Part shown: positions 1-64,000 of the stretch, piece by piece
Numbering within the stretch: the stretch's first letter is position 1
How the letters are laid out: each line of letters begins with the position of its first letter
Source: Bartonella sp. DGB1
GTDB lineage: Bacteria; Pseudomonadota; Alphaproteobacteria; Rhizobiales; Rhizobiaceae
Reading direction: 5' to 3'
Length of the DNA stretch: 64,000 nucleotides
Assembly (NCBI RefSeq): GCF_041345015.1
Contig: NZ_CP166769.1
Coordinates: 496,001 to 560,000 of the forward strand
The notes under the pieces: generated by a model
The model's database searches: none
Seen by the model: only the letters and a program-made list of their open reading frames with translations
What the model was told of the DNA's origin: nothing
Program-made: the position numbers and the translations under genes

Positions 1-1058
1 TTAGAGAGTGGAAAAATTTTTTAATAGAAAATAATCTATCTTATCATGATTGTCCATTAATCACTATAAGTGGTACTAATGGTAAATCTACTACAACAGC
101 TTTGTTAGAATATTTATTAAAGAATATTAATTATAAGACTCAGATAGGTGGTAATATTGGTATTGCTATTTTATCTTTAGAGCCCTTCGAAAAAGACAAA
201 TATTATATAATTGAATTATCATCTTATCAAATAGATTTATCGCCATCGTTATATTCAACTATAGCTTTATTATTAAATATTACGCCTGATCATATCGACA
301 GACATAAAAATTTTTACAATTATAGTAGGATAAAAAGAAGGTTAGTAGAAAATAGTAATATTGCTTTATTGAATGTTGATGATGAAAATATTAGAAAAAT
401 TAAATTAACGAATGCTTATAAAGTATCTATTAAGGATAAAAAAACTTATTATAGAATAGAAAATAATAATTTTATAGCAGGAGATGAGATTTTAACTAAT
501 TTAGGAAAATTAGATAATCTGCCAGGCGAACATAATTTACAAAATTTAGCCATGGCCTTAGCAGCAATAGCCTATATAACTAACAATAAAATAAAAGATA
601 TTAAAGATATTATTAATAATTTTAACGCCTTACCACATAGATTAGAACAAGTTAGAAAATATAAAAATATTATATTTGTTAATGATTCTAAAGCTACTAA
701 TGCACAAGCTACTAAACAAGCTTTACTAGCTTTTAATAATATCCATTGGATTGTTGGTGGAGTTGCTAAAGAGGGTGGAATAAAGGAGCTGTTACCAATT
801 TTGCAAAATGTAACACATGCTTATCTTATTGGAGAAGCAGCACAAGAGTTTGCGCAAGATTTGGTTGGACAGGTTAAATATGATATTTGTCATAATATGG
901 AAACTGCAGTAGTAAAATCTTTTCAAAATGCTATAAGTCAAACTAGTAATAAGCAAAATATTATTTTATTATCACCAGCTTGTGCTAGTTTTGACCAATT
1001 TGATAATTATCTTCAAAGAGGAGATAAATTTAAACAATTGGTTCAACAAATTATATAA
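1..1058 (+). CDS. murD: UDP-N-acetylmuramoylalanine--D-glutamate ligase, 5' end outside window
   Basis: MurD adds D-glutamate to UDP-MurNAc-L-Ala with ATP hydrolysis in the cytoplasmic stage of peptidoglycan synthesis. The reading frame is open from the first base, so the N-terminal UDP-binding domain is cut off by the window edge. Visible motifs in order are the P-loop GTNGKST (bases 72-92), ELSSYQ, NITPDHIDRH in the central ATPase domain, NDSKATN, and the C-terminal LSPACASFDQFDNY followed by QRGDKF. All are characteristic of MurD within the Mur ligase family. The gene leads a same-strand dcw run; ftsW follows 25 bases later. Internal TTG or ATG codons after the P-loop cannot be the true start because the catalytic P-loop lies upstream of them. 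Confidence 0.96.
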   Translation, partial: REWKNFLIENNLSYHDCPLITISGTNGKSTTTALLEYLLKNINYKTQIGGNIGIAILSLEPFEKDKYYIIELSSYQIDLSPSLYSTIALLLNITPDHIDRHKNFYNYSRIKRRLVENSNIALLNVDDENIRKIKLTNAYKVSIKDKKTYYRIENNNFIAGDEILTNLGKLDNLPGEHNLQNLAMALAAIAYITNNKIKDIKDIINNFNALPHRLEQVRKYKNIIFVNDSKATNAQATKQALLAFNNIHWIVGGVAKEGGIKELLPILQNVTHAYLIGEAAQEFAQDLVGQVKYDICHNMETAVVKSFQNAISQTSNKQNIILLSPACASFDQFDNYLQRGDKFKQLVQQII

Positions 1059-1083
1059 TATATATTTGCTATAAGGTAATAAA

Positions 1084-2205
1084 ATGGTGCTAAAAGTTAA
1101 GCAGGGTGGGTTTTTATTTAAGTGGTGGCGTACTGTGGATAGGAGCTTGCTAGTGATAGCTTTACTATTAATTATGGTAGGGCTTATTTTGTCTTTTGCT
1201 TCTACACCTGCAATTGCAAAGAAATATTCTTTACCTTATTATTATTTTGTTATACGACATGTTATTTATTTGTTAATAGCATTATCAATAATGATAGCTA
1301 TATCATTTTTGTCGGTAGAAAATATTTGTAAGTTATCTTTTTTGCTGTTTTTTTTCTCTATATTGTTACTTTTGTTAACTCTTTTTAATGGAATAGAAAT
1401 TAAAGGGGCTAAGCGATGGTTAGCATTTGCTGGAGTATCGTTACAGCCATCTGAATTTATGAAACCATTTTATATAATATGTTCTGCTTTCTTGATGATA
1501 TATGCTGTTAAATATAATAACCTGACTTTAAAAATACTTATGTTTGTAAGTTTACTTGTGGTTGCTACTTTATTAATTTTACAACCAGATTATGGCCAAA
1601 TGATTTTGATTTTTTTAATATGGTCAATTATGTATTTTTTATCTGGAGCTTCGTTGATTTTAATAATGCCCTTGGTTGGAATATTGGCCACTATAACGAT
1701 GATAGCTTATTTTTATGTTTCACATTTTAGAAATAGAATTATTAGTTTTATTACTGGTGAGGGGAATAATTTTCAGACCGAATTAGCAATTGATGCTATT
1801 AAAAAAGGTGGATGGTTTGGGGTTGGTCCTGGTGAAGGAAAAATTAAAAATATTTTACCAGATAGTTATACTGATTTTATTTTTGTAGTGGCGGCAGAAG
1901 AATTTGGAATTATATTTTGTATTATTATTTTACTGTTATACCTTGTTTTATTTGTCAGGTTAATTTATTTGTCTATGCAGCAATCAGATTTATTTAAAAG
2001 ATTAGCTATCGCAGGACTCGCATTATTGCTAATCCTGCAAGCGCTGGTTAATATATCTGTGAATGTTAACTTGATACCTTCTAAGGGAATGACATTAACC
2101 TTAATATCTTATGGAGGATCATCGTTAATAGCTAGTGCTATAGCAATAGGATTATTATTAGGACTTACCCGTAAATATCCTAAAATATTTTTTTATAACA
2201 GATAA
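1084..2205 (+). CDS. ftsW: SEDS-family peptidoglycan glycosyltransferase FtsW
   Basis: FtsW polymerises lipid II at the division septum together with a class B penicillin-binding protein. The 373-residue protein is almost entirely hydrophobic, with about ten membrane segments. It carries the SEDS signature near its end, including ISYGGSS and the preceding NLIPSKGMTLT. KGAKRWL and QPSEFMKP in the first half, and GGWFGVGPGEGK in the large periplasmic loop, fit FtsW rather than a permease. Its position between murD and murG is the classical dcw position and separates it from RodA. Length is typical for the family. Confidence 0.95.
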   Translation: MVLKVKQGGFLFKWWRTVDRSLLVIALLLIMVGLILSFASTPAIAKKYSLPYYYFVIRHVIYLLIALSIMIAISFLSVENICKLSFLLFFFSILLLLLTLFNGIEIKGAKRWLAFAGVSLQPSEFMKPFYIICSAFLMIYAVKYNNLTLKILMFVSLLVVATLLILQPDYGQMILIFLIWSIMYFLSGASLILIMPLVGILATITMIAYFYVSHFRNRIISFITGEGNNFQTELAIDAIKKGGWFGVGPGEGKIKNILPDSYTDFIFVVAAEEFGIIFCIIILLLYLVLFVRLIYLSMQQSDLFKRLAIAGLALLLILQALVNISVNVNLIPSKGMTLTLISYGGSSLIASAIAIGLLLGLTRKYPKIFFYNR

Positions 2206-2220
2206 TTATATGAGGCAAAA

Positions 2221-3351
2221 GTGAAAAATAATAACGTAATAATTCTAGTTGCAGGAGGAACCGGAGGACATTTATTTCCAGCACAGTCCTTAGCTGAAGA
2301 ATTAAGAAAAGAAAAAGTGCAGATAATTTTATTTACTGATAATAGAGCAAAAAAGTTTGTTAATAGTAATGTTTTTGATAAAATATATGCGCTACCAGCA
2401 GCGACAATAAATAGTAAAAATCCTGTTAAAATAATTAAAACTATTTTTACTTTAATGAAAGGTCTTTATAAGGCTAATCAATTGATTAAAAAATATAAAC
2501 CAAAATTATTAGTAGGATTTGGAGGATATCCTACTTTGGCTCCTGTATTTGCTGCTCGGTTAAATTCTATACCTACTTTAATACATGAACAAAATAAAGT
2601 AATGGGACGAGCAAATAAGCTGTTATCGCGTTGGGTAAAGGCAATAGCTTTAGGTTTTCCTTTGTCTGATAATAAATATTCTTATAAGACTTTGGTTACT
2701 GGAATTCCTCTAAGAGAAGAAGTATTAAAGCAATTACCCGCGGATTATAATATACCGAATGAAGAAGAAAAATTTAATTTATTAATTTTTGGTGGAAGTC
2801 AGGGTGCAAGTTTTTTTACTGAGATTTTTGCCGAGACTTTACCTAAATTAGATAAAGAAATATTAAAAAAATTTTCTATAACTCAACAAGTGCGAAACAA
2901 TCACGATTATCAAAAACTTAATAAAATTTACAGTGATTTAGGTTTGCAATTTGAGCTTTCAGAATTTTTTACTAATATGCCTTTATTGATGAAAAAAGCT
3001 CATTTTATTATATCAAGAGCAGGTGCATCTACTGTAACTGAAATATCAGCTATGGGACGCCCGGCTTTATTGATACCTTTTCCCCATGCTTTAGATCATG
3101 ATCAGGCACTCAATGCTGAATATTTAGTGGAAAGCGGTGCGATAACAGTAATAAAAGAAAATGACTTAAATGTAGAAAAATTAATATATATTTTAACTAA
3201 TTTACTCACTAATAGTGAAAAATTTAAAATTCAAGCGAAAAATCTTTATGAAAAATCTCCTGCTGATATTAATAAAAATTTATTTAAATTAACACAAGGC
3301 ATGATGAATAAAAAATCTATTGATATTATAAAAAAGGATCTAAAACTATGA
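2221..3351 (+). CDS. murG: UDP-GlcNAc:lipid I N-acetylglucosamine transferase MurG
   Basis: MurG transfers GlcNAc from UDP-GlcNAc to lipid I, making lipid II on the inner face of the membrane. The 376-residue protein has two Rossmann-like GT-B halves. The N-terminal glycine-rich loop [10 protein letters not shown] is at residues 12-21, [10 protein letters not shown] follows, then GGSQGA near residue 191 and [10 protein letters not shown] near residue 264, which binds the nucleotide sugar. Translation starts at GTG, supported by GAGG about five bases upstream; there is no better ATG. The gene ends in a four-base overlap with murC, consistent with translational coupling. Confidence 0.95.
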
Positions 3352-4757
3352 AAATGTCCCTAAATATTGGTTGTATTCATTTTATCGGAATTGGGGGGAT
3401 TGGAATGAGTGGTATTGCTGAGGCATTACATATTTTAGGTTATAAAATCCAAGGGTCTGATCAAGTTGAAAATTCTAATGTTATTCGTTTAAGGCAGAAA
3501 GGTATTAAAATCTTTATAGGTCATCATGTTAAACATGTAGAGGAGGCAGATGTTGTAGTAGTCTCAACCGCCGTTCAAGCGACTAATATAGAATTAAAAA
3601 GAGCTAGAGAAAGACGTATACCAATTGTTAAAAGAGCTGAAATGCTAGCCGAGTTAATGCGGTTTAGGCAATCTATTGCTATAGGTGGTACGCATGGTAA
3701 AACTACTACTACTTCTATTATAGCCACTTTACTGAATGAAGGAAAATATGATCCTACAGTAATAAATGGAGGTATAATAAATGCATATGGTACTAATGCT
3801 TATATAGGTAAAGGTAATTGGATGGTTGTTGAAGCTGATGAAAGTGATGGCACCTTTTTAAATTTACCTACGGATATTGCTGTAGTAACTAATATTGATC
3901 CAGAGCATTTAGATTTTTATCATAATTATGACAATGTAATAGCAGCTTTTAAAAGATTTATTGAAAATATTCCTTTTTATGGGCTAGCAGTATTATGTAA
4001 TGATCATCCAATAGTGAGAGATTTAGCAAGTAAAATTGTAGATAGACGTATTGTAACTTATGGATTTGATGATAGTGCGGATGTAGTATGCACTAATTAC
4101 ATGGTACAATCTGGTAGAACTATTTTCGATGTTTTGATAAAACCACGGAAGCGTAAAGGAAATATTGAGTTAAAGTCTTTAGAATTACCATTACCAGGAA
4201 AATATAACATCTCTAATGCCTTGGCTGCTATAGTTGTAGCTTATACTATTGGAGTTAGTGAAGCGGCTATTAGAAGAGGGTTGAAGAATTTTTCTGGGGT
4301 AAAACGTAGATTTACCTTAACTGGATCATGGCGAGGTGTGAATTTTTATGATGATTATGCGCATCACCCGGTAGAAATAGCAGCTGTGTTAGAAGCAGCA
4401 AGGGATAGTTGTTCAGGTAGAGTAATTTTAATTATGCAGCCGCATAGATATAGTAGATTGGCTAATTTATTTGAGGAATTTGTTAATTGTATGAATTTAG
4501 CGGATATTATTATTGTTACTCCAGTCTATGAAGCGGGAGAAGAAGTTATTGAAGGTATGAATTCTATTAATTTGGTAAATAGAATTCATGATCAAGGTAA
4601 GAAAGAAACTTATCACTTAAAAAATCTAGAAGAAATAATAGATTTTTTACAATGTAATAGTAAAGCAGATGATTTAGTATTATGCGTTGGAGCTGGTAAT
4701 ATTACTAGTTGGTCTTATGAGTTGCCTATTGAGCTAAATAAAAGGTATAATAAATGA
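3348..4757 (+). CDS. murC: UDP-N-acetylmuramate--L-alanine ligase MurC
   Basis: MurC joins L-alanine to UDP-MurNAc, the first step of stem-peptide synthesis. The 469-residue protein shows the N-terminal nucleotide loop [12 protein letters not shown] (residues 15-26), the ATP P-loop [10 protein letters not shown] near residue 113, [21 protein letters not shown], and in the third domain DDYAHHP and QPHRYSR. These are the family hallmarks, and the length is standard. The start ATG overlaps the murG stop and has AAGGA upstream. The 3' end overlaps murB through an ATGA junction. Confidence 0.97.
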
Positions 4758-5692
4758 TAGATGGTGTAAAGTTATTTAATGATTTGAAAGATAAATTTAT
4801 AGATATTGAAGGAAATTTTACTCCTAATTTTGAACTAGGTAAAGCTAGTTGGTTTAGAACTGGAGGTCAGGTAGAAATTTTATTTGAGCCTGCAAGTTTA
4901 GAGGATTTGATTAAATTTATTAAATTATTACCAAAAGATATACCTATAAAATTAATAGGTATGGGTTCTAATGTTTTGGTAAGAGATGGAGGATTACAAG
5001 GATTTGTTATAAGATTATCGCCAAGGATATTTGGAGACATTAAATTATTATCACCTAACTTGGTCTCTGTTGGAGCTGGTGCTCCAGATAAGTGGCTTTC
5101 TAATTTTGCTTTAAAAAATGCTTTAGGTAATTTCCATTTTTATCAGGGTATTCCAGGGTTAATAGGAGGAGCTCTGCGCATGAATGCAGGAGCTAATGGT
5201 TTAGAAACAAGTCAATTATTACAGGAAGTAACAATATTAGATTTACAAGGAAAATTACATAAAATAAATGTATCTGAGATGGGATATAGTTATAGACATT
5301 GTAGTTTGCCTAAAGATATTATTTTTATTGATGCTACTTTTATAGCAGAAAAAGAAGACCCACAAAAAATACAACAAGATATTGAAAATGTACAATCTCA
5401 CCGTAATAAAATGCAGCCCGTTAAAGAAAAAACTGGCGGGTCAACATTTAAAAATCCAGCAGGCTATTCTGCTTGGAAATTGATTGAAGAGGTAGGTGGA
5501 AGAGGATTTAAATATGGAGGTGCACAAATGTCACCTTTACATTGTAACTTTATGGTGAATTTTAATGAAGCCTCAGCTTATGACCTAGAAACACTAGGAG
5601 AATTAATGCGGAATAAAGTGTTAGAGCAAAAGCAGATAGAACTAGAGTGGGAAATAGATATCATTGGTCAACTAAAAAAGATAAATAATTAA
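4754..5692 (+). CDS. murB: UDP-N-acetylenolpyruvoylglucosamine reductase MurB
   Basis: MurB is the FAD/NADPH enzyme that reduces UDP-GlcNAc-enolpyruvate to UDP-MurNAc. The 312-residue protein has the FAD-binding PCMH fold with [12 protein letters not shown] (about residues 69-80) and [18 protein letters not shown] (about 129-146). The C-terminal substrate domain contains [10 protein letters not shown], where the serine is the expected proton donor, and [12 protein letters not shown]. It starts in a four-base overlap with murC and is followed by a 96-base gap before ddl, the largest spacer in this part of the cluster. Confidence 0.96.
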
Positions 5693-5788
5693 CAGCTTTG
5701 AATGATATGTTAATTACGGGTAAAGGGAGATTTATTAACTATTTAGAAAAATTTTATCTATAAAAAGACTCTCATAGGAGATGATGTT

Positions 5789-6709
5789 ATGGCTAAAAAA
5801 CACATAGTAATATTAATGGGAGGTCTATCAGCAGAGCGAGAAGTTAGTTTAGCGTCAGGAGAAGCCAGCGCAGAAGCTTTAGAAAACTTAGGGTATAAGG
5901 TAACTAGATTAGATGTTGATCATAGTTTGATACAAAGTTTACAAAATTTGAACCCTGATATAGTGTTAAATATGCTGCATGGCGAATATGGCGAAGATGG
6001 TATCATTCAAGGTATCTTAGAATATTTACAAATAGCTTATAGTCATTCTGGTGTGTTATCTTCTGCATTAGCTATGAATAAAGATCTTTCTAAAAAAATT
6101 GTGTCATCTGCTGATGTTACCGTAGCTCCTTCTGTAGTTGTTAATAAAAATGATTTATTAAAGGGCGACCCACTTAAAAGACCCTATATTATTAAACCTG
6201 TGTTAGGCGGTGGTTCAAGTGTAGGTGTATTTTTGGTTGCTAATGATAATGAAAATATTTCTGACATAATTAATAAAGCTAATTGGAAATCTGATGAGCA
6301 ATTATTAGTAGAAAAATATATTCCAGGTAGAGAGTTAACATGCGCGGTTATGGGTAATAAAAGTTTGGGGGTCTGTGAAATTGTCGATGTTAATTCAAAA
6401 ATTTATGATTATAGTGCAAAATATACAACAAATGGTTCAAAACATATTTGTCCTGCAAAAATTTTACCAAATATTTACGAACAAATAGAGATAATGTCTG
6501 TAAATGCTCATATAGCTTTAGGGTGTCGTGGAATTAGCAGATCAGATTTCCGTTTTAATGAGGATACTGGTGAATTAATATGGTTGGAATTAAATAGCCA
6601 GCCTGGAATGACAAAAACATCTCTTGTGCCAGATATCGCAAAAGCGGCGGGCATATCTTTTAGTGAATTATTAGAGTGGATGGTGGAGGATGCTTCTTGC
6701 AGGCGTTAA
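5789..6709 (+). CDS. ddl: D-alanine--D-alanine ligase
   Basis: Ddl joins two D-alanines for the end of the peptidoglycan stem. The 306-residue ATP-grasp protein has the N-terminal LMGGLSAEREVSL loop, LHGEYGEDG, the ATP-binding IIKPVLGGGSSVGV, EKYIPGREL, and the C-terminal metal-binding ELNSQPGMTKTSLVP. AGGAGATGATGTT precedes the ATG, giving a clear ribosome site. Its reading frame ends inside the longest possible frame of ftsQ; with the start preferred there, the two genes are separated by 14 bases. The dcw setting supports the DdlB-type role. Confidence 0.95.
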   Translation: MAKKHIVILMGGLSAEREVSLASGEASAEALENLGYKVTRLDVDHSLIQSLQNLNPDIVLNMLHGEYGEDGIIQGILEYLQIAYSHSGVLSSALAMNKDLSKKIVSSADVTVAPSVVVNKNDLLKGDPLKRPYIIKPVLGGGSSVGVFLVANDNENISDIINKANWKSDEQLLVEKYIPGRELTCAVMGNKSLGVCEIVDVNSKIYDYSAKYTTNGSKHICPAKILPNIYEQIEIMSVNAHIALGCRGISRSDFRFNEDTGELIWLELNSQPGMTKTSLVPDIAKAAGISFSELLEWMVEDASCRR

Positions 6710-6723
6710 TAACTGATACAAAA

Positions 6724-7608
6724 ATGTACAAAAATAAAATATCTATTAATATAATTCATCGTTGGTGGAAAAGCTTTTCTTTTGCCATGGTAAAATTTTG
6801 CCGCGCTTTTCCGGTGTTACCTAAAAGATTTGGAATTTATTTAAGTATATGGTTGTTTCTATTAACTTTCGTTTATGGAGCTATTATTGGTGGACATTTA
6901 ACTATGATCGTTAATAATGTTTCTAAATATTTAGGTATTACAGTTACAAAAGTAAATATTACCGGTTTACATTATTTAAAAGAAAAGAATATTTTAGAAA
7001 TTTTAGCCTATCAAAAAGATCAATCAATTTTAGATTTTGATATTTGGGAAGCTAAAAAAAGGATAGAACAACTTCCGTGGGTAGAGAAAGTTTCGTTAAC
7101 TAAATATTATCCTAATAATATTAATATAGATGTTGTTGAAAGAAAACCATTTGCTATCTTACAGATAGAAGATAATTTTAAATTAGTAGATAAATTTGGA
7201 ACTATATTGACTAACCTAGAGAGAGATCAACTGCCAGCTTTACCTCTAATAGCAGGAAAGGCAGATGTAACTAAATTTGTAGAATTATGGAATTCTTTGA
7301 AAAAATATCCAGTATTGTTAAATAGAATTTCTGGATTTATTTGGGTATCAGGAAGAAGATGGGATATTTTATTACGTGATAATGTACAGGTTAAATTACC
7401 AGAATTTAATTGGAAAGATAAAATTAAACAGCTTGTTTTTTTACAAGAAAAATATAGTTCTTTTTTAAAAGATATAAATGTAATTGACTTGCGGTTAGAG
7501 GATAGAATTACTTTGCAAGTTACGAATAAAATTAAAAGTTTGAATGACGCGCGAATTAGAAGTGCATTGAAAAATGCACCTAATATGTCGTCTTTGTTAG
7601 TACGTTAG
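6724..7608 (+). CDS. ftsQ: Cell division protein FtsQ
   Basis: FtsQ is a bitopic inner-membrane protein that links the early divisome to FtsL/FtsB and FtsW/FtsI. From the ATG at 6724 it has a basic cytoplasmic tail, one membrane segment at about residues 27-50, and a periplasmic POTRA domain (ITKVNITGLHYLKEKNI through VSLTKYYPNNINIDVVERKP), followed by the beta-rich FtsQ domain. The frame could open at GTG 6676 inside ddl, which would add 16 residues (MDGGGCFLQA...) encoded in overlap. I prefer 6724 because those residues look like out-of-frame ddl sequence, although neither start has a strong ribosome site. ftsA follows after nine bases. Confidence 0.93.
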   Translation: MYKNKISINIIHRWWKSFSFAMVKFCRAFPVLPKRFGIYLSIWLFLLTFVYGAIIGGHLTMIVNNVSKYLGITVTKVNITGLHYLKEKNILEILAYQKDQSILDFDIWEAKKRIEQLPWVEKVSLTKYYPNNINIDVVERKPFAILQIEDNFKLVDKFGTILTNLERDQLPALPLIAGKADVTKFVELWNSLKKYPVLLNRISGFIWVSGRRWDILLRDNVQVKLPEFNWKDKIKQLVFLQEKYSSFLKDINVIDLRLEDRITLQVTNKIKSLNDARIRSALKNAPNMSSLLVR

Positions 7609-7617
7609 GAAAGTTGT

Positions 7618-8937
7618 ATGGGGTTATTCAATCGTTCAACTACGCTTACTAATTTTAGAAGTAAATCTAGAATATTAAGCTTGTTAGATGTTGGTTCAAA
7701 TAAAGTCGCTTGTATGATAGTAAGATTAGTGCCGCAACCAGAAACAACAAGTTTATATCAGCGTACTCATAAAATTGAAAAGTTAGGATTTTATTGTCAA
7801 AGATCACATGGAATAAGTAGAGGATCCGTAGTAGATATGGCTGCTGCAGAAAGTGCTATTCGTATTGCAGTTGATCGAGCTGAGACGCAAGCTGGAGTTA
7901 TAGTAAATTCGTTAATAGTTAGTTTGTCCGGTAATCATATTTATAATTATAATTGTCGTGGTTCTAAAAAATTTATAGAACAAAATATCAATAAAAGACT
8001 AATTCAAAATGTAATAAAATATAGTTTAAAAAATATAGAAGATATACCGCAAAAGTTATTATATGCAGCACCTATTAACTATTATATAGGTGGTAAAACA
8101 AGAGTAGTTGATCCTATGCATATGTATGCTGATCAATTAGATGTCGATGTTTATGCTATCTTAGCGGACAGGCAAAATTTATGTAACTTAGAAGTTTGTT
8201 TAAATAGAGCTCAGTTAGCAGTAGAGTCTTTTGTACCTGCTCCAGTAGCTAGTGCAATATCATCTATTACCGCTGATGATGCAAAAAACGGGGTGGTATG
8301 TATAGATTTTGGTGCTGGCTCTACAAGTGCATGTGTTGTAAAAGATGAAAAAATAATTCATGTGGATTCAATTAATATGGGTGGCGATATGGTAACTTCA
8401 GATATTGCTACTGTATTAAATATTAATATCATAGAAGCTGAAAAAATAAAATTAGCTTATGGAGCTTATCGAGTAGATCAAAAAAATGATATGAAGAATT
8501 TTACAGTAAATTCTTTTGTACCAGGAGAAGGACATTGCCGTGAAGAATATAGTTATTCTTTTTTGTCTTCCATAATTAGGGCAAGAGTGAAAGAAACTAT
8601 TGAATTACTGCGAAAGCGGCTATATAATGCAGGGGTAGGAAATATTTTAAGTCGTAATATTGTAATTACGGGTGGAGCAAGTTTGTTACCTTGGCTGAAA
8701 GAAGCGATTGCAGAATTAACAAAAGCACAAGTAAGACAAGGTCGACCATTTGGTGTTGCTGGTTTGGATAAAGCAGCAAGTAATGGTAGTTATTCAACAT
8801 TAGTTGGGCTCGCTGTTTATCCGCAAATGTTACAACGGCAGCAAATATCGCTACAAAATATAATTACGCCCATTGATCAATTAACAATGATAGAATATGA
8901 AAAGCCTTTATCTTTTATTACAAAATGGTTAAAATAA
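7618..8937 (+). CDS. ftsA: Cell division protein FtsA
   Basis: FtsA is the actin-like ATPase that tethers FtsZ to the membrane. The 439-residue protein opens with the phosphate-1 motif LLDVGSNKVACMI and has the phosphate-2 motif VCIDFGAGSTSACVV in the middle. NIVITGGASLLPWL is near the C-terminal half and GRPFGVAGL follows. The last residues, PLSFITKWLK, form the expected short amphipathic membrane-targeting helix. AGGA lies eight bases before the ATG. The gene sits in the conserved order ftsQ-ftsA-ftsZ, 30 bases before ftsZ. Confidence 0.95.
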   Translation: MGLFNRSTTLTNFRSKSRILSLLDVGSNKVACMIVRLVPQPETTSLYQRTHKIEKLGFYCQRSHGISRGSVVDMAAAESAIRIAVDRAETQAGVIVNSLIVSLSGNHIYNYNCRGSKKFIEQNINKRLIQNVIKYSLKNIEDIPQKLLYAAPINYYIGGKTRVVDPMHMYADQLDVDVYAILADRQNLCNLEVCLNRAQLAVESFVPAPVASAISSITADDAKNGVVCIDFGAGSTSACVVKDEKIIHVDSINMGGDMVTSDIATVLNINIIEAEKIKLAYGAYRVDQKNDMKNFTVNSFVPGEGHCREEYSYSFLSSIIRARVKETIELLRKRLYNAGVGNILSRNIVITGGASLLPWLKEAIAELTKAQVRQGRPFGVAGLDKAASNGSYSTLVGLAVYPQMLQRQQISLQNIITPIDQLTMIEYEKPLSFITKWLK

Positions 8938-8967
8938 AGCTGCACACATTGTGAAAAGGATGACGAT

Positions 8968-10722
8968 ATGCCAATAACTCTTAAAAAACCTGACATTGCC
9001 GAGCTTAAGCCTCGTATCACAGTTTTCGGAGTTGGAGGCGGTGGTGGAAATGCAGTCAATAATATGATCGCGGCTGGATTAAAAGGCGTAGATTTCGTTG
9101 TAGCTAACACCGACGCTCAAGCTCTTATGTCTTCTAAATCTGAAAGAATTATTCAATTAGGGGCCTCTGTTACTGAAGGTTTAGGAGCTGGTTCTCATCC
9201 AGAGGTAGGTAAAGCAGCTGCTGAAGAATGTTTAGATGAAATTAGAGATCATTTATCAAATACACATATGTGTTTTGTAACTGCAGGCATGGGTGGAGGA
9301 ACTGGAACAGGATCTTCACCAGTTGTTGCAAAAGTTGCTAGAGAACAAGGTATCTTAACTGTAGGCGTTGTCACAAAACCATTTCATTTTGAAGGTCCTA
9401 GAAGAATGAAAGCCGCTGAGGCTGGTATCGAAGAGTTACAAAAATATGTTGATACGTTAATTGTAATACCTAATCAAAATTTATTTAGAGTAGCTAATGA
9501 AAAAACTACTTTTGCGCATGCTTTTTCTATGGCTGATCAAGTTTTATATTCAGGGGTAGCTTGTATTACCGATCTTATGGTAAAAGAGGGTTTAATTAAT
9601 TTAGATTTTGCTGATGTTAAATCTGTAATGCATCAGATGGGTAAAGCTATGATGGGAACAGGAGAAGCATCTGGTGAAGATAGAGCTGTTAAAGCTGCCG
9701 AAGCTGCTATTTCTAATCCTTTGTTAGATGAAACTTCTATGAAAGGCGCTAAAGGATTATTAGTATCTATAACTGGAGGAAATGATATTACCTTATTTGA
9801 AGTAGATCAAGCTGCTACAAGAATAAGAGAAGAAGTAGACCCAGATGCTAATATTATCGTTGGAGCAACACATGAAGATAGTTTGGATGGAACAATTAAA
9901 GTTTCTGTAGTTGCTACTGGAATTGATAATTCTGATTTAATAGATGATGAACAAAATTATAATGATAGAGAAAAAGTATCTAATTTTTCTACGGTAAATA
10001 CTAAAATTATTAATGAACCAATAAAACATGTAACTGCTGATAAGGAAATAACTAATAAAGATGCTAATTTAGAAATTCAGTTAGAGAAAAATATTGTTAG
10101 TAATAATTTAGTTGATGAATTTGATAAAAAAACCGAAGAAAGCAATATTTTAGATAATAAACTAGAGAATTATTCAAGATTTTCTCAAAAAATTAATCAA
10201 GATATAATAGATAAAAATTCAGAAAAACTATATGATAATTTAGTTGAACAAAGTGTAAATCAAGATACAACAGTAGGTATTATGAGGGCAGAAACTACGG
10301 CGAAAGCTCAAGCTTTTCAATATAATAAAGATGATACCCCGCAAGATAATACATCTATGAATACACAAATACAAGTAAAGACATTAGTGCAAGAAAGATT
10401 AAATCGTCATGAATATCCAGATATTATAGATAGTTACAAACAGGATATAGATGACTATAATTTCACCGAAAGAGAAGAGGCTACTCCTAGAGGCTTATGG
10501 CAAAAAATTACTCATAGTTTGAGAGGTGGACGTAAAGCAACTGATGGATTAGCTAAACTTGAGCCAGCAGATGAAATATATCAGAATAATAATAAGAGCG
10601 ATTATAATATAGATTATAATAGAAATTTTAATCAACAAACTCGTAAAAAAAATGAGTTTGATCCAGAGCAACAAGAACAATTGGAAATACCTGCTTTTTT
10701 GCGGCAGCAGGGAAATAAATAG
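8968..10722 (+). CDS. ftsZ: Cell division GTPase FtsZ with long C-terminal linker
   Basis: FtsZ is the tubulin-like GTPase that forms the Z-ring. The first 320 residues are the conserved GTPase, with the tubulin signature GGGTGTG at residues 110-116, VANTDAQAL and [11 protein letters not shown]. The protein is 584 residues, well beyond the roughly 380 of E. coli. The extra length is a charged, Asn- and Asp-rich linker of about 240 residues, as is common in alphaproteobacteria. The tail EIPAFLRQQ is the conserved peptide that binds FtsA and other partners. GAAAAGGATG gives a good ribosome site. Confidence 0.97.
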
Positions 10723-10816
10723 CATATTGTTAAAAATACTTATATATCAAAGATAAATATTAATTAATGATATTGTTTTAGTAATAAGTGAAGAATTATA
10801 GTTGGAGAATTTTTAA

Positions 10817-11584
10817 ATGTGGCAAAATAGAAAATTGCTTAGCCTATTGATGACCTTGAGTTTTATTGTTTTGCTACCGGCGTGTTCTTCAGTTAATAAT
10901 AACAAGAGATTAAAAATATTAGAAGCAGCACCCCCAGAAGAGCTATTTGAACTAGCGCAACAAGATATGGACGAGGGTAAGTTTGATGCTGCTTTAGTTA
11001 AATATTCTATCATTAATAAAAAAGATCTTTTTTCACCTTGGGCAGAGGCATCTTTATTAGCTGAAGCGGAGCTAAGTTATCATTTAGGTCAGTTTGATGA
11101 GGCAGAAGATGCTGGTAAAAGATATCTGCAATTATACCCTAGTTCAAATAGATTGGAATATATATATTATTTAATTGCTAACTCAGTATTTGCTAAAATT
11201 TCTGACATCGATAGAGATCAATCTATAAGTCATGAAGCAATTGATTGGTTTAGAAGAGTAATTAAAATAAATCCTAATTCCTCTTATGCTAAAGATGCAA
11301 AAGAGAAAATAGAAATTGCACGTAATCAAATAGCTGGACAAGAAATGGAAGTAGGTAGATATTATCAACAACAACACTCTTATGTGGCTGCTATTAATAG
11401 ATTTGAAACAGTCATAAATGACTTTGGTGATACTAAACAAGTACCAGAAGCTTTAGCTAGATTAGTGGAATCATATATAGCTATTGGAATAAGTTCTTCA
11501 GCACAGAAATATGCTTTAGTGTTAGAAAAAAATTATCCTAATAGTGAATGGTATGGATATGTTAATTCACTATTAACACAGTAA
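10817..11584 (+). CDS. bamD: Outer membrane assembly lipoprotein BamD
   Basis: BamD is the essential lipoprotein partner of BamA in inserting beta-barrel proteins into the outer membrane. The 255-residue product starts with a lipoprotein signal peptide (hydrophobic core, lipobox ending LLPAC at about residue 23). TPR-like helical repeats follow, such as LFELAQQDMDEGKFDAALVKY and ELSYHLGQFDEAEDAGKRYL, matching the ComL/BamD family in length and layout. TTGGAG is upstream. It lies directly after ftsZ, where alphaproteobacteria often have lpxC in between; no lpxC is present in the 94-base gap. Confidence 0.93.
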   Translation: MWQNRKLLSLLMTLSFIVLLPACSSVNNNKRLKILEAAPPEELFELAQQDMDEGKFDAALVKYSIINKKDLFSPWAEASLLAEAELSYHLGQFDEAEDAGKRYLQLYPSSNRLEYIYYLIANSVFAKISDIDRDQSISHEAIDWFRRVIKINPNSSYAKDAKEKIEIARNQIAGQEMEVGRYYQQQHSYVAAINRFETVINDFGDTKQVPEALARLVESYIAIGISSSAQKYALVLEKNYPNSEWYGYVNSLLTQ

Positions 11585-11626
11585 TTATGTTACAGTACAA
11601 GCATAAATTTTATGGAGCTTGTTAAT

Positions 11627-13303
11627 ATGTTATCACATATATCTGTTAGAGATATTGTTTTAATTGATAAGTTAGAAATTGATTTAACTCAAGGTTTTTC
11701 TGTCTTTACTGGAGAAACAGGTGCAGGAAAGTCTATTTTATTAGATGCTCTTGCACTTGCATTAGGTGGTCGTGGGGATGCAGCCTTGGTAAGGGCAGAG
11801 ATGCCATACGGTAGTGTATCAGTAGTTTTTGATCTAGATAATAATCACCCGGCTAATGATTTTTTAAGGGCTAATGATTTTGAAGTTGAAGATAGGCTTA
11901 TTTTAAGAAGAATACAATATAGAGATGGAAAATCTAAAGCTTATATTAATGACAAAATTACTAGTATAGCTTTTTTAAAAACTTTAGGTAAAAAATTAGT
12001 AGAATTGCATGGTCAACATGCTGATAGAGCGTTCATTGATATTGATGCTCATATGGATATATTAGATAATTTTGGTAATTTATTCGAACAACGTAATAAA
12101 GTAGAAGAAACTTACCAGGTTTGGCATCAATTAAATAAAAAGTTAGATGAACATAAAGAGAAAATTTTAAATTCCGCTAGAGAGGAAGAATATTTAAAAG
12201 CAAGTGTCGCTGAATTGGCTAAGTTAAATGTTATTCAAGGAGAGGAAGAAGATTTAGCACAAAAAAGAGCTAATTTAATGAAAATAGAAAAAATTGCTAC
12301 TGATATTAGTGATTTTGAAAAATTTATTTCTGGTCAGCATTCGCCTATTGCGCCCTTAGCAAATTTTTTACGACGTTTTGAAAGAAAAGAGCCAGAGGAA
12401 CAAAAAATATTAGAACCTTTAATCATTTCTTTAGATAAAATTGTTACTGAATTAAATGAATTAGATTATAATATTTCTGCTTTATTAAATGGATTAGATT
12501 TTAATGAAAACGAATTAGAAGACACAGAACAGAGATTATTTGCTTTGCGGGCGGCTTCACGTAAATATAATGTTTCAGTAGATATGTTGCCTAAGTTATT
12601 ATCAGACTATGAAAATTCTTTATTAACATTAGAGAATGACACAATTTTAGAAACTAAATTAGTACAACAATTGGATTTGGCTTATAAAAATTATTGCTGT
12701 GAAGCTGAGCAATTATCTAAATTGCGAGAGGATGCTGCACACAAATTAATGGAGGCAATGCAACAAGAATTAAATAATTTAAAGTTAGGACAAGCTACAT
12801 TCATTGTAAAAATATTTAGCGATAATAATATTACTAAAACAACTGGGTTTGATAAAATAGAATTTTGGGTGCAAACTAATCCAAATACTGTAGCGGGTCC
12901 AATGATGAAAGTTGCGTCAGGTGGAGAATTAGCTCGTTTACTATTAGCTTTAAAAGTTTGCATAGCAGAAAATGATAGTGTGGCAACTTTGGTATTTGAT
13001 GAGATAGATACAGGTGTGTCAGGAGCCGTTTCTGCTGCTATTGGTCAACATTTAGCAAAATTATCAAAAAAAGTACAAACTTTATGTGTGACTCATGCTG
13101 CTCAAGTAGCAGCTTATGCGACTAATCATTTTTTAATTCAGAAATCAACACTGGATGAAAGCTCTTCAGCTACTAATATTTATAAGATTAGCGCTGAACA
13201 ACGACAGGAAGAATTAGCTCGTTTATTGTCAGGTGATAAAATAACTTCAGAAGCAAGAGCTGCAGCTAATAGTTTATTATTGGAAACTATAAGTTCATAT
13301 TAG
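11627..13303 (+). CDS. recN: DNA repair protein RecN
   Basis: RecN is an SMC-like ATPase that acts in double-strand break repair. The protein has an N-terminal Walker A (TGETGAGKSILLDALALALGG), a long coiled coil with QHADRAFIDID near its start, then the ABC signature (KVASGGELARLLLALK) and Walker B (TLVFDEIDTGVSG). An upstream ATG at 11612 would add five residues, but GGAG inside that stretch is well spaced for the ATG at 11627, which also gives the family's usual beginning. Degenerate copies of the last 130 bases of this gene follow its stop codon. Confidence 0.95.
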   Translation: MLSHISVRDIVLIDKLEIDLTQGFSVFTGETGAGKSILLDALALALGGRGDAALVRAEMPYGSVSVVFDLDNNHPANDFLRANDFEVEDRLILRRIQYRDGKSKAYINDKITSIAFLKTLGKKLVELHGQHADRAFIDIDAHMDILDNFGNLFEQRNKVEETYQVWHQLNKKLDEHKEKILNSAREEEYLKASVAELAKLNVIQGEEEDLAQKRANLMKIEKIATDISDFEKFISGQHSPIAPLANFLRRFERKEPEEQKILEPLIISLDKIVTELNELDYNISALLNGLDFNENELEDTEQRLFALRAASRKYNVSVDMLPKLLSDYENSLLTLENDTILETKLVQQLDLAYKNYCCEAEQLSKLREDAAHKLMEAMQQELNNLKLGQATFIVKIFSDNNITKTTGFDKIEFWVQTNPNTVAGPMMKVASGGELARLLLALKVCIAENDSVATLVFDEIDTGVSGAVSAAIGQHLAKLSKKVQTLCVTHAAQVAAYATNHFLIQKSTLDESSSATNIYKISAEQRQEELARLLSGDKITSEARAAANSLLLETISSY

Positions 13304-13312
13304 TGGTTTAGT

Positions 13313-13700
13313 TAAAATTATTTATAAAATTAATACTGAACAAATAGTAATAGATTTGCTTTATTGGTGTTAGGTAATAAATCATTTCACTAATAAATCC
13401 TGAGTTAATATATAATTATTAGGTGATATTAATAAGTTAGTTTAAATTCTTTATAAGCTCAATGCTGAACCATAATAGTAGTAGTTAATTTTGTCAGATA
13501 ATAAAATAATTTCCGCGATAGATACGCAGCGAATAGTTTATTATTAAAGATAATTAGTTGATATTAGTGGTTAGCTAGAATTATTTATAAGATTAATGCT
13601 GAACAATAATAGCCAAGTAGTTAATTTTGTCAGGTAATGCAATGACTTTATAAGCAAAAAACTAGTTAATATATTGATGAGAGCATTAATTAATATTATT
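13313..13700 (+). pseudogene. Three degenerate tandem copies of the recN 3' end
   Basis: The roughly 400-base spacer between recN and ligA has no open gene. It contains three imperfect repeats that resemble the last part of recN (about 13179-13312). Anchors are TTTATAAGATTA and GCTGAACAA in recN, recurring as TTTATAAAATTAATACTGAACAA at 13321, TTTATAAGCTCAATGCTGAAC at 13450 and TTTATAAGATTAATGCTGAACAA at 13584. The second copy also retains TAATAGTTTATTATT and GATATTAGTGG from the recN end. Spacing is 142, 129 and 134 bases. Stops and indels break all frames. These are seen in the sequence; calling them decayed tandem duplications is inference. Confidence 0.75.
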
Positions 13701-13710
13701 TGGAGTAATT

Positions 13711-15834
13711 ATGAATTTTGATTCAGAGTTTAATGAAAAACAAGAAATATATAAGTTAATTGAACAAATAAATAGACATGACTATCTTTATTATAGTCTG
13801 GATAATCCAGAGATAGATGACGATGAATATGATATGTTGCGTCGTAAATTACATATATTAGTTAAAAAATATCCTGATTTAGAACATATTGCTAGTCAGA
13901 CATTAAATAAAGTTGGAGCTAAACCATCAGAAAAATTAGCTAAAATAACTTATAAAGTTCCTATGTTATCTTTAGATAATGCTTTTTCTGCAGAAGATGT
14001 AGAAGAATTTTTAACTAGAGTTAGAAATTATTTATCTTTAGGTATAGATGACAATATTTCACTCACAGCAGAACCTAAAATTGACGGATTATCTTTATCA
14101 TTACGTTATGAAAAAGGTATATTAGTTCAGGCTTCGACAAGGGGTGATGGTACAAATGGAGAAAATGTTACACAAAATGCTAAGATGATTGCAGATATCC
14201 CTTTAAAATTACACGGTAAAAACATTCCTGATATCTTAGAAGTTAGAGGAGAATGTTACATGCAAAAATCTGATTTTTTTGCATTAAATAATGATAGTAG
14301 TTTAATTATATCTGCAGATAGCAAACAGAAATCAAAATTTGCTACACCAAGAAATGCCGCCGCTGGTTCATTAAGGCAATTAGATACTGATATTATTGCA
14401 GAACGAAAATTAAGATTTTTTGTATATGCTTGGGGTGAGATTTCATATTTACCAGCTAATAGTCAGTTTGGAATGATTGAGAAATTTGCTGAATATGGCT
14501 TTATAGTTAATCCTATGCTTAAGTTATGCTATTCGTTACAAGATTTATTAGATCATTATGAATATATAAAAAGCCAAAGAGATGAATTAAATTACGATAT
14601 TGATGGTGTTGTTTATAAAATAAATGATTTACAGCAGCAAAAAAGATTAGGGGCTGTCTCTAGAGCACCACGTTGGGCTATCGCACATAAATTTCCTGCT
14701 GAAAAGAAAATTACTAAAATTAATAAAATTGATGTTCAAGTAGGGCGTACTGGAGTGTTAACTCCTGTTGCTATTTTAGAACCAGTAACGATAGGCGGTG
14801 TTACTATTACTAGAGCTACCTTACATAATGAAGATTATATTGCGGGTAGATCGACTAATGGAAAAATAATAAGAGAGGGCAGAGATATAAGGGTTGGCGA
14901 TACTGTTATAATACAAAGGGCTGGCGATGTAATACCACAAGTAGTGGATGTTATTATTGAAAAACGTCAGTTAAACTCTGAGCCTTTTAGATTTCCAAAT
15001 AATTGTCCTGTTTGTGGTAGTCCTATTGTTAAAGAAGAGGGCGAAAATATTAAACGATGCACAGGATTTTTTAATTGTTCTGCTCAAGCCATTGAGCGAT
15101 TAAAACATTTTGTATCACGTGATGCATTTAATATTGAAGGATTAGCAGAAAAAAAGCTCAAATTTTTATTTGAGATAGAAAATGAGGATTTAAAAATTAA
15201 AAATCCCGTAGATATTTTTACCTTGGAAAAAAGACAAAAAAACTCCTTACAGAAGTTAGATAAATTATATAGATTTGGAGAAGATTCTGTAAAAAATTTA
15301 TTTAATGCTATAAATAATAGTCGTCTAATTCCTTTATATCGTTTTATTTATGCGTTAGGAATTCCTCATATTGGTTTAACAACTTCGAAAAATATTGCGG
15401 AACAATATCTTACTTATGAAAATTTTTTACAAGCGGTTGAGCAACGTCTTTTAGTTAATATTGACTCTTTAGGTGAAATAATGGCCGAGGCCATTTATCA
15501 GTTTTTTGCGGAAACTAATAATATCAATTTGTTAGATAATTTATTAAAAGAAATAACAATCTTACCGCAAGAAAGAATAATAATAGAGAAGGATTCACCT
15601 ATAGCAGGTAAAACAATTGTTTTTACTGGATCTTTAAATAATATGTCTAGAAGTGAAGCTAAAACACAAGCCAAAAGATTAGGCGCAAAAGTTGTATCAG
15701 CTATTTCGAGTAAAGTTGATATTTTAATTATAGGAGAAAAATCTAGTAGTAAAAAGGCTAAAGCAGAATTATTAAATATACAAATCATGCCACAAGATGA
15801 ATGGTTTAAAATTTTAAAAGAATATCAAGATTAA
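13711..15834 (+). CDS. ligA: NAD-dependent DNA ligase LigA
   Basis: LigA seals nicks in replication and repair using NAD+. The 707-residue protein contains the Ia domain, the adenylation motif EPKIDG with its catalytic lysine near residue 118, and the OB-fold region (VGRTGVLTPVA). A four-cysteine zinc finger (CPVCG...CTGFFNCSA), helix-hairpin-helix repeats and a C-terminal BRCT domain (AGKTIVFTGSL through PQDEWF) complete it. Length is slightly above the usual 670. TTGGAG lies upstream of the ATG. It is separated from recN by decayed recN fragments and followed by decayed putA fragments. Confidence 0.97.
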   Translation: MNFDSEFNEKQEIYKLIEQINRHDYLYYSLDNPEIDDDEYDMLRRKLHILVKKYPDLEHIASQTLNKVGAKPSEKLAKITYKVPMLSLDNAFSAEDVEEFLTRVRNYLSLGIDDNISLTAEPKIDGLSLSLRYEKGILVQASTRGDGTNGENVTQNAKMIADIPLKLHGKNIPDILEVRGECYMQKSDFFALNNDSSLIISADSKQKSKFATPRNAAAGSLRQLDTDIIAERKLRFFVYAWGEISYLPANSQFGMIEKFAEYGFIVNPMLKLCYSLQDLLDHYEYIKSQRDELNYDIDGVVYKINDLQQQKRLGAVSRAPRWAIAHKFPAEKKITKINKIDVQVGRTGVLTPVAILEPVTIGGVTITRATLHNEDYIAGRSTNGKIIREGRDIRVGDTVIIQRAGDVIPQVVDVIIEKRQLNSEPFRFPNNCPVCGSPIVKEEGENIKRCTGFFNCSAQAIERLKHFVSRDAFNIEGLAEKKLKFLFEIENEDLKIKNPVDIFTLEKRQKNSLQKLDKLYRFGEDSVKNLFNAINNSRLIPLYRFIYALGIPHIGLTTSKNIAEQYLTYENFLQAVEQRLLVNIDSLGEIMAEAIYQFFAETNNINLLDNLLKEITILPQERIIIEKDSPIAGKTIVFTGSLNNMSRSEAKTQAKRLGAKVVSAISSKVDILIIGEKSSSKKAKAELLNIQIMPQDEWFKILKEYQD

Positions 15835-15856
15835 ATATCTTTTAATTATTAAAAGC

Positions 15857-16279
15857 TAAATTTTTAGACAGTTAATAGCTAAAGTCTATATCATAGGTTA
15901 ACATTATCTAGCTGCAGAAGTTAGTATTGTTAGACTTTCTAAATGTTCTAAGAATGAACGTTCTAGTTTAATATTGCTTTTACTATGGTCTATTCTTGAA
16001 TGGAGATTATTTCACCATTTTTACTAGCGATTTTTTGAGCTAATTCTGGTAATGCTTATGCACTACCGTGATAAATAACGAAGTTATTGACGTTATCATC
16101 TAGCCAGTTATCAGTTGATGTAATAGATGACTTCAGTTCTTCAGGTAAATCATTATACATAGATAATATATGTTCTTTTTTCTCAAAATAACTTTAGCAT
16201 TTATTGCTAATATTACACACATCTGTATTAAAGCATCGTCTAATGATATACCTAGGATATTTTATGAGGTGATAAATGA
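15857..16279 (-). pseudogene. Decayed copy of the putA 3' end
   Basis: This stretch closely parallels the intact putA 3' end at about 16681-17105, read on the same strand. It starts with the TAATTTTTAGA-like sequence just beyond the putA stop. Shared blocks include TTCTAAGAATGAACGTTCTAG, GGAGATTATTTCACCATTTTT, CATCTAGCCAGTTATCAGTT, TTCAGGTAAATCATTATA and CACACATCTGTATTAAAGCATC. Small deletions and substitutions disrupt the frame, so no protein of the C-terminal PutA domain could be made. It lies between ligA and putA, downstream of the putA terminator. The similarity is direct observation; duplication followed by decay is inference. Confidence 0.85.
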
Positions 16280-16606
16280 TAAGCATTCATTGTTACCATG
16301 CTGAATAACGTTAATAATATTCAGGTCATCATCTAACTGATGGTTAGTTATTATAATAGCTAATTTGAGTTCTTCAGGTAAATCATTATATATAGATAAT
16401 ATATGTTCTTTTTTTCAAAAATAACTTTAGCATTTATTGCTAATATTGCACACATCTGTATTAAAGCATCGTCTAATGATGTACCTAGGATATTTTATGA
16501 GGTGATAAATAATAAGCATTCATTGTTACCATGCTGAATAACGTTAATAATATTCAGGTCATCATCTAACTGATGGTTAGTTATTATAATAGCTAATTTG
16601 AGTTCT
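16280..16606 (-). repeat. 233-bp tandem repeat derived from the putA 3' end
   Basis: A second-order repeat follows the first putA fragment. The block starting AAGCATTCATTGTTACCATG at 16281 recurs at 16514 and runs on to about 16606, a period of 233 bases. Copies are nearly identical through TGAATAACGTTAATAATATTC and CATCTAACTGATGGTTAG. The unit itself is a diverged version of the putA segment near 16882-17000: the order GTGATAAATAACG, CATCTAGCCAGTTATCAGTT, TTCAGGTAAATCATTATATA is kept. No open frame survives. The near identity of the two units compared with their divergence from putA suggests a later expansion. Confidence 0.8.
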
Positions 16607-16648
16607 GGTAGGCGTTAATAGTATATATTTTAATATCTATATTATTAA

Positions 16649-16685
16649 TTATCCTCTAATGACTAATCATTAGAGGATAATTTTT
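16649..16685 (-). terminator. putA terminator hairpin
   Basis: A perfect 14-bp stem (16649-16662 with 16667-16680) and a four-base loop lie six bases beyond the putA stop codon. AT-rich runs flank both sides, including TTTTT on the plus strand. Position fits a rho-independent terminator for the minus-strand putA transcript, possibly acting in both directions. Confidence 0.75.
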
Positions 16686-16691
16686 AGATAG

Positions 16692-19600
16692 TTAAAAGTC
16701 TATGGTCATTAAGCTAACATTACCACCTGCAGCAGCAGTATTTATACTTTCAGAGTGTTCTAAGAATAAACGTTCTAGTTTAATGTTGCTTTTACCATGG
16801 TCTATTCTTTGAATGGAGATTATTTCACCATTTTTACTAGCGATTTTCTGAGCTAATTCTGGTAATGATTCTGCACTACCGTGATAAATAACGCTGTTAA
16901 TATTGACGTTATCATCTAGCCAGTTATCAGTTAATGTAATAGATGATTTTAGTTCTTCAGGTAAATCATTATATATAGATAATATATGTTCTTTTTTCTC
17001 AAAAATAACTTTAGCATTTATTGATAATATTGCACACATCTGTATTAAAGCATCATCTATGTTAGATGATATACCTAGGATATTTTTACGAGGAGATAAA
17101 TAATAATTATTCAATTCTCCTGTAGGTCCAGTAAGCTGATAAATATAATCAAGTAAAGAAAAAGAAAAATAATGGTTCCATACAGAAATTATATGATTTT
17201 TTTGATTCTTCTCTAACCAAGCAAGGAAGGTTTTCTGTACACTATTATAATTATGTTGATTTTTACAACGTAAAACTACAGAAGGTGAAGTCGCAATTTG
17301 ATCTATAGTTAATTCAGGATAATCAGATAAAAAACGATACAGATAAAGAGGACCACCTGCTTTTGGACCAGTTCCAGATAATTTTTCACCTCCAAACGGT
17401 TGGACTCCTACAACGGCGCCTACCATATTACGGTTAACATACATATTACCTACTTCAGCATTATTTAAGACTAAGTCAATTGTGCTATCGATACGTGTTT
17501 GTAATCCTAAAGTTAGTCCATAACCACTTGCATTTATTTGTTGTATTAATTCTGCTAATTCAGACTGTTTAAAAGTTATTACATGTAATACTGGTCCAAA
17601 AATTTCTTTTTTTAGTTGGTTGAAATTTTGTAACTTAACTAAGGTTGGAGCGACAAAATAACTATTATCTGATTTATTATTAATAAAATCAATATGTTGT
17701 TGAGATTGATAAATCTCGTAACCGGCATCTTTACAATCTTTTACATGTTGTAAAATATTGTCTTGAGATTTTTTATCAATAACAGGACCAATGTCATTAG
17801 ATAATATACGAGGGTCACCTAAACGTAATTCGTCCATTGCTCCTTTTAACATAGTTAAGGTTTTTTCTGCTATTTCTTCTTGTAAGCACAAAATTCTTAA
17901 TGCTGAACATCTTTGACCAGCGCTATCAAAAGCAGAAGCAATAACATTGGTTACTACTTGTTCGGTTAAAGCAGAAGAATCAACTATCATAGCGTTAATT
18001 CCTCCAGTTTCTGCTATTAAAGGTATTTCTTGACCAGCCTTACAATTTTGAGATAATTGAGAATGTAAGTTTTTTGCTACTTCTGTGGATCCAGTAAAAC
18101 AAACAGCAGCGATATCTGGATTAGAAACTAATGCATTACCAACGGTAGAACCTCTACCTAATACTAATTGTAAAGCAGATTTTGGCAAGCCAGCTTCATA
18201 AAATAATTTCACTGCTTCAAAAGCTATTAAAGGAGTTTGGTCAGATGGTTTAGCTATAACGCTGTTACCAGCTGCTAAAGCAGCAGCTATTTGACCAGTG
18301 AAGATAGCAAGAGGAAAATTCCAAGGACTGATACAAGCAACTACACCTAGAGCTTTATGTTTATCATTATTGAAATTTTGCTTTATCTCAGCGCTATAAT
18401 AGCGTAAAAAATCTATCGCTTCTCTTATTTCTGCAACGGCATTATTGCAAGTTTTACCAGCTTCTCTAACTAAGATATTAATCAATGAAGGAATACGACT
18501 TTCCATTAGATCAGCTGTTTTTAGTAGAATATTAGCTCTTACTTCAGGAGAAACACGTTTATACTGATCAAAAGCATCTTTAGCTACATTGACAATATTA
18601 GGAATAGAATCAAGATTAATTTTACTACAGCTTCCTATTATATCAGTTGGATCAGCAGGATTTATTACTGATTTTGGTTCTTCAGCTATATAATCATGGT
18701 TAACTAAAGGAGTAGCTATTATTTTATCAGTTTCTATTGTTGCTAAATCAGCTTGTAATTGTGATAAGGTTTTTTCATCTGAAAAATCTAACCCGAAAGA
18801 ATTATCCCTTTGGCTACCATATAAATTACGAGGTAAGCTAATAACTGGATGAGGTGAACCTATTTCCACATTATTATTTGCTGCATCTTCTTCTACTTGA
18901 GTAGCCGGATCAACTAATAATTCCTCTAAAGAGATATTAGGATCAGAAATGCGATTTACAAAAGAACTATTAGCACCATTTTCTAACAACCGTCTAACTA
19001 AATAAGCAAGTAAGGTTTCATGTGTACCTACAGGAGCATATATACGACATGGAACACCTAAGCCATTTTCAGCTTTTGGTTTCGTTACATTTGCATATAA
19101 GCTTTCTCCCATTCCATGTAAACATTGAAATTCATATGACTTATCACTGCCTGCCATATGATATACAGCACTAAGAGTGTAAGCATTATGCGTCGCAAAT
19201 TGTGGATAAATATATTCTTGGGCATCAAGCAAATATTTTGCACAAGCTAAATAGGAAATATCTGTATGCATTTTGCGAGTATATACTGGATAATCTGTTT
19301 GACCATCTACTTGTGCTAGCTTTATTTCACTATCCCAATAAGCACCTTTAACTAAACGTACCATCAAGCGATGTCCGCTACGTTTTGCTAAATCAATCAG
19401 TTCTTTAATTACAAAAGGACAACGTTTTTGATAAGCTTGTATAACAAAACCTATACCGTTCCAATTTTCAAGCTCTTTTTCAAAGCATAATTTTTCTAAT
19501 AAATCTAACGATAATTCTAAACGGTTACTTTCTTCTGCATCGATATTAATACCAATATTATATTTTTTTGCTAGTAAAGTTAAAGATTTTAAACGACCAT

Positions 19601-20459
19601 ATAATATATCCATTACTTGATCGAGGTGCGATCTTTCATATCGAGGATATAAAGCAGATAATTTTATTGAGATACCAGCTTTACTATAAATATCTGCATC
19701 TACATTAGAATTTTTACCGATGGCGTTAATGGCATTTTCATATGATAGTAAATATTGTTTTGCATCAGCTTCTGTTAGTGCAGCTTCACCTAACATATCA
19801 TAGGAATAGCGGTAACCCTTTTTTTCATAAGGTATAGCCTTAGATAAAGCATCTTGAATAGTTTCACCCATTACAAATTGTTCACCCATTAAGCGCATAG
19901 CATAATCCACTGCTTTACGTATGATAGGGGTACCACTTTTGTTTAACAATTTTAATAAAGAGCTACTTAAGTGAGATTCTTTAGGTGTCTCAACTAATTT
20001 ACCAGTAATTACTAACCCCCAAGTAGCTGCATTTACGAAAATAGATTTACTTTTACCTATGTGATTATACCAATCACGTTGCGCTATTTTATCTTTAATT
20101 AATAAATCACGCGTTTGCTTATCAGGAATACGTAATAAAGCTTCAGCTAAGCACATTAAAGATATTCCTTCCTCAGAGGAAAGAGAAAATTCTTGTAAAA
20201 GATTTTGTACTAATCTAGAACGACCTTTATTATTATTTTTATCGCGTAATGATTTTGCTAGTGAATGAGCTGTTCTTTTGACATCAGCTTTTATAGTTTC
20301 ATCTAGTTTTGCATCATTTAGTAAATTTTTTATTGCATCTTTCTCTGACATTCGATAAGCATCTGTAATTTTTTGACGTAAATCAGATGGTGGAGTAGAG
20401 GATAATAAAAAATCGAAGCTAGAGTTAGGAGTATTTTTTACTTTATTAGTAATTGTCAT
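16692..20459 (-). CDS. putA: Bifunctional proline dehydrogenase / L-glutamate gamma-semialdehyde dehydrogenase PutA
   Basis: PutA oxidises proline to glutamate in two channelled steps, feeding electrons to the membrane. The 1255-residue protein has the FAD proline dehydrogenase barrel (NIDAEESNRLEL, LVKGAYWDSEIK, FATHNAYTL, YAPVGTHETLLAYLVRRLLENGANSSF). The NAD aldehyde dehydrogenase domain follows (SPWNFPLAIFTGQIAAAL, FTGSTEVAK, AETGGINA, catalytic cysteine in SAGQRCSA). About 200 further residues form the C-terminal domain of longer PutA types. The N-terminus lacks the ribbon-helix-helix DNA-binding domain, so it is not expected to repress its own gene. It is last in a minus-strand run after pepP. 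Confidence 0.96.
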   Translation of the reverse strand: MTITNKVKNTPNSSFDFLLSSTPPSDLRQKITDAYRMSEKDAIKNLLNDAKLDETIKADVKRTAHSLAKSLRDKNNNKGRSRLVQNLLQEFSLSSEEGISLMCLAEALLRIPDKQTRDLLIKDKIAQRDWYNHIGKSKSIFVNAATWGLVITGKLVETPKESHLSSSLLKLLNKSGTPIIRKAVDYAMRLMGEQFVMGETIQDALSKAIPYEKKGYRYSYDMLGEAALTEADAKQYLLSYENAINAIGKNSNVDADIYSKAGISIKLSALYPRYERSHLDQVMDILYGRLKSLTLLAKKYNIGINIDAEESNRLELSLDLLEKLCFEKELENWNGIGFVIQAYQKRCPFVIKELIDLAKRSGHRLMVRLVKGAYWDSEIKLAQVDGQTDYPVYTRKMHTDISYLACAKYLLDAQEYIYPQFATHNAYTLSAVYHMAGSDKSYEFQCLHGMGESLYANVTKPKAENGLGVPCRIYAPVGTHETLLAYLVRRLLENGANSSFVNRISDPNISLEELLVDPATQVEEDAANNNVEIGSPHPVISLPRNLYGSQRDNSFGLDFSDEKTLSQLQADLATIETDKIIATPLVNHDYIAEEPKSVINPADPTDIIGSCSKINLDSIPNIVNVAKDAFDQYKRVSPEVRANILLKTADLMESRIPSLINILVREAGKTCNNAVAEIREAIDFLRYYSAEIKQNFNNDKHKALGVVACISPWNFPLAIFTGQIAAALAAGNSVIAKPSDQTPLIAFEAVKLFYEAGLPKSALQLVLGRGSTVGNALVSNPDIAAVCFTGSTEVAKNLHSQLSQNCKAGQEIPLIAETGGINAMIVDSSALTEQVVTNVIASAFDSAGQRCSALRILCLQEEIAEKTLTMLKGAMDELRLGDPRILSNDIGPVIDKKSQDNILQHVKDCKDAGYEIYQSQQHIDFINNKSDNSYFVAPTLVKLQNFNQLKKEIFGPVLHVITFKQSELAELIQQINASGYGLTLGLQTRIDSTIDLVLNNAEVGNMYVNRNMVGAVVGVQPFGGEKLSGTGPKAGGPLYLYRFLSDYPELTIDQIATSPSVVLRCKNQHNYNSVQKTFLAWLEKNQKNHIISVWNHYFSFSLLDYIYQLTGPTGELNNYYLSPRKNILGISSNIDDALIQMCAILSINAKVIFEKKEHILSIYNDLPEELKSSITLTDNWLDDNVNINSVIYHGSAESLPELAQKIASKNGEIISIQRIDHGKSNIKLERLFLEHSESINTAAAGGNVSLMTIDF

Positions 20460-20491
20460 ATCTTTTCCGTTTAAATAATAAGAACGTTAAT

Positions 20492-22291
20492 TTATAGGGG
20501 TTTTGTTAATTCTGTTAACCAAGCAGTTTCAGCCTCAGTTAAATAGGAAGATAGTTTAGATAATACAGAAGCATGATAATTATTGAGCCAGTCTAATTCT
20601 TCAGCATCTAATAGCGATGTGTCAATTAATTGTCGACAGAAAGGAACATAGGTAAGAGTTTCAAATGAATGCATTTCTAATTCACCATCCGCAGGAATGG
20701 TAGGAGCACTTACGGCCATAAGATTTTCTAATCTGATACCAAATGCGCCAGCCCGGTAATAACCAGGTTCATTAGATAATATCATACCAGTTTGTAGTTC
20801 TGCCATTCCACGAGAGGATATATTTTGAGGACCTTCATGTACAGCTAAAAATGAACCTACTCCATGACCAGTACCATGAGCATAATTAAAACCATGTTTC
20901 CATAAAGCTATCCTTGCTAATATATCAAGATCTGCGCCCCGGCTATGTGGTATAAATTTTGCTAAAGATAAAGATATTAAACCTTTTAAAACAAGGGTAT
21001 AAAGTTTTTTTATTTCTTGATCATCTACATTGCCTATCGGAATTGTCCGGGTAATATCCGTAGTTCCTTCTTTATATTGACCGCCTGAATCAATTAAAAA
21101 CAATTCTCCAGGACGCAACATTTTATTAGTTTCATTAGTAACTCTATAATGGATAATAGCGCCATGTTCACCAGAACCAGCTATAGTAGAAAAGGACTGA
21201 TCTTCTAATTTACTACCAAAAATTTTTGCTGCTTCTATACGGAAATTAGCTAATTGTTCTGCTGCAGATAATTCAGTTACTTTATTTTCAGGTTGTTGCT
21301 CCACCCAAAATAAAAATTTTGTTACAGCTAAACCATCCCAGAGATGTGCTTTACGCGCACCTTCTAATTCAACTTTATTTTTGCAGGCACGAGGTAACCG
21401 ACAAGGATCCATAGCAAAAATATATTTACCGGATAAATTGTCAATAATTTGAGCAAATTTCTCAGAACATAAAACAGGGTCTAATAAAGCTATTTTATTA
21501 TTTTTTACTAGATTTTCGACGTGAGGTAATAATTCTTGAGGTTTTTTGAACTTACAAACTGGACCAAGGATATTTGTTATATCAGTCGTAATTTTTTCTT
21601 CTTCCATAAAACAGACGATACTTCCAAATCGTTCTACGATGGTAAATCCTAACGCTAATGGAGTATGATCAATATCCTTGCCACGAATATTTAACAACCA
21701 AGCTGTAGAAGAAGGATCGGTTAATATAGTGAAATCAGCTCCTGTTTTAGTTAAGCTTTCTTGAACTAATTTTAATTTATCCTCGCAGCTTTGACCACTA
21801 TATGACATTGGATGTAGATATATTGGATTTAATGGACGGGCGGGTTGATCTACCCAAATGGTATCAACTAAATTTTGTTCTAAAGATACCAGACGAGAAT
21901 TTTTATGTGAGGAGATAGCTTTTTTAAGATTCTCAACTTCATTGATGACATGTAACATAGGATCATATCCTATAGTTAAATTATTACCATATTTGCTTAG
22001 CCAAATATGAGGAGGACAACTAATTAGATCCTCATATTCATACAAAGAAGAATCAGTTTGTTGTTTTACTTGTAAAGTATAACGACCATCTACAAAAATA
22101 ATTGCCCTATCTGCTAATATTAATGCAGCTCCAGCGGATCCAGTAAAACCAGTTAACCAAGCTAAACGCTGTGCATATTCGGCTATATATTCTCCTTGGA
22201 ATTCATCCGCGTGCGGCACTAATAAACAATCTAAATTGTGTTTTGTCATTTCTTGACGTAGTAGATCTAAACGTATTTTAAAATGAGACAT
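20492..22291 (-). CDS. pepP: Xaa-Pro aminopeptidase P (M24B)
   Basis: This metallopeptidase removes an N-terminal residue preceding proline. The 599-residue length and three-part build (two creatinase-like N-terminal domains, the pita-bread M24 domain and a C-terminal extension) match the aminopeptidase P family of eukaryote-like length. Metal ligands are visible: the aspartates in LIDSGGQYKEGTTDITRT, the histidine in HGTGHGVG, and glutamates in SNEPGYY and IRLENL. It lies 32 bases upstream of putA on the same strand, so liberated proline dipeptides could feed proline oxidation; that link is inference. The symbol is given for the activity; the protein is longer than E. coli PepP. Confidence 0.9.
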   Translation of the reverse strand: MSHFKIRLDLLRQEMTKHNLDCLLVPHADEFQGEYIAEYAQRLAWLTGFTGSAGAALILADRAIIFVDGRYTLQVKQQTDSSLYEYEDLISCPPHIWLSKYGNNLTIGYDPMLHVINEVENLKKAISSHKNSRLVSLEQNLVDTIWVDQPARPLNPIYLHPMSYSGQSCEDKLKLVQESLTKTGADFTILTDPSSTAWLLNIRGKDIDHTPLALGFTIVERFGSIVCFMEEEKITTDITNILGPVCKFKKPQELLPHVENLVKNNKIALLDPVLCSEKFAQIIDNLSGKYIFAMDPCRLPRACKNKVELEGARKAHLWDGLAVTKFLFWVEQQPENKVTELSAAEQLANFRIEAAKIFGSKLEDQSFSTIAGSGEHGAIIHYRVTNETNKMLRPGELFLIDSGGQYKEGTTDITRTIPIGNVDDQEIKKLYTLVLKGLISLSLAKFIPHSRGADLDILARIALWKHGFNYAHGTGHGVGSFLAVHEGPQNISSRGMAELQTGMILSNEPGYYRAGAFGIRLENLMAVSAPTIPADGELEMHSFETLTYVPFCRQLIDTSLLDAEELDWLNNYHASVLSKLSSYLTEAETAWLTELTKPL

Positions 22292-22299
22292 TTAAATTC

Positions 22300-23175
22300 C
22301 TATTTGTTTGATGAAAATTCTAAAGCTACCCAGTCACCTAAAGATAATTTATTTTTGCAGAATAGCCCAACCTTATGATAAACGTCAATAACTTTTAAGC
22401 TTTGATCAGTTAAAATACCAGATAATATTACTCGTCCACCATCAGCTAAATGGTTATACATATCAGAAGCAAGTTCGATTAAGGGACCAGCTAAAATATT
22501 AGCTATTATTAAATCATATTTTACATTATGAATTAATCTTGAATCTGAAAAACCATCTGCAACATATGCTTTAATTTGTGTAGTAACATTATTGATTGTA
22601 AAATTTTCTTTAGCTATCTCAATAGCTAAAGGATCAATATCTGTAGCAATTATATGAGGGGCTCCTAGTTTAGCTAAGGCTATAGATAAAATACCGCTAC
22701 CTGTGCCTAAATCTAAACAATAATTAGGTGCTGATTTAGAATAATGGCTTGTAATTAATTGTAAACATAGGTGAGTGGTTTGATGATGACCTGTACCAAA
22801 TGCTTGATTAGCATTTATTTGTATTGAGATTTTATCGTTATCTATTGAAGATTGATCATGGCTACCGTGAACAAAGAAACAACCAGCCTCGATAGGTTTT
22901 AATGTTGATAAACTATGTGCTACCCAATCAATTTCAGGTAATTCTTCTAGCTTCAACTGAGAAAGATAAACCGGAGAAATTTGTGAGATTGCTTTGGTTA
23001 TATGATCTTTTGCTGTAAGAGGAGCATAAATAGAAAATTCAAAAATATTATTTTTTTCATCTAATTCAGTAATACAGATCGGATATTCTTCATCTTCAAA
23101 AATATCAGAAAAAATATGATATAATTCTTCTGCTTGTGAAGTAGATAATTCTAGAGAAAATTTAATTTGTTGCAT
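22300..23175 (-). CDS. prmA: Ribosomal protein L11 methyltransferase PrmA
   Basis: PrmA trimethylates ribosomal protein L11 using S-adenosylmethionine. The 291-residue protein has an N-terminal substrate-recognition domain and a class I methyltransferase domain. Motif I is LDLGTGSGILSIALAKLGA, the acidic loop is ATDIDPLAIEIAKEN, and ANILAGPL is the PrmA version of motif IV. FGTGHHQTTHLCL before motif I is also typical. Its ATG lies inside the 3' end of the sco1-like gene, a 14-base overlap. Confidence 0.92.
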   Translation of the reverse strand: MQQIKFSLELSTSQAEELYHIFSDIFEDEEYPICITELDEKNNIFEFSIYAPLTAKDHITKAISQISPVYLSQLKLEELPEIDWVAHSLSTLKPIEAGCFFVHGSHDQSSIDNDKISIQINANQAFGTGHHQTTHLCLQLITSHYSKSAPNYCLDLGTGSGILSIALAKLGAPHIIATDIDPLAIEIAKENFTINNVTTQIKAYVADGFSDSRLIHNVKYDLIIANILAGPLIELASDMYNHLADGGRVILSGILTDQSLKVIDVYHKVGLFCKNKLSLGDWVALEFSSNK

Positions 23176-23737
23176 CTTTATAACTTAATAAATCTTTTAT
23201 TTTATTCATTGAAAGAATTGGATCTTCGCCGAAAGCTATCCAACTATGTAAGGCACCGCCTTTTTTAAGTAGCATAAAACCGGCTGTATGGTTTAAAGTG
23301 TAATCATTAGGATTTTTTGTGTCATAAAAGACTTTTTTCCAATTAGCACCTAAGTTTTTTAATGCTTTAAATTGTTTTTTTGGTTCATCAGTAATACCTA
23401 CGATTTGACTAGAAAAATTTTCAATATAATCTTTCAATATAGGGAGGCTATCACGCTCAGGATCTACTGTAAAGAACCAGATGTTTAGATCTTTAGTCTG
23501 CTCACCTAGCTCCTCTAACCAAAAGCTTAACTCTAGGAAGGTAGCAGGACAGAAGTCTGGACAATGAGTATAACCAAAAAATACTATTGAGGGCTTTTCA
23601 TGTAAATCTTGTAAGGTTACTATTCTATTATCAGTAGCATGCAATCTAAAATCCTTACCTACAGGAGAAGAATGATAATAATAAACACCGATGAGTAATA
23701 AGAGGAAGGTGATTAATATTAGGAGCAGCTTTTTCAT
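23162..23737 (-). CDS. SCO1/SenC family copper chaperone
   Basis: SCO proteins deliver copper to the CuA site of cytochrome c oxidase or act as thiol reductases in the periplasm. The 191-residue protein has one N-terminal membrane anchor (residues about 4-22) and a thioredoxin-like domain. The copper-binding CPDFC motif is near residue 58 (GYTHCPDFCPATF), and the conserved histidine is in YTLNHTAG. No cytochrome oxidase gene is adjacent; its neighbours are prmA and uvrD. The family is clear; the exact partner is not shown by the sequence. Confidence 0.9.
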   Translation of the reverse strand: MKKLLLILITFLLLLIGVYYYHSSPVGKDFRLHATDNRIVTLQDLHEKPSIVFFGYTHCPDFCPATFLELSFWLEELGEQTKDLNIWFFTVDPERDSLPILKDYIENFSSQIVGITDEPKKQFKALKNLGANWKKVFYDTKNPNDYTLNHTAGFMLLKKGGALHSWIAFGEDPILSMNKIKDLLSYKDATN

Positions 23738-23822
23738 ATGGAAATCTTTCTGATATAGAGGGTATGTTTATTTTACAAAAAAATTCGTTATTAAGCTAGT
23801 AATTTATTAGCTTATCACCATT

Positions 23823-26090
23823 CTATAACGGAGTAACATAATTAGTTAAAACGTTTTTTTCACCAGCTTTATCGAAATTAATAATTAAATTGTCATCATA
23901 GATTTTTAGAATAGTTCCAGAACCAAATTTTAAATGAAATACTCTTTCACCTATAATAAATTGTTTAGCTGGTATAGTTTTATTTTCAAATTGTGGTGAA
24001 GAATTTAGCAATTTAGCAGATTTAGCTAAGGCGGCTCTTTGCCAACCAGGAGTTGGATATCCATTAGGTAATTTATTATGGTTAAAAGAAAATGAATTAT
24101 AACCATTATATTGTGATAAGGAAGTAATTTTATTTATATGTTCTATCGGTAATTCTTGTAAAAAGCGGGAGGGCTGACTTGGTTGATGACGTCCGTGAAT
24201 TCGACGATATTTAACTGAAAAAATGTGTAAATTAATTTTTGCTCTAGTAATACCTACGTAAGCTAGGCGCCTTTCTTCTTCTAATAAAGCGGAGCTTTGG
24301 CTACTTGATAAAATACGTTCATGCGGGAAAATTCCTTCCTCCCAACCGGTTAGAAAAACAGTAGAAAATTCTAATCCTTTAGAGGCATGTAAGGTCATTA
24401 GATTGACCGTATCTTGTGTGTCTATATTATTGTCACGGTCTAAGGTAAGGCTGATATGTTCTAAATATTCATATAAATTATCATAAGAACTTAATGAATT
24501 AACCAATTCTTTTAAATTTTCAGTTCTTTCCTTAGCTTCATCAGAGCTATCCATTTTATATATCGCTGAATAACCTGATTCATCTAAGATAATTTTAGCT
24601 AAATCGGCTGGAGAAAAGTGGTTTAATTCTTTTTGCCAACGTAAAAAATTTTCTATAAAAATTGTTAAAGCGGATTTTGCTTGTTTACTAAGCTCATCAC
24701 TATAAGTTAATTTTTCAGCCGCCGCAAATAAAGAGATATTTTTTAGCCGCGCGTAATCATATATTTTACTTAAACTTTTTGCGCCTAAACCACGTTTTGG
24801 TGTGTTGATTATACGTTCAAAAGCTAAATCATCATTGCTATTTATAGTGAGACGTAAATAAGCTAACGCATCTTTAATTTCCAGTCTTTCGTAGAATTTA
24901 GTGCCGCCAATTATACGATAAGCTATTGATCTAGTAATAAAATATTCTTCTATTTCCCGCATTTGAAATGTTGCACGAACTAATATTGCTATTTCTTTAA
25001 GCGGATGACCTTCTTTATGTAGTTTTTCAATCTCTTTGGCTATAGTTCGGGCTTCATCTTGTGAATCTTGTGTGAAATATACATTTACTAATGGTACATT
25101 AATGTTATTTGCATCAATAGCGGCATATAAATTTTTGCCTAACCTATTTTTATTATGTGCGATTAAATGAGACGCTGCACCTAAAATATGTTTTGTAGAG
25201 CGGTAATTTTTTTCTAATCTTATTATTTTTGCTCCAGGAAAATCTTGATCAAAACGTAAAATATTGCTGATGCTCGCACCACGCCAACCATAGATGGATT
25301 GATCTTCATCGCCAACACAACATAAATTTATAAGGGCATTATTTTCTTTTTTGGAGAGTAATTTTAGCAATTGATATTGTGAAATATTTGTATCTTGATA
25401 TTCATCAACTAAAAAATATTTAAATCTTTGTTGATATTTTTCTAAAATAAGGGGGAATTTTTTGAAAATTTCTATTGGATATAATAATAAGTCACCAAAA
25501 TCGCAGCTATTAAATATTTTCAACCTATCTTGATATTCTGCATAAAGTTCTATAGCTTTACCATTAGCAAATAAATTTGCTTCTGACGGGGGGACGTCTT
25601 CGGGGAGCAGGGCTCTATTCTTCCAATCATCTAGTAATTCTGCAAAAGATTTAACTTTCCAATATTTACTATCGATATTTTTATCAGTGAATATTTGTTT
25701 CAGTAACTTAAGAGAATCGCTTTTATCTAAAATAGTAAAGCTAGAATGTAGACCAAGTAACTCTGCATTTTTACGTAATATTTTAACTCCTAAGGAATGA
25801 AATGTCCCCATCCAATATAGATCAGAGTTTGCATGTGATAACATATGTTGCACACGGGATTTCATTTCATTAGCTGCTTTATTAGTAAAGGTGACTGCAA
25901 AAATCTCATGTGGTTGTGCTAAGTTATTTTGTAAAATATAAGCAATACGACTAGTTAACACACGAGTTTTACCAGTGCCGGCACCAGATAAAACTAATAA
26001 AGGACCTTCGGTAGTAGTTACGGCTAGTTTTTGCTCTTCATTCAGTGAAGATAAATAAGAAAAGTCGTAGGAGATATTGTCATCATGCAT
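23823..26090 (-). CDS. uvrD: UvrD/PcrA-type DNA helicase
   Basis: This superfamily 1A helicase unwinds DNA in excision and mismatch repair and clears recombination intermediates. Motifs in order are the Q motif and Walker A (LSGAGTGKTRVL), FTNKAANEMKSR, FLVDEYQDTN, GDEDQSIYGWRGA, LEKNYRST, LMTLHASKGLEF and AYVGITRAK. The C-terminal Tudor-like segment (FGSGTILKIYDDN) is typical of UvrD/PcrA and absent from Rep. The frame extends to a TTG at 26102, but the ATG at 26090 (MHDDNISYDF) is preferred. This leaves 23 bases to the sspB stop. PcrA would be an equally valid name. Confidence 0.94.
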   Translation of the reverse strand: MHDDNISYDFSYLSSLNEEQKLAVTTTEGPLLVLSGAGTGKTRVLTSRIAYILQNNLAQPHEIFAVTFTNKAANEMKSRVQHMLSHANSDLYWMGTFHSLGVKILRKNAELLGLHSSFTILDKSDSLKLLKQIFTDKNIDSKYWKVKSFAELLDDWKNRALLPEDVPPSEANLFANGKAIELYAEYQDRLKIFNSCDFGDLLLYPIEIFKKFPLILEKYQQRFKYFLVDEYQDTNISQYQLLKLLSKKENNALINLCCVGDEDQSIYGWRGASISNILRFDQDFPGAKIIRLEKNYRSTKHILGAASHLIAHNKNRLGKNLYAAIDANNINVPLVNVYFTQDSQDEARTIAKEIEKLHKEGHPLKEIAILVRATFQMREIEEYFITRSIAYRIIGGTKFYERLEIKDALAYLRLTINSNDDLAFERIINTPKRGLGAKSLSKIYDYARLKNISLFAAAEKLTYSDELSKQAKSALTIFIENFLRWQKELNHFSPADLAKIILDESGYSAIYKMDSSDEAKERTENLKELVNSLSSYDNLYEYLEHISLTLDRDNNIDTQDTVNLMTLHASKGLEFSTVFLTGWEEGIFPHERILSSSQSSALLEEERRLAYVGITRAKINLHIFSVKYRRIHGRHQPSQPSRFLQELPIEHINKITSLSQYNGYNSFSFNHNKLPNGYPTPGWQRAALAKSAKLLNSSPQFENKTIPAKQFIIGERVFHLKFGSGTILKIYDDNLIINFDKAGEKNVLTNYVTPL

Positions 26091-26113
26091 GTAAAAATTC
26101 AATATGGTTAATA

Positions 26114-26641
26114 TTAATCAGCGTCAGGGTTATGTTTTTTACGAAATTCAGCAAGAGAAATTATCTTATTATCTTGTGATGCTGTATCTTTATCTTGTGC
26201 GGTTGTTTCTTGTCTTGATGTTGATACCTTTGGATTTTCAGTAGAGTGACTTTTACTTATTTGTATATTTTCGTTGGTTTTTTTTAAGGTCTGATCAAAT
26301 TCAATTTTAAAAGGCACAGAAGGATCAATAAATTTAATAATAGATTTGAATGGAATAATTAATTTTTCAGGTTGTGAATTAAAGGACAAACATATTTCAA
26401 ACAGCTCGTCATTTACCTTCAAATCCCAAAATTGATGTTGTAACACGATAGTCATTTGTTCAGGGTAATCAGCCTTGAGTTTAGGTGATATAATAACACC
26501 TTTTGTGTTAGTGCAAAATGTAATAAAAAAATAGTGATCTCCTGGTGTTCCAGTTTTGGATATTTCGCTTAATACTGACTTTACTAACATTCTTAAAGAA
26601 TCTTGCATTAGTATATCATAGCGAATATGGTCTTTACTCAT
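26114..26641 (-). CDS. sspB: ClpXP adaptor SspB, alphaproteobacterial type
   Basis: SspB tethers ssrA-tagged proteins to ClpXP for degradation. The first 115 residues form the SspB fold (MSKDHIRYDILMQDSLRMLV, HYFFITFCTNTKGVIISPKLKADYP, MTIVLQHQFWDLKV). A disordered Ser/Thr/Gln-rich linker follows, then a short C-terminal segment (KIISLAEFRKKHNPDAD) in the place of the ClpX-docking tail. At 175 residues it resembles the Caulobacter SspB-alpha type. Notably the permuted ssrA gene lies just upstream on the same strand, so adaptor and tag RNA are neighbours. Confidence 0.92.
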   Translation of the reverse strand: MSKDHIRYDILMQDSLRMLVKSVLSEISKTGTPGDHYFFITFCTNTKGVIISPKLKADYPEQMTIVLQHQFWDLKVNDELFEICLSFNSQPEKLIIPFKSIIKFIDPSVPFKIEFDQTLKKTNENIQISKSHSTENPKVSTSRQETTAQDKDTASQDNKIISLAEFRKKHNPDAD

Positions 26642-26744
26642 TATATTTCCTCATCCATCTTATATTATTAATATATACATATTTTTTAAAATAGGGAAGA
26701 GTATATAATAAGATAATCAAAAATTTTACATAATTATCATGAGA

Positions 26745-27040
26745 AGATGAGAGCTTCTGTTGACAGGTGCCCTCGAACCCCGCTTAAGCTTGCGACAGCT
26801 TAAGACTCAGTTGGAACTATCGCACTACATTAAGCAGCGAGACGTGCTCCCGCATAGTTGTCATTTGCAACTACTAATTAGCCCGATAACGGTGGTACAA
26901 TACCGAGTAAAAAACAATTTTTACGCTTTTGTCGATCCTGTTTCGCCCCCACCATATTCCAACTTATAGGTTGGAATATGGTGGAGGCGCCGGGTACCGC
27001 CCCCGGGTCCAATAAGGTTATTATATTGCCCATTTATTAC
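26745..27040 (-). ncRNA. ssrA: Two-piece (circularly permuted) tmRNA
   Basis: tmRNA rescues stalled ribosomes and adds a degradation tag. Read on the minus strand, the acceptor piece comes first: a five-pair T-stem-like hairpin and an acceptor strand ending CGCCTCCACCA at 26979. A spacer of 28 bases follows (26951-26978), whose hairpin is formed with the acceptor stem. The coding piece then begins GGGGGCGAAACAGGATCGAC at 26950. The tag frame at 26868-26830 reads ANDNYAGARLAA and stop, with the typical ANDN start and LAA end. This permuted order is known from alphaproteobacteria. Outer ends are approximate. The plus-strand frame across this gene (26760-26969) is only a shadow. Confidence 0.93.
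26944..26989 (-). other. tmRNA processing hairpin between acceptor and coding pieces
   Basis: Twenty bases (26944-26963) pair with 26970-26989 around a six-base loop, with a single mismatch that becomes a G-U pair in RNA. The outer seven pairs are the mature acceptor stem joining the two tmRNA pieces; the inner part is the spacer that must be removed to expose CCA at 26979 and the coding 5' end at 26950. The structure is seen directly; the cleavage sites are inferred from known two-piece tmRNAs. Confidence 0.85.
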
Positions 27041-27041
27041 C

Positions 27042-27062
27042 ATAGTTCGCTACGCGAACTAT
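27042..27062. repeat. GC-containing hairpin upstream of ssrA
   Basis: A perfect nine-pair stem, ATAGTTCGC with GCGAACTAT, encloses the three-base loop TAC. No T-run follows on either strand, so it is a poor rho-independent terminator. It lies at the 5' edge of the tmRNA precursor on the minus strand and could be part of its leader or a small palindromic element. Confidence 0.5.
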
Positions 27063-27169
27063 TTCATTATATCAAAACTTATTGTTTAGATAAAGGACTT
27101 TTTTAATGGAACTAATATTACTAACAAGATTTATATTTGTATATGTAATGATAATTAATGGAGTTACAA

Positions 27170-27517
27170 ATGTCAGTTTATGAAAATAACGATTTACAAC
27201 GATATATTAATGATATTGCTCGTTATCTAGGTAATAGCGTAGATGAAGATATTGTAAGAAAATTAGTAGGTTATTTATCAATAGCATTGAAAGGTAAAGA
27301 TGCTCGTTATGTAGCGGCGGGTGATCCAGCTGAATTAGCATATGTTGTTAAAAATTGGGTGCAAAAGATTTTACATGTAGATCCAGAACCAGCAAAGCAA
27401 GCTGTAGATGAAACAGCTTCTCGCATGAGGCAAGATAGCCATAAAAATAGAGTAACTTTTTATTATTTGGTAGCTGAAAAACTTGATAAATTAGAGGAAA
27501 TTAGGAAATTATCTTAA
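27170..27517 (+). CDS. DUF2853 family protein
   Basis: This small helical protein belongs, by recognition of its sequence pattern, to the DUF2853 family found in many proteobacteria; its function is unknown. It has 115 residues from the ATG at 27170 (MSVYENNDLQRYINDIARYL), with KDARYVAAGDPAELAYVVKNW and a C-terminal helix rich in Lys and Glu. An upstream ATG at 27158 would add four residues, but GGAG between the two fits a ribosome site for 27170. It stands alone between ssrA (opposite strand) and thyA. Confidence 0.8.
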   Translation: MSVYENNDLQRYINDIARYLGNSVDEDIVRKLVGYLSIALKGKDARYVAAGDPAELAYVVKNWVQKILHVDPEPAKQAVDETASRMRQDSHKNRVTFYYLVAEKLDKLEEIRKLS

Positions 27518-27578
27518 AATATCTTTTTATGTGGATAATGACTTTTTTTAATTAAGCAAATCTGTTAATCATAATCTT

Positions 27579-28373
27579 ATGAAAAATTATTTAGATTTGT
27601 TAGAATATGTTCTGAATAACGGGACTGACAAGCAAGACCGTACTAATACAGGGGTTAAGTCTATCTTTGGTTATCAGATGCGGTTTGACTTACAGCAAGG
27701 GTTTCCTTTATTAACAACCAAAAAGTTACATTTGCGTTCTATAATTTATGAATTATTGTGGTTCTTAAAAGGAGATACTAATATTAAGTATCTGAATGAA
27801 CATAATGTTTCTATTTGGAATGAATGGGCTGATGAAAACGGTGAGTTAGGTCCAATATATGGTAAACAATGGCGTTCTTGGTTAACTACTGATGGTGCTA
27901 GTATTGATCAAATTAGTAATTTGATCAAACAAATAAATGAAAACCCTGAATCAAGACGTTTGATAATATCTGCTTGGAATCCTGAATTTATTGATAAAAT
28001 GGCGTTGCCTCCTTGTCATTGTATGTTTCAATTTTACGTTGCTGATGGTAAATTGTCATGTCAACTATATCAAAGATCTGCTGATATATTTCTAGGAGTG
28101 CCTTTTAATATTGCGTCTTATTCGCTGTTAACTATGATGGTAGCACAAGTAACTAATTTAAAATTAGGAGACTTCGTTCATAGTTTTGGTGATGCGCATT
28201 TGTATAAAAATCATCTTGAACAAGCTAAAGAGCAATTATCACGGCAGCCTTATCCTTTACCTAGAATGATTATAAATCCTGAGGTAAAAGATATATTTAA
28301 TTTTAATTATGAGGATTTTGAGTTAATTGATTATAAAGCTCATCCACATATAAAAGCTAAGGTTGCGGTGTAA
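27579..28373 (+). CDS. thyA: Thymidylate synthase ThyA
   Basis: ThyA converts dUMP to dTMP using methylene-tetrahydrofolate, leaving dihydrofolate. The 264-residue length equals the E. coli enzyme. Motifs include [47 protein letters not shown], the catalytic cysteine in [13 protein letters not shown], and [19 protein letters not shown]. The stop codon overlaps the folA start by one base (TAATG), so the enzyme that makes dihydrofolate and the one that reduces it are coupled. Confidence 0.97.
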
Positions 28374-28873
28374 TGATTTCTTTTATTGTTGCCGCTACAG
28401 AAAATCAAGTAATTGGTAATAAAGGTGATATGCCATGGAAATTAAAAAGTGATCTAAAAAGATTTAAACAGATTACTTTAAATCATGTGGTAATAATGGG
28501 ACATGCAACCTTTGTGTCAATTGGAAAAATATTACCTAATAGGCAAAATATAATTATTTCCCGTAATGAAAAATTACATATAGATAATGCTATCGTAGTT
28601 AATAGTCCTGATGCGGCGATTGAAAAAGCATATCAGTTAGTTGGTAAAGATGCTGAAATATTTGTTATTGGTGGTGGTAAAATATTTGAACAATTAATGA
28701 CATATGCTGAGGTGATTTATTTTACTAGGGTATTAGCTAATATAGAAGGTGATACTTATTTTCCTAAGCTAGATAGTGCAAAATGGAAATTAACTTATCA
28801 GGAAAATATAATTGCTAATGAAGGTGATAGTCATGATACAATTTTTCAGATTTATAAAAAAATTAGAAGTTAA
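28373..28873 (+). CDS. folA: Dihydrofolate reductase FolA
   Basis: FolA reduces dihydrofolate to tetrahydrofolate with NADPH. The 166-residue protein has the N-terminal [35 protein letters not shown], which contains the catalytic acidic residue region. VIMGHATFVSIGKILPNRQNIIISR, FVIGGGKIFEQLMTYAEVIYFTRV and a C-terminal DTIFQIYKK strand follow. It follows thyA directly, recycling its product, and precedes miaA by seven bases. Confidence 0.95.
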   Translation: MISFIVAATENQVIGNKGDMPWKLKSDLKRFKQITLNHVVIMGHATFVSIGKILPNRQNIIISRNEKLHIDNAIVVNSPDAAIEKAYQLVGKDAEIFVIGGGKIFEQLMTYAEVIYFTRVLANIEGDTYFPKLDSAKWKLTYQENIIANEGDSHDTIFQIYKKIRS

Positions 28874-28880
28874 TTAGATT

Positions 28881-29783
28881 ATGATAAATCGTAAAATCGT
28901 TTTAATTGCTGGACCAACCGCTAGTGGTAAGTCTGATTTTGCTAATAAAATTGCTAAAAAGCATAATATGGTCATAGTTAATTGTGATTCAATGCAACAA
29001 TATTCACCGTTAGCTATTTTAACAGCTCGCCCAACTATAGAAATACAGCAAGAGATAGAGCATTATTTATATGGATATTTAAACTATGATGAGATATCCT
29101 CTGTAGGTAGATGGTATAATGATGTACGATTTTTGTTACATGATAAATTAAAAAATAAAAATATTGTTTTTGTCGGTGGTACAGGTCTATATTTCCGAGC
29201 TTTAGAAGGGGGCTTGTCAGCTATTCCAGATATCGATGCTAAGCTTAGACAAAAATGGCGTAAGATGTTAAGTGAAATAGGAAGTATAGAATTACATAAA
29301 ATATTACAAACATTAGATAATCCAATAAGTAAAATTATCAAAAATACTGACGGTCAAAGAATTGTTAGAGCGTTAGAAGTAAAAGAATCCACTGAGAAGT
29401 CATTATTATATTGGCAATCTAAAAAGGGTGATAACTTAATAAAAGATTTTTCAATAAAGCGGTATCTATTTATGCCTGAAAGAGATTATCTAACTAGTTT
29501 AATTGAAAAAAGACTTAATATTATGTTACAACATGGTGTTATCCAAGAGGTGGAAGATTTTTTAACATTAAATGTACCATCTGATTCACCTTTAACTAAA
29601 GTGATTGGTGTAGAAGAAATAAAATTATTTTTGCAGAAAAAAATTGACAAATTATCTATGATAGAACTTATAATAAAAAAGACACGTAACTATGCTAAAA
29701 GACAACAAACTTGGTTTAATAATCAATTAGATGATCAATGGCAAAGAATTGAGAATAGTTCTAATTTAGTGACTATAATATAA
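28881..29783 (+). CDS. miaA: tRNA dimethylallyltransferase MiaA
   Basis: MiaA adds an isopentenyl group to A37 of tRNAs that read codons starting with U. The 300-residue protein opens with the P-loop AGPTASGKSDFA, followed by NCDSMQQYSPLAILTARPT and VGGTGLYFRALEGGLSAIPDID. It ends with the RQQTWFNNQL signature (TRNYAKRQQTWF). Its prenyl donor comes from the isoprenoid pathway, and ispG follows 13 bases downstream with ispA beyond. Confidence 0.95.
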   Translation: MINRKIVLIAGPTASGKSDFANKIAKKHNMVIVNCDSMQQYSPLAILTARPTIEIQQEIEHYLYGYLNYDEISSVGRWYNDVRFLLHDKLKNKNIVFVGGTGLYFRALEGGLSAIPDIDAKLRQKWRKMLSEIGSIELHKILQTLDNPISKIIKNTDGQRIVRALEVKESTEKSLLYWQSKKGDNLIKDFSIKRYLFMPERDYLTSLIEKRLNIMLQHGVIQEVEDFLTLNVPSDSPLTKVIGVEEIKLFLQKKIDKLSMIELIIKKTRNYAKRQQTWFNNQLDDQWQRIENSSNLVTII

Positions 29784-29796
29784 AGTATAATAACGG

Positions 29797-31068
29797 ATGA
29801 ATAATATATATCATTATAATGGTGGTTTATTACCGCGTCGACAAACACCAACAGTACAAGTAGATAAGGTGCTTATAGGAAGTAGTGCGCCTGTGGTAAT
29901 ACAATCTATGACAAATACTGATACTGCAGATATTGATGCAACAGTGGCGCAAGTTTCTGCTTTAGCTTTGGCTGGATCAGAATTAGTTAGAATAACTGTC
30001 GATCGAAATGAATCCGCTGCTGCGGTTCCTTATATTAAGGAAAGATTAGTTAGACTTGGTCATAATGTACCACTTATTGGTGATTTTCATTATATAGGTC
30101 ATAAATTATTAACGGATTATCCAGAATGTGCTCAGGCTTTAGCAAAATATCGTATTAATCCTGGAAATGTGGGTTTCAAAGATAAAAAAGACAAGCAATT
30201 TGCTCAAATAATAGAAATTGCTATGAAATATAATAAGGCTGTAAGAATTGGTGTTAACTGGGGGTCATTAGATCAAACGTTGCTTACTAGATTAATGGAT
30301 GAAAATCAAAAGTTGCAACAAAGTAAATCTACCAGAGAAGTAATGCGAGAAGCGGTAGTTCAATCTGCTTATTGCTCAGCTAAGTTTGCAGAGGAACTGG
30401 GGATGCCTGCAAATAAAATTATTTTATCAGCAAAAGTAAGTCAGTTACAAGATCTAGTAGCTGTAAATGTAATGTTAGCACAGCGTTGTTCTTATGCCTT
30501 GCATTTAGGCTTAACGGAGGCCGGCATGGATAGTAAGGCTATTGTAGCATCTAGTGCTGCCTTAGCAATTTTATTACAACAAGGTATAGGTGATACTATT
30601 CGTATATCATTAACACCTAAACCTAATGGAGATAGACGACAAGAAGTGCAAATAGCACAAGAATTATTACAATCATTATCGTTGAGAAATTTTACACCAG
30701 TAGTTACAGCATGTCCTGGGTGCGGGAGGACTACTTCTACTGTATTCCAAGAATTAGCACAAAATATACAAGAAAAATTGCGGTCTAATATGCCTATATG
30801 GCGTGAAAAATATCCTGGAGTAGAAAATCTAAAAGTTGCTGTTATGGGATGTATAGTAAATGGCCCGGGTGAATCTAAGCACGCAGATATAGGTATTTCT
30901 TTACCAGGAATAGGAGAAAATTTAGCAGCTCCAGTATTTGTAGAGGGGGTAAAAATTGCTACTTTAAGAGGCGAAAATATTGCTGAAGAATTTCATAATA
31001 TCGTGATAGATTATATTAAAAATAAATATCTACCACAGATTCCGTTGCCTGAATTAAATATTAAATGA
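29797..31068 (+). CDS. ispG: 4-hydroxy-3-methylbut-2-enyl-diphosphate synthase IspG
   Basis: IspG is the 4Fe-4S enzyme of the penultimate step of the MEP isoprenoid pathway. The 423-residue protein has the TIM-barrel start ([35 protein letters not shown]) and GVNWGSLDQ. The C-terminal cluster domain contains [18 protein letters not shown] and [12 protein letters not shown], supplying the iron-sulfur cysteines. Length fits the bacterial enzyme. It is convergent with ispA across 12 bases. Confidence 0.96.
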
Positions 31069-31080
31069 TTAATTTTATAA

Positions 31081-31980
31081 TTAATAAGTGCGGTTAATAA
31101 TAAAATTAATCATAGTTTGTAAATTTTTAGCTCTCTTACCAAAGGGGGCTAGAATTTCAGTTGCTATTTCTGCTTTCTTTTTTAAGATAGCTTTTGTTTT
31201 AGTTTCACCGTAATAATCAATTAAGGTTACTTTATTTTTACTAAGATCTTTTTGTGTTTTTTTTCCTGCTATTTGGCAATTAGAGTTTAAATCTAATAAA
31301 TCATCTGAAATTTGAAAGGCTTGCCCGATAATTTGACCAAAATATCGTAATTTAGAAGTTATTTCATTTGGTTGTTCAGCCATTATAGCGCCGGTTGCAG
31401 CAGCATATTCAAATAACATAGCCGTTTTTAGTGATTGCATATTTTCTATATCTGCTAATTCATTAGCTTGTTTATGTATATTAAGATCTAGATATTGTCC
31501 TGCTACCATGCCGCCAACCCCAGCAGCTTGAGATAAGAAAGAAATTAGTTCAAGCGCAATATGTGGTTTCAAATTATTTTTTGATGATGATAATAAAGAA
31601 AAGGACATTGTTAATAGAGCATCACCTACCAATATAGCGGTAGCTTCATCATATGCTTTATGTAAAGTTGGTTTACCTCTACGTATATCATCATCATCCA
31701 TAGCCGGTAAATCATCGTGTGCTAATGAATAACAATGTAATAATTCTAATGAAGCAGCAACATATAAAGAAGATAAAGAACAATTATCAAATAAGGCAGA
31801 GGATTCAATTATTATAAATGGTCTGATTCGTTTGCCACCATTTAAACTAATATATCTTATAGCTTCTAATAAGGTAATCGGACGAAATTTTTCATAATTA
31901 TCAGGTTCACAAGTCAAAATTTTTGTTAGAAAATCATTAAAATTCTTAGTATGATGATCTAATATGTTGATAAACGGCAT
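31081..31980 (-). CDS. ispA: Geranyl/farnesyl diphosphate synthase
   Basis: IspA condenses isopentenyl and dimethylallyl diphosphates to farnesyl diphosphate, the precursor of undecaprenyl phosphate and quinones. The 299-residue protein has NGGKRIRPF, the first aspartate-rich motif HDDLPAMDDDDIRRGKPT, VGGMVAGQYLDL, and the second motif QISDDLLD. These are the trans-prenyltransferase hallmarks, with the six-residue first motif of bacterial FPP synthases. No xseB or dxs flanks it here. Confidence 0.93.
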   Translation of the reverse strand: MPFINILDHHTKNFNDFLTKILTCEPDNYEKFRPITLLEAIRYISLNGGKRIRPFIIIESSALFDNCSLSSLYVAASLELLHCYSLAHDDLPAMDDDDIRRGKPTLHKAYDEATAILVGDALLTMSFSLLSSSKNNLKPHIALELISFLSQAAGVGGMVAGQYLDLNIHKQANELADIENMQSLKTAMLFEYAAATGAIMAEQPNEITSKLRYFGQIIGQAFQISDDLLDLNSNCQIAGKKTQKDLSKNKVTLIDYYGETKTKAILKKKAEIATEILAPFGKRAKNLQTMINFIINRTY

Positions 31981-32164
31981 TATTTTGTTCCTGCATATAA
32001 TAATTATTTCAAATGACCTGATTTTAACATATATTTACCTATATCTTTATATTTATTTTATAATTGTAAAAGATAATACTAGCAAAATCTAAAAAATACG
32101 TGTATAACAAATATTATTTTTGATTTGAAGAGTTAAATTATTCTTATATTCTTGGAGCATACCT

Positions 32165-32344
32165 ATGGCTGTACCTAAAAGAAAAACGTCCCCCTCTAAA
32201 AGAGGAATGCGTCGTTCCGCAGATGCTTTAAAGGCACCTACCTATGTAGAAGATAAAACATCTGGTGAATTACGTCGCCCCCATCATATTGATTTAAAAA
32301 CAGGGATGTATCGTGGTCGTCAGATTCTTTCACCTCGTGGGTAA
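32165..32344 (+). CDS. rpmF: 50S ribosomal protein L32
   Basis: This 59-residue ribosomal protein begins [20 protein letters not shown] and ends GRQILSPRG. The start is the universal L32 signature, and [10 protein letters not shown] matches alphaproteobacterial L32, which lacks the zinc cysteines found in some others. CTTGGAG lies upstream of the ATG. It is followed by a strong terminator. The gene is short and easily missed by length cut-offs. Confidence 0.96.
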
Positions 32345-32368
32345 AGGCGTTGTAGTTTTTTAAGATAT

Positions 32369-32398
32369 AAAAGGCTGGGAAACCAGCCTTTTATATTT
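32369..32398 (+). terminator. rpmF rho-independent terminator
   Basis: The stem AAAAGGCTGG / CCAGCCTTTT with loop GAAA is followed by a T-rich tract (TATATTTT), 25 bases after the rpmF stop. It has the classic form and ends the rpmF transcript before the helicase-derived gene. Confidence 0.9.
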
Positions 32399-32445
32399 TA
32401 AATTCGTGTTACATGAATATTGGATCTATCGTAAAAGAGAGTAAT

Positions 32446-33783
32446 ATGAGTTTAAATCAAGTAAAAATTGTGGCTGAAAATAATGTCGTTGATCAAGATG
32501 GAAATGTAATAGCTACATTTGATGGATTAAAAATAAAAATTTTTTCTAATGACACAGCGTTAGAACATGATTGTTTAAATATAATTTATGATAAATTATT
32601 AGAAAAATTTTTATCTTCTTCTAATTCTGATTTTTCAGTTGCCCGTGATGGTGCTTTCCGCTGGTTAGGCGTTGTAATAGGGCGCTTAGTAGCCGGAGAA
32701 GATTATCTTAATCCTAAACTGATGTTATTTTTTGATGACAAAATAAGTCAAGATATCAAAACAAAATTTACTGATAGAGCTAAAAGATTTGTTAATTATT
32801 ACTTTGAAGAAACTTTAAAGCCATTATATGCTTTAAAGGATGCAAGCAATTTAGAGGGTACTGTTAAAAAAATTGCTCAATCTATAGTAAAAAATTACGG
32901 AATTCTTGAACGTAAGCATGTTTTACTAGATATGCGTAGCTTGGAAAAAGCCGACAGAATTAAATTGAGGCAATTAGGGGTCAAATTTGGAGCTTATAAT
33001 TTATTTATACCAATTTTATTAAAACCATTAATGGTGCAAGAATTAGCTTTATTATGGAAAATATTTTATAATAAAACGGAAGTAATAGGGTTAGAACAAT
33101 TAGTAACAGCATTATTATCTGGGCGTACTTCTCAAGTAGTGGATAAAAATATACCTATGATGAGTTATAAATTATCCGGATATAGAGTGCTAGGAGAACG
33201 TGCTGTTAGAGTGGATATTCTTGAACGGTTAGCTGATATGATTCGTCCTTTATTAGCATGGGATGGTACGCCTAAAAATTATATCGAAGGAGCTTATTTT
33301 GATAATAGCTTTTTTGTAACATTACCTATGATGGCTGTATTAGGAGCAACCAGTGTTGATATGCAAGTAATATTATCAGAATTAGGTTATGTAAGTACAA
33401 TAATTGATAAAAGAGTAGTTGATGAAACTTTAGTTAATTATAGAAGTTTTAATAAATGTAATCCTGAGCCAGTAGGTGATTTATGGAAGCTTGAGAAATG
33501 TCAACTAGAGCAAGATGAGTTAGATAATAAAAAGGCCGAAGCTAGTATTAATATTTTATTATGGAAAAGATCCACTGTTAAATTTAGTAATATTTTACAA
33601 AATAGTGGTAAAACTAATGATACACTGCCCAACAAATTTACTAGTAAGAATAAATCATCGTTTATAAAGAAAAAAGACAAAAATTTTAATAATAAAAAAA
33701 TTGTTAAACCGACAAAACCGATTGATTTAAATTCTCCTTTTGCTAAATTAGCAATTTTAAAGGATAAACGTTCTAGTAACTGA
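32446..33783 (+). CDS. C-terminal half of a SUV3-type helicase, helicase motor absent
   Basis: I recognise this as the region that follows the DEAD/DEAH motor in the long SUV3/MgpS-like helicases of alphaproteobacteria. Key stretches are GNVIATFDGLKIKIF, FRWLGVVIGRLVAGEDYLNP, RQLGVKFGAYNLFIPILLKPLM, and the tail DLNSPFAKLAILK. There is no Walker A, DEXH or motif VI, and the usual 400-500 N-terminal residues are missing; rpmF and a terminator occupy that space. The location before fdxA and carD is where such a helicase gene often lies. Start 32446 has GAGAG upstream; 32413 is possible. The long intact frame suggests it may function without the motor. Confidence 0.7.
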   Translation: MSLNQVKIVAENNVVDQDGNVIATFDGLKIKIFSNDTALEHDCLNIIYDKLLEKFLSSSNSDFSVARDGAFRWLGVVIGRLVAGEDYLNPKLMLFFDDKISQDIKTKFTDRAKRFVNYYFEETLKPLYALKDASNLEGTVKKIAQSIVKNYGILERKHVLLDMRSLEKADRIKLRQLGVKFGAYNLFIPILLKPLMVQELALLWKIFYNKTEVIGLEQLVTALLSGRTSQVVDKNIPMMSYKLSGYRVLGERAVRVDILERLADMIRPLLAWDGTPKNYIEGAYFDNSFFVTLPMMAVLGATSVDMQVILSELGYVSTIIDKRVVDETLVNYRSFNKCNPEPVGDLWKLEKCQLEQDELDNKKAEASINILLWKRSTVKFSNILQNSGKTNDTLPNKFTSKNKSSFIKKKDKNFNNKKIVKPTKPIDLNSPFAKLAILKDKRSSN

Positions 33784-33823
33784 TAATAAGTAAAAATATA
33801 TTTTTTAGTATTCAGAGGTCATT

Positions 33824-34162
33824 ATGACATATGTAGTAACGGATAATTGTATTCGCTGTAAATATACCGATTGTGTAGAGGTTTGTCCGGTAGATTGCTT
33901 TTATGAAGGCGAAAATATGTTAGTTATTAATCCTGATGAATGTATAGATTGTGGTGTATGTGAGCCAGAATGTCCTGCTGAGGCTATCTTACCTGATACA
34001 GAGTTAGGATTAGAAAAATGGTTGGTACTAAATGCTGAATATGCGGCTAAATGGCCAAATATAACTGTAAAAAAAGAGCCATTAGAAAATGCTAGCGAGT
34101 TTGATGGTGTGGAAGGTAAATTAGAAAAATATTTTTCATCTAAACCAGCTACCGATGATTAA
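33824..34162 (+). CDS. fdxA: 7Fe ferredoxin FdxA
   Basis: FdxA is a small electron carrier with one 3Fe-4S and one 4Fe-4S cluster. The 112-residue protein starts [17 protein letters not shown], with cysteines arranged CxxCxxxxCxxxCP ([14 protein letters not shown]). The second set is [12 protein letters not shown]. The C-terminal region, including [13 protein letters not shown], matches alphaproteobacterial FdxA. It precedes carD, a conserved pairing. Confidence 0.95.
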
Positions 34163-34211
34163 TGTATCTATATATTAGCAAGTTAAGCTATTCCTTGATT
34201 TTTATAGCTAA

Positions 34212-34258
34212 TTGTGTTATTTTATTTTAATAAATGAGGGGCATAACACAAGTTTTTT
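34212..34258 (+). terminator. Probable fdxA terminator or carD leader hairpin
   Basis: A nine-base inverted repeat, TTGTGTTAT (34212-34220) with ATAACACAA (34243-34251), is followed by GTTTTTT. The loop is long (22 bases). Position after fdxA and before carD fits a terminator or an attenuator reducing read-through into carD. Confidence 0.55.
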
Positions 34259-34278
34259 GCCGATAGGAGTGTGTTTAT

Positions 34279-34806
34279 ATGTCTGCTGTCACTAAAGTTA
34301 CTCATTCAAGTAGTTTTGAAGCTAATGAATATATTGTTTATCCTGCGCATGGGGTAGGTCAAATTACGGCTATAGAAAAGCAATCTGTAGTAGGTCATGA
34401 ATTAGAACTTTTCGTCATACATTTTGAAAAAGATAAAATGGATGTTAAGGTTCCAGTACTAAAAGCTTTATCTAGTGGAATGCGAAAGTTAGCTGATGAT
34501 AAAGAAATTAAACGTGCTTTAAAGGTTCTTACAGGTAGATCAAGAATTAAAAAAACCATGTGGTCACGTAGAGCTCAAGAATATGATAGTAAAATAAACT
34601 CTGGTTCTTTGACTACAGTTGCTGAAGTGGTGCGTGACTTATATAGAACAGAAACTCAAAATGAACAATCTTATTCAGAAAAGCAAATCTATGAAGTAGC
34701 TTTCTCGCGTATGATGCAAGAGATATCTGCTGTATATGATATCACAATGGATGAAGCTAAGAAACTCATTGAGGATAATTTAACTGTCGAAGATGAAACA
34801 TTATAG
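34279..34806 (+). CDS. carD: CarD family transcriptional regulator
   Basis: CarD binds the RNA polymerase beta subunit and stabilises open promoter complexes, often at rRNA promoters. The 175-residue protein has the N-terminal Tudor-like RNA polymerase domain (YIVYPAHGVGQITAIEKQSVVGHELELFVIHFEKDKM). The helical DNA-binding domain follows (LTGRSRIKKTMWSRRAQEYDSKINSGSL, VVRDLYR). Size and start are typical of alphaproteobacterial CarD. GATAGGAG lies upstream. Downstream is a 1-kb spacer with degenerate repeats before rpoH. Confidence 0.94.
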   Translation: MSAVTKVTHSSSFEANEYIVYPAHGVGQITAIEKQSVVGHELELFVIHFEKDKMDVKVPVLKALSSGMRKLADDKEIKRALKVLTGRSRIKKTMWSRRAQEYDSKINSGSLTTVAEVVRDLYRTETQNEQSYSEKQIYEVAFSRMMQEISAVYDITMDEAKKLIEDNLTVEDETL

Positions 34807-34839
34807 TATATCATTTTGTTTTTAACTGTTTAGTTGTTT

Positions 34840-35215
34840 TTTACAGCGTTACATTATTTAAATCTTATATTTAATTACTTTGTAGTTTATCGTATAGCTA
34901 AGTTATTTAATCTTTAATAGCTAATTGACTTTATTTCTTTGTTACTTGGTCTTGTTATTTAACTCTAATATTAATTAGCATTGTTTCTTGGTGGTCAGGT
35001 TACGTTATTTTCATTTCTATATTTAATTAGTTTGCTGACTTACCTTAGTAAAGTTATTTAATTTTTGTTGATTAATTTTGTTATCTTATCATAGGATTAT
35101 GTTATTTAATTCTTAGTCTAGCTAGCTTTGTTTTGCTGATATGATTTTAATCAGAGTTAATTTTGTTATACGGTTATAATTATCTAATTCATAATATTTA
35201 ATTAGTTCTGTGGTT
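34840..35215. repeat. Degenerate ~50-bp tandem repeats in the carD-rpoH spacer
   Basis: The spacer 34807-35853 contains no credible gene. Its first part repeats a rough unit of 45-52 bases built around GTTATTTAATCTTTA, then TATTTAATTAG and a T/G-rich segment (TTTGTTACTTGGTC). Examples of the GTTATTTAA anchor begin at 34901, 34954, 35052 and 35101, with weaker versions at 34847 and 35005. TTTAATTAG-like anchors lie between them. Copies diverge strongly, and frames are closed in all six. The pattern is seen by eye; unit boundaries are approximate, and the origin of the unit is unknown. Confidence 0.6.
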
Positions 35216-35610
35216 TTTATAATTAGATATTAATTTTTGATATCAAGATAATTCATAATATATGAAGTTAAATAATTATTTTTTAACTAAGGTGGTTTTA
35301 TCACCAATCTATATTATTTTATAGTTAGTACGAATCATATATTAAAAGTGTGATAATTTACATTAATGTTATTATAAAATTTATCTATAAATTAGTTTTT
35401 GATTCTATTATTTTTATAAAAAATTCTTTATTGGGGATATTAAACAAACATTAACCTTTGCTTTATTAGTAAATAATTATATATACTAATATAGATATAT
35501 TCTTTTTTAAATCAAATAGATAACAGCAATTTTTTATCTATCTTATTTAGCATTTTATTGATTTCTAATGTGGAAAAGAAATTAAAATTATTTTAGCGGT
35601 TTTTTCAATT

Positions 35611-35657
35611 TTATATTAAGCAAAATCTAGACAATTGCTAGGTTTTGCTTAATATAA
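35611..35657 (+). terminator. Long hairpin upstream of rpoH, terminator-like
   Basis: Twenty bases at 35611-35630 pair with 35638-35657 around a seven-base loop; 19 of 20 match and the other is a G-T pair. About six bases later comes TTTTTTT. The form is that of a strong terminator, but no gene precedes it for 800 bases. It may end an unseen transcript or insulate rpoH. Confidence 0.6.
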
Positions 35658-35853
35658 ACATGCTTTTTTTGTGCTATTTATTTATTTTAGATAATTTGAA
35701 TAAATATTTTTATTTAAAAAATATACCTACTACAGGTTGTAAAATTGAAATCAAATATTGAAAAAATATTCCCGTTAAAGTAGAAATAAAGTAAGAGGAT
35801 ATACTTTAGATATATTATTAGTGTACATGGATTTATTTAAAAAAGAGGAATAC

Positions 35854-36765
35854 ATGCAAAAAAATGCATCAGTTAAATTGTCGGTTTATAAAAAGAATAA
35901 CATCTCAGACACAACTATAGATAGGTCTATGATTAAGAGTGCTATGGCTGCTCCTTACCTTGAAAAGGAAGAGGAGTATAACTTAGCTATTCGTTGGCAG
36001 AGAGATAAAGATGAAGATGCGCTACATAAAATTACCGCATCTCATATGAGATTAGTAATTGCTATTGCAGCAAAATTTAAAAGATTTAATTTACCTATGG
36101 GGGATTTAATACAAGAAGGTTATATTGGTTTATTAGAAGCTGCAGCACGTTTTGATCCAGAAAGAGAAGTAAGATTTTCTACTTATGCTACTTGGTGGAT
36201 AAGAGCTTCAATTCAGGATTATATATTAAGAAATTGGTCAATTGTTAGAGGTGGAACCAGTTCAGCACAAAAAGCATTATTTTTTAATTTACGTAGGTTG
36301 CGTAATCAATTAATGCAGGAAGATGAAAATATCACTAAAGATGTTGTATATGAAAAAATATCTAATAAAATAGGTGTTTCTGTTTCTGATGTTGAAACTA
36401 TGGATTTTAGGTTGTCAGGCTCTGATAATTCCTTAAGCGCTTTAATTAATAGTGACGAAGACAGTTCAACAACACGGATGGATTTTTTAGTAGATACAAG
36501 ACCGTTACCGGATCTAATTATTGAAGATACATTAGATGGTGAGAAAAGGGATAAATGGTTATATAAAGCATTAGAGGTGTTAAACGACAGAGAGCTGCAG
36601 ATCATAAAAGAGCGGCGGCTTGATGATGATGGTGTAACTTTAGAATCTTTAGGAGTTACTTTAGGAATATCTAAAGAAAGAGTAAGGCAAATTGAAAGTA
36701 GAGCATTACAAAAATTGAGAGAAGCATTATTATCATATGCGGAGAATATTAATTATCACCTTTGA
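35854..36765 (+). CDS. rpoH: RNA polymerase sigma-32 factor RpoH
   Basis: RpoH directs RNA polymerase to heat-shock promoters. Sigma region 2 is clear (HMRLVIAIAAKFKRF, DLIQEGYIGLLEAAARFDPEREVRFSTYATWWIRASIQDYILRNWS). It is followed by the diagnostic RpoH box QKALFFNLRR, and by region 4 with RELQIIKERRL and LGISKERVRQIESRALQKLR. The longest frame begins at GTG 35821, but AGAGGA placed just before the ATG at 35854 makes that the better start, giving 303 residues, close to the family norm. A long repeat-rich spacer precedes it. Confidence 0.95.
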   Translation: MQKNASVKLSVYKKNNISDTTIDRSMIKSAMAAPYLEKEEEYNLAIRWQRDKDEDALHKITASHMRLVIAIAAKFKRFNLPMGDLIQEGYIGLLEAAARFDPEREVRFSTYATWWIRASIQDYILRNWSIVRGGTSSAQKALFFNLRRLRNQLMQEDENITKDVVYEKISNKIGVSVSDVETMDFRLSGSDNSLSALINSDEDSSTTRMDFLVDTRPLPDLIIEDTLDGEKRDKWLYKALEVLNDRELQIIKERRLDDDGVTLESLGVTLGISKERVRQIESRALQKLREALLSYAENINYHL

Positions 36766-36821
36766 ATAATATTTTTTTTAATATATTATCATTACATTAG
36801 TTATTATTATAAGGATGGTTA

Positions 36822-37454
36822 ATGAAAGAGATAATTATATTATTAGGAGGAGATATTAAGTTAACTGAGAGGTTAAAGCAGCAAGTAGCCAACAAAATGG
36901 TTATTGCTGCTGATGGTGGTATAAAACATGCTAAGAGCTTAGGAATAAAAGTTGATCTATGGGTAGGGGATTTTGATTCTACGGAGGAAGAATTATTATT
37001 AGAACATATAGATGTAAAAAGAGAAATATTTCCTAAGGAAAAAGATAAAACCGATGGACAAATAGCAGTTCAAAAAGCTATTCAGTTAGGTGCTAAAAAA
37101 ATAATTTTAGTTGGGGTAACAGGAGGTAACAGATTTGATCATAGTTTGTTCCATATAACTTACCTGTTATCATTAAAAAAATCTTATAATATAGATATTA
37201 TGGGAACTGATGGAGAAGTCGAATTTTATCCTTTGGTTCCTAATGAATATAAGTTTCATTTTCCTAAAGATAGTTTATTTAGCTTAATAACTTTTAGTGA
37301 TGTAAAAGCTTTATCTATAAAAGGAGCATATTGGGACTTAACTGACCGAGATGTAAAATTTGGTGATAGTATAACTTTATCTAATAAAATTATTAGCGAC
37401 TTAGTTATTAATTTTAAAGGTGGTTTGCAACTTTTAATAATATATTTAGTTTAA
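36822..37454 (+). CDS. thiN: Thiamine pyrophosphokinase
   Basis: This enzyme converts thiamine directly to thiamine diphosphate with ATP. The 210-residue protein has the family motifs ILLGGD, AADGGIKHAKSLGIKVDLWVGDFDST, the acidic KDKTDGQIAV and GVTGGNRFDHSLFHI, then a beta-rich C-terminal domain. AAGGATGG precedes the ATG. It pairs functionally with the thiBPQ thiamine importer 8.5 kb downstream, giving a salvage route that needs no thiamine synthesis. Confidence 0.92.
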   Translation: MKEIIILLGGDIKLTERLKQQVANKMVIAADGGIKHAKSLGIKVDLWVGDFDSTEEELLLEHIDVKREIFPKEKDKTDGQIAVQKAIQLGAKKIILVGVTGGNRFDHSLFHITYLLSLKKSYNIDIMGTDGEVEFYPLVPNEYKFHFPKDSLFSLITFSDVKALSIKGAYWDLTDRDVKFGDSITLSNKIISDLVINFKGGLQLLIIYLV

Positions 37455-37527
37455 AGCCTATTGTTAAAAATTAATATTGATACAGATAATTAATATTAAA
37501 GGTTCATTTATTATTAAAGGTTAAATT

Positions 37528-37827
37528 ATGAAGTTAAAACATCTATCATCAATTTTAGCGATTGGCTTATTAGTAAATTTAGCTGCTTGTACTACGAATG
37601 ATCAAGTAGTATCTGGCTTTGGTTTAACGGGGGCAACGGTAGGTGCTTTAGCAGGTGGTGCGCTAACTGGGGGTCCTATAGGAACAATAGCTGGTACTGC
37701 TGTCGGTGGTTGGGCAGGAGCTTATTTAGGGAAACAAGTAATAAAAGATAAAAATGGTAATGATGTAGTACAGTGTCGTTATAAAGATCAAGCAGGAAAT
37801 ATATTCATTGCTCCTTGTAAAGAATAA
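37528..37827 (+). CDS. Glycine-zipper lipoprotein, 17-kDa-antigen-like
   Basis: This is a 99-residue predicted outer-membrane lipoprotein. It has a short signal peptide with lipobox LAAC (cysteine near residue 21) and a glycine-zipper segment (TGATVGALAGGALTGGPIGTIAGTAVGGWAGAYLGKQV). The C-terminal part has two more cysteines (QCRYKDQAGNIFIAPCKE). It resembles the rickettsial 17-kDa surface antigen and related Gly-zipper 2TM proteins, which are structural or assembly factors of unknown detail. A hairpin terminator follows. Confidence 0.85.
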   Translation: MKLKHLSSILAIGLLVNLAACTTNDQVVSGFGLTGATVGALAGGALTGGPIGTIAGTAVGGWAGAYLGKQVIKDKNGNDVVQCRYKDQAGNIFIAPCKE

Positions 37828-37926
37828 TTAAAGTGATTAAATTTTAATAACAAGTTACTAGAAGTGATAATATTCAAAGCTGTTTGTAGTATTACCGTTA
37901 AGATTTTATTAGGTTTAAGATATTTT

Positions 37927-37968
37927 TAAGCTACTTATATAATAGGTGAATATTATATAAGTAGCTTA
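37927..37968. terminator. Bidirectional terminator between the lipoprotein gene and gapR
   Basis: A perfect 18-pair inverted repeat (37927-37944 with 37951-37968) with loop GGTGAA sits between two convergent genes. T-rich sequence lies on both outer sides. It can end the plus-strand lipoprotein transcript and the minus-strand gapR transcript. Confidence 0.8.
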
Positions 37969-37992
37969 TATTATTTATTATCTTTATTACGT

Positions 37993-38253
37993 TTAGTACA
38001 TTCCTAAAGCTTCTTTATATAATTGCAATAATGCTTCAGCCTCACGTCTTTCGTGCTCTTCTTGTTTTCGAAGTCGAATTATAGTGCGTACAGCTTTTGT
38101 ATCAAAGCCAGTCGATTTTAGTTCAAGATATACTTCTTTTATATCTTCAGCTATGGTTTTTTTTTCTTCTTCTAGTCTTTCTATTCTTTCGATAAAAGCG
38201 CGTAGTTGGCTCGCTGCAATTGTATCTTGTTTGTCTTCTAGTACGTCGTTCAC
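37993..38253 (-). CDS. gapR: Nucleoid-associated protein GapR (DUF2312)
   Basis: GapR binds overtwisted AT-rich DNA ahead of replication forks and helps topoisomerases in Caulobacter. The 86-residue helical protein closely matches that family: [29 protein letters not shown], then a basic helix with [16 protein letters not shown], and the C-terminal LYKEALGMY. Translation starts at GTG, supported by GGAGAA nine bases upstream. It is an alphaproteobacterial marker. It is followed by the bidirectional terminator. Confidence 0.93.
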
Positions 38254-38350
38254 TTAGTAATTCTCCTTAAAAAATTCATTAATTAGTTATTATTTAAGAT
38301 AGATTTATGGCATTTAAATGTCAAATTTAATTATTTTTCCTTGAGTTAAC

Positions 38351-39655
38351 TTAATTAATAGAATGTGATTTACTTTTCATTGTTTTTTTGAATTTAGTGA
38401 GATCTAAACCTTTTTCCCAAGAAGCTATCACTACTGTAGCCACAGCATTACCGACAAAGTTAGTTAGTGTTCTACATTCATTCATAAATTTATCTATACC
38501 TAAAATTATTGCCATACCTGCAACAGGGATATCAGGAATTATAGATAAGGTTGTTGCGAGAGTAATAAAGCCGGCTCCTGCTATTCCAGCAGCGCCTTTA
38601 GAGGAAACTATAGCTACTAACAGTAACAATACTTGTTGTTGCCAGGTTAAATCTATTCCTAGTGCTTGTGCGATAAAAATAGCAGCAAGGGTCATATAAA
38701 TATTTGTACCGTCTAGATTAAAAGAATAACCTAACGGAACTACTAAACCTACTATAGATTTTTTTACACCTGCTTTTTCCATTTTTTGCATAAGCATAGG
38801 TAAAGCTGCTTCAGATGAACCTGCGCCTAAAATTAAGACTATTTCATCTTTTAGATATTTTAATAAAGAAAATATAGAAAAACCAATATATCTACACATT
38901 AAACCTAGAATTACTATAATAAAAAAGGCAGAAATAAAGTAAAATACAAAAATAAGATAGGCTAAATTAGCCATAGAAGCTATACCATATTGACCTATGG
39001 TAAATGCTATTGCTCCGAAAGCACCTATTGGAGCAAAACTCATTAGGATAGACACTAATTTAAAGATAGGCATGCTTAATTTTTGTAAAAAATTCAAGAT
39101 GCTAGCGCCATATTCACCGCTACTACTCAAAGCTATCCCAAAGAATATAGATAAGCAGATAATTTGTAAGATATTACCTGTAACTAATGGAGATAATAAA
39201 GTAGTCGGAATAATATTCATTAAAAAATCAACTATAGATTGACTTTTTGCTTTAGCAACATAATGCGATATTGAGTTATTATCTAAAGTTTCAATGGATA
39301 TATTAAGACCAACACCTGGTTTAAATAAATGTACGGCGATTAAACCTAAGATAAGAGCTAAAGTAGAAAAAAAGAAAAAATATAATAAAGATTTTACTGC
39401 TAAAGTTCTTACTTTCTTTAGGTCAGACATTTGAGCTATGCCAATAGTAAGAGTTAGAAAAATAACAGGAGCTATTATCATTTTTACTAATTTAATAAAA
39501 CCGTCCCCAAGTGGTTTCATCTGAGTAGCGAAGTTAGGAAAATAGTGACCTAATATTACACCTAAAATAATAGCCACTAATACTTGAAAAAACAGTTGAC
39601 GATAAATAGGTAGTTTAGTAGCCGTTGGTACATTTGTAGGTAAATGATGTGACAT
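38351..39655 (-). CDS. dctA: C4-dicarboxylate:cation symporter DctA
   Basis: DctA imports succinate, fumarate or malate with protons or sodium through the inner membrane. The 434-residue protein has about eight membrane helices. The DAACS signatures are [24 protein letters not shown], the hairpin loop [16 protein letters not shown], and [27 protein letters not shown], where the last contains the cation-binding NLDGT. The dicarboxylate assignment over glutamate is based on overall similarity and is moderately sure. It is divergent from pdxJ. Confidence 0.88.
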
Positions 39656-39771
39656 AATATATCCCCAAAGTATTATATATGATTATCATAAATATTATAG
39701 TTATAAATTATTGCCTTTTGTACAATATAGTAATAAATTAAACAAGAGCGAAATTATTTTAAGGTTTTTCT

Positions 39772-40518
39772 ATGTCTGTATCATTATCAGCTAATTTAAA
39801 TGCAGTAGCTTTATTAAGAAATAGACGAGGATTAGCTTGGCCTGATTTATTGGATATAGCTAAACAGTCATGTGTAGCAGGGGCAAAGGGTATCACAGTA
39901 CACCCACGACCTGATGAAAGACACATAAAATATCAAGACGTTAAAGATTTGCGTGAGTTTCTTAATAAATTTTTTCCACAACATGAATTAAATGTTGAAG
40001 GATTTCCTGATTCAAAATTTTTGGAGTTAATTGAACTAGTAAAACCACATCAAGTTACTTTAGTACCTGATCATCCAGAGCAAAATACGTCTGATCATGG
40101 CTGGGACTTTAAACAGCAGTTTAATATCTTACAGCCTGCAATTAATCGTTTAAAACAGACTTCTGTGAGGATATCGTTATTTTGTGAATATGATTCTAAA
40201 AATTTAATTATCGCTAAAGAATTAGGTGCGCATGCATTAGAAATTTATACCGGTCCTTATGCGGCTAACTTTAATGATTTAACATATAGAAAAAAATATT
40301 TAAAAATTATCACGGAAACGGCGACTGAAATTAAAAAGTTGGGGTTACATGTTCATGCAGGACATGATTTAACCATTGAAAATATACCGCAACTTATATC
40401 TGCTTTTCCTGATTTTACTGAAATGTCTATAGGTCATGCTTTAATAGCTGATGCATTGACTTTTGGTATAAAAAATTCGATAAAAAGATTTTTAAATGTT
40501 ATGAATAATATTAATTAA
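39772..40518 (+). CDS. pdxJ: Pyridoxine 5'-phosphate synthase PdxJ
   Basis: PdxJ forms pyridoxine 5'-phosphate from deoxyxylulose phosphate and 3-amino-2-oxopropyl phosphate. The 248-residue TIM-barrel protein has LNAVALLRNRRG at the N-terminus, GAKGITVHPRPDERHI, the conserved glutamate in LNVEGFPD, QVTLVPDHPEQNTSDHGWD, LEIYTGPYA, and the C-terminal GLHVHAGHDLTIENI and SIGHALIADAL. All are standard. Other de novo vitamin B6 genes are not in the window. Confidence 0.95.
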   Translation: MSVSLSANLNAVALLRNRRGLAWPDLLDIAKQSCVAGAKGITVHPRPDERHIKYQDVKDLREFLNKFFPQHELNVEGFPDSKFLELIELVKPHQVTLVPDHPEQNTSDHGWDFKQQFNILQPAINRLKQTSVRISLFCEYDSKNLIIAKELGAHALEIYTGPYAANFNDLTYRKKYLKIITETATEIKKLGLHVHAGHDLTIENIPQLISAFPDFTEMSIGHALIADALTFGIKNSIKRFLNVMNNIN

Positions 40519-40533
40519 CCATAGAGATCCCGA

Positions 40534-42444
40534 ATGATTGAAAAAGAAGAAACTGAATCTCATAGTTTTGACACACGTCCAACTGGGCATAAAGATGGCT
40601 TAATATTATTATTATTAGGGGCAATGGGCGTAGTCTATGGTGATATTGGGACTAGTCCTATATATGCTTTTAAGACAGCAATTAGCTTAGGGGCTACAGA
40701 AAATATTGCTCAGCCCATCGAAGTATTTGGAATTATATCTCTTATTTTTTGGGCACTATTGTTTGTAGTAAGCTTTAAATATATTATGTTCGTATTAAGA
40801 GCAGATAACCGTGGCGAAGGTGGAATTTTATCTTTAGTAGCATTAGTTAGATCAAGTTTTTCTGGTCGAGTGACGTGGTTAACTCTGTTAGGTATATTGG
40901 GTGCTGCATTATTTTTTGGTGATGCAGTTATTACGCCAGCTGTATCTGTATTATCTGCCGTAGAGGGGTTAGAAGTATTAGCGCCTTCATTACAAAATTT
41001 TGTTGTGCCTATTACTATTGTTATATTGGTAATGTTGTTCTCTTTTCAAAGATTAGGTACTGAAAAAGTAGCTATTATTTTTGGACCGGTAACATTCCTA
41101 TGGTTTTTAGTGCTAGGCTTGTTAGGCTTGATAAATATTATTGATTCCCCCGAGATTTTATGGGGACTGATGCCATGGTATGGCTATAATTATATATTAA
41201 CTCATCCGTTAATTGCCTTCGCGACTTTAGGTGCTATTTTTTTAGCCGTGACAGGTGCAGAGGCATTATATGTAGATTTAGGACATTTTGGACGTAAACC
41301 AATTGTATTAGCATGGTTTTTAGTGGTTTTTCCTTGCTTATTATTAAATTATATGGGACAGGGCGCTTTTGTATTAGCGCATGGCGGCGAGATTAAAAAT
41401 CCTTTTTTTGAAATGGTTCCAGAATGGGGCCTGCTTCCTATGATTATTTTTGCTACTATTGCTACGGTTATTGCTAGTCAAGCAATGTTAACAGGCGCTT
41501 TTTCTATGGCACATCAAGCGGTGCAATTAAATTTATTGCCTAGGTTAGAAGTTTTACATACATCAGAAAAAAATTCCGGGCATATATATATACCGCGTAT
41601 TAATTTTTTAATGGCGGCTATAGTCTTATTGTTAGTAACCTTTTTTGGTGAGTCAAGTAAATTGGCAGCAGCTTATGGTATCACTGTAACAGGGAATATG
41701 ATAGTAACCACTATTTTACTATCTTTAGCAATGAGTAGACTTTGGAAATGGAAGTTAAGCATAATATTATTGTTAGCGGGTTCTTTTATATTTGTTGATT
41801 TATTATTTTTTAGCGCTAACTTATTTAAGATTATTGATGGAGGTTGGGCATCGGTATGTATATCGGCTATCTTGGTAATAATTATGTGGATCTGGACAAA
41901 AGGAAGTAGAGCTTTAGCTAATCGTGTACATGCTGCTGAGGTGCCATTGGAATATGTAGTAGAGAAAATGAAAAAAACTCCTCCTTTTATTGCTGCAGGT
42001 ACAGCAGTATTTTTAACTGGAGATCCACGTACTGCACCACATGCATTGATGCATAGTTTAAAACATTATAAAGTTATTTTTGAAAATAATGTAATTTTAA
42101 CTGTAGTAACAGCTACCACGCCTAGAGTATCGAGAGGTGAAAGAATATCTGTATCACAATTTAATGAAAGATTTATGTTAGTTACAGTAACTTTTGGTTA
42201 TATGGAACAACCTAATCTACCTAGAGCATTGGCGCTTGGTAGAAAATTAGGTTTAAATTTTGATATTTTAAAAACCTCTTTCTTTTTATCACGACGATCG
42301 CTTAAAAAATCTGCTAACTCTGATATGACTGGGTGGCAAAATACAGGATTTCTGTTATTGTCTCGTACAGCTGCAGATGCAACTGAATATTTTCAGATAC
42401 CTACTGGACGTGTAGTAGAGATAGGAACACAAATAACTATTTAG
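40534..42444 (+). CDS. kup: Low-affinity potassium transporter Kup
   Basis: Kup imports potassium with protons. The 636-residue protein has the N-terminal signature GVVYGDIGTSPIYAFKTAI, LRADNRGEGGILSL, ALFFGDAVITPAVSVLSAVEG, and TGAEALYVDLGHFG. About twelve membrane segments are followed by a cytoplasmic tail (FLTGDPRTAPHALMHSLKHYKVI). Length is standard. The gap to ilvC is nine bases, so the genes may share a transcript. Confidence 0.95.
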   Translation: MIEKEETESHSFDTRPTGHKDGLILLLLGAMGVVYGDIGTSPIYAFKTAISLGATENIAQPIEVFGIISLIFWALLFVVSFKYIMFVLRADNRGEGGILSLVALVRSSFSGRVTWLTLLGILGAALFFGDAVITPAVSVLSAVEGLEVLAPSLQNFVVPITIVILVMLFSFQRLGTEKVAIIFGPVTFLWFLVLGLLGLINIIDSPEILWGLMPWYGYNYILTHPLIAFATLGAIFLAVTGAEALYVDLGHFGRKPIVLAWFLVVFPCLLLNYMGQGAFVLAHGGEIKNPFFEMVPEWGLLPMIIFATIATVIASQAMLTGAFSMAHQAVQLNLLPRLEVLHTSEKNSGHIYIPRINFLMAAIVLLLVTFFGESSKLAAAYGITVTGNMIVTTILLSLAMSRLWKWKLSIILLLAGSFIFVDLLFFSANLFKIIDGGWASVCISAILVIIMWIWTKGSRALANRVHAAEVPLEYVVEKMKKTPPFIAAGTAVFLTGDPRTAPHALMHSLKHYKVIFENNVILTVVTATTPRVSRGERISVSQFNERFMLVTVTFGYMEQPNLPRALALGRKLGLNFDILKTSFFLSRRSLKKSANSDMTGWQNTGFLLLSRTAADATEYFQIPTGRVVEIGTQITI

Positions 42445-42453
42445 GAAAAGAAT

Positions 42454-43434
42454 ATGCGAATATATTATGATACAGATGCCGATATAGCATTGATAAAAAA
42501 TAAAAATATTTTATTGGTAGGTTATGGAAATCAAGGTAAAGCTCATGCTTTGAATTTGAGAGATTCAGGTTTAAATAATATCAAAATAGCTTTACCAGCA
42601 GAATCAAATACCATAAAAATAGCACAAGAAGATGGATTTGAAGTAGTTAACATTGAACAAGCATCAGCTTGGGCAGATATAATTATGATGGCTACTCCAG
42701 ATGAATTGCAAGCAGATATTTATAATTATAAAATAAAACCAAATATCAAAGAAAATACCGCAATTCTCTTTGCGCATGGATTAAATGTACATTTTGGTTT
42801 GATTGAACCACAAAAAAATATTGATGTAATTCTAGTAGCTCCAAAAGGCCCCGGTCATGCTTTGAGAAAAAAATATCTAGAAGGAAAAGGGTTAGCATGT
42901 TTGATTGCTGTGCATCAAGATTATTCCGAAAAAGCCCATGATATAGCTTTGGCTTATGCTGCAGCGATAGGTAGTGGAAGAGCCGCTATTTTGGAAACTA
43001 CTTTTAAAGAAGAGTGTGAAACAGATTTATTTGGCGAACAGACCGTATTATGTGGCGGTATGATAGAATTAATTAAGGCAGCTTTTGATACGTTAGTTGA
43101 AAATGGATATGCACCAGAAATGGCATATTTTGAGTGTTTACATGAGACAAAATTAATTATAGACTTAATGATCGAAAGAGGTATTGCAGGAATGTATAAA
43201 TCTATTTCTAATACTGCTGAATGGGGCGCCTATTTGACTGGAGAAAGAATTATTAATCAAAATATTAAAAATGAAATGAAGGATATTTTAACAGATATAC
43301 AAACAGGAAAATTTATCACTCAATGGATTCAAGAGCATAAAGCAGGAGGAGCTAGATTTAAGACTATTAGAAATATAAAAGCAAAACATTCTAGTGAAAT
43401 CGTTGGGGAGAAATTACGTAAATTAGTTAATTAA
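42454..43434 (+). CDS. ilvC: Ketol-acid reductoisomerase IlvC, class I
   Basis: IlvC isomerises and reduces acetolactate or acetohydroxybutyrate in branched-chain amino acid synthesis, with NADPH and Mg2+. The 326-residue protein has the Rossmann loop [40 protein letters not shown], and the metal-binding [13 protein letters not shown] and [16 protein letters not shown]. It is slightly shorter than the usual 338. No ilvBN or ilvD gene is near; an aminotransferase follows after 17 bases. AGGA precedes the ATG. Confidence 0.95.
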
Positions 43435-43451
43435 AAGATAAGGGGTAAAAT

Positions 43452-44666
43452 ATGTGGGATCAAATATTATCATCACGCATGAATGAGTTAAAACCTTCAG
43501 AACTAAGAGAAATATTTAAACTCTTAGAGCAACCAGATATAATTGCATTTGCTGGAGGAGTTCCAAATGCTAGTATTTTTCCTACGGAGGAATTTTCTAA
43601 AGCATATAATGAGTTATTTGCTACACAAGCAGATGCTCAATTAGCATTACAATATTCTAATACTGAGGGCTATGTACCTTTACGGCAATGGCTAAAAGAG
43701 CATATGCAGCAACTTGGTATCAACGTTGAAATAGATAATATATTAATAACTTCAGGGTCACAGCAAGCATTAGATAGTTTGGGTAAAATATTTTTATCAC
43801 CCGGTGATACAGCTTTAGTGAATTGGCCTACTTATTTAGGTGCTATTCAAGCATTTTCTACTTATGAAGCAAAGTTTCAAAAGTTAGAAGGTGTGGAAGA
43901 TAAGTCTGCAGAAGAATATAAACAGATAGCTAAAAATAATAATAGTAAAATTAAATTTATTTATCTATCACCTGATTTTGCAAATCCAACTGGTATAACA
44001 TTAACTAAACAACAAAGATTAGACATATTAAAATTAGCAGAAGATTTAAATATAGCTATTATTGAAGACGGTGCTTATCAAGCATTGCGTTATGAAGGTG
44101 AAGATATACCATCTATATTATCTTTGGAATTACAAAAAAAGAAAGATATAGAAAATACAAGAACTATTTATTGTGGATCTTTTTCTAAAACAATATCACC
44201 AGGATTAAGATTAGGATGGGTAGTTGCTAATAAAAAAATAATTAAAAAGTTAACCATATTAAAACAGGCGATGGATTTAAATACATCTACAATAAATCAG
44301 ATAATATTACATAAAGTGGTTAATAATATATTCGATCAACATATTGAATACACAAAAAGATATTATTTAAAAAATCGCGATATAATGTTGAGAGCATTAG
44401 AAAAATATATGCCAGAATATGTAACGTGGGATAAACCTGAAGGAGGGTTATTTATTTGGTGTAAATTACCAGTAGAGCTTGATACTAAAAAGTTATTTGA
44501 AAAAGCAGTTAGAGATTATAGAGTAGCTTTTGTACCTGGTAGTGGTTTTTTTCCTGATAATTTAACTAATAATATGTGCAGATTAAGTTTTTCATATGGA
44601 GATGAAAAGCTCATAGAAGAGGGTATAAAGAGGATAGCTAAGTTGATTAAAGCATCTTTGGAGTAG
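43452..44666 (+). CDS. PLP-dependent aminotransferase, class I/II fold
   Basis: This is a fold-type I aminotransferase of 404 residues. It has FAGGVPNASIFP at the N-terminus, LQYSNTEGYVPLRQWL, ITSGSQQALDSLGKIFL, SPDFANPTGITL, the aspartate of IIEDGAYQALRY, the PLP-binding lysine in GSFSKTISPGLRLGWV, and a C-terminal RLSFSY arginine. The pattern resembles 2-aminoadipate/MocR-type aminotransferases lacking a DNA-binding domain, which often have broad specificity. Being next to ilvC hints at branched-chain keto acids as substrates, but this is inference. AAGGGG lies upstream of the ATG. Confidence 0.85.
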   Translation: MWDQILSSRMNELKPSELREIFKLLEQPDIIAFAGGVPNASIFPTEEFSKAYNELFATQADAQLALQYSNTEGYVPLRQWLKEHMQQLGINVEIDNILITSGSQQALDSLGKIFLSPGDTALVNWPTYLGAIQAFSTYEAKFQKLEGVEDKSAEEYKQIAKNNNSKIKFIYLSPDFANPTGITLTKQQRLDILKLAEDLNIAIIEDGAYQALRYEGEDIPSILSLELQKKKDIENTRTIYCGSFSKTISPGLRLGWVVANKKIIKKLTILKQAMDLNTSTINQIILHKVVNNIFDQHIEYTKRYYLKNRDIMLRALEKYMPEYVTWDKPEGGLFIWCKLPVELDTKKLFEKAVRDYRVAFVPGSGFFPDNLTNNMCRLSFSYGDEKLIEEGIKRIAKLIKASLE

Positions 44667-44671
44667 CTATA

Positions 44672-44843
44672 TTTATTATAATCTTAAATATTTTTTGCTT
44701 TTGTTGAGTATGAAGAGCTATGCTATTTTTAGCTGCTCTCTTGCTCAACAATTTCATGCACATTGATAGAAATATATTTCCATTAAAAATAGGATATCAT
44801 TATCTGAATTAATGGCATTCCTTATATTAGTGACTAGTAATAA
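44672..44843 (-). pseudogene. Decayed copy of the thiQ 3' end
   Basis: Directly after the aminotransferase stop lies a degenerate version of the intact thiQ 3' end at 45914-46071. Matching blocks in order are TTTATTATAATC, the GAG-ATGAAGA region, TTGCTCAACAATTTCATG against TTGTTCAACAATCTGATG, TTCCAT-TAAAAATA-GATATCATT, and GTGACTAGTAATAA against GTAACTAGTAATAA. Substitutions and indels destroy the frame. The copy lies 1242 bases from the original, on the far side of a tandem repeat array. Confidence 0.75.
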
Positions 44844-44955
44844 AGAGAAGCTGATTATCTTCGGGAAGTATAATAGTGGTTTGGTTATAATTTTATTTAA
44901 GTTAGTATATTGATATTAAAGTTAGATAACGGTAGCGTTAACTGTCTTCTTGTTT

Positions 44956-44975
44956 GGCGCTGTAACGGTGGCGCC
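44956..44975. terminator. GGCGC hairpin, left edge of tandem array
   Basis: GGCGC pairs with GCGCC around a ten-base loop and is followed by TAAGG. It is GC-rich in an AT-rich region. A related hairpin with the same GGCGCCTAAG ends the array at 45841-45867. It may once have been a terminator between convergent genes. Confidence 0.5.
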
Positions 44976-44989
44976 TAAGGAAATAATGT

Positions 44990-45802
44990 TAGTAAAATAA
45001 AGTATAACAGTATAGCTAGATAATGATAGATCTCTCTGTAATTCGATGGTGATGTTGTTAAAATTGTATAGTATCTGAGAAATATAGTAACAAAAGAGAG
45101 TAATGGTAAAGTTAGTTATTAAGAATGTTACTCAGGTTAAAATTGTATCCAGCTGCGGATATCGGTAGTTAAATTAATAAGTTAATTGAAATAAAGTATA
45201 ATAGTATAGCTAGCTAATAATAGATCTCTTTGTATTTCGATGTTGATGTTGTTAAAGGTGTATAATATCTGAGAAATGTAGTAACAAAAGAGAATAATGG
45301 TAAAGTTAGTTGTTAAGAATGTTATTTAAGTTAAAATTGTATGCTGCTGAGGATATCGATAGTTAAATTAATAAGTTAATTGAAATAAAGTATAACAGTA
45401 TAGCTAGCTAATAATGGCTCTCTCTGCATTTCGATGGTGATGTTGTTAAAGGTGTATAATATCTGAGAAATGTAGTAACAAAAGAGAATAATGGTAAAGT
45501 TAGTTGTTAAGCATGTTACTCAGGTTAAAATTGTATGCTGCTGCGGATATTGGTAGTTAAATTAATAAGTTAGTTGAAATAAATTATAATAGTATAGTTA
45601 GTTAATAATAGATCTCTTTGTATTTCGATGTTGATGTTGTTAAAGGTGTATAATATCTGAGAAATGTAGTAACAAAAGAGAATAATGGTAAAGTTAGTTG
45701 TTAAGAATGTTATTCAGGTTAAAATTATATGCTGCTGAGGATATCGGTAGTTAAATTAATAAGTTAGTTGAAATAAATTATAATAGTCAAGCTAGCTAAT
45801 AA
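44990..45802. repeat. Tandem array of four 194-bp repeats
   Basis: Four near-identical units of 194 bases begin at 45001, 45195, 45389 and 45583, with a partial fifth from 45777 to about 45802. Each starts near AGTATAAYAGTATAGC. Each includes a GATCTCTYTG-like stretch (altered in copy 3), GATGTTGTTAAA, TCTGAGAAATRTAGTAACAAAAGAG and ATGGTAAAGTTAGTT. The spacing is exactly constant, showing few indels, while substitutions are scattered. No long frame crosses the units. The array lies between the decayed thiQ fragment and intact thiQ. Function is unknown. Confidence 0.92.
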
Positions 45803-45840
45803 TATAGTTATTCGCGTTTTAATGGATGTTGCTAAAAAGG

Positions 45841-45867
45841 TAGGCGCCCTAAAATATACGGCGCCTA
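45841..45867. terminator. TAGGCGCC hairpin, right edge of array
   Basis: A perfect eight-pair stem, TAGGCGCC (45841-45848) with GGCGCCTA (45860-45867), surrounds an 11-base AT-rich loop. It lies 51 bases from the thiQ stop, between convergent genes, where a bidirectional terminator is expected. There is no strong T-run on the minus strand, so terminator function is uncertain. Confidence 0.55.
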
Positions 45868-45918
45868 AGTAAGATGAGCATAGTTAATATAAGTATTATT
45901 TATTAGTTATAATTTTTA

Positions 45919-46635
45919 TTATAATCCTAAATATTTCTTTACTTCTGTCGAGCATGAAGATGATAAAATATCTTTAGCTAACCCTTGTTCAACAATCTGA
46001 TGATTATTTATAAAGAATACTTTTCCATCTAAAAATAAGATATCATTGGGTTCATGGGTAACTAGTAATAAGGTAAAAGGACTATTTTTTTTAAAGTCTA
46101 ATAACAATTCTAGTAATTCTTTTCTCATGCCTGGTCCTAAGGCAGAAAAAGGTTCATCTAAAATTAATATAGGTTTATTGCGTAATAAAGTTCTGGCTAT
46201 AGCAACTCGTTGCTTTTCACCTCCTGATAATTGATTAGGCATATTTTTAGCTTTATCTGCAATATCTAATTTTGATAGAATATCATTTACATCTTCTTTA
46301 TCTTTAGTAGATAATTTTAGACTAGGTGAACGACCTAAGGCTACGTTATTAAAAACGTTAAGGTGTGAAAATAAATTATTTTCTTGAAATAATATAGTTA
46401 ATGGACGTTTATTTGGAGGTAAATGAGTAACATTTGTGTCACCTATATATATATTACCGCTGTTAGGAAATATATAACCACCAATTAATAAAATAAGAGT
46501 TGATTTACCAGATCCACTAGGGCCAACTAAGGCTGATATAGATTCAGACTCTATGATACCATTAAAATAAAAATGATTACCATCACATATATATGTGACG
46601 TGATCTAATCTAATTTGAGAAGAAATATTAGACAT
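45919..46635 (-). CDS. thiQ: Thiamine ABC transporter ATP-binding protein ThiQ
   Basis: ThiQ powers thiamine import. The 238-residue ABC ATPase has Walker A GPSGSGKSTLI, the Q-loop LFQENNLFSHL, the signature LSGGEKQRVAIAR, Walker B ILILDEPFSALGP and the switch histidine in LVTHEP. Family membership is certain; the thiamine substrate follows from its place behind thiB and thiP. Its ATG shares one base with the thiP stop (TAATG). A decayed copy of its 3' end lies 1.2 kb away. Confidence 0.9.
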   Translation of the reverse strand: MSNISSQIRLDHVTYICDGNHFYFNGIIESESISALVGPSGSGKSTLILLIGGYIFPNSGNIYIGDTNVTHLPPNKRPLTILFQENNLFSHLNVFNNVALGRSPSLKLSTKDKEDVNDILSKLDIADKAKNMPNQLSGGEKQRVAIARTLLRNKPILILDEPFSALGPGMRKELLELLLDFKKNSPFTLLLVTHEPNDILFLDGKVFFINNHQIVEQGLAKDILSSSCSTEVKKYLGL

Positions 46636-48236
46636 TAATTTATCTTTCTATATATTTTATCAAAAATTAATAATACGGTGAAAGAGATCAGCATTAATAT
46701 AACTGATAACATAGCACTTGTATTGTTACGATAATTGCCCATATTTTGTTGTATAAGAGTGGGAAGGCTATTTAATTCGTCATTGCCCCATATAGCTATA
46801 ACTGATAGATCTCCTAAAGAAAAAATAAAAGCAAAAGCAAAACATCTAGAAAGAGCAATTTTTAAATAAGGCAGGTCAAATAAGAAAAATCTTTTAAATT
46901 GTCCAATATCTAGACTTTTTATTAATTTATCATGCCTATTTATATGGCTATACCAGGTTGGGCTTAAAATATGGCCACATATTGGAAGAGATATAGCTAT
47001 GTTTAAAATAATAATCATATAAATCGCAATAGATATAGGATTAACATATTTATATAATAATAAAAACCAGCCAGTAGATAAGATTATAGGTGAAAAGATA
47101 AAAATTAAATAAGAAATATTATCAAATATTGGACTAAGAAAATTCCCTTTTGGTAAAGGAATAGAAGGAATTTTACCCATAACACCTAATAGTGATAAAA
47201 GACAAGTAAATATACTAGAAAAAAATGCTATTTTAATACTCGTTAATATCGCATCTTGTACTACTGATCTTAATAATAAATTGATAAATTCTTTATTTAA
47301 AGAGCTTACTATTAAATTGATTAAGGGAAAAATAATAAAAAGGCTACATAAGAGTAATATTAATAAAGAAAAATAATTTTCAATTTTCCCTATATAAATT
47401 TTAGTAATAGGTTGATTAATGTTATTGGTAGTTTCTTCTATTGGTTTATATAATAAATACATAACAGCTAAGATTATTAGAGTTATTACCATTTGTAATA
47501 GCGATAATATGATAGCAAAAGGAAAGCCATCTAAACCTAAATTCATATTACGGAATATTTCAACTTCAATGGTAGTTGACTGTGGTCCACCACCTAAAAT
47601 TAATACCATAGTAAAAGAAGTAAAACAAAGTAAAAATATAAAGAAGCTAACGCTAGGTATTTGTCTTAAAATATAAGGTAATAACAAAGTTTTAAAATGA
47701 TTAAAACCTTTTAAGTTAAGCTGGATAGCAGTTTTTTCATAACTATCTGGCAAAGATTCCAGCGAAATCAAAAATAGTCTTACTGCTAAAGGAAGGTTGA
47801 AAAATAAATGCCCTATTAAAATACCGCTTAAACCATAAATAGAAAAATCATTAGTAATGCCTACTTGTTGTAAAAAATAGCTAAACCAACCATTTCTACC
47901 GTAAAAAAGAACTATAGCATTAGAAACTACTAAAGATGATAATATAATCGGAAAAGTGAATAGACGAGCAAATATCTTATAAGTCCAAGAACTACGTTTC
48001 TTATAAAAAGCCCATACTACAGGAATAGCTAAAGCTATAGAAAGTAGTGTTGACAGAAAAGCTTGTTTTAAAGAAAAATAAACTATTTTACTAAAAAACG
48101 GGGGAATATAAACAGAAGACCAATCAAAATTGGTGCTGTAACTCCCTATAGCAAATAGGGAGCCACCAATTAATGTGAATAAAAAGATTACCGGAATTAA
48201 TCCTAATAATCTTAGTTGTAAAGTGCGTTTATCCAT
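46635..48236 (-). CDS. thiP: Thiamine ABC transporter permease ThiP
   Basis: ThiP is the inner-membrane channel of the thiamine importer. The 533-residue protein is a fused two-half permease with about twelve helices, as in ThiP and FbpB-like permeases. The first EAA-like loop contains EKTAIQLNLKGFNHFKTLLLPYILRQIPS and the second DKLIKSLDIGQFKRFFLFDLPYLK. FAFIFSLGDLSVIAIWG near the end is characteristic of ThiP. The gene starts inside the 3' end of thiB, a 25-base overlap. Confidence 0.9.
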   Translation of the reverse strand: MDKRTLQLRLLGLIPVIFLFTLIGGSLFAIGSYSTNFDWSSVYIPPFFSKIVYFSLKQAFLSTLLSIALAIPVVWAFYKKRSSWTYKIFARLFTFPIILSSLVVSNAIVLFYGRNGWFSYFLQQVGITNDFSIYGLSGILIGHLFFNLPLAVRLFLISLESLPDSYEKTAIQLNLKGFNHFKTLLLPYILRQIPSVSFFIFLLCFTSFTMVLILGGGPQSTTIEVEIFRNMNLGLDGFPFAIILSLLQMVITLIILAVMYLLYKPIEETTNNINQPITKIYIGKIENYFSLLILLLCSLFIIFPLINLIVSSLNKEFINLLLRSVVQDAILTSIKIAFFSSIFTCLLSLLGVMGKIPSIPLPKGNFLSPIFDNISYLIFIFSPIILSTGWFLLLYKYVNPISIAIYMIIILNIAISLPICGHILSPTWYSHINRHDKLIKSLDIGQFKRFFLFDLPYLKIALSRCFAFAFIFSLGDLSVIAIWGNDELNSLPTLIQQNMGNYRNNTSAMLSVILMLISFTVLLIFDKIYRKIN

Positions 48237-49225
48237 TCATTTACCCATTTTTGTCTATTTTTTGACACTTCTTCACTAGGTATCATAAGAACTTTTTTAG
48301 GCTCTTTAACATCCTTAAATATAGGTAATTTATCTTTTGGTGTAACTGAAGGCCACATCCAATTAACTTCAGGAATTATATTTTGAAATCTAGGACTTAA
48401 CATAAATTCCAAAAATTGACGTGCTAATGGATTTTTATCGCCTTTTACAGTAAGAGCGGCAACTTCTAATTGTACGTAGTTACCATCATTAAAGATTAAC
48501 ACATCGTGATTATCTTTTTTATTGTAAAATAAATTAGCAGGAGGGGAAGTGGTGTAAGCTAGAACATAATCTGATTGACCTTTTAAGAAAAGATTATAGC
48601 TAGTACCCCATGAAGGTGCTACTGTAACTAGACGAGGTTTTAATTTCTTCCACATTTCCGGAGCTTTATCACCGTACAGATCCTTCATCCATAATACTAA
48701 ACCTAAACCAGGAGTAGAAACACGAGGATCACTCATGATGAAATTAGCATCGGGGAAATTATTGATAAAGTCATCCATACTAGTTGGGACTTTTTTAATT
48801 TTGTCTTTATCATATAAAAAAGCAAAATAACTATAATCAAATGGAATGAAAATATCATCATTAAAATCAACAGCGATAGAATATTTAGGTGTTTTTAGGT
48901 TATGTTTTACAAATAGCCCTGTTTTAGTAGCTTCATGTATTACATTATTGTCTAAACCCATAGCGATATCAGCTCGGGTGTTTTTACCTTCTAATTTTAT
49001 TTTGTTTAAAATATCTAAGGAATGCCCTGGAGAAGTAAAGACTACCTCACAGTTGCATGTTTTTTCAAATTCTGCTTTTGCTTTAGGTCCTACGCCATAA
49101 GGTCCAGCAAAACCACTATAGGTATAGATGGTTAATTTTGGTAGAGAACCATCTTTGGCTGATGGGGTAGTAAGAGTTATTAAAGAAAGAATCAAGATGG
49201 TGAAAAAATGATAAATATGTCGCAT
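48212..49225 (-). CDS. thiB: Thiamine-binding periplasmic protein ThiB
   Basis: ThiB captures thiamine or its phosphates in the periplasm. From the ATG at 49225 it has a signal peptide (MRHIYHFFTILILSLITLTTPSA) and the mature start LTIYTYSGFAGPYGVGPKAKAEFEKTCNC. PFDYSYFAFLYDK and the substrate-domain WGTSYNLFLKGQSDYVLAYTTSPP follow; these match TbpA/ThiB. The longer frame from 49258 (MSPLCTLKGTK...) is unlikely because AAGGGGAC is well spaced for 49225 and the signal peptide starts there. No TPP riboswitch pattern is visible in the upstream 190 bases. Confidence 0.92.
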   Translation of the reverse strand: MRHIYHFFTILILSLITLTTPSAKDGSLPKLTIYTYSGFAGPYGVGPKAKAEFEKTCNCEVVFTSPGHSLDILNKIKLEGKNTRADIAMGLDNNVIHEATKTGLFVKHNLKTPKYSIAVDFNDDIFIPFDYSYFAFLYDKDKIKKVPTSMDDFINNFPDANFIMSDPRVSTPGLGLVLWMKDLYGDKAPEMWKKLKPRLVTVAPSWGTSYNLFLKGQSDYVLAYTTSPPANLFYNKKDNHDVLIFNDGNYVQLEVAALTVKGDKNPLARQFLEFMLSPRFQNIIPEVNWMWPSVTPKDKLPIFKDVKEPKKVLMIPSEEVSKNRQKWVNEWINALYN

Positions 49226-49446
49226 TTTAGTCCCCTTAAGTGTACATAATGGCGACATTATAACTTATTTTTTTTGTAAAAATATAAGACAATAAAAATA
49301 TTAACAGATTAATTTATTGTGGAATATATTTTTATGATATTTACATATTTAACAATCTGTGCATCATATGCTTATCTTTGATAATATTTTTATAACTTGG
49401 TTTTAGAATAATAAATATTATAATCAAATGTTAACCAGTTAATATC

Positions 49447-49860
49447 ATGGATAAACAATCAGTTAACAAAAATAGGTCTTTAAAAAAGACCTATCAAGAT
49501 ACTTATGCTAATGACATTATTAAATTAATGTCAGAAGGATATAGTTTATCTGCATGCGCAGCTCAGCTTAATGTTACTTGTGAATCTTTATATAGTTGGC
49601 AAAAAGAATATCCTGCATTTAATGAAGCTATAAAATTAGGGCAAGCTAAACGTTTGTTTTTCTGGGAGCAGAAGTTATTAGATCCAGAATTAAAACCTGT
49701 TTTTTTAAGAGCTATTTTATTCACTTTGCAAAATATAGCACCATTAGAATGGAAAGATAAAGAACAGGATAATCTTTTAAATAGTATGACTGTTAATAAA
49801 ATTGAGCTTGTAGCACCAGATTTAGCAAGAAATTATTACATAAATAAGGAGAAAAAATGA
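49447..49860 (+). CDS. Phage terminase small subunit-like protein
   Basis: This 137-residue protein begins the virion cassette. It contains a helix-turn-helix (LMSEGYSLSACAAQLNVTCESLYSWQKEYPAFNEAIKLGQA), the DNA-recognition type found in terminase small subunits, followed by a helical region. Its position right before the large terminase is decisive for the call. The subunit recognises the packaging site on the DNA to be packaged. There is a 21-base gap to terL. The 190-base spacer upstream has no recognisable att site or integrase. Confidence 0.8.
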   Translation: MDKQSVNKNRSLKKTYQDTYANDIIKLMSEGYSLSACAAQLNVTCESLYSWQKEYPAFNEAIKLGQAKRLFFWEQKLLDPELKPVFLRAILFTLQNIAPLEWKDKEQDNLLNSMTVNKIELVAPDLARNYYINKEKK

Positions 49861-49881
49861 CACATTAAATAAGGTAAAAAA

Positions 49882-51222
49882 ATGTTTGATTATTATAAAA
49901 AGAATAAAAAAAAATTTGTAAAAGTAGAATTACCACCTAAATTGATACCAATTTTTATGGGCGAGGCACGTTATAGAGGGGCATATGGTGGTAGAGGAAG
50001 TGGAAAAACAAAAGCTTTTGCTAAAATGGCCGCAATAAAGGGATTACAGCTAGCGCACGAACAAAAAAAGGGCATAATAGTTGCTGCACGAGAATTTATG
50101 AATACGTTAAACGATAGTTCAATGGCAGAAATTAAAGCAGCTATTAATGCAGAGGATTGGCTAAAAAGTAATTATGATATTGGAGAAAATTATATTAGAA
50201 CTAAAGACAAAAATATAGAATTTGTATTTATAGGGTTAAGGTATAATTTGGATTCTATAAAGTCAAAAGCACAGATACATTTATTTTGGGTGGATGAGGC
50301 AGAAAATGTAACTGAAAATGCTTGGAGGAAAATTTTACCAACAGTGAGAGAAAAAAATTCTGAAATTTGGCTAACTTGGAATCCTGAAAGTGCAACTTCG
50401 GCCACTCATAAAAGATTTAGAGAGGCGCCACCAAAAAATGCAAAAATTACTGAGTTAAATTGGCGAGATAATCCTTGGTTTCCTGAAGTTTTAAATAATG
50501 AGAGATTAAATGATTTTAATAATAGACCTCAATATTATGCGCATATTTGGGAAGGAGATTTTATAACTGTAGTAGACGGAGCTTATTTTGCGCAGAATAT
50601 AATTAAATTAAAAGAAGAAGGAAGAGTAGCTCACATCGTGCAAGATCCATTATTAACTTTGCAAGCATTTTGGGATATAGGGGGCAGTGGTGCAAAAGCA
50701 GATCATACCGCTATTTGGATAGCTCAATTTGTAGGAAAAGAAATAAGAATCCTAGATTATTACGAAGCACAGGGGCAACCGTTAGAAACTCATATAGATT
50801 GGTTGAAAATTAATAAATATCAAAATGCTTTAATGGTTTTACCACATGATGGAGCTACTAAAGATAGAGTGTATGATGTAAGTTTTCAATCTGTTTTAGA
50901 GCAGGCTGGATTTGAGGTTAAAGTAATACCTAATCAAGGGGCTGGTGCCGCTAGGATGAGAATAGAAGCAGCAAGAAGACTCTTTTCACGAATGTGGTTC
51001 AATGAAGAAACTACTAAAGCTGGTTTGGCGGCTTTAGCTTGGTATCATGAAAAAAGAGACGATGTAAGAGGAATAGGATTAGGACCAGATCATGATTGGA
51101 GTTCACATGCTGCAGATGCTTTTGGATTAATGTGCGTGAAATATGAAGAACCGAGGATAAATTATAAAAGAAATTATGATTTTAGTCAATTTGAAGAAGA
51201 AGATTCATGGCTAACTTATTAA
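49882..51222 (+). CDS. Phage terminase large subunit
   Basis: The large terminase is the ATPase motor and nuclease of DNA packaging. The 446-residue protein shows Walker A RGAYGGRGSGKTKAFAKMAA (residues about 32-51), Walker B HLFWVDEAENV, and coupling motif LTWNPES. The RNase H-like nuclease domain has WDIGGSGAKADHTAIW and HDWSSHAADAFG carrying its acidic residues. It fits the PBSX/Terminase_3 type. Both active sites appear intact, so the gene is not obviously decayed. A ribosome site, AAGGTA, precedes the ATG. Confidence 0.94.
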   Translation: MFDYYKKNKKKFVKVELPPKLIPIFMGEARYRGAYGGRGSGKTKAFAKMAAIKGLQLAHEQKKGIIVAAREFMNTLNDSSMAEIKAAINAEDWLKSNYDIGENYIRTKDKNIEFVFIGLRYNLDSIKSKAQIHLFWVDEAENVTENAWRKILPTVREKNSEIWLTWNPESATSATHKRFREAPPKNAKITELNWRDNPWFPEVLNNERLNDFNNRPQYYAHIWEGDFITVVDGAYFAQNIIKLKEEGRVAHIVQDPLLTLQAFWDIGGSGAKADHTAIWIAQFVGKEIRILDYYEAQGQPLETHIDWLKINKYQNALMVLPHDGATKDRVYDVSFQSVLEQAGFEVKVIPNQGAGAARMRIEAARRLFSRMWFNEETTKAGLAALAWYHEKRDDVRGIGLGPDHDWSSHAADAFGLMCVKYEEPRINYKRNYDFSQFEEEDSWLTY

Positions 51223-51234
51223 GGAGAAACAAAA

Positions 51235-51798
51235 ATGGAAGAAAATGATAGCCAATTGGTGGAATATACTAATGAAGATATTGAAAGTAACCAAGAAAAT
51301 AATATTGACGAGCAAGATAAAAAAATAAAGGAAGTAGAATCAAAAGATTTACAAAAATTAACATCTGAATTTTGGGAAGAGGCAGTAAATGTTAGTCGAG
51401 AAGCTCTTCCAGATATTGAAGAGGCGGTAAAATTTTTACAAAAATTTCAAGATAATCAATTAAAAGATATGGCTTTTATAAATGAAAGTTTACAAGATCA
51501 AAAATATCGAGAAAAATTGATACAAAATGAACTAGAGCAAATTATTCAAATTTCTGCTTTACAAGATAAAAATCCAGTAAAAATAATTTATCAATTAGCT
51601 AAACTACGTGGTTATAAAAATTTAGATAGTCAATTAGCTTCTAATAAAGAATTAGCTTTTGAAAGAGCTAAAACTTTAACAGCTAGTAATGGTTCAAAGT
51701 TTGAAGTTGAAAATATTGATAGTTTGGTAAATATGCCATTAGAAGATTTTAAAAAAGCTTTAACCAGAGTAGGTGGCGATTTAAAAAAATTATTATAA
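51235..51798 (+). CDS. Probable phage scaffold or head assembly protein
   Basis: This 187-residue, strongly acidic and helical protein has no motif I can name. It starts with a Glu/Asp/Asn-rich disordered segment (MEENDSQLVEYTNEDIESNQ), then long amphipathic helices (IEEAVKFLQKFQDNQLKDMAFINESL) and a lysine-rich end. Being placed immediately before the capsid gene, with its size and composition, fits a scaffolding protein. The role is inferred from context only. AAGGAGAAAC precedes the ATG. Confidence 0.6.
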   Translation: MEENDSQLVEYTNEDIESNQENNIDEQDKKIKEVESKDLQKLTSEFWEEAVNVSREALPDIEEAVKFLQKFQDNQLKDMAFINESLQDQKYREKLIQNELEQIIQISALQDKNPVKIIYQLAKLRGYKNLDSQLASNKELAFERAKTLTASNGSKFEVENIDSLVNMPLEDFKKALTRVGGDLKKLL

Positions 51799-51815
51799 TA
51801 AAATAAGGAAAAAAT

Positions 51816-52904
51816 ATGACAAGAATGGAAATAACTTCTGATAATCTATCTGCCGTTAAATTATGGGCAAAAAAACTAACCTTAGAAGTTAGAGATTTTA
51901 CCCCGATTGCACCTTTAATTGGTGAAAATGAAGATGCAATAATACATTTAAAAACGGCAACTCAAAAAGGCAAAGGTGATAGAATAACTTTTGATTTACT
52001 TGGGTTATTAGATAAGGATGGTGTAACCGAAGGGGAAAAATTAGAAGGACAAGAGGAAATAGCGCAAATTTATACAGATTCTTTGGTTATTAATCAATTA
52101 AGAACTGCAGTAGCAGTACCCGCAGATGGTACTATTGATGAACAGCGCGCCTCTTTTAATATGCAAGAAAAAGCTAATAAAATGTTGCGTAATTGGTTCT
52201 CTCGTAGGCTGTCTATTGCGGCACATTTACATTGGGCAGGATATACCGGAGATGAAGTAACTATTGAAGGAAAAAAATATAAATTGTCAGGCGTTCATTA
52301 TGGATTTAATAAACCAACTGCTCCAACTAAAAAAAGACATTTAATTGCTAATAATAAATCTTCAGAAAATGAATTATCTGAACAAGATAGATTTTCTTTA
52401 AAACATATTGATGAAGCAATAATGTTGGCTAAAACGAGTAATCCAACAATGCAACCTGTAACTATTAATGGTGATAAAGTTTTTGTAATGTATCTACATC
52501 CTGCACAAGTAAAAGATTTACGTAGTAATTGTGATGGTGGACAATGGTTAGATATTCAAAAATCTGCTTATGCTGGTTCAAGGAGTAAAAATCCTATTTT
52601 TGATGGTTCTTTGGGGATGTACAATGGTGTTATTTTAAGAGAGGCTGTACATGTAATGCCAGGATTAAATAATGAAAGAAAAATGAAATTAAATACGCGT
52701 AGAGCAGTATTATTAGGCGCTCAATCTTTAGCGGTAGCTTTTGGTAGAAATATGGATCACAGCTATTTTAAAATTATTAAAGAGACAAAAGACTATGAAA
52801 ATGAGTTGGGTTTTGCCTGCTCAACATTATTTGGAATTAAAAAGACTAAATTTAACAATGAAGATTATGGAACCATAGTTGTTTCTACATATAGCGATTT
52901 ATAA
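51816..52904 (+). CDS. Major capsid protein, N4-gp56 family type
   Basis: This 362-residue protein resembles the N4-gp56 (DUF4043) major capsid family. It has VKLWAKKLTLEVRDFTPIAPLIGENEDAIIHL near the start, GDRITFDLLGLLDKDGVTEGEKLEGQEE, and the core with FSRRLSIAAHLHWAGYTGD and FVMYLHPAQVKDLR. The C-terminal GAQSLAVAFGR and ENELGFACSTLFGIKKTKFNNEDYGTIVVSTYSD complete it. It builds the icosahedral shell. The gene is intact and follows the scaffold-like gene. A 117-base spacer with an inverted repeat separates it from the portal. Confidence 0.88.
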   Translation: MTRMEITSDNLSAVKLWAKKLTLEVRDFTPIAPLIGENEDAIIHLKTATQKGKGDRITFDLLGLLDKDGVTEGEKLEGQEEIAQIYTDSLVINQLRTAVAVPADGTIDEQRASFNMQEKANKMLRNWFSRRLSIAAHLHWAGYTGDEVTIEGKKYKLSGVHYGFNKPTAPTKKRHLIANNKSSENELSEQDRFSLKHIDEAIMLAKTSNPTMQPVTINGDKVFVMYLHPAQVKDLRSNCDGGQWLDIQKSAYAGSRSKNPIFDGSLGMYNGVILREAVHVMPGLNNERKMKLNTRRAVLLGAQSLAVAFGRNMDHSYFKIIKETKDYENELGFACSTLFGIKKTKFNNEDYGTIVVSTYSDL

Positions 52905-52918
52905 CTGAAATAAGTTAG

Positions 52919-53004
52919 AATAGGGAGATGATAAAGCAAATATATCTATATCTGGCTTTATTAATTATTACCTTGGAATTTAATTGCTTTTAAGTCTCCT
53001 TATT
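52919..53004 (+). promoter_or_regulatory. Inverted repeat between capsid and portal genes
   Basis: About 23 bases at 52919-52941 are roughly complementary to 52982-53004, with a core of AAAGCAA against TTGCTTT and GGAGA against TCTCC. The structure fills the spacer before the portal ribosome site. It could reduce read-through from the highly expressed capsid gene or stabilise its mRNA. Function is inferred. Confidence 0.45.
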
Positions 53005-53021
53005 AAATAAGGATATTTAAA

Positions 53022-54752
53022 ATGACAGAAGAGATATTATTTAATCGGCTGAAGTCATGGTATCAGACTGATTTAGAAAATTGTATAAAATGGAGAAAAA
53101 TAGCGCAAGAAGATTATAATTTTTATAACGGTCATCATTGGAATGACAGAGAATTAGCTATTTTAAGAGCTCAACGAAGACCAGTAATAAGTTTTAATCG
53201 AATAGCACCTATTATTCAATCTGTGCTAGGATCAGAAATAAATAATCGACGCCAGATAAGATTTATACCTAGGGAACAAGGCGATATTATTCCAAATGAA
53301 TTATTAACTGCTACTGCTGAATGGTTTAGAGAACAATCAGAGGCAAATTCAGAAGAATCTGAAGCTTTTAGAGATGCTATTATTTCAGGAATTGGATGGA
53401 CAGATACTAGATTATGTTTTGATGATAATCCAAGAGGAGCTCCAGTAGTAGAAAGATTAGATCCATTTAAAATGGTATGGGATTCAAGGGCGAATAGACC
53501 TAATTTAAAAAATGCTGAAAGATTATTTTATGTAGATGAAAAAAATATTGAGGAATTAAAAATTTTATTTCCAGGTAATAATGAAGCAGATTTGCACGCA
53601 GATTGGGCTTTATATGGTAGCGAAAATTTAAATAAAGATGATTACGATAATATCAGACATCAACAGGGTAAAGCTATTATAGTAGAATGTAGATGGAAGG
53701 TAAAAGAAACCTATTATCAAATTATTTTATTAGATGGGCAAACATTTGAATTATCTGAAAAAGATTATTTAGAGTTTAGAAAAAATACTAATCAAGATTA
53801 TTCAAAAGTGAAATTTCGTAAAACTATTATTAAAAGAGCATTTTTAGGAAATAAAATTCTTCAACCTATTGATGAACCATTAACTTCACCAGCTAATTTT
53901 GGTTGGTCTGCTATTACTGGATTTTATGATCTAACCGATAATATATATTATGGATTAACTAGAGCTATGAAAGATCCACAAAGATGGGCTAATAAATTTT
54001 TTAGTCAGGTTATGCATATTTTGAATAGTCAGACTAAAGGAGGAATTTTAGCAGAAAGAGGAGCTTTTGAAAATGATAGACAAGCTGCTGAGAGTCTCGC
54101 AAAGAGTGATCAGATAACTTGGATGAAAAGTGGATCATTAAGTAATAGCTCTCCTAGAATTCAACCTAAACCGGCAGCATCTTTCCCTGATGGTTTTTTT
54201 GCTTTATTTAATGAAAGTAAAAATAGCATATATAATGTTACTGGTATCAGTCAGGAATTTCTAGGAACAAGAGCTATTAATCAGCCTGGTGTATTAGAGA
54301 TGCAACGTAAGGAATCATCTTTAAATTTATTAGCACCTTTATTTGATAATTTGAAAAAATACCGTAAAAACCAAGCTGAAATTATGTTGTATTTAATTCA
54401 AAATTATTTATCAGATGGACGATTGATTAGAATTCTAGGAACAGAAAAACAGGAATATGTAAAATTAACCAGAGAGAATATTGCTAATATTGAATATGAT
54501 ATAATAGTTGATGATGCACCTACTAGCACTAATGAAAAAGAAAAAACTTTTGAAGTGATTAAAAGTTTATTGCCTTTTTTAAGAAGCTATATGAGTCCAG
54601 AATTAACATTAGATATTTTAAAATATTCACCTCTACCTTCCTCATTAATCGAAAAATTAAAATCAGAATTAGATAAAAAACAAGAAGTAGGCGGAGAGGA
54701 TAATGCCTTGCAACCTAAAGATATAGAAAAATATATGATGGGTGAATATTAA
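53022..54752 (+). CDS. P22-type phage portal protein
   Basis: The portal forms the ring through which DNA enters and leaves the head. The 576-residue protein matches P22-like portals: DYNFYNGHHWNDRELAILRAQRRPVISFNRIAPIIQSVLGSEINNR near the start, then RDAIISGIGWTDTRL and VERLDPFKMVWDSRA. Later come GFYDLTDNIYYGLTRAMKDPQRWANKFFSQ and GISQEFLGTRAINQPGVLEMQRKES. It is placed after the capsid gene rather than between terminase and capsid, an uncommon order. No frameshift is seen. AAGGATA precedes the ATG. Confidence 0.9.
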   Translation: MTEEILFNRLKSWYQTDLENCIKWRKIAQEDYNFYNGHHWNDRELAILRAQRRPVISFNRIAPIIQSVLGSEINNRRQIRFIPREQGDIIPNELLTATAEWFREQSEANSEESEAFRDAIISGIGWTDTRLCFDDNPRGAPVVERLDPFKMVWDSRANRPNLKNAERLFYVDEKNIEELKILFPGNNEADLHADWALYGSENLNKDDYDNIRHQQGKAIIVECRWKVKETYYQIILLDGQTFELSEKDYLEFRKNTNQDYSKVKFRKTIIKRAFLGNKILQPIDEPLTSPANFGWSAITGFYDLTDNIYYGLTRAMKDPQRWANKFFSQVMHILNSQTKGGILAERGAFENDRQAAESLAKSDQITWMKSGSLSNSSPRIQPKPAASFPDGFFALFNESKNSIYNVTGISQEFLGTRAINQPGVLEMQRKESSLNLLAPLFDNLKKYRKNQAEIMLYLIQNYLSDGRLIRILGTEKQEYVKLTRENIANIEYDIIVDDAPTSTNEKEKTFEVIKSLLPFLRSYMSPELTLDILKYSPLPSSLIEKLKSELDKKQEVGGEDNALQPKDIEKYMMGEY

Positions 54753-54777
54753 ATTTAACATTTAATAGGAGACAATT

Positions 54778-55485
54778 ATGTCTGCATGTTTTACAAATTT
54801 TTTGCATTTAAAACAGTTATTAGCTTTAGAAATAGATGACACGCAAGATACTTATAAGGAGGAAATAGAACAAGCTATTTGGAATGTTTTTCAAACTTAT
54901 GAAAATGCAGATTTTTATTTTTTAGAAAAAAAACCATTTAAATTATTATTAGAAAAAGGGCGCGCTAATTATCCAATCTGGTTACATGAGGAGAGCCAAG
55001 ATTATAAAAATAAATTAATCCAGAATAAAATTGATTTAGCACAAAGGCAAAAATTTTCATTATTTACCAATGAAATTTTTACTAGTTATATTAAATTGGG
55101 TAATAATATAAATCATTACTTATATAAAATGGATAATTGTTCATCAGAAAAAAATACAGCTGAGTTTGGGATACCATTAATATATAGTTTTACTAAAGAT
55201 AACCCTAATAAAATAAATTTTTATCCTGTACCAGATAAAGATAGGATAGTTTATTTTAAATTAAGAACACCAGGAAAATTAAATAGTTATTTCGCTAATA
55301 TATGGTTGAAGGAAGCTCCTAAGTTATTAAAGGAAGCGGCAAAAAAATATTTATTTCAATATATTTTACGTGATTATGAACAAGCTGTTATAGCCGCGGC
55401 AGGGGAGAAAGAAGCTGTACAAAATATATTAACTGCTACTTCTAAACAACAAGAGGTTCATTCTATAACTCTAACAGAATTTTGA
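54778..55485 (+). CDS. Phage head-tail adaptor-like protein
   Basis: This 235-residue protein has no motif I can name with certainty. It is predicted to be a mix of helix and strand (FLHLKQLLALEIDDTQDTYKEEIEQAIWNVFQTYENADFYFLEKKPF, then LIYSFTKDNPNKINFYPVPDKDRIVYFKLRTPG, ending in helices). The mention of output values like FYPVPDKDRIVYFKL and the place right after the portal resemble the gp4-like adaptor proteins of podoviruses. Assignment rests mainly on gene order. Seven bases separate its stop from the next start. Confidence 0.6.
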   Translation: MSACFTNFLHLKQLLALEIDDTQDTYKEEIEQAIWNVFQTYENADFYFLEKKPFKLLLEKGRANYPIWLHEESQDYKNKLIQNKIDLAQRQKFSLFTNEIFTSYIKLGNNINHYLYKMDNCSSEKNTAEFGIPLIYSFTKDNPNKINFYPVPDKDRIVYFKLRTPGKLNSYFANIWLKEAPKLLKEAAKKYLFQYILRDYEQAVIAAAGEKEAVQNILTATSKQQEVHSITLTEF

Positions 55486-55492
55486 GGTGAAA

Positions 55493-56959
55493 ATGTCCGT
55501 TATTAATATACCTTATTATGCACCAGATTCTGCTAGTACTAATAGTAAATATTCAAAAGTAGTAGAAAATCTATTTCCAGCGTTAGATGGATATATTTCT
55601 ATTCCTTCGTTTAAAACATTTGGAGATCCAATAAAAGCTAAAATATATGGAGGTATTTCTGTTCAGTCAATGGATAGATTATCTTATTGTTTTATTGGTA
55701 CTGCAAAAGATATTTTGATGTTAGATAATACTACAAAAAAATGGAGAAAAGTTACTAATAAAACAAAAAAATATTCAGCTAATGAATTATCTTATTGGTC
55801 TTTTACGGTATTTGGTGATTATGTAATAGCAGTTAATGCAAATGATAAACCACAAGTATTTAATTTAAAAACAGATAGTCATTTTAGAGATTTAGGTGGT
55901 AATCCTCCAAAAGCTAGAAGCGTAACCGTATGGGGCGATTTTTTAGTTTTAATTTCTTTAATTGATGAGCCAAATAAAATTATGTGGTCAGGATTAAATA
56001 ATATCGAATGGTGGGAGGTAGGAAAGAAAAATTGTGATTATCAGTCTTTTCCAACCGGCGGTATGGTAATAGGAGCAAGTAATTCCACCAATCCAATTAT
56101 TTTTATGCAACGTGCTATATATAGAGGAATTTTTGCGCCTGGTTCTAAAATGGTTTTTACCTTTTCCAAATTATATGATCTTGCTGATAATCAATCTGCT
56201 CGAGCAATTGTAGCAAGAGAAAATCTATCTTTTTTTATTGATACTAGTGGATTTTACCAGATAGATATTCAAGGAAATTTAAAATCTATTGGAAGAGGAA
56301 AGATTAATGATTTTATTTTAAAAGAAGTATTAGGGGGTAATTTATTTAATGTTATCGGGGCAATAGATCCGGTAGCCAGCAGAGTATATTGGGGAATTAA
56401 AAGCGGTAATTCTACTTTTATTAATAAAATATTAATTTACGATTGGATCTTAGATCGATGGAGTTATATGAAAGTAGAATTAGAATATATATTACCACTA
56501 TATAGCACAGGGAAAACCTTAGAGAGTTTAGATGAATATGGTAATTTAGAAAATTTACCATATTCATTAGATTCTTATGTATGGCAACATGATTACCCTA
56601 GTTTTGCAGGAATAAATTTACAAGGGCAGATAGGATCTTTCAGTGATAGGCAACAGCCAATGGAAGCATTAATTGTCTCATCTGATTTTAAAAATAATAA
56701 TGGCGCTATAGGAATTTTGAAAGATATAGCTTTAGATATTGATGGAGGAGAATATTTTGTTTCGTTTGGTACAAGAAAAAATCTGTTATCGCCAATAGAA
56801 TGGTCAAAAGAATATGCTGTAGAACCTAAAATAAATAAAATAAATAAATTAAAAAGGGGGAGATATCTAAGTATTAAAATTAGAATATCGTCGCAAAAAT
56901 CTGCTTGGAGTAAAATAAGTAAAATTTATTATAAATGGTTAACAGCAGGTACAAGATGA
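55493..56959 (+). CDS. Phage tail hub/DNA stabilisation protein, P22 gp10-like
   Basis: This 488-residue protein is rich in beta strands with repeating blade-like segments (YCFIGTAKDILMLDNTTKKWRKVT, SYWSFTVFGDYVIAVNANDKPQVFNLKT, SVTVWGDFLVLISLIDEPNKIMWSGLNNIEWWE, ENLSFFIDTSGFYQIDIQGNLKSIGRG). Such features occur in the P22 gp10 family, which closes the portal and supports the tail. The frame extends to GTG 55487, but GAGGTG gives the ATG at 55493 a good ribosome site. It overlaps the next gene by four bases. Confidence 0.72.
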   Translation: MSVINIPYYAPDSASTNSKYSKVVENLFPALDGYISIPSFKTFGDPIKAKIYGGISVQSMDRLSYCFIGTAKDILMLDNTTKKWRKVTNKTKKYSANELSYWSFTVFGDYVIAVNANDKPQVFNLKTDSHFRDLGGNPPKARSVTVWGDFLVLISLIDEPNKIMWSGLNNIEWWEVGKKNCDYQSFPTGGMVIGASNSTNPIIFMQRAIYRGIFAPGSKMVFTFSKLYDLADNQSARAIVARENLSFFIDTSGFYQIDIQGNLKSIGRGKINDFILKEVLGGNLFNVIGAIDPVASRVYWGIKSGNSTFINKILIYDWILDRWSYMKVELEYILPLYSTGKTLESLDEYGNLENLPYSLDSYVWQHDYPSFAGINLQGQIGSFSDRQQPMEALIVSSDFKNNNGAIGILKDIALDIDGGEYFVSFGTRKNLLSPIEWSKEYAVEPKINKINKLKRGRYLSIKIRISSQKSAWSKISKIYYKWLTAGTR

Positions 56960-57387
56960 TAAAATTATATAATACTAATGGTTGGAGTCAAAAACAAATA
57001 AGACCTTATTTATTAGATATTTTTACAGCAATTATGCAATTAGAACATAAAATACCAATGTTATCCGGATCTATCATTTGGAATGAAATATTAAAGGGGG
57101 AAAAAGATTTATGGATCATAAAAGAAGATAATAAATTCAAATCTATTGCCTTAACCAAAGTAATGCAAAACAAATATAGTGATAATATATTAATGATATT
57201 TGATTATGCAGGGAGTGATTTAGGAATAATATCAGAAATTTTGCAACAAATGTTAGATTGGGCGAAAAAACATAACATAAAATATGTAGAAACTACAGGG
57301 AGAGAAGGATGGAAAAAATTCTTAAAACCTGCAGGATTTAAAATCAAAGAAATAACTTATTTAAAGGAAATTAATCATGAATTTTAA
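56956..57387 (+). CDS. Phage-associated GNAT-like acetyltransferase
   Basis: This 143-residue protein has the length and general pattern of the small GNAT-like proteins coded among structural genes of many podoviruses. IIWNEILKGEKDLWIIKEDN gives the central strand region, LGIISEILQQMLDWAKKHNIKYVETTGREGWKKFLKPAGFKIKE matches their conserved end. The role in the virion or host is unknown. The ATG at 56956 overlaps the preceding stop; an in-frame ATG at 56935 would give a 25-base overlap. Confidence 0.65.
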   Translation: MIKLYNTNGWSQKQIRPYLLDIFTAIMQLEHKIPMLSGSIIWNEILKGEKDLWIIKEDNKFKSIALTKVMQNKYSDNILMIFDYAGSDLGIISEILQQMLDWAKKHNIKYVETTGREGWKKFLKPAGFKIKEITYLKEINHEF

Positions 57388-57538
57388 CTCTTATATCTAT
57401 AATATTCCAGTAATAGATGAATTACAAGAAGATGATAATGTAGAGGTTATGGTAGTTATGAATGGTAATTTTTGTCGTCTTCCTTTGAAAAAATTATTTA
57501 AAAAAGTAAAAGAGGCGGAAAATGAGCTCAATTTATAA
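57377..57538 (+). CDS. Small phage protein of unknown function
   Basis: A 53-residue frame (MNFNSYIYNIPVIDELQEDD to KVKEAENELNL) fills the space between the acetyltransferase-like gene and the fibre gene. It overlaps them by 11 and 17 bases, a tight packing that supports a real gene. It is acidic in the middle and basic at the end, with no motif known to me. It is shorter than usual gene-calling limits. Confidence 0.6.
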   Translation: MNFNSYIYNIPVIDELQEDDNVEVMVVMNGNFCRLPLKKLFKKVKEAENELNL

Positions 57539-58514
57539 TTGGTCAGTAAATAGTGATAGCAATCAAACATCTGATAAAGAAATAGATTGGAGAGAGGGGC
57601 AAGCGCCCTCAACGGTAAATAACAGTGCTAGAAAAATGATGGCACGTATTGCTGAATTTATTCACGATACACAATATATTTTAGATACTACTGGTGATGG
57701 AAAAAATTATAAATTACTGATTAAAACTCAAATAGTTAAATATGAAGAATTTTTAAATTTAAATATAAGATTTAATCAAAATAGTAAAGCAGAAGCTAAA
57801 TTATCTATAAATAATCTAGTTAGCTTACCTATTTTAAAAAGAAATGATAAAAATAGTTTTGAGCCAATATCAGCAGATGAACTTGAGATAGGAAAAATCT
57901 ATAATATAAGATATTTTAAGAAAGTTAAAGATGAGCAAGATGCTTTTTGTATAATGTCTTTAGGGGGTACGGCTAGTAGCTACATTAAGGCTTTTGTACC
58001 TACAGGAGCTATTATTGCATTTGGAGGAAAAATAAAAGAGGGAGAATGGTTGTTTTGTGATGGTCGAGAATTAGCTCGTAAAGATTACCCTGAATTAGCT
58101 GATATTTTGAATAATAGTTGGGGTGTTACTACTAATGTAAATCATTTTAAATTACCTGACTTACAAGGGAGTTTTTTAAGAGGCGTAGATTTTGCTAATC
58201 GGTTAGATAAACAATCATTAAGAAATATTGGATCCTTTCAAGAAGAAGATATAAAAGGGCATACACATGATTTTAAAACTAAAGAAAATCTAGCAGTACA
58301 ATATGAATCTATTACAGAATCTCTTAGAATACCATTGACAGGGTCAGGAATTGTAAAGACCATAGCTAGCAAGACAATAAATCAATTAACCGGCGAAAAG
58401 GTGGTACCAGGTCAAGAAATGGGTGTTCATACACATTTAGGAACTACAGATAAATCTACAGGGTTTGAAACTCGACCAAGTAACCATGCCGTAGCATATT
58501 ATATAAAAACTTAA
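57522..58514 (+). CDS. Phage tail fibre with collar domain
   Basis: This 330-residue protein is likely the receptor-binding fibre or collar. The N-terminal part (NWSVNSDSNQTSDKEIDWREGQAPSTVNNSARKMMARIAEFIHDTQ) is of the type seen in fibre proteins that dock to the virion. The C-terminal phage tail collar domain is clear: VPTGAIIAFGGKIKEGEWLFCDGRELARKDYPELADILNNSWG, FKLPDLQGSFLRGVD, and the histidine-containing GHTHDF and GVHTHLGTT, ending with RPSNHAVAYYIKT. The ATG lies in the end of the preceding small gene. Confidence 0.85.
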   Translation: MSSIYNWSVNSDSNQTSDKEIDWREGQAPSTVNNSARKMMARIAEFIHDTQYILDTTGDGKNYKLLIKTQIVKYEEFLNLNIRFNQNSKAEAKLSINNLVSLPILKRNDKNSFEPISADELEIGKIYNIRYFKKVKDEQDAFCIMSLGGTASSYIKAFVPTGAIIAFGGKIKEGEWLFCDGRELARKDYPELADILNNSWGVTTNVNHFKLPDLQGSFLRGVDFANRLDKQSLRNIGSFQEEDIKGHTHDFKTKENLAVQYESITESLRIPLTGSGIVKTIASKTINQLTGEKVVPGQEMGVHTHLGTTDKSTGFETRPSNHAVAYYIKT

Positions 58515-58525
58515 GGAGAAGAGAA

Positions 58526-59287
58526 ATGTCGAGTCAATCTACTCATAGGACACAAATAGATAATACACCTGCAAATTGGGCGAATGAAGGAATTAAAAAT
58601 GCAACAGCTCAATTAAATGAAGTATTGAAAAGAAAAAAATATCAACCCGTACCAGTTCAGCGACAAGCAAATTTAAGTCATCAAACACAAAATACTATAG
58701 ATGATATAAATAATAATATTAATAGAATATATCATCAGGAATCAGCGGCAGAACAGCATTTATCTGATATGGCAAAAGGAAAATATTTGAAAGAGGGTAA
58801 TCCATATTATAGAGAAAGATTACATAATGATATTGATAAAATTAATAATATTGTTCAAAGTCAATTTTCTGGTGCTGGGCGATATGGTTCAACGGCACAT
58901 GTTGATGCTTTAAGTCGTAATAGTCAAGATATGTTGTTAGCTGGCTTAGAAAAAGATTATAATAGAGCATTAGATAATATGGTAAATGCTAATAATCAGA
59001 TAGATCAAAATAAAAGAGTAAAAGATCAGACATTGATAGCTAGTTTAAAAGATAAATTATTATCAGGGCAGTTGGTTGATAAACATAACCAAGAAAAAAA
59101 CGATATAAATTATAAAAATGAACTTAGACAAAGAAATAGAGAATTTGAAGATTTAAAAAGTTATGCTGATATTATGAATATTTTGAATAGTAAATACGGA
59201 AAGATTAGTAAAGACGAAATTATTGAAAAATCAATTTGGGAAAAAATTTTAGCTGATCTTGCTGTTGCCGCAGTTAAAAGTATTTAA
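58526..59287 (+). CDS. Phage internal virion or injection-type protein
   Basis: This 253-residue protein is highly charged and helical, with coiled-coil-like runs (NHNQEKNDINYKNELRQRNREFEDLKSYADIMNILN-like). The central QFSGAGRYGSTAHVDALSRNSQDMLLAGLEKDYNRALDNM is of a type I associate with phage structural or injection proteins, which carry the GRYGS-H pattern. There is no enzymatic motif. Location after the fibre gene at the end of the structural block agrees with this. AAGGAGAAGAG precedes the ATG. Confidence 0.6.
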   Translation: MSSQSTHRTQIDNTPANWANEGIKNATAQLNEVLKRKKYQPVPVQRQANLSHQTQNTIDDINNNINRIYHQESAAEQHLSDMAKGKYLKEGNPYYRERLHNDIDKINNIVQSQFSGAGRYGSTAHVDALSRNSQDMLLAGLEKDYNRALDNMVNANNQIDQNKRVKDQTLIASLKDKLLSGQLVDKHNQEKNDINYKNELRQRNREFEDLKSYADIMNILNSKYGKISKDEIIEKSIWEKILADLAVAAVKSI

Positions 59288-59315
59288 ACAATAATATAAA
59301 ATATCAGGCATAAAT

Positions 59316-59552
59316 ATGGGTAAAAAGAAATTCATTCCATTATTGCCTAATAAAAAAATAAAAAAATGGGAAGAATTAACAACAAGAGAATTAAAAGATT
59401 TAAAATCATTATTGTTGATTTACAACAACTTATTATTCGCTATTAAAATAATCCGTTTTTTATTTATCGGGCTAATGGTCATCATTTTCATGATGTTTAA
59501 TAATTTAGATTCTATAATGGATATCTTAATTAAGTTAATAGGTGAAATATGA
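59316..59552 (+). CDS. Small phage membrane protein, holin-like candidate
   Basis: A 78-residue protein with a basic N-terminus (MGKKKFIPLLPNKKIKKWEEL), one amphipathic helix and one or two membrane-spanning stretches (about residues 36-62, LLFAIKIIRFLFIGLMVIIFMMF). Its size and place at the end of the structural block fit a holin, but no endolysin is present in the window. It overlaps the next gene by four bases. The role is inferred from context. Confidence 0.55.
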   Translation: MGKKKFIPLLPNKKIKKWEELTTRELKDLKSLLLIYNNLLFAIKIIRFLFIGLMVIIFMMFNNLDSIMDILIKLIGEI

Positions 59553-59776
59553 ATAATTATAAAATTATTACTATATTAATTTCTATTTTTGCTGTTTTTG
59601 TTAAAATTTTTAACTTAGGAAAAAAAAATGAAAAAATTAAAAATAATAATAAAATTTTAAAAAATGTTAAAGCAAGATCTAGCGTAGAATTAGAAATTAA
59701 TAAAGAAAATATGGATAATATACGTAATAAGTTAAAGAAATGGAAAATTAACTATGAAAAGTTCGACAAGAAATGA
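59549..59776 (+). CDS. Small phage membrane protein, spanin-like candidate
   Basis: This 75-residue protein has an N-terminal membrane helix (residues about 5-22) followed by a charged, lysine-rich helix (LGKKNEKIKNNNKILKNVKARSSVELEINKENMDNIRNKLKKW). This layout resembles inner-membrane spanins, but no partner lipoprotein is evident. ATGA overlap with the preceding gene suggests coupling. Function remains unproven. Confidence 0.5.
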   Translation: MNNYKIITILISIFAVFVKIFNLGKKNEKIKNNNKILKNVKARSSVELEINKENMDNIRNKLKKWKINYEKFDKK

Positions 59777-59927
59777 ACATCTTTATAACATCAGTAAAGG
59801 TGATTATGAAAAAGTTAAGGATATATTATATATATATCAAAGTATGAAGAAACAAAATAAATTAATGCGATTAATTTATAGGTTAACTATTGGCTGGAAA
59901 ATATTCTGGAAATTAAATAAAAAATAA
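59754..59927 (+). CDS. Small basic protein at the end of the phage block
   Basis: A 57-residue frame (MKSSTRNEHLYNISKGDYEKV to FWKLNKK) overlaps the end of the preceding gene by 23 bases. It is basic, with a C-terminal hydrophobic stretch (LIYRLTIGWKIFW) that might associate with a membrane. The overlap and the terminator 45 bases later favour a real last gene of the operon, but coding status is not certain. Confidence 0.45.
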   Translation: MKSSTRNEHLYNISKGDYEKVKDILYIYQSMKKQNKLMRLIYRLTIGWKIFWKLNKK

Positions 59928-59971
59928 CCATATTTATAATTATGCGTTTTTTGAGAGTAAATTTTAACCTG

Positions 59972-60030
59972 GACTAGATAACTAGTTACTATTGGTATAG
60001 TAACTATATGTTATCTAGTCAAATTTTATT
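59972..60030 (+). terminator. Terminator at the end of the phage block
   Basis: A long inverted repeat, 59972-59992 with 59997-60020, shares GACTAGATAAC and TAGTTACTAT arms with a three-base bulge and a TGGT loop. AAATTTTATTTT follows. This is a strong rho-independent terminator and marks the end of the phage transcript. The following 180 bases to the TerC-type gene hold nothing recognisable. Confidence 0.85.
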
Positions 60031-60213
60031 TTATATGGAATTTAATGTTTTAATTGTAAATTTTTTTATATTAACTCATAATATATTGCTTTTTTAAAAA
60101 CTAGTGGAATAAAAACTTATAAATTATTTTTTAGTTAAAAATACTTTATAAGTAAGTAAAGAGAGCAATGTTTAATATAAGATTTTATTTATGAACTTTT
60201 TTGGGACAAACTA

Positions 60214-61761
60214 ATGGAATGGTTATTAGATCCAAATGCTTGGATAGGACTTGTCACTTTAATTATTTTAGAAATAGTATTAGGAATAGATAATTTAATT
60301 TTTATTGCTATATTAGCTAATAAATTGCCTGTTAAACAGAGAAATAAAGCTCGCATTTTAGGTCTATCTTGCGCATTGATTATGCGACTTATTCTTCTAT
60401 TAACTATTTTTTGGGTGGCATCGCTTCAACAAGTTATATTTTCTATCCAGGGTATTGATGTAACTATCCGAGGGTTGATAATGATAGCCGGGGGAATATT
60501 TTTATTAGCTAAAAGTACTATAGAACTACATGAAAGATTGGAGCCTGATAGCGAAGATGATAAAGAATCTTCTGCTACACAGGCAGTATTTTGGCAGGTG
60601 ATTGTACAGATAGTAATATTAGATATTATTTTCTCTTTAGATAGTGTTATTACCGCTGTAGGAATGGTACAATATGTCTCTATAATGGTTATTGCTATGT
60701 TAATCGCAGTAGCAGTTATGATGTGGTCTTCTAAATTTTTAGTAGAGTTTATTTCGAAACATCCTACTGTCGTTATTTTATGTCTTGGTTTCCTAATGTT
60801 AATTGGCTTTAGTTTAATTATTGAAGGAATAGGATTCCATGTACCTAAAGGATATTTATATTTTGCTATTGGATTCTCTATAATGGTAGAATTATTTAAT
60901 CAAATTAGCAGGCGTAAACAGAAAAAATATTTAACTGCTAGTAATTTAAGAGCAAGAACAGCATCGACAGTGTTACGGATGTTAGGAGCATCTAATACGG
61001 TTGCAGTAAAAGATAATGTTGATCTTATTGTGCAGCAAACAACTGAACAAGAGGTATTTCAGCCGGAAGAAAAACATATGATACAAAGCGTATTAGAGTT
61101 AGCCGAAAGACCAATAAGATCTATAATGTCCCCTAGAAATGAAGTGGAATGGTTAGATTTAAATGAAAGTTTAGATGAAATTAAGCAAACCATTTATGAA
61201 TTAAAACATAGTCGTATAATTTTAGCTAAGGATAAAATTGATGAATTTATAGGTATAGCTTTAGTTAAAGATTTGTTAAAGCAATTAAGCCAAGAAGGTA
61301 ATATAAATTGGGTAAATATAACTAAGAAGCCACTCGTATTGCATGAAAACACTAGTGTTTTAAGGGTGATGGAACTATTGAAGGGCTCGCCATTACAATT
61401 AGCTGTAATTGTAGATGAACATGGATCCTTTGAAGGGATAGTAACACCAACAGATCTATTAGAAGCTATAGCAGGAAATTTTCCTGAAGATGAAGAACTG
61501 CCAGCATTGATAGAAGAAGCTGACGGAAGTCAAATAGTGGATGGATTTGCTGATATCAGATGGATTTCGAGCATCTTAAATGTTAATTTAGTTGATGAAA
61601 GCGATAGATATGCAACTTTAGCAGGATATATTTTGTGGAAGTTAGCACATTTACCAGTAGCTGGTGAAACATTCGAAGATAAGGGGTATAGATTCAAGAT
61701 TTTATCTATGGAAAAAAGAAATATTGCTAAGGTGCATATTTCTAAATTAAAAGAACAATAA
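60214..61761 (+). CDS. TerC-type membrane protein with CBS pair and CorC domain
   Basis: The 515-residue protein has an N-terminal TerC domain of about seven helices (LEIVLGIDNLIFIAILANKLP, with the acidic residues of IDNLIF, and VILDIIFSLDSVITAVGM). It then has two CBS domains (IRSIMSPRNEVEWLDLNESLDEIKQT, LVLHENTSVLRVMELLKGSPLQLAVIVDEHGSFEGIVTPTDLLEAIAG) and a C-terminal CorC/HlyC transporter-associated domain. The build matches the YegH/YoaE family. These are linked to metal or membrane homeostasis, but a precise substrate is not known. Confidence 0.88.
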   Translation: MEWLLDPNAWIGLVTLIILEIVLGIDNLIFIAILANKLPVKQRNKARILGLSCALIMRLILLLTIFWVASLQQVIFSIQGIDVTIRGLIMIAGGIFLLAKSTIELHERLEPDSEDDKESSATQAVFWQVIVQIVILDIIFSLDSVITAVGMVQYVSIMVIAMLIAVAVMMWSSKFLVEFISKHPTVVILCLGFLMLIGFSLIIEGIGFHVPKGYLYFAIGFSIMVELFNQISRRKQKKYLTASNLRARTASTVLRMLGASNTVAVKDNVDLIVQQTTEQEVFQPEEKHMIQSVLELAERPIRSIMSPRNEVEWLDLNESLDEIKQTIYELKHSRIILAKDKIDEFIGIALVKDLLKQLSQEGNINWVNITKKPLVLHENTSVLRVMELLKGSPLQLAVIVDEHGSFEGIVTPTDLLEAIAGNFPEDEELPALIEEADGSQIVDGFADIRWISSILNVNLVDESDRYATLAGYILWKLAHLPVAGETFEDKGYRFKILSMEKRNIAKVHISKLKEQ

Positions 61762-61763
61762 TC

Positions 61764-62762
61764 ATGACAAAAATTTTATTATCAAACGATTATTTGAATG
61801 ATGAAAATATTAGCTTGGTGAATAGATCTAATGATATCTTAGAATTTTATTTAAAATTTAATGATATTGACAATAATGATATTGATAATATAGTAAAAGA
61901 AAATATTCTTTTTAATATTTTACTAGAGGCAGATGAATTATTAGAGAAAAAATATGATGCTAAGTTAAAATTATTACAAAGTTTAAAGGATATATACGTA
62001 TATTGTGATAACAGCGAAAAAGTTAAGCAATTATTAGTTTATAAAAATACTGAGTTAATAGATAAAAAATTTATTTTATTATGTCCTATAACAATAATGC
62101 CGGAGCCAATAGAATTTATTAATTCTATTTTTACGGGTGTAACTATTCTAGTTAATGAAAATAATAATACAGCCTTTGAACGTTCTTTTTTACCATTTTT
62201 ATTTAACAAAAATAAAGCTTTTAACAAATGTAATTTAACTTTATCTATTGCAGGATATTTTGAGTTAGCAGATATACCTAGATGTGTTGCCGTAGGTATT
62301 GAAAATATATTTTTATATTTTAATGAAAATATAAAAATATCTGAGTTATTACAAGTTCTTACGCCTGCTTATCTAATAAAAAATCAACAGCTAGAAGAGG
62401 CAAGAGATAGAATTTTTGTAAAAGATTATTGTTTTCCTATGGTTATAGGAGCATATGCTTATGAACAAAAAAATAAGCAAAATGTTTTCTTTGATATAAC
62501 TGTAGAAATTACTAAGCAACATTATAGACAGATCAGAAAAGATCAAATTTTTTCTTACGATATTATTATTGACGCTATTCATATCTTTGCTGCTCAAGAA
62601 AATATTTTATTTGTAGAAAATTTAGCTCAAGATATAGCTGATTACTTATTGAAAACTAATTATATTTGGTCAGTAGAAATTACAATTTCTAAAGATAGAG
62701 TAATAGATGGACGTGTTGGAGTAAATATTAGAAGAGATTATATAAAGGAATATTTAACCTAA
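61764..62762 (+). CDS. folB: Dihydroneopterin aldolase with diverged N-terminal DUF556-like domain
   Basis: The last 115 residues are a FolB domain (VIGAYAYEQKNKQNVFFDITVEITKQ, ENLAQDIADYLLKTNYIWSVEITISKDRVIDGRVGVNIRRD), which cleaves dihydroneopterin in folate synthesis. The first 200 residues are unusual. LTLSIAGYFELADIPRCVAVGIENIFLYF resembles the GLAGSLRLADIPALLALGPDYLGFRGA end of (5-formylfuran-3-yl)methyl phosphate synthase (MfnB, DUF556), but the catalytic lysine pattern is not evident. FolB fused to MfnB-like domains is known in some alphaproteobacteria from memory. The N-terminal half may be inactive. The gene follows the TerC gene by two bases. Confidence 0.75.
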   Translation: MTKILLSNDYLNDENISLVNRSNDILEFYLKFNDIDNNDIDNIVKENILFNILLEADELLEKKYDAKLKLLQSLKDIYVYCDNSEKVKQLLVYKNTELIDKKFILLCPITIMPEPIEFINSIFTGVTILVNENNNTAFERSFLPFLFNKNKAFNKCNLTLSIAGYFELADIPRCVAVGIENIFLYFNENIKISELLQVLTPAYLIKNQQLEEARDRIFVKDYCFPMVIGAYAYEQKNKQNVFFDITVEITKQHYRQIRKDQIFSYDIIIDAIHIFAAQENILFVENLAQDIADYLLKTNYIWSVEITISKDRVIDGRVGVNIRRDYIKEYLT

Positions 62763-62768
62763 TGTTCA

Positions 62769-63704
62769 TTAAATAGATTTTTTAATTTGTTTTATTTCAA
62801 ATATACCTATAAAAATTAATGAAAGAAAAAGAGGAATAATAAGATAAAGTAATCTGAACACTAGTAGAGAAGCTATTATTACTTCTGTAGGTATATGTGG
62901 GAGGCCTAATATAAAAATTAATTCTAATACTCCTAAACCACCTGCAGGTGCGTTTGATAATAATGTAGCCGAGAATGAAGCTAAAAATACTCCTAATAAT
63001 AGAACAAAGCTAACATTATATTCAGCAGGAATAACTGCATAAATAATCAATGCTGCTCCTAATATTTCAATAGGGGCTATAATTAATTGTTTTAAAACAA
63101 TAGAAAATTTTGGATAAGGGATAGATAATTTTTTAGTTAATTTTAATGATCTAAAGTTAGTTAAGCTACCTATTATATAAAGAACTATTAATAAAAATAT
63201 TATTAAACCGATCATAACAAAATAAAAAGCTGAGAGATCTTCATAAAATATTTGGAAAACAGAAGGATAAAAAATTAAAATAAATGCTGTTAAAGATAAA
63301 ACTCCTATAATAAAAGTAAAAGAACAAAAAGCTACTAATGCAGCTATCTCAACTAAAGATAGATTTTTACTTTTATATAAACGATATCTTATAGCGGCTC
63401 CAGATAAAACTGAAGCTCCGATATTGTGAGATATAGCATAAGTAGAAAAAGAGGCGAATAAGATAAAACTCAAATTGATCTTTTTGCCTAAATTTTGTAA
63501 TCCAATATAATCATATAACGCTAGAGTAAAATAGGCTATTAAGGCCCCACAGCATGCTAATAACCAAGCTTGGATAGGAATATTAGTAAAATATTGTAAT
63601 ATCAAGTTAATATCAATTTTTTGAAATTTGTGATATAGAATCACCGCACATAATAAAAATATGGCTATTCCAATTATTGATCCTAAATATTTTTTAATAT
63701 TCAT
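62769..63704 (-). CDS. UPF0104/LPG synthase-like membrane protein
   Basis: This 311-residue integral membrane protein has about eight helices and belongs to the UPF0104 (YbhN) group related to the lysylphosphatidylglycerol synthase membrane domain. Indicators are YDYIGLQNLGKKINLSFILFASFSTYAISHNIGASVLSGAAIRYRLY, and SNAPAGGLGVLELIFILGLP, where AGGLGVLE is the best conserved block of the family. It lacks a soluble aminoacyl-transferase domain, so lipid flipping or another membrane task is more likely than lipid aminoacylation. It is convergent with folB. Confidence 0.82.
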   Translation of the reverse strand: MNIKKYLGSIIGIAIFLLCAVILYHKFQKIDINLILQYFTNIPIQAWLLACCGALIAYFTLALYDYIGLQNLGKKINLSFILFASFSTYAISHNIGASVLSGAAIRYRLYKSKNLSLVEIAALVAFCSFTFIIGVLSLTAFILIFYPSVFQIFYEDLSAFYFVMIGLIIFLLIVLYIIGSLTNFRSLKLTKKLSIPYPKFSIVLKQLIIAPIEILGAALIIYAVIPAEYNVSFVLLLGVFLASFSATLLSNAPAGGLGVLELIFILGLPHIPTEVIIASLLVFRLLYLIIPLFLSLIFIGIFEIKQIKKSI

Positions 63705-63887
63705 ATACCATACTCATTATTGTTGATTAGACGTTTAATTAAATCATTCATATAATATTATTTATTGTTTAGTTAATTATAAATGTAATATATTTATCGA
63801 GATAATGGATAAATAATAAGAAATTTTTTTTTAAATAGTTCCATCGATTATACCAAAGAAATTTATTATAAGAGATTTTGTTAGTAT

Positions 63888-64000
63888 TTATTTTTGTTCA
63901 CCGGCAGTTTGAGAATTATATTTTTTCCACCAATTGCCGAGTAGCATCATTATAGGTGCTGCTATTAATATTGATGATATAGTAGCTATAATAATACCTG
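63888..64000 (-). CDS. secF: Protein translocase subunit SecF, C-terminal end
   Basis: The last 36 codons of a minus-strand gene run off the window edge. The translation GIIIATISSILIAAPIMMLL fits the final membrane helix of SecF (consensus GTxSSIxIAAPLL), followed by a short polar tail ending GEQK. SecF works with SecD to drive late steps of protein export. Only the C-terminus is visible, so SecD-SecF fusion cannot be excluded. Confidence 0.75.
   Translation of the reverse strand, partial: GIIIATISSILIAAPIMMLLGNWWKKYNSQTAGEQK

Follow-up and report, generated by a model that had tools for sequence, protein, structure and literature searches.

BaGTA, the gene transfer agent (GTA) of Bartonella (Bartogtaviriformidae), is the closest described relative of the locus analysed here. 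Its cluster is described as holding a lysozyme gene, bgtA (PMC10949449). A review that gives BaGTA as restricted to the genus Bartonella reports a run-off replication origin linked to it in mammal-associated species (PMC6899734), and occurrences in an ant symbiont, in Tokpelaia and in a mite symbiont are also on record (PMC5156944, PMC10949449). The presence of TerL and capsid genes within 5 kb of one another is the criterion used in PMC9662315, and a short small terminase without a helix-turn-helix (HTH) has been proposed as the GTA type (PMC6854486). Uptake of BaGTA is reported to use ComEC and DprA.

The locus is a rearranged variant of this known kind and is not of the RcGTA kind. We judge it on balance probable that it is a BaGTA-lineage operon for a domesticated short-tailed-phage particle that carries host DNA. 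It extends the occurrence of BaGTA-type blocks beyond Bartonella, to a genome of small size (1.40 Mb; more exactly 1.399 Mb; code G000).

Gene content and borders of the block

The window, by which we mean the whole stretch of 64,000 nucleotides that was analysed, contains between positions 49447 and 59927 a set of 14 intact, tightly packed ORFs of short-tailed-phage type, all on the + strand and together covering 97.8% of the interval. ORF calling gave 12 intact + strand ORFs of at least 60 aa, to which two below the size limit used were added, one of 57 aa (59754–59927) and one of 53 aa (57377–57538). The features, in window coordinates, are as follows.

49447–49860, +, TerS, small terminase subunit (phrog_309, E 1e-11)
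49882–51222, +, terL, large terminase (Terminase_3, E 9e-26)
51235–51798, +, scaffold-like protein, 187 aa (function suggested by place)
51816–52904, +, major capsid protein (Phage_capsid_3, E 1.4e-67; phrog_334)
53022–54752, +, portal (P22_portal, E 4.9e-106)
54778–55485, +, head-completion-like protein, 235 aa (phrog_19385; function suggested by place)
55487–56959, +, virion structural protein, 490 aa (phrog_3287, E 1.5e-70)
56935–57387, +, GNAT-like protein of the cassette, 150 aa (phrog_25629)
57377–57538, +, small ORF, 53 aa (homologue of a small protein downstream of the collar in BaGTA relatives)
57522–58514, +, collar/tail-fibre protein (PF07484, E 3.6e-14)
58526–59287, +, ejection-like protein (phrog_4287, E 9e-8)
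59316–59552, +, small protein, 78 aa, candidate holin from its sequence and place (no family)
59549–59776, +, spanin-like protein, 75 aa (phrog_1026, Rz-like spanin, weak, E 6.9e-4)
59754–59927, +, small ORF, 57 aa (no PHROGs family)
59972–60020, +, 3′-terminal stem-loop of 21 pairs (−25.5 kcal/mol; z −6.6 relative to 200 shuffled sequences)

The family scans covered the 12 larger ORFs in Pfam and PHROGs and the 57-aa ORF in PHROGs only, where it matched no family; the 53-aa ORF lay outside them and was assigned by profile. They revealed a terminase small subunit, Terminase_3, Phage_capsid_3, P22_portal, Collar and the phrog_3287 virion protein, together with a weak PHROGs match to a DNA-ejection protein. 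Integrase, repressor, replication and lysozyme families found no match among the 12 larger ORFs in either collection. The description of the region in the initial annotation as an intact virion block without integration, control or replication genes is thereby upheld. Lacking such genes, the block alone could not act as a phage and would be expected to carry host DNA. In the mechanism that we favour, DNA would be driven by TerS and TerL into a small head by way of the P22-type portal, and would then pass to a neighbouring cell by means of the collar/fibre and ejection proteins. As the TerS here is of phage type with an HTH, packing may begin at preferred sites and not at random.

The composition of the block (GC 0.27–0.32) resembles that of the whole window (0.25–0.35), as had been proposed. 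Repeats of att type at the borders, which the annotation regarded as contrary to domestication, were not seen: of the repeat families listed (20 of 26), none links one border to the other by a direct repeat. The window lacks tRNA genes and has just a tmRNA, at 26.7 kb. The association of virion genes with integrase, repressor and replication genes and att repeats that defines a temperate prophage is thus not what the block presents. A strong terminator had been placed at the 3′ end; the stem-loop there is indeed stable, but its T-run is weak and it is absent from the terminator scan list.

Relationship to BaGTA and other relatives

Homologues in BaGTA were found for 10 of the 14 ORFs. Bartonella sp. 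F02 (L023) and B. bacilliformis Ver097 (L024) each carry homologues of nine of the proteins inside a stretch of 12 kb. The tenth is the 53-aa ORF, which came top of 927 stop-to-stop window segments (E 2.8e-4) when these were searched with a profile built from the small collar-adjacent protein of six relatives. The F02 locus agrees in gene lengths and order with the published B. australis BaGTA table, and its portal, capsid and terminase match the same Pfam models as those of the study block. The P22/N4-like parts, taken in the initial annotation for those of a new type of particle, do not support that view: Bartonella loci with BaGTA gene lengths and order have portals and capsids of these families too.

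The families common to the two comprise TerL, the P22-type portal, the scaffold-like protein, the Phage_capsid_3 capsid, the head-completion-like protein, the phrog_3287 protein, the GNAT-like protein, the ejection-like protein, the collar and the small protein, in an order that is partly collinear. TerL is 53–67% identical to the Bartonella-like copies, and the TerL and capsid genes (49882–51222 and 51816–52904) lie within 5 kb of one another. Identities for other proteins are 24–36% for the scaffold-like protein, compared with the one encoded close to capsid in relatives, 21–27% for the head-completion-like protein where a copy was found, 37–41% for the 490-aa virion protein in Bartonella-like relatives where found (29% in the genome G006), 28–34% over about 330 aa for the collar in Bartonella-like relatives from which the whole gene was retrieved, and 23–28% for the 150-aa protein, which has no Pfam match and is called GNAT-like from a reading by eye.

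The block differs from BaGTA in several respects. Its portal gene lies behind the capsid gene, whereas in the Bartonella copies it precedes scaffold and capsid, and its collar precedes the ejection-like gene, whose product is shorter than that of Bartonella. Furthermore, it has no linked lysozyme, its TerS is of phage type with an HTH, it occupies another chromosomal place and its TerL falls outside the Bartonella TerL clade.

In the family search, the portal was detected at E 1e-20 or better in 19 of 394 genomes, six of them Bartonella. Five genera outside Bartonella carry the block, represented by G042/G141, G108, G005, G088 (a shortened copy, the later genes being missing in the stretch read) and the study genome itself. 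The capsid and TerL of the blocks in these other genomes cluster with those of the study block, and that of G108 is compact and flanked by host genes. Unlike the study block, all retain the HTH-less TerS, and G108, G141, G042 and G005 have a lysozyme near the block. Eight block genes are recognisable in Rhizobium phage RHph_Y1_10 (portal 51%, capsid 50% identity), which differs in being a 43-kb phage record with replication, regulator and lysozyme-like genes.

With RcGTA (Rhodogtaviriformidae) the block shares the idea of a domesticated head-tail block, by analogy only. The RcGTA portal and capsid belong to other families than P22_portal and Phage_capsid_3, which those of the study block match. 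We rejected an RcGTA type on this distinction, drawn at the level of Pfam families, in agreement with the initial annotation.

Phylogeny, divergence and selection

A quick capsid tree of 74 rows places the study block in a clade (98% SH-aLRT) with G108, G088, G005, G141, G042 and one viral contig. A clade with 99% SH-aLRT comprises 43 of the 74 rows, namely Bartonella, Bartonella-like genomes, the study block, G006 and viral contigs; RHph_Y1_10, G185 and Mae-JY35 fall outside it, so that in this quick tree of long rows the capsid belongs to a Bartonella clade apart from phages. In the TerL tree (77 rows, also quick) the study protein groups with G108, G088, G006, G005, G141 and G042 (93), and the Bartonella TerL proteins are placed elsewhere, with G185 and viral contigs, rather than in a single clade with it. 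In both broad trees short matches were filtered, the viral rows were the best 80 matches of each of two viral scans, and loci L301–L323 (capsid) and L226–L244 (TerL) were left out. The four-gene trees omit G106, for which part of the genes was retrieved; G198, G201 and G396 are absent from three sets of trees, the careful, the per-gene and the broad ones.

The block evolves at broadly host-like rates in relatives of the host group. For ten hand-chosen Bartonella-like taxa (G141, G006, G106 and Ver097 left out), pair distances from quick trees of block and host genes correlate with r 0.93 (0.87 without the study genome), and the block/host ratio has a median of 1.22 and a range of 0.82–2.00. 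The end branch of the study genome measures 1.27 for LigA and TerC (quick) and 1.21 (quick) or 1.52 (careful) for four block genes. Single-gene values, which carry long-branch warnings, are 0.39 for TerL, 2.68 for the 490-aa protein and 6.24 for the collar. The phage-like pair G185/G299 is separated by 0.05 in host genes and 1.49 in block genes.

In the pair G042/G141, dN/dS is 0.013–0.108 over nine block genes, and purifying selection like that on core genes was also found in two Bartonella pairs. From its intact frames, the study block itself is probably under similar constraint. The proposal of GTA-type domestication is the best-supported reading, on BaGTA homology, partial collinearity, broadly host-like rates in relatives, low dN/dS in the pairs measured, and the lack of an integrase and of border repeats (20 of 26 families listed); the phage-type TerS is a point against a plain GTA.

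The small terminase subunit

TerS is of phage type, with a weakly matching HTH: residues 13–56 match HTH_Tnp_1 at E 2.9e-4, below Pfam's own cut-off, and its relatives were found among phage TerS proteins. Of 12 Bartonella-like relatives that carry block genes, 11 have a short HTH-less TerS upstream of TerL; this type is absent from the study genome. It is also lacking in the twelfth, G006, whose own TerS belongs to phrog_309, like that of the study block, and whose block genes sit on a 20-kb phage-like contig. We rejected the resident siphovirus-like prophages as a source of the block: in the stretches retrieved, a 56-base piece of collar was all that matched, and a whole-genome search found no second TerS copy in the study genome.

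A phage-type TerS counts against a plain GTA, and it is the first of several points that favour a defective prophage, in which a related phage arrived independently and at a later time, lost its early and lysis genes and left behind an intact but useless virion module. We regard this as possible, if a minority view. The TerS shares its PHROGs family with the phage-like copy of G006; the ejection-like protein is nearest in its tree to the phage-like G299 and G340; the chromosomal place between thiB and TerC is not shared by the seven relatives examined; and phages of the same build exist (RHph_Y1_10 and Mae-JY35). Joining the study block with G006 (p-AU 0.25) or with Mae-JY35/G299/G340 (p-AU 0.19) was not rejected. 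Besides the TerS, the ejection-like protein and the chromosomal place, points against the BaGTA-lineage reading are the presence of G006, and not of Bartonella, in the TerL group of the study block, the rejection (p-AU 0.026) of one clade of the 12 Bartonella-like blocks without six other rows, G006 among them, the missing linked lysozyme and the uneven single-gene end branches. A useless module is nevertheless hard to reconcile with frames that are all intact and 97.8% coding in a genome whose lysozyme remnants carry stops. Moreover, the composition of the block is that of the genome, its end branch about equals that of the two housekeeping genes, and both capsid and TerL are placed among genomes of the host group, apart from the other sampled phages and viral contigs.

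A further reading, which we think unlikely though conceivable, combines a BaGTA-lineage particle with an acquired sequence-reading TerS, so that DNA would be packed preferentially from defined chromosomal sites and lysozymes elsewhere would serve for release. A TerS without a recognisable HTH, as in the 11 relatives, is as expected for random packing. If this is correct, a 1.4-Mb genome encodes a directed GTA. The swap of TerS type in an otherwise conserved block offers a natural test of whether loss of the TerS DNA-binding domain leads to random GTA packing.

Lysis and uptake genes

Pfam and PHROGs reveal no lysozyme within the block, in contrast to the BaGTA cluster. The claim that an endolysin is missing thus stands as regards lysozyme families, but lysis genes are not wholly absent, given the weak Rz-like spanin match at 59549–59776. 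In a single comparison, this 75-aa protein is 34% identical over 62 aa (E 1e-10) to a small protein of a resident prophage in the same genome, to which the 78-aa protein, hydrophobic as judged by eye, and the 57-aa ORF show no convincing match. The genome has ten lysozyme-like matches, four of them interrupted by in-frame stops and a fifth reduced to 30 residues, in partial support of the decay attributed to it. For the BaGTA-lineage particle, lysis would be provided in trans, either by a lone intact lysozyme of 165 aa at G000:C1:458866, 86 kb from the block, or by those of the four resident prophages. A lysozyme tree of 14 rows, with long branches, leaves the lone protein unplaced.

The lone lysozyme lies in a phage-like cluster (G000:C1:457.2–459.4 kb) with an HTH repressor-like gene, an SSB gene and a 166-aa orphan found in one of 16 genomes, its own. 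This cluster speaks for a reading in which a phage still functions, with the block as its virion half and with its genes for repressor, replication and lysis elsewhere in the chromosome. We consider this very improbable: inspection by eye of the cluster and of the flanks retrieved showed neither integrase nor helicase, and cluster and block are 86 kb apart, too far for both to fit easily into a single headful of ordinary size. A virion-derived particle might instead serve a different purpose, for example to kill competitors or to deliver protein, since constraint on virion genes is not in itself proof that DNA is transferred. We consider this highly unlikely: the terminase, portal and ejection genes have all been retained, and the terminase residues conserved across seven aligned copies are intact. 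These residues comprise the Walker A motif GGRGSGKT, WVDEAE and, in the nuclease half, the acidic positions that align (the corresponding capsid alignment has eight rows).

ComEC and DprA are present in the study genome. Each was found in 10 of 11 genomes, including the phage-bearing G185 and G299, and their presence lends weak support to the GTA reading.

Chromosomal location

The block was expected to be conserved between thiB and TerC in related genomes. This was not borne out: in the seven relatives in which the TerC region was examined, no portal copy adjoins TerC and the portal lies elsewhere. In G042 and G141 the block occupies the same locus in both. Phage-like early genes lie beside TerC in G141, which may be chance.

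Gene content and proposed function

We lean towards reading the block as a BaGTA-type particle (Bartonella gene transfer agent) that would pack chromosomal DNA and be released through enzymes encoded outside the block; packing, release and uptake are what we infer beyond gene content. All frames are open and the coding cover is 97.8%, which upholds the intact virion genes of the initial annotation.

49447–59927, + strand: small and large terminase (terS, terL), scaffold-like, capsid, P22-type portal, head-completion-like, phrog_3287 virion, GNAT-like, collar and ejection-like genes
within 49447–59927, + strand: three small ORFs
within 49447–59927, + strand: a 53-aa ORF, shorter than the size threshold used in ORF calling

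The annotated absence of integration, control, replication and endolysin genes stands for integrase, repressor, replication gene and lysozyme, none of which was found in the block, but a weak match to an Rz-like spanin is present. A strong stem-loop lies beyond the block. As for att repeats, held by the annotation to speak against a gene transfer agent, no direct repeat pairing both borders occurs among the 20 repeat families listed out of 26. These observations have to be set beside the alternative that the block is a defective prophage, which we consider unlikely.

PMC6899734 names ComEC and DprA as part of BaGTA uptake. Both are present in the window's own genome (G000) and, among 11 genomes, are absent solely from the 1.1-Mb genome of G006, which is weakly consistent with BaGTA-type uptake.

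Relationship to BaGTA

The portal was searched for in an even sample of 394 family genomes taken from a larger group. A match of E 1e-20 or better was obtained in 19: six belong to genus g107 (Bartonella), seven are Bartonella-like in the host tree (G000, G005, G006, G042, G088, G108 and G141) and six fall in other genera (G185, G198, G201, G299, G340 and G396). Homologous blocks were named in Bartonella sp. F02 and B. bacilliformis Ver097; ten stretches fitted exact patterns and two encoded a relative, and missing names carry little weight. The F02 order is terS, terL, portal, scaffold-like, capsid, head-completion-like, 487 aa, 152 aa, ejection-like, collar, 87 aa and lysozyme. Since the B. 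australis BaGTA table (conserved genes from terS to collar of 330, 1344, 1863, 840, 1119, 1464, 1113 and 972 bases) gives the same order and nearly the same gene lengths, we conclude from gene lengths, order and names, rather than from alignment to the published locus, that what the Bartonella genomes carry is BaGTA, with the block as its homologue. The annotated P22/N4-like parts lend no support to a new type, since the Bartonella copies have these portal and capsid families too.

The block itself runs terS, terL, scaffold, capsid, portal, head completion, 490 aa, GNAT, small ORF, collar, ejection. Two positions differ from the Bartonella copies: the portal, which there comes before the scaffold, lies behind the capsid, and the collar, which there follows the ejection gene, comes before it. 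The F02 lysozyme has no counterpart in the block.

In G088 (G088:C1:58001-98000; L107, L122) the block retains terS, terL, portal, scaffold and capsid, after which comes, as in G005, a gene read by eye as an APC-type permease; later block genes were not seen among ORFs of the next 20 kb. The G108 block has two collar genes in tandem (L106:1970-3954).

The small terminase

The TerS of the block differs in kind from that of most Bartonella-like relatives. It resembles phage small terminases, with weak N-terminal HTH matches under Pfam's own cut-offs, whereas most of those relatives carry phrog_11043, a protein of 88–110 aa with no Pfam match at E 0.1 (four copies read), encoded within about 0.8 kb upstream of terL. 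Of 16 genomes searched, 12 have phrog_11043, namely G185 and 11 of the 12 Bartonella-like relatives, the count falling short because G006, though its host is Bartonella-like, lacks it; it is also absent from G000, G299 and G340. The G006 TerS belongs to the same PHROGs family as that of the window. In PMC6854486 the HTH domain is proposed to be missing from GTA small terminases, among which the 109-aa B. australis protein is listed.

Descent

Quick trees group the window with G108, G088, G005, G141 and G042, joined by L246 for the capsid (74 rows with viral contigs, support 98) and by G006 for TerL (77 rows, L246 not among them; support 93). The window's end branch is 1.27 for the host proteins LigA and TerC, and 1.21 (quick) or 1.52 (careful) in the four-gene block tree. 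Across 10 chosen Bartonella-like taxa, block and host distances correlate (r 0.93, falling to 0.87 once the window is left out; Mantel p 2e-4 in each case), with a median ratio of 1.22 (range 0.82–2.00); the correlation stems in part from fast rates common within one genome. Other results speak against one common descent: a single clade of 12 Bartonella-like blocks with G006 outside is rejected (p-AU 0.026), union of the window with G006 (p-AU 0.25) or with phage Mae-JY35, G299 and G340 (p-AU 0.19) is not, and the ejection gene groups with G299 and G340. We therefore conclude from these sequence comparisons that the block is mosaic (TerS, ejection), its core being nearest to other Bartonella-like genomes.

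The 19,988-base contig G006:C3 (L017), with the same virion genes, DnaB and an initiator (both by eye), may be a small phage.

Selection and chromosomal place

G000 is the sole species of its genus in the sample, and dN/dS, expected by the annotation to lie below 1, does so in pairs of relatives. In G042 and G141, where the block occupies the same flanks, it is 0.013–0.108 for nine block genes (collar only in part), LigA and TerC giving 0.026–0.027. The range in two Bartonella pairs is 0.055–0.310 (nine and eight genes; dS mostly > 0.9), where LigA and TerC lie at 0.083–0.167.

The suggested conservation between thiB and TerC was not borne out: in seven relatives (G005, G006, G088, G108, G141, G297 and G404) the portal copies lie away from the TerC region, with folB next after TerC in five and ilvC nearby in two. 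Beside TerC in G141, apart from its GTA block, are phage-like early genes (L127:10696-14945): an S24 repressor, DnaB helicase, HTH_36 protein and phrog_15385 relative.

Lysozymes and resident prophages

Lysozyme-like matches number 10 in the G000 genome, a single contig of 1,398,791 bases in which the window spans G000:C1:496001-560000. Siphovirus-like prophages hold four intact ones, five are broken or fragmentary, and one stands alone.

G000 458866: lone intact lysozyme, 165 aa, beside SSB, an orphan and a repressor-like gene

Its nearest rows by tree path are the G042 and G141 GTA lysozymes, and by identity it is most like the lysozyme of a resident prophage (57% over 141 columns); the lysozyme tree leaves it unplaced. 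The surrounding cluster (G000:C1:457.2-459.4 kb; L156:8205-10363), between host genes, is phage-like, with a repressor-like HTH gene and a 166-aa orphan. The four prophages (L018–L021; G000 near 922, 380, 986 and 593 kb) are mostly 91–99% alike along long stretches and carry tape measure, collar, lysozyme and integrase (the last by eye); among the matches listed, some copies have broken frames.
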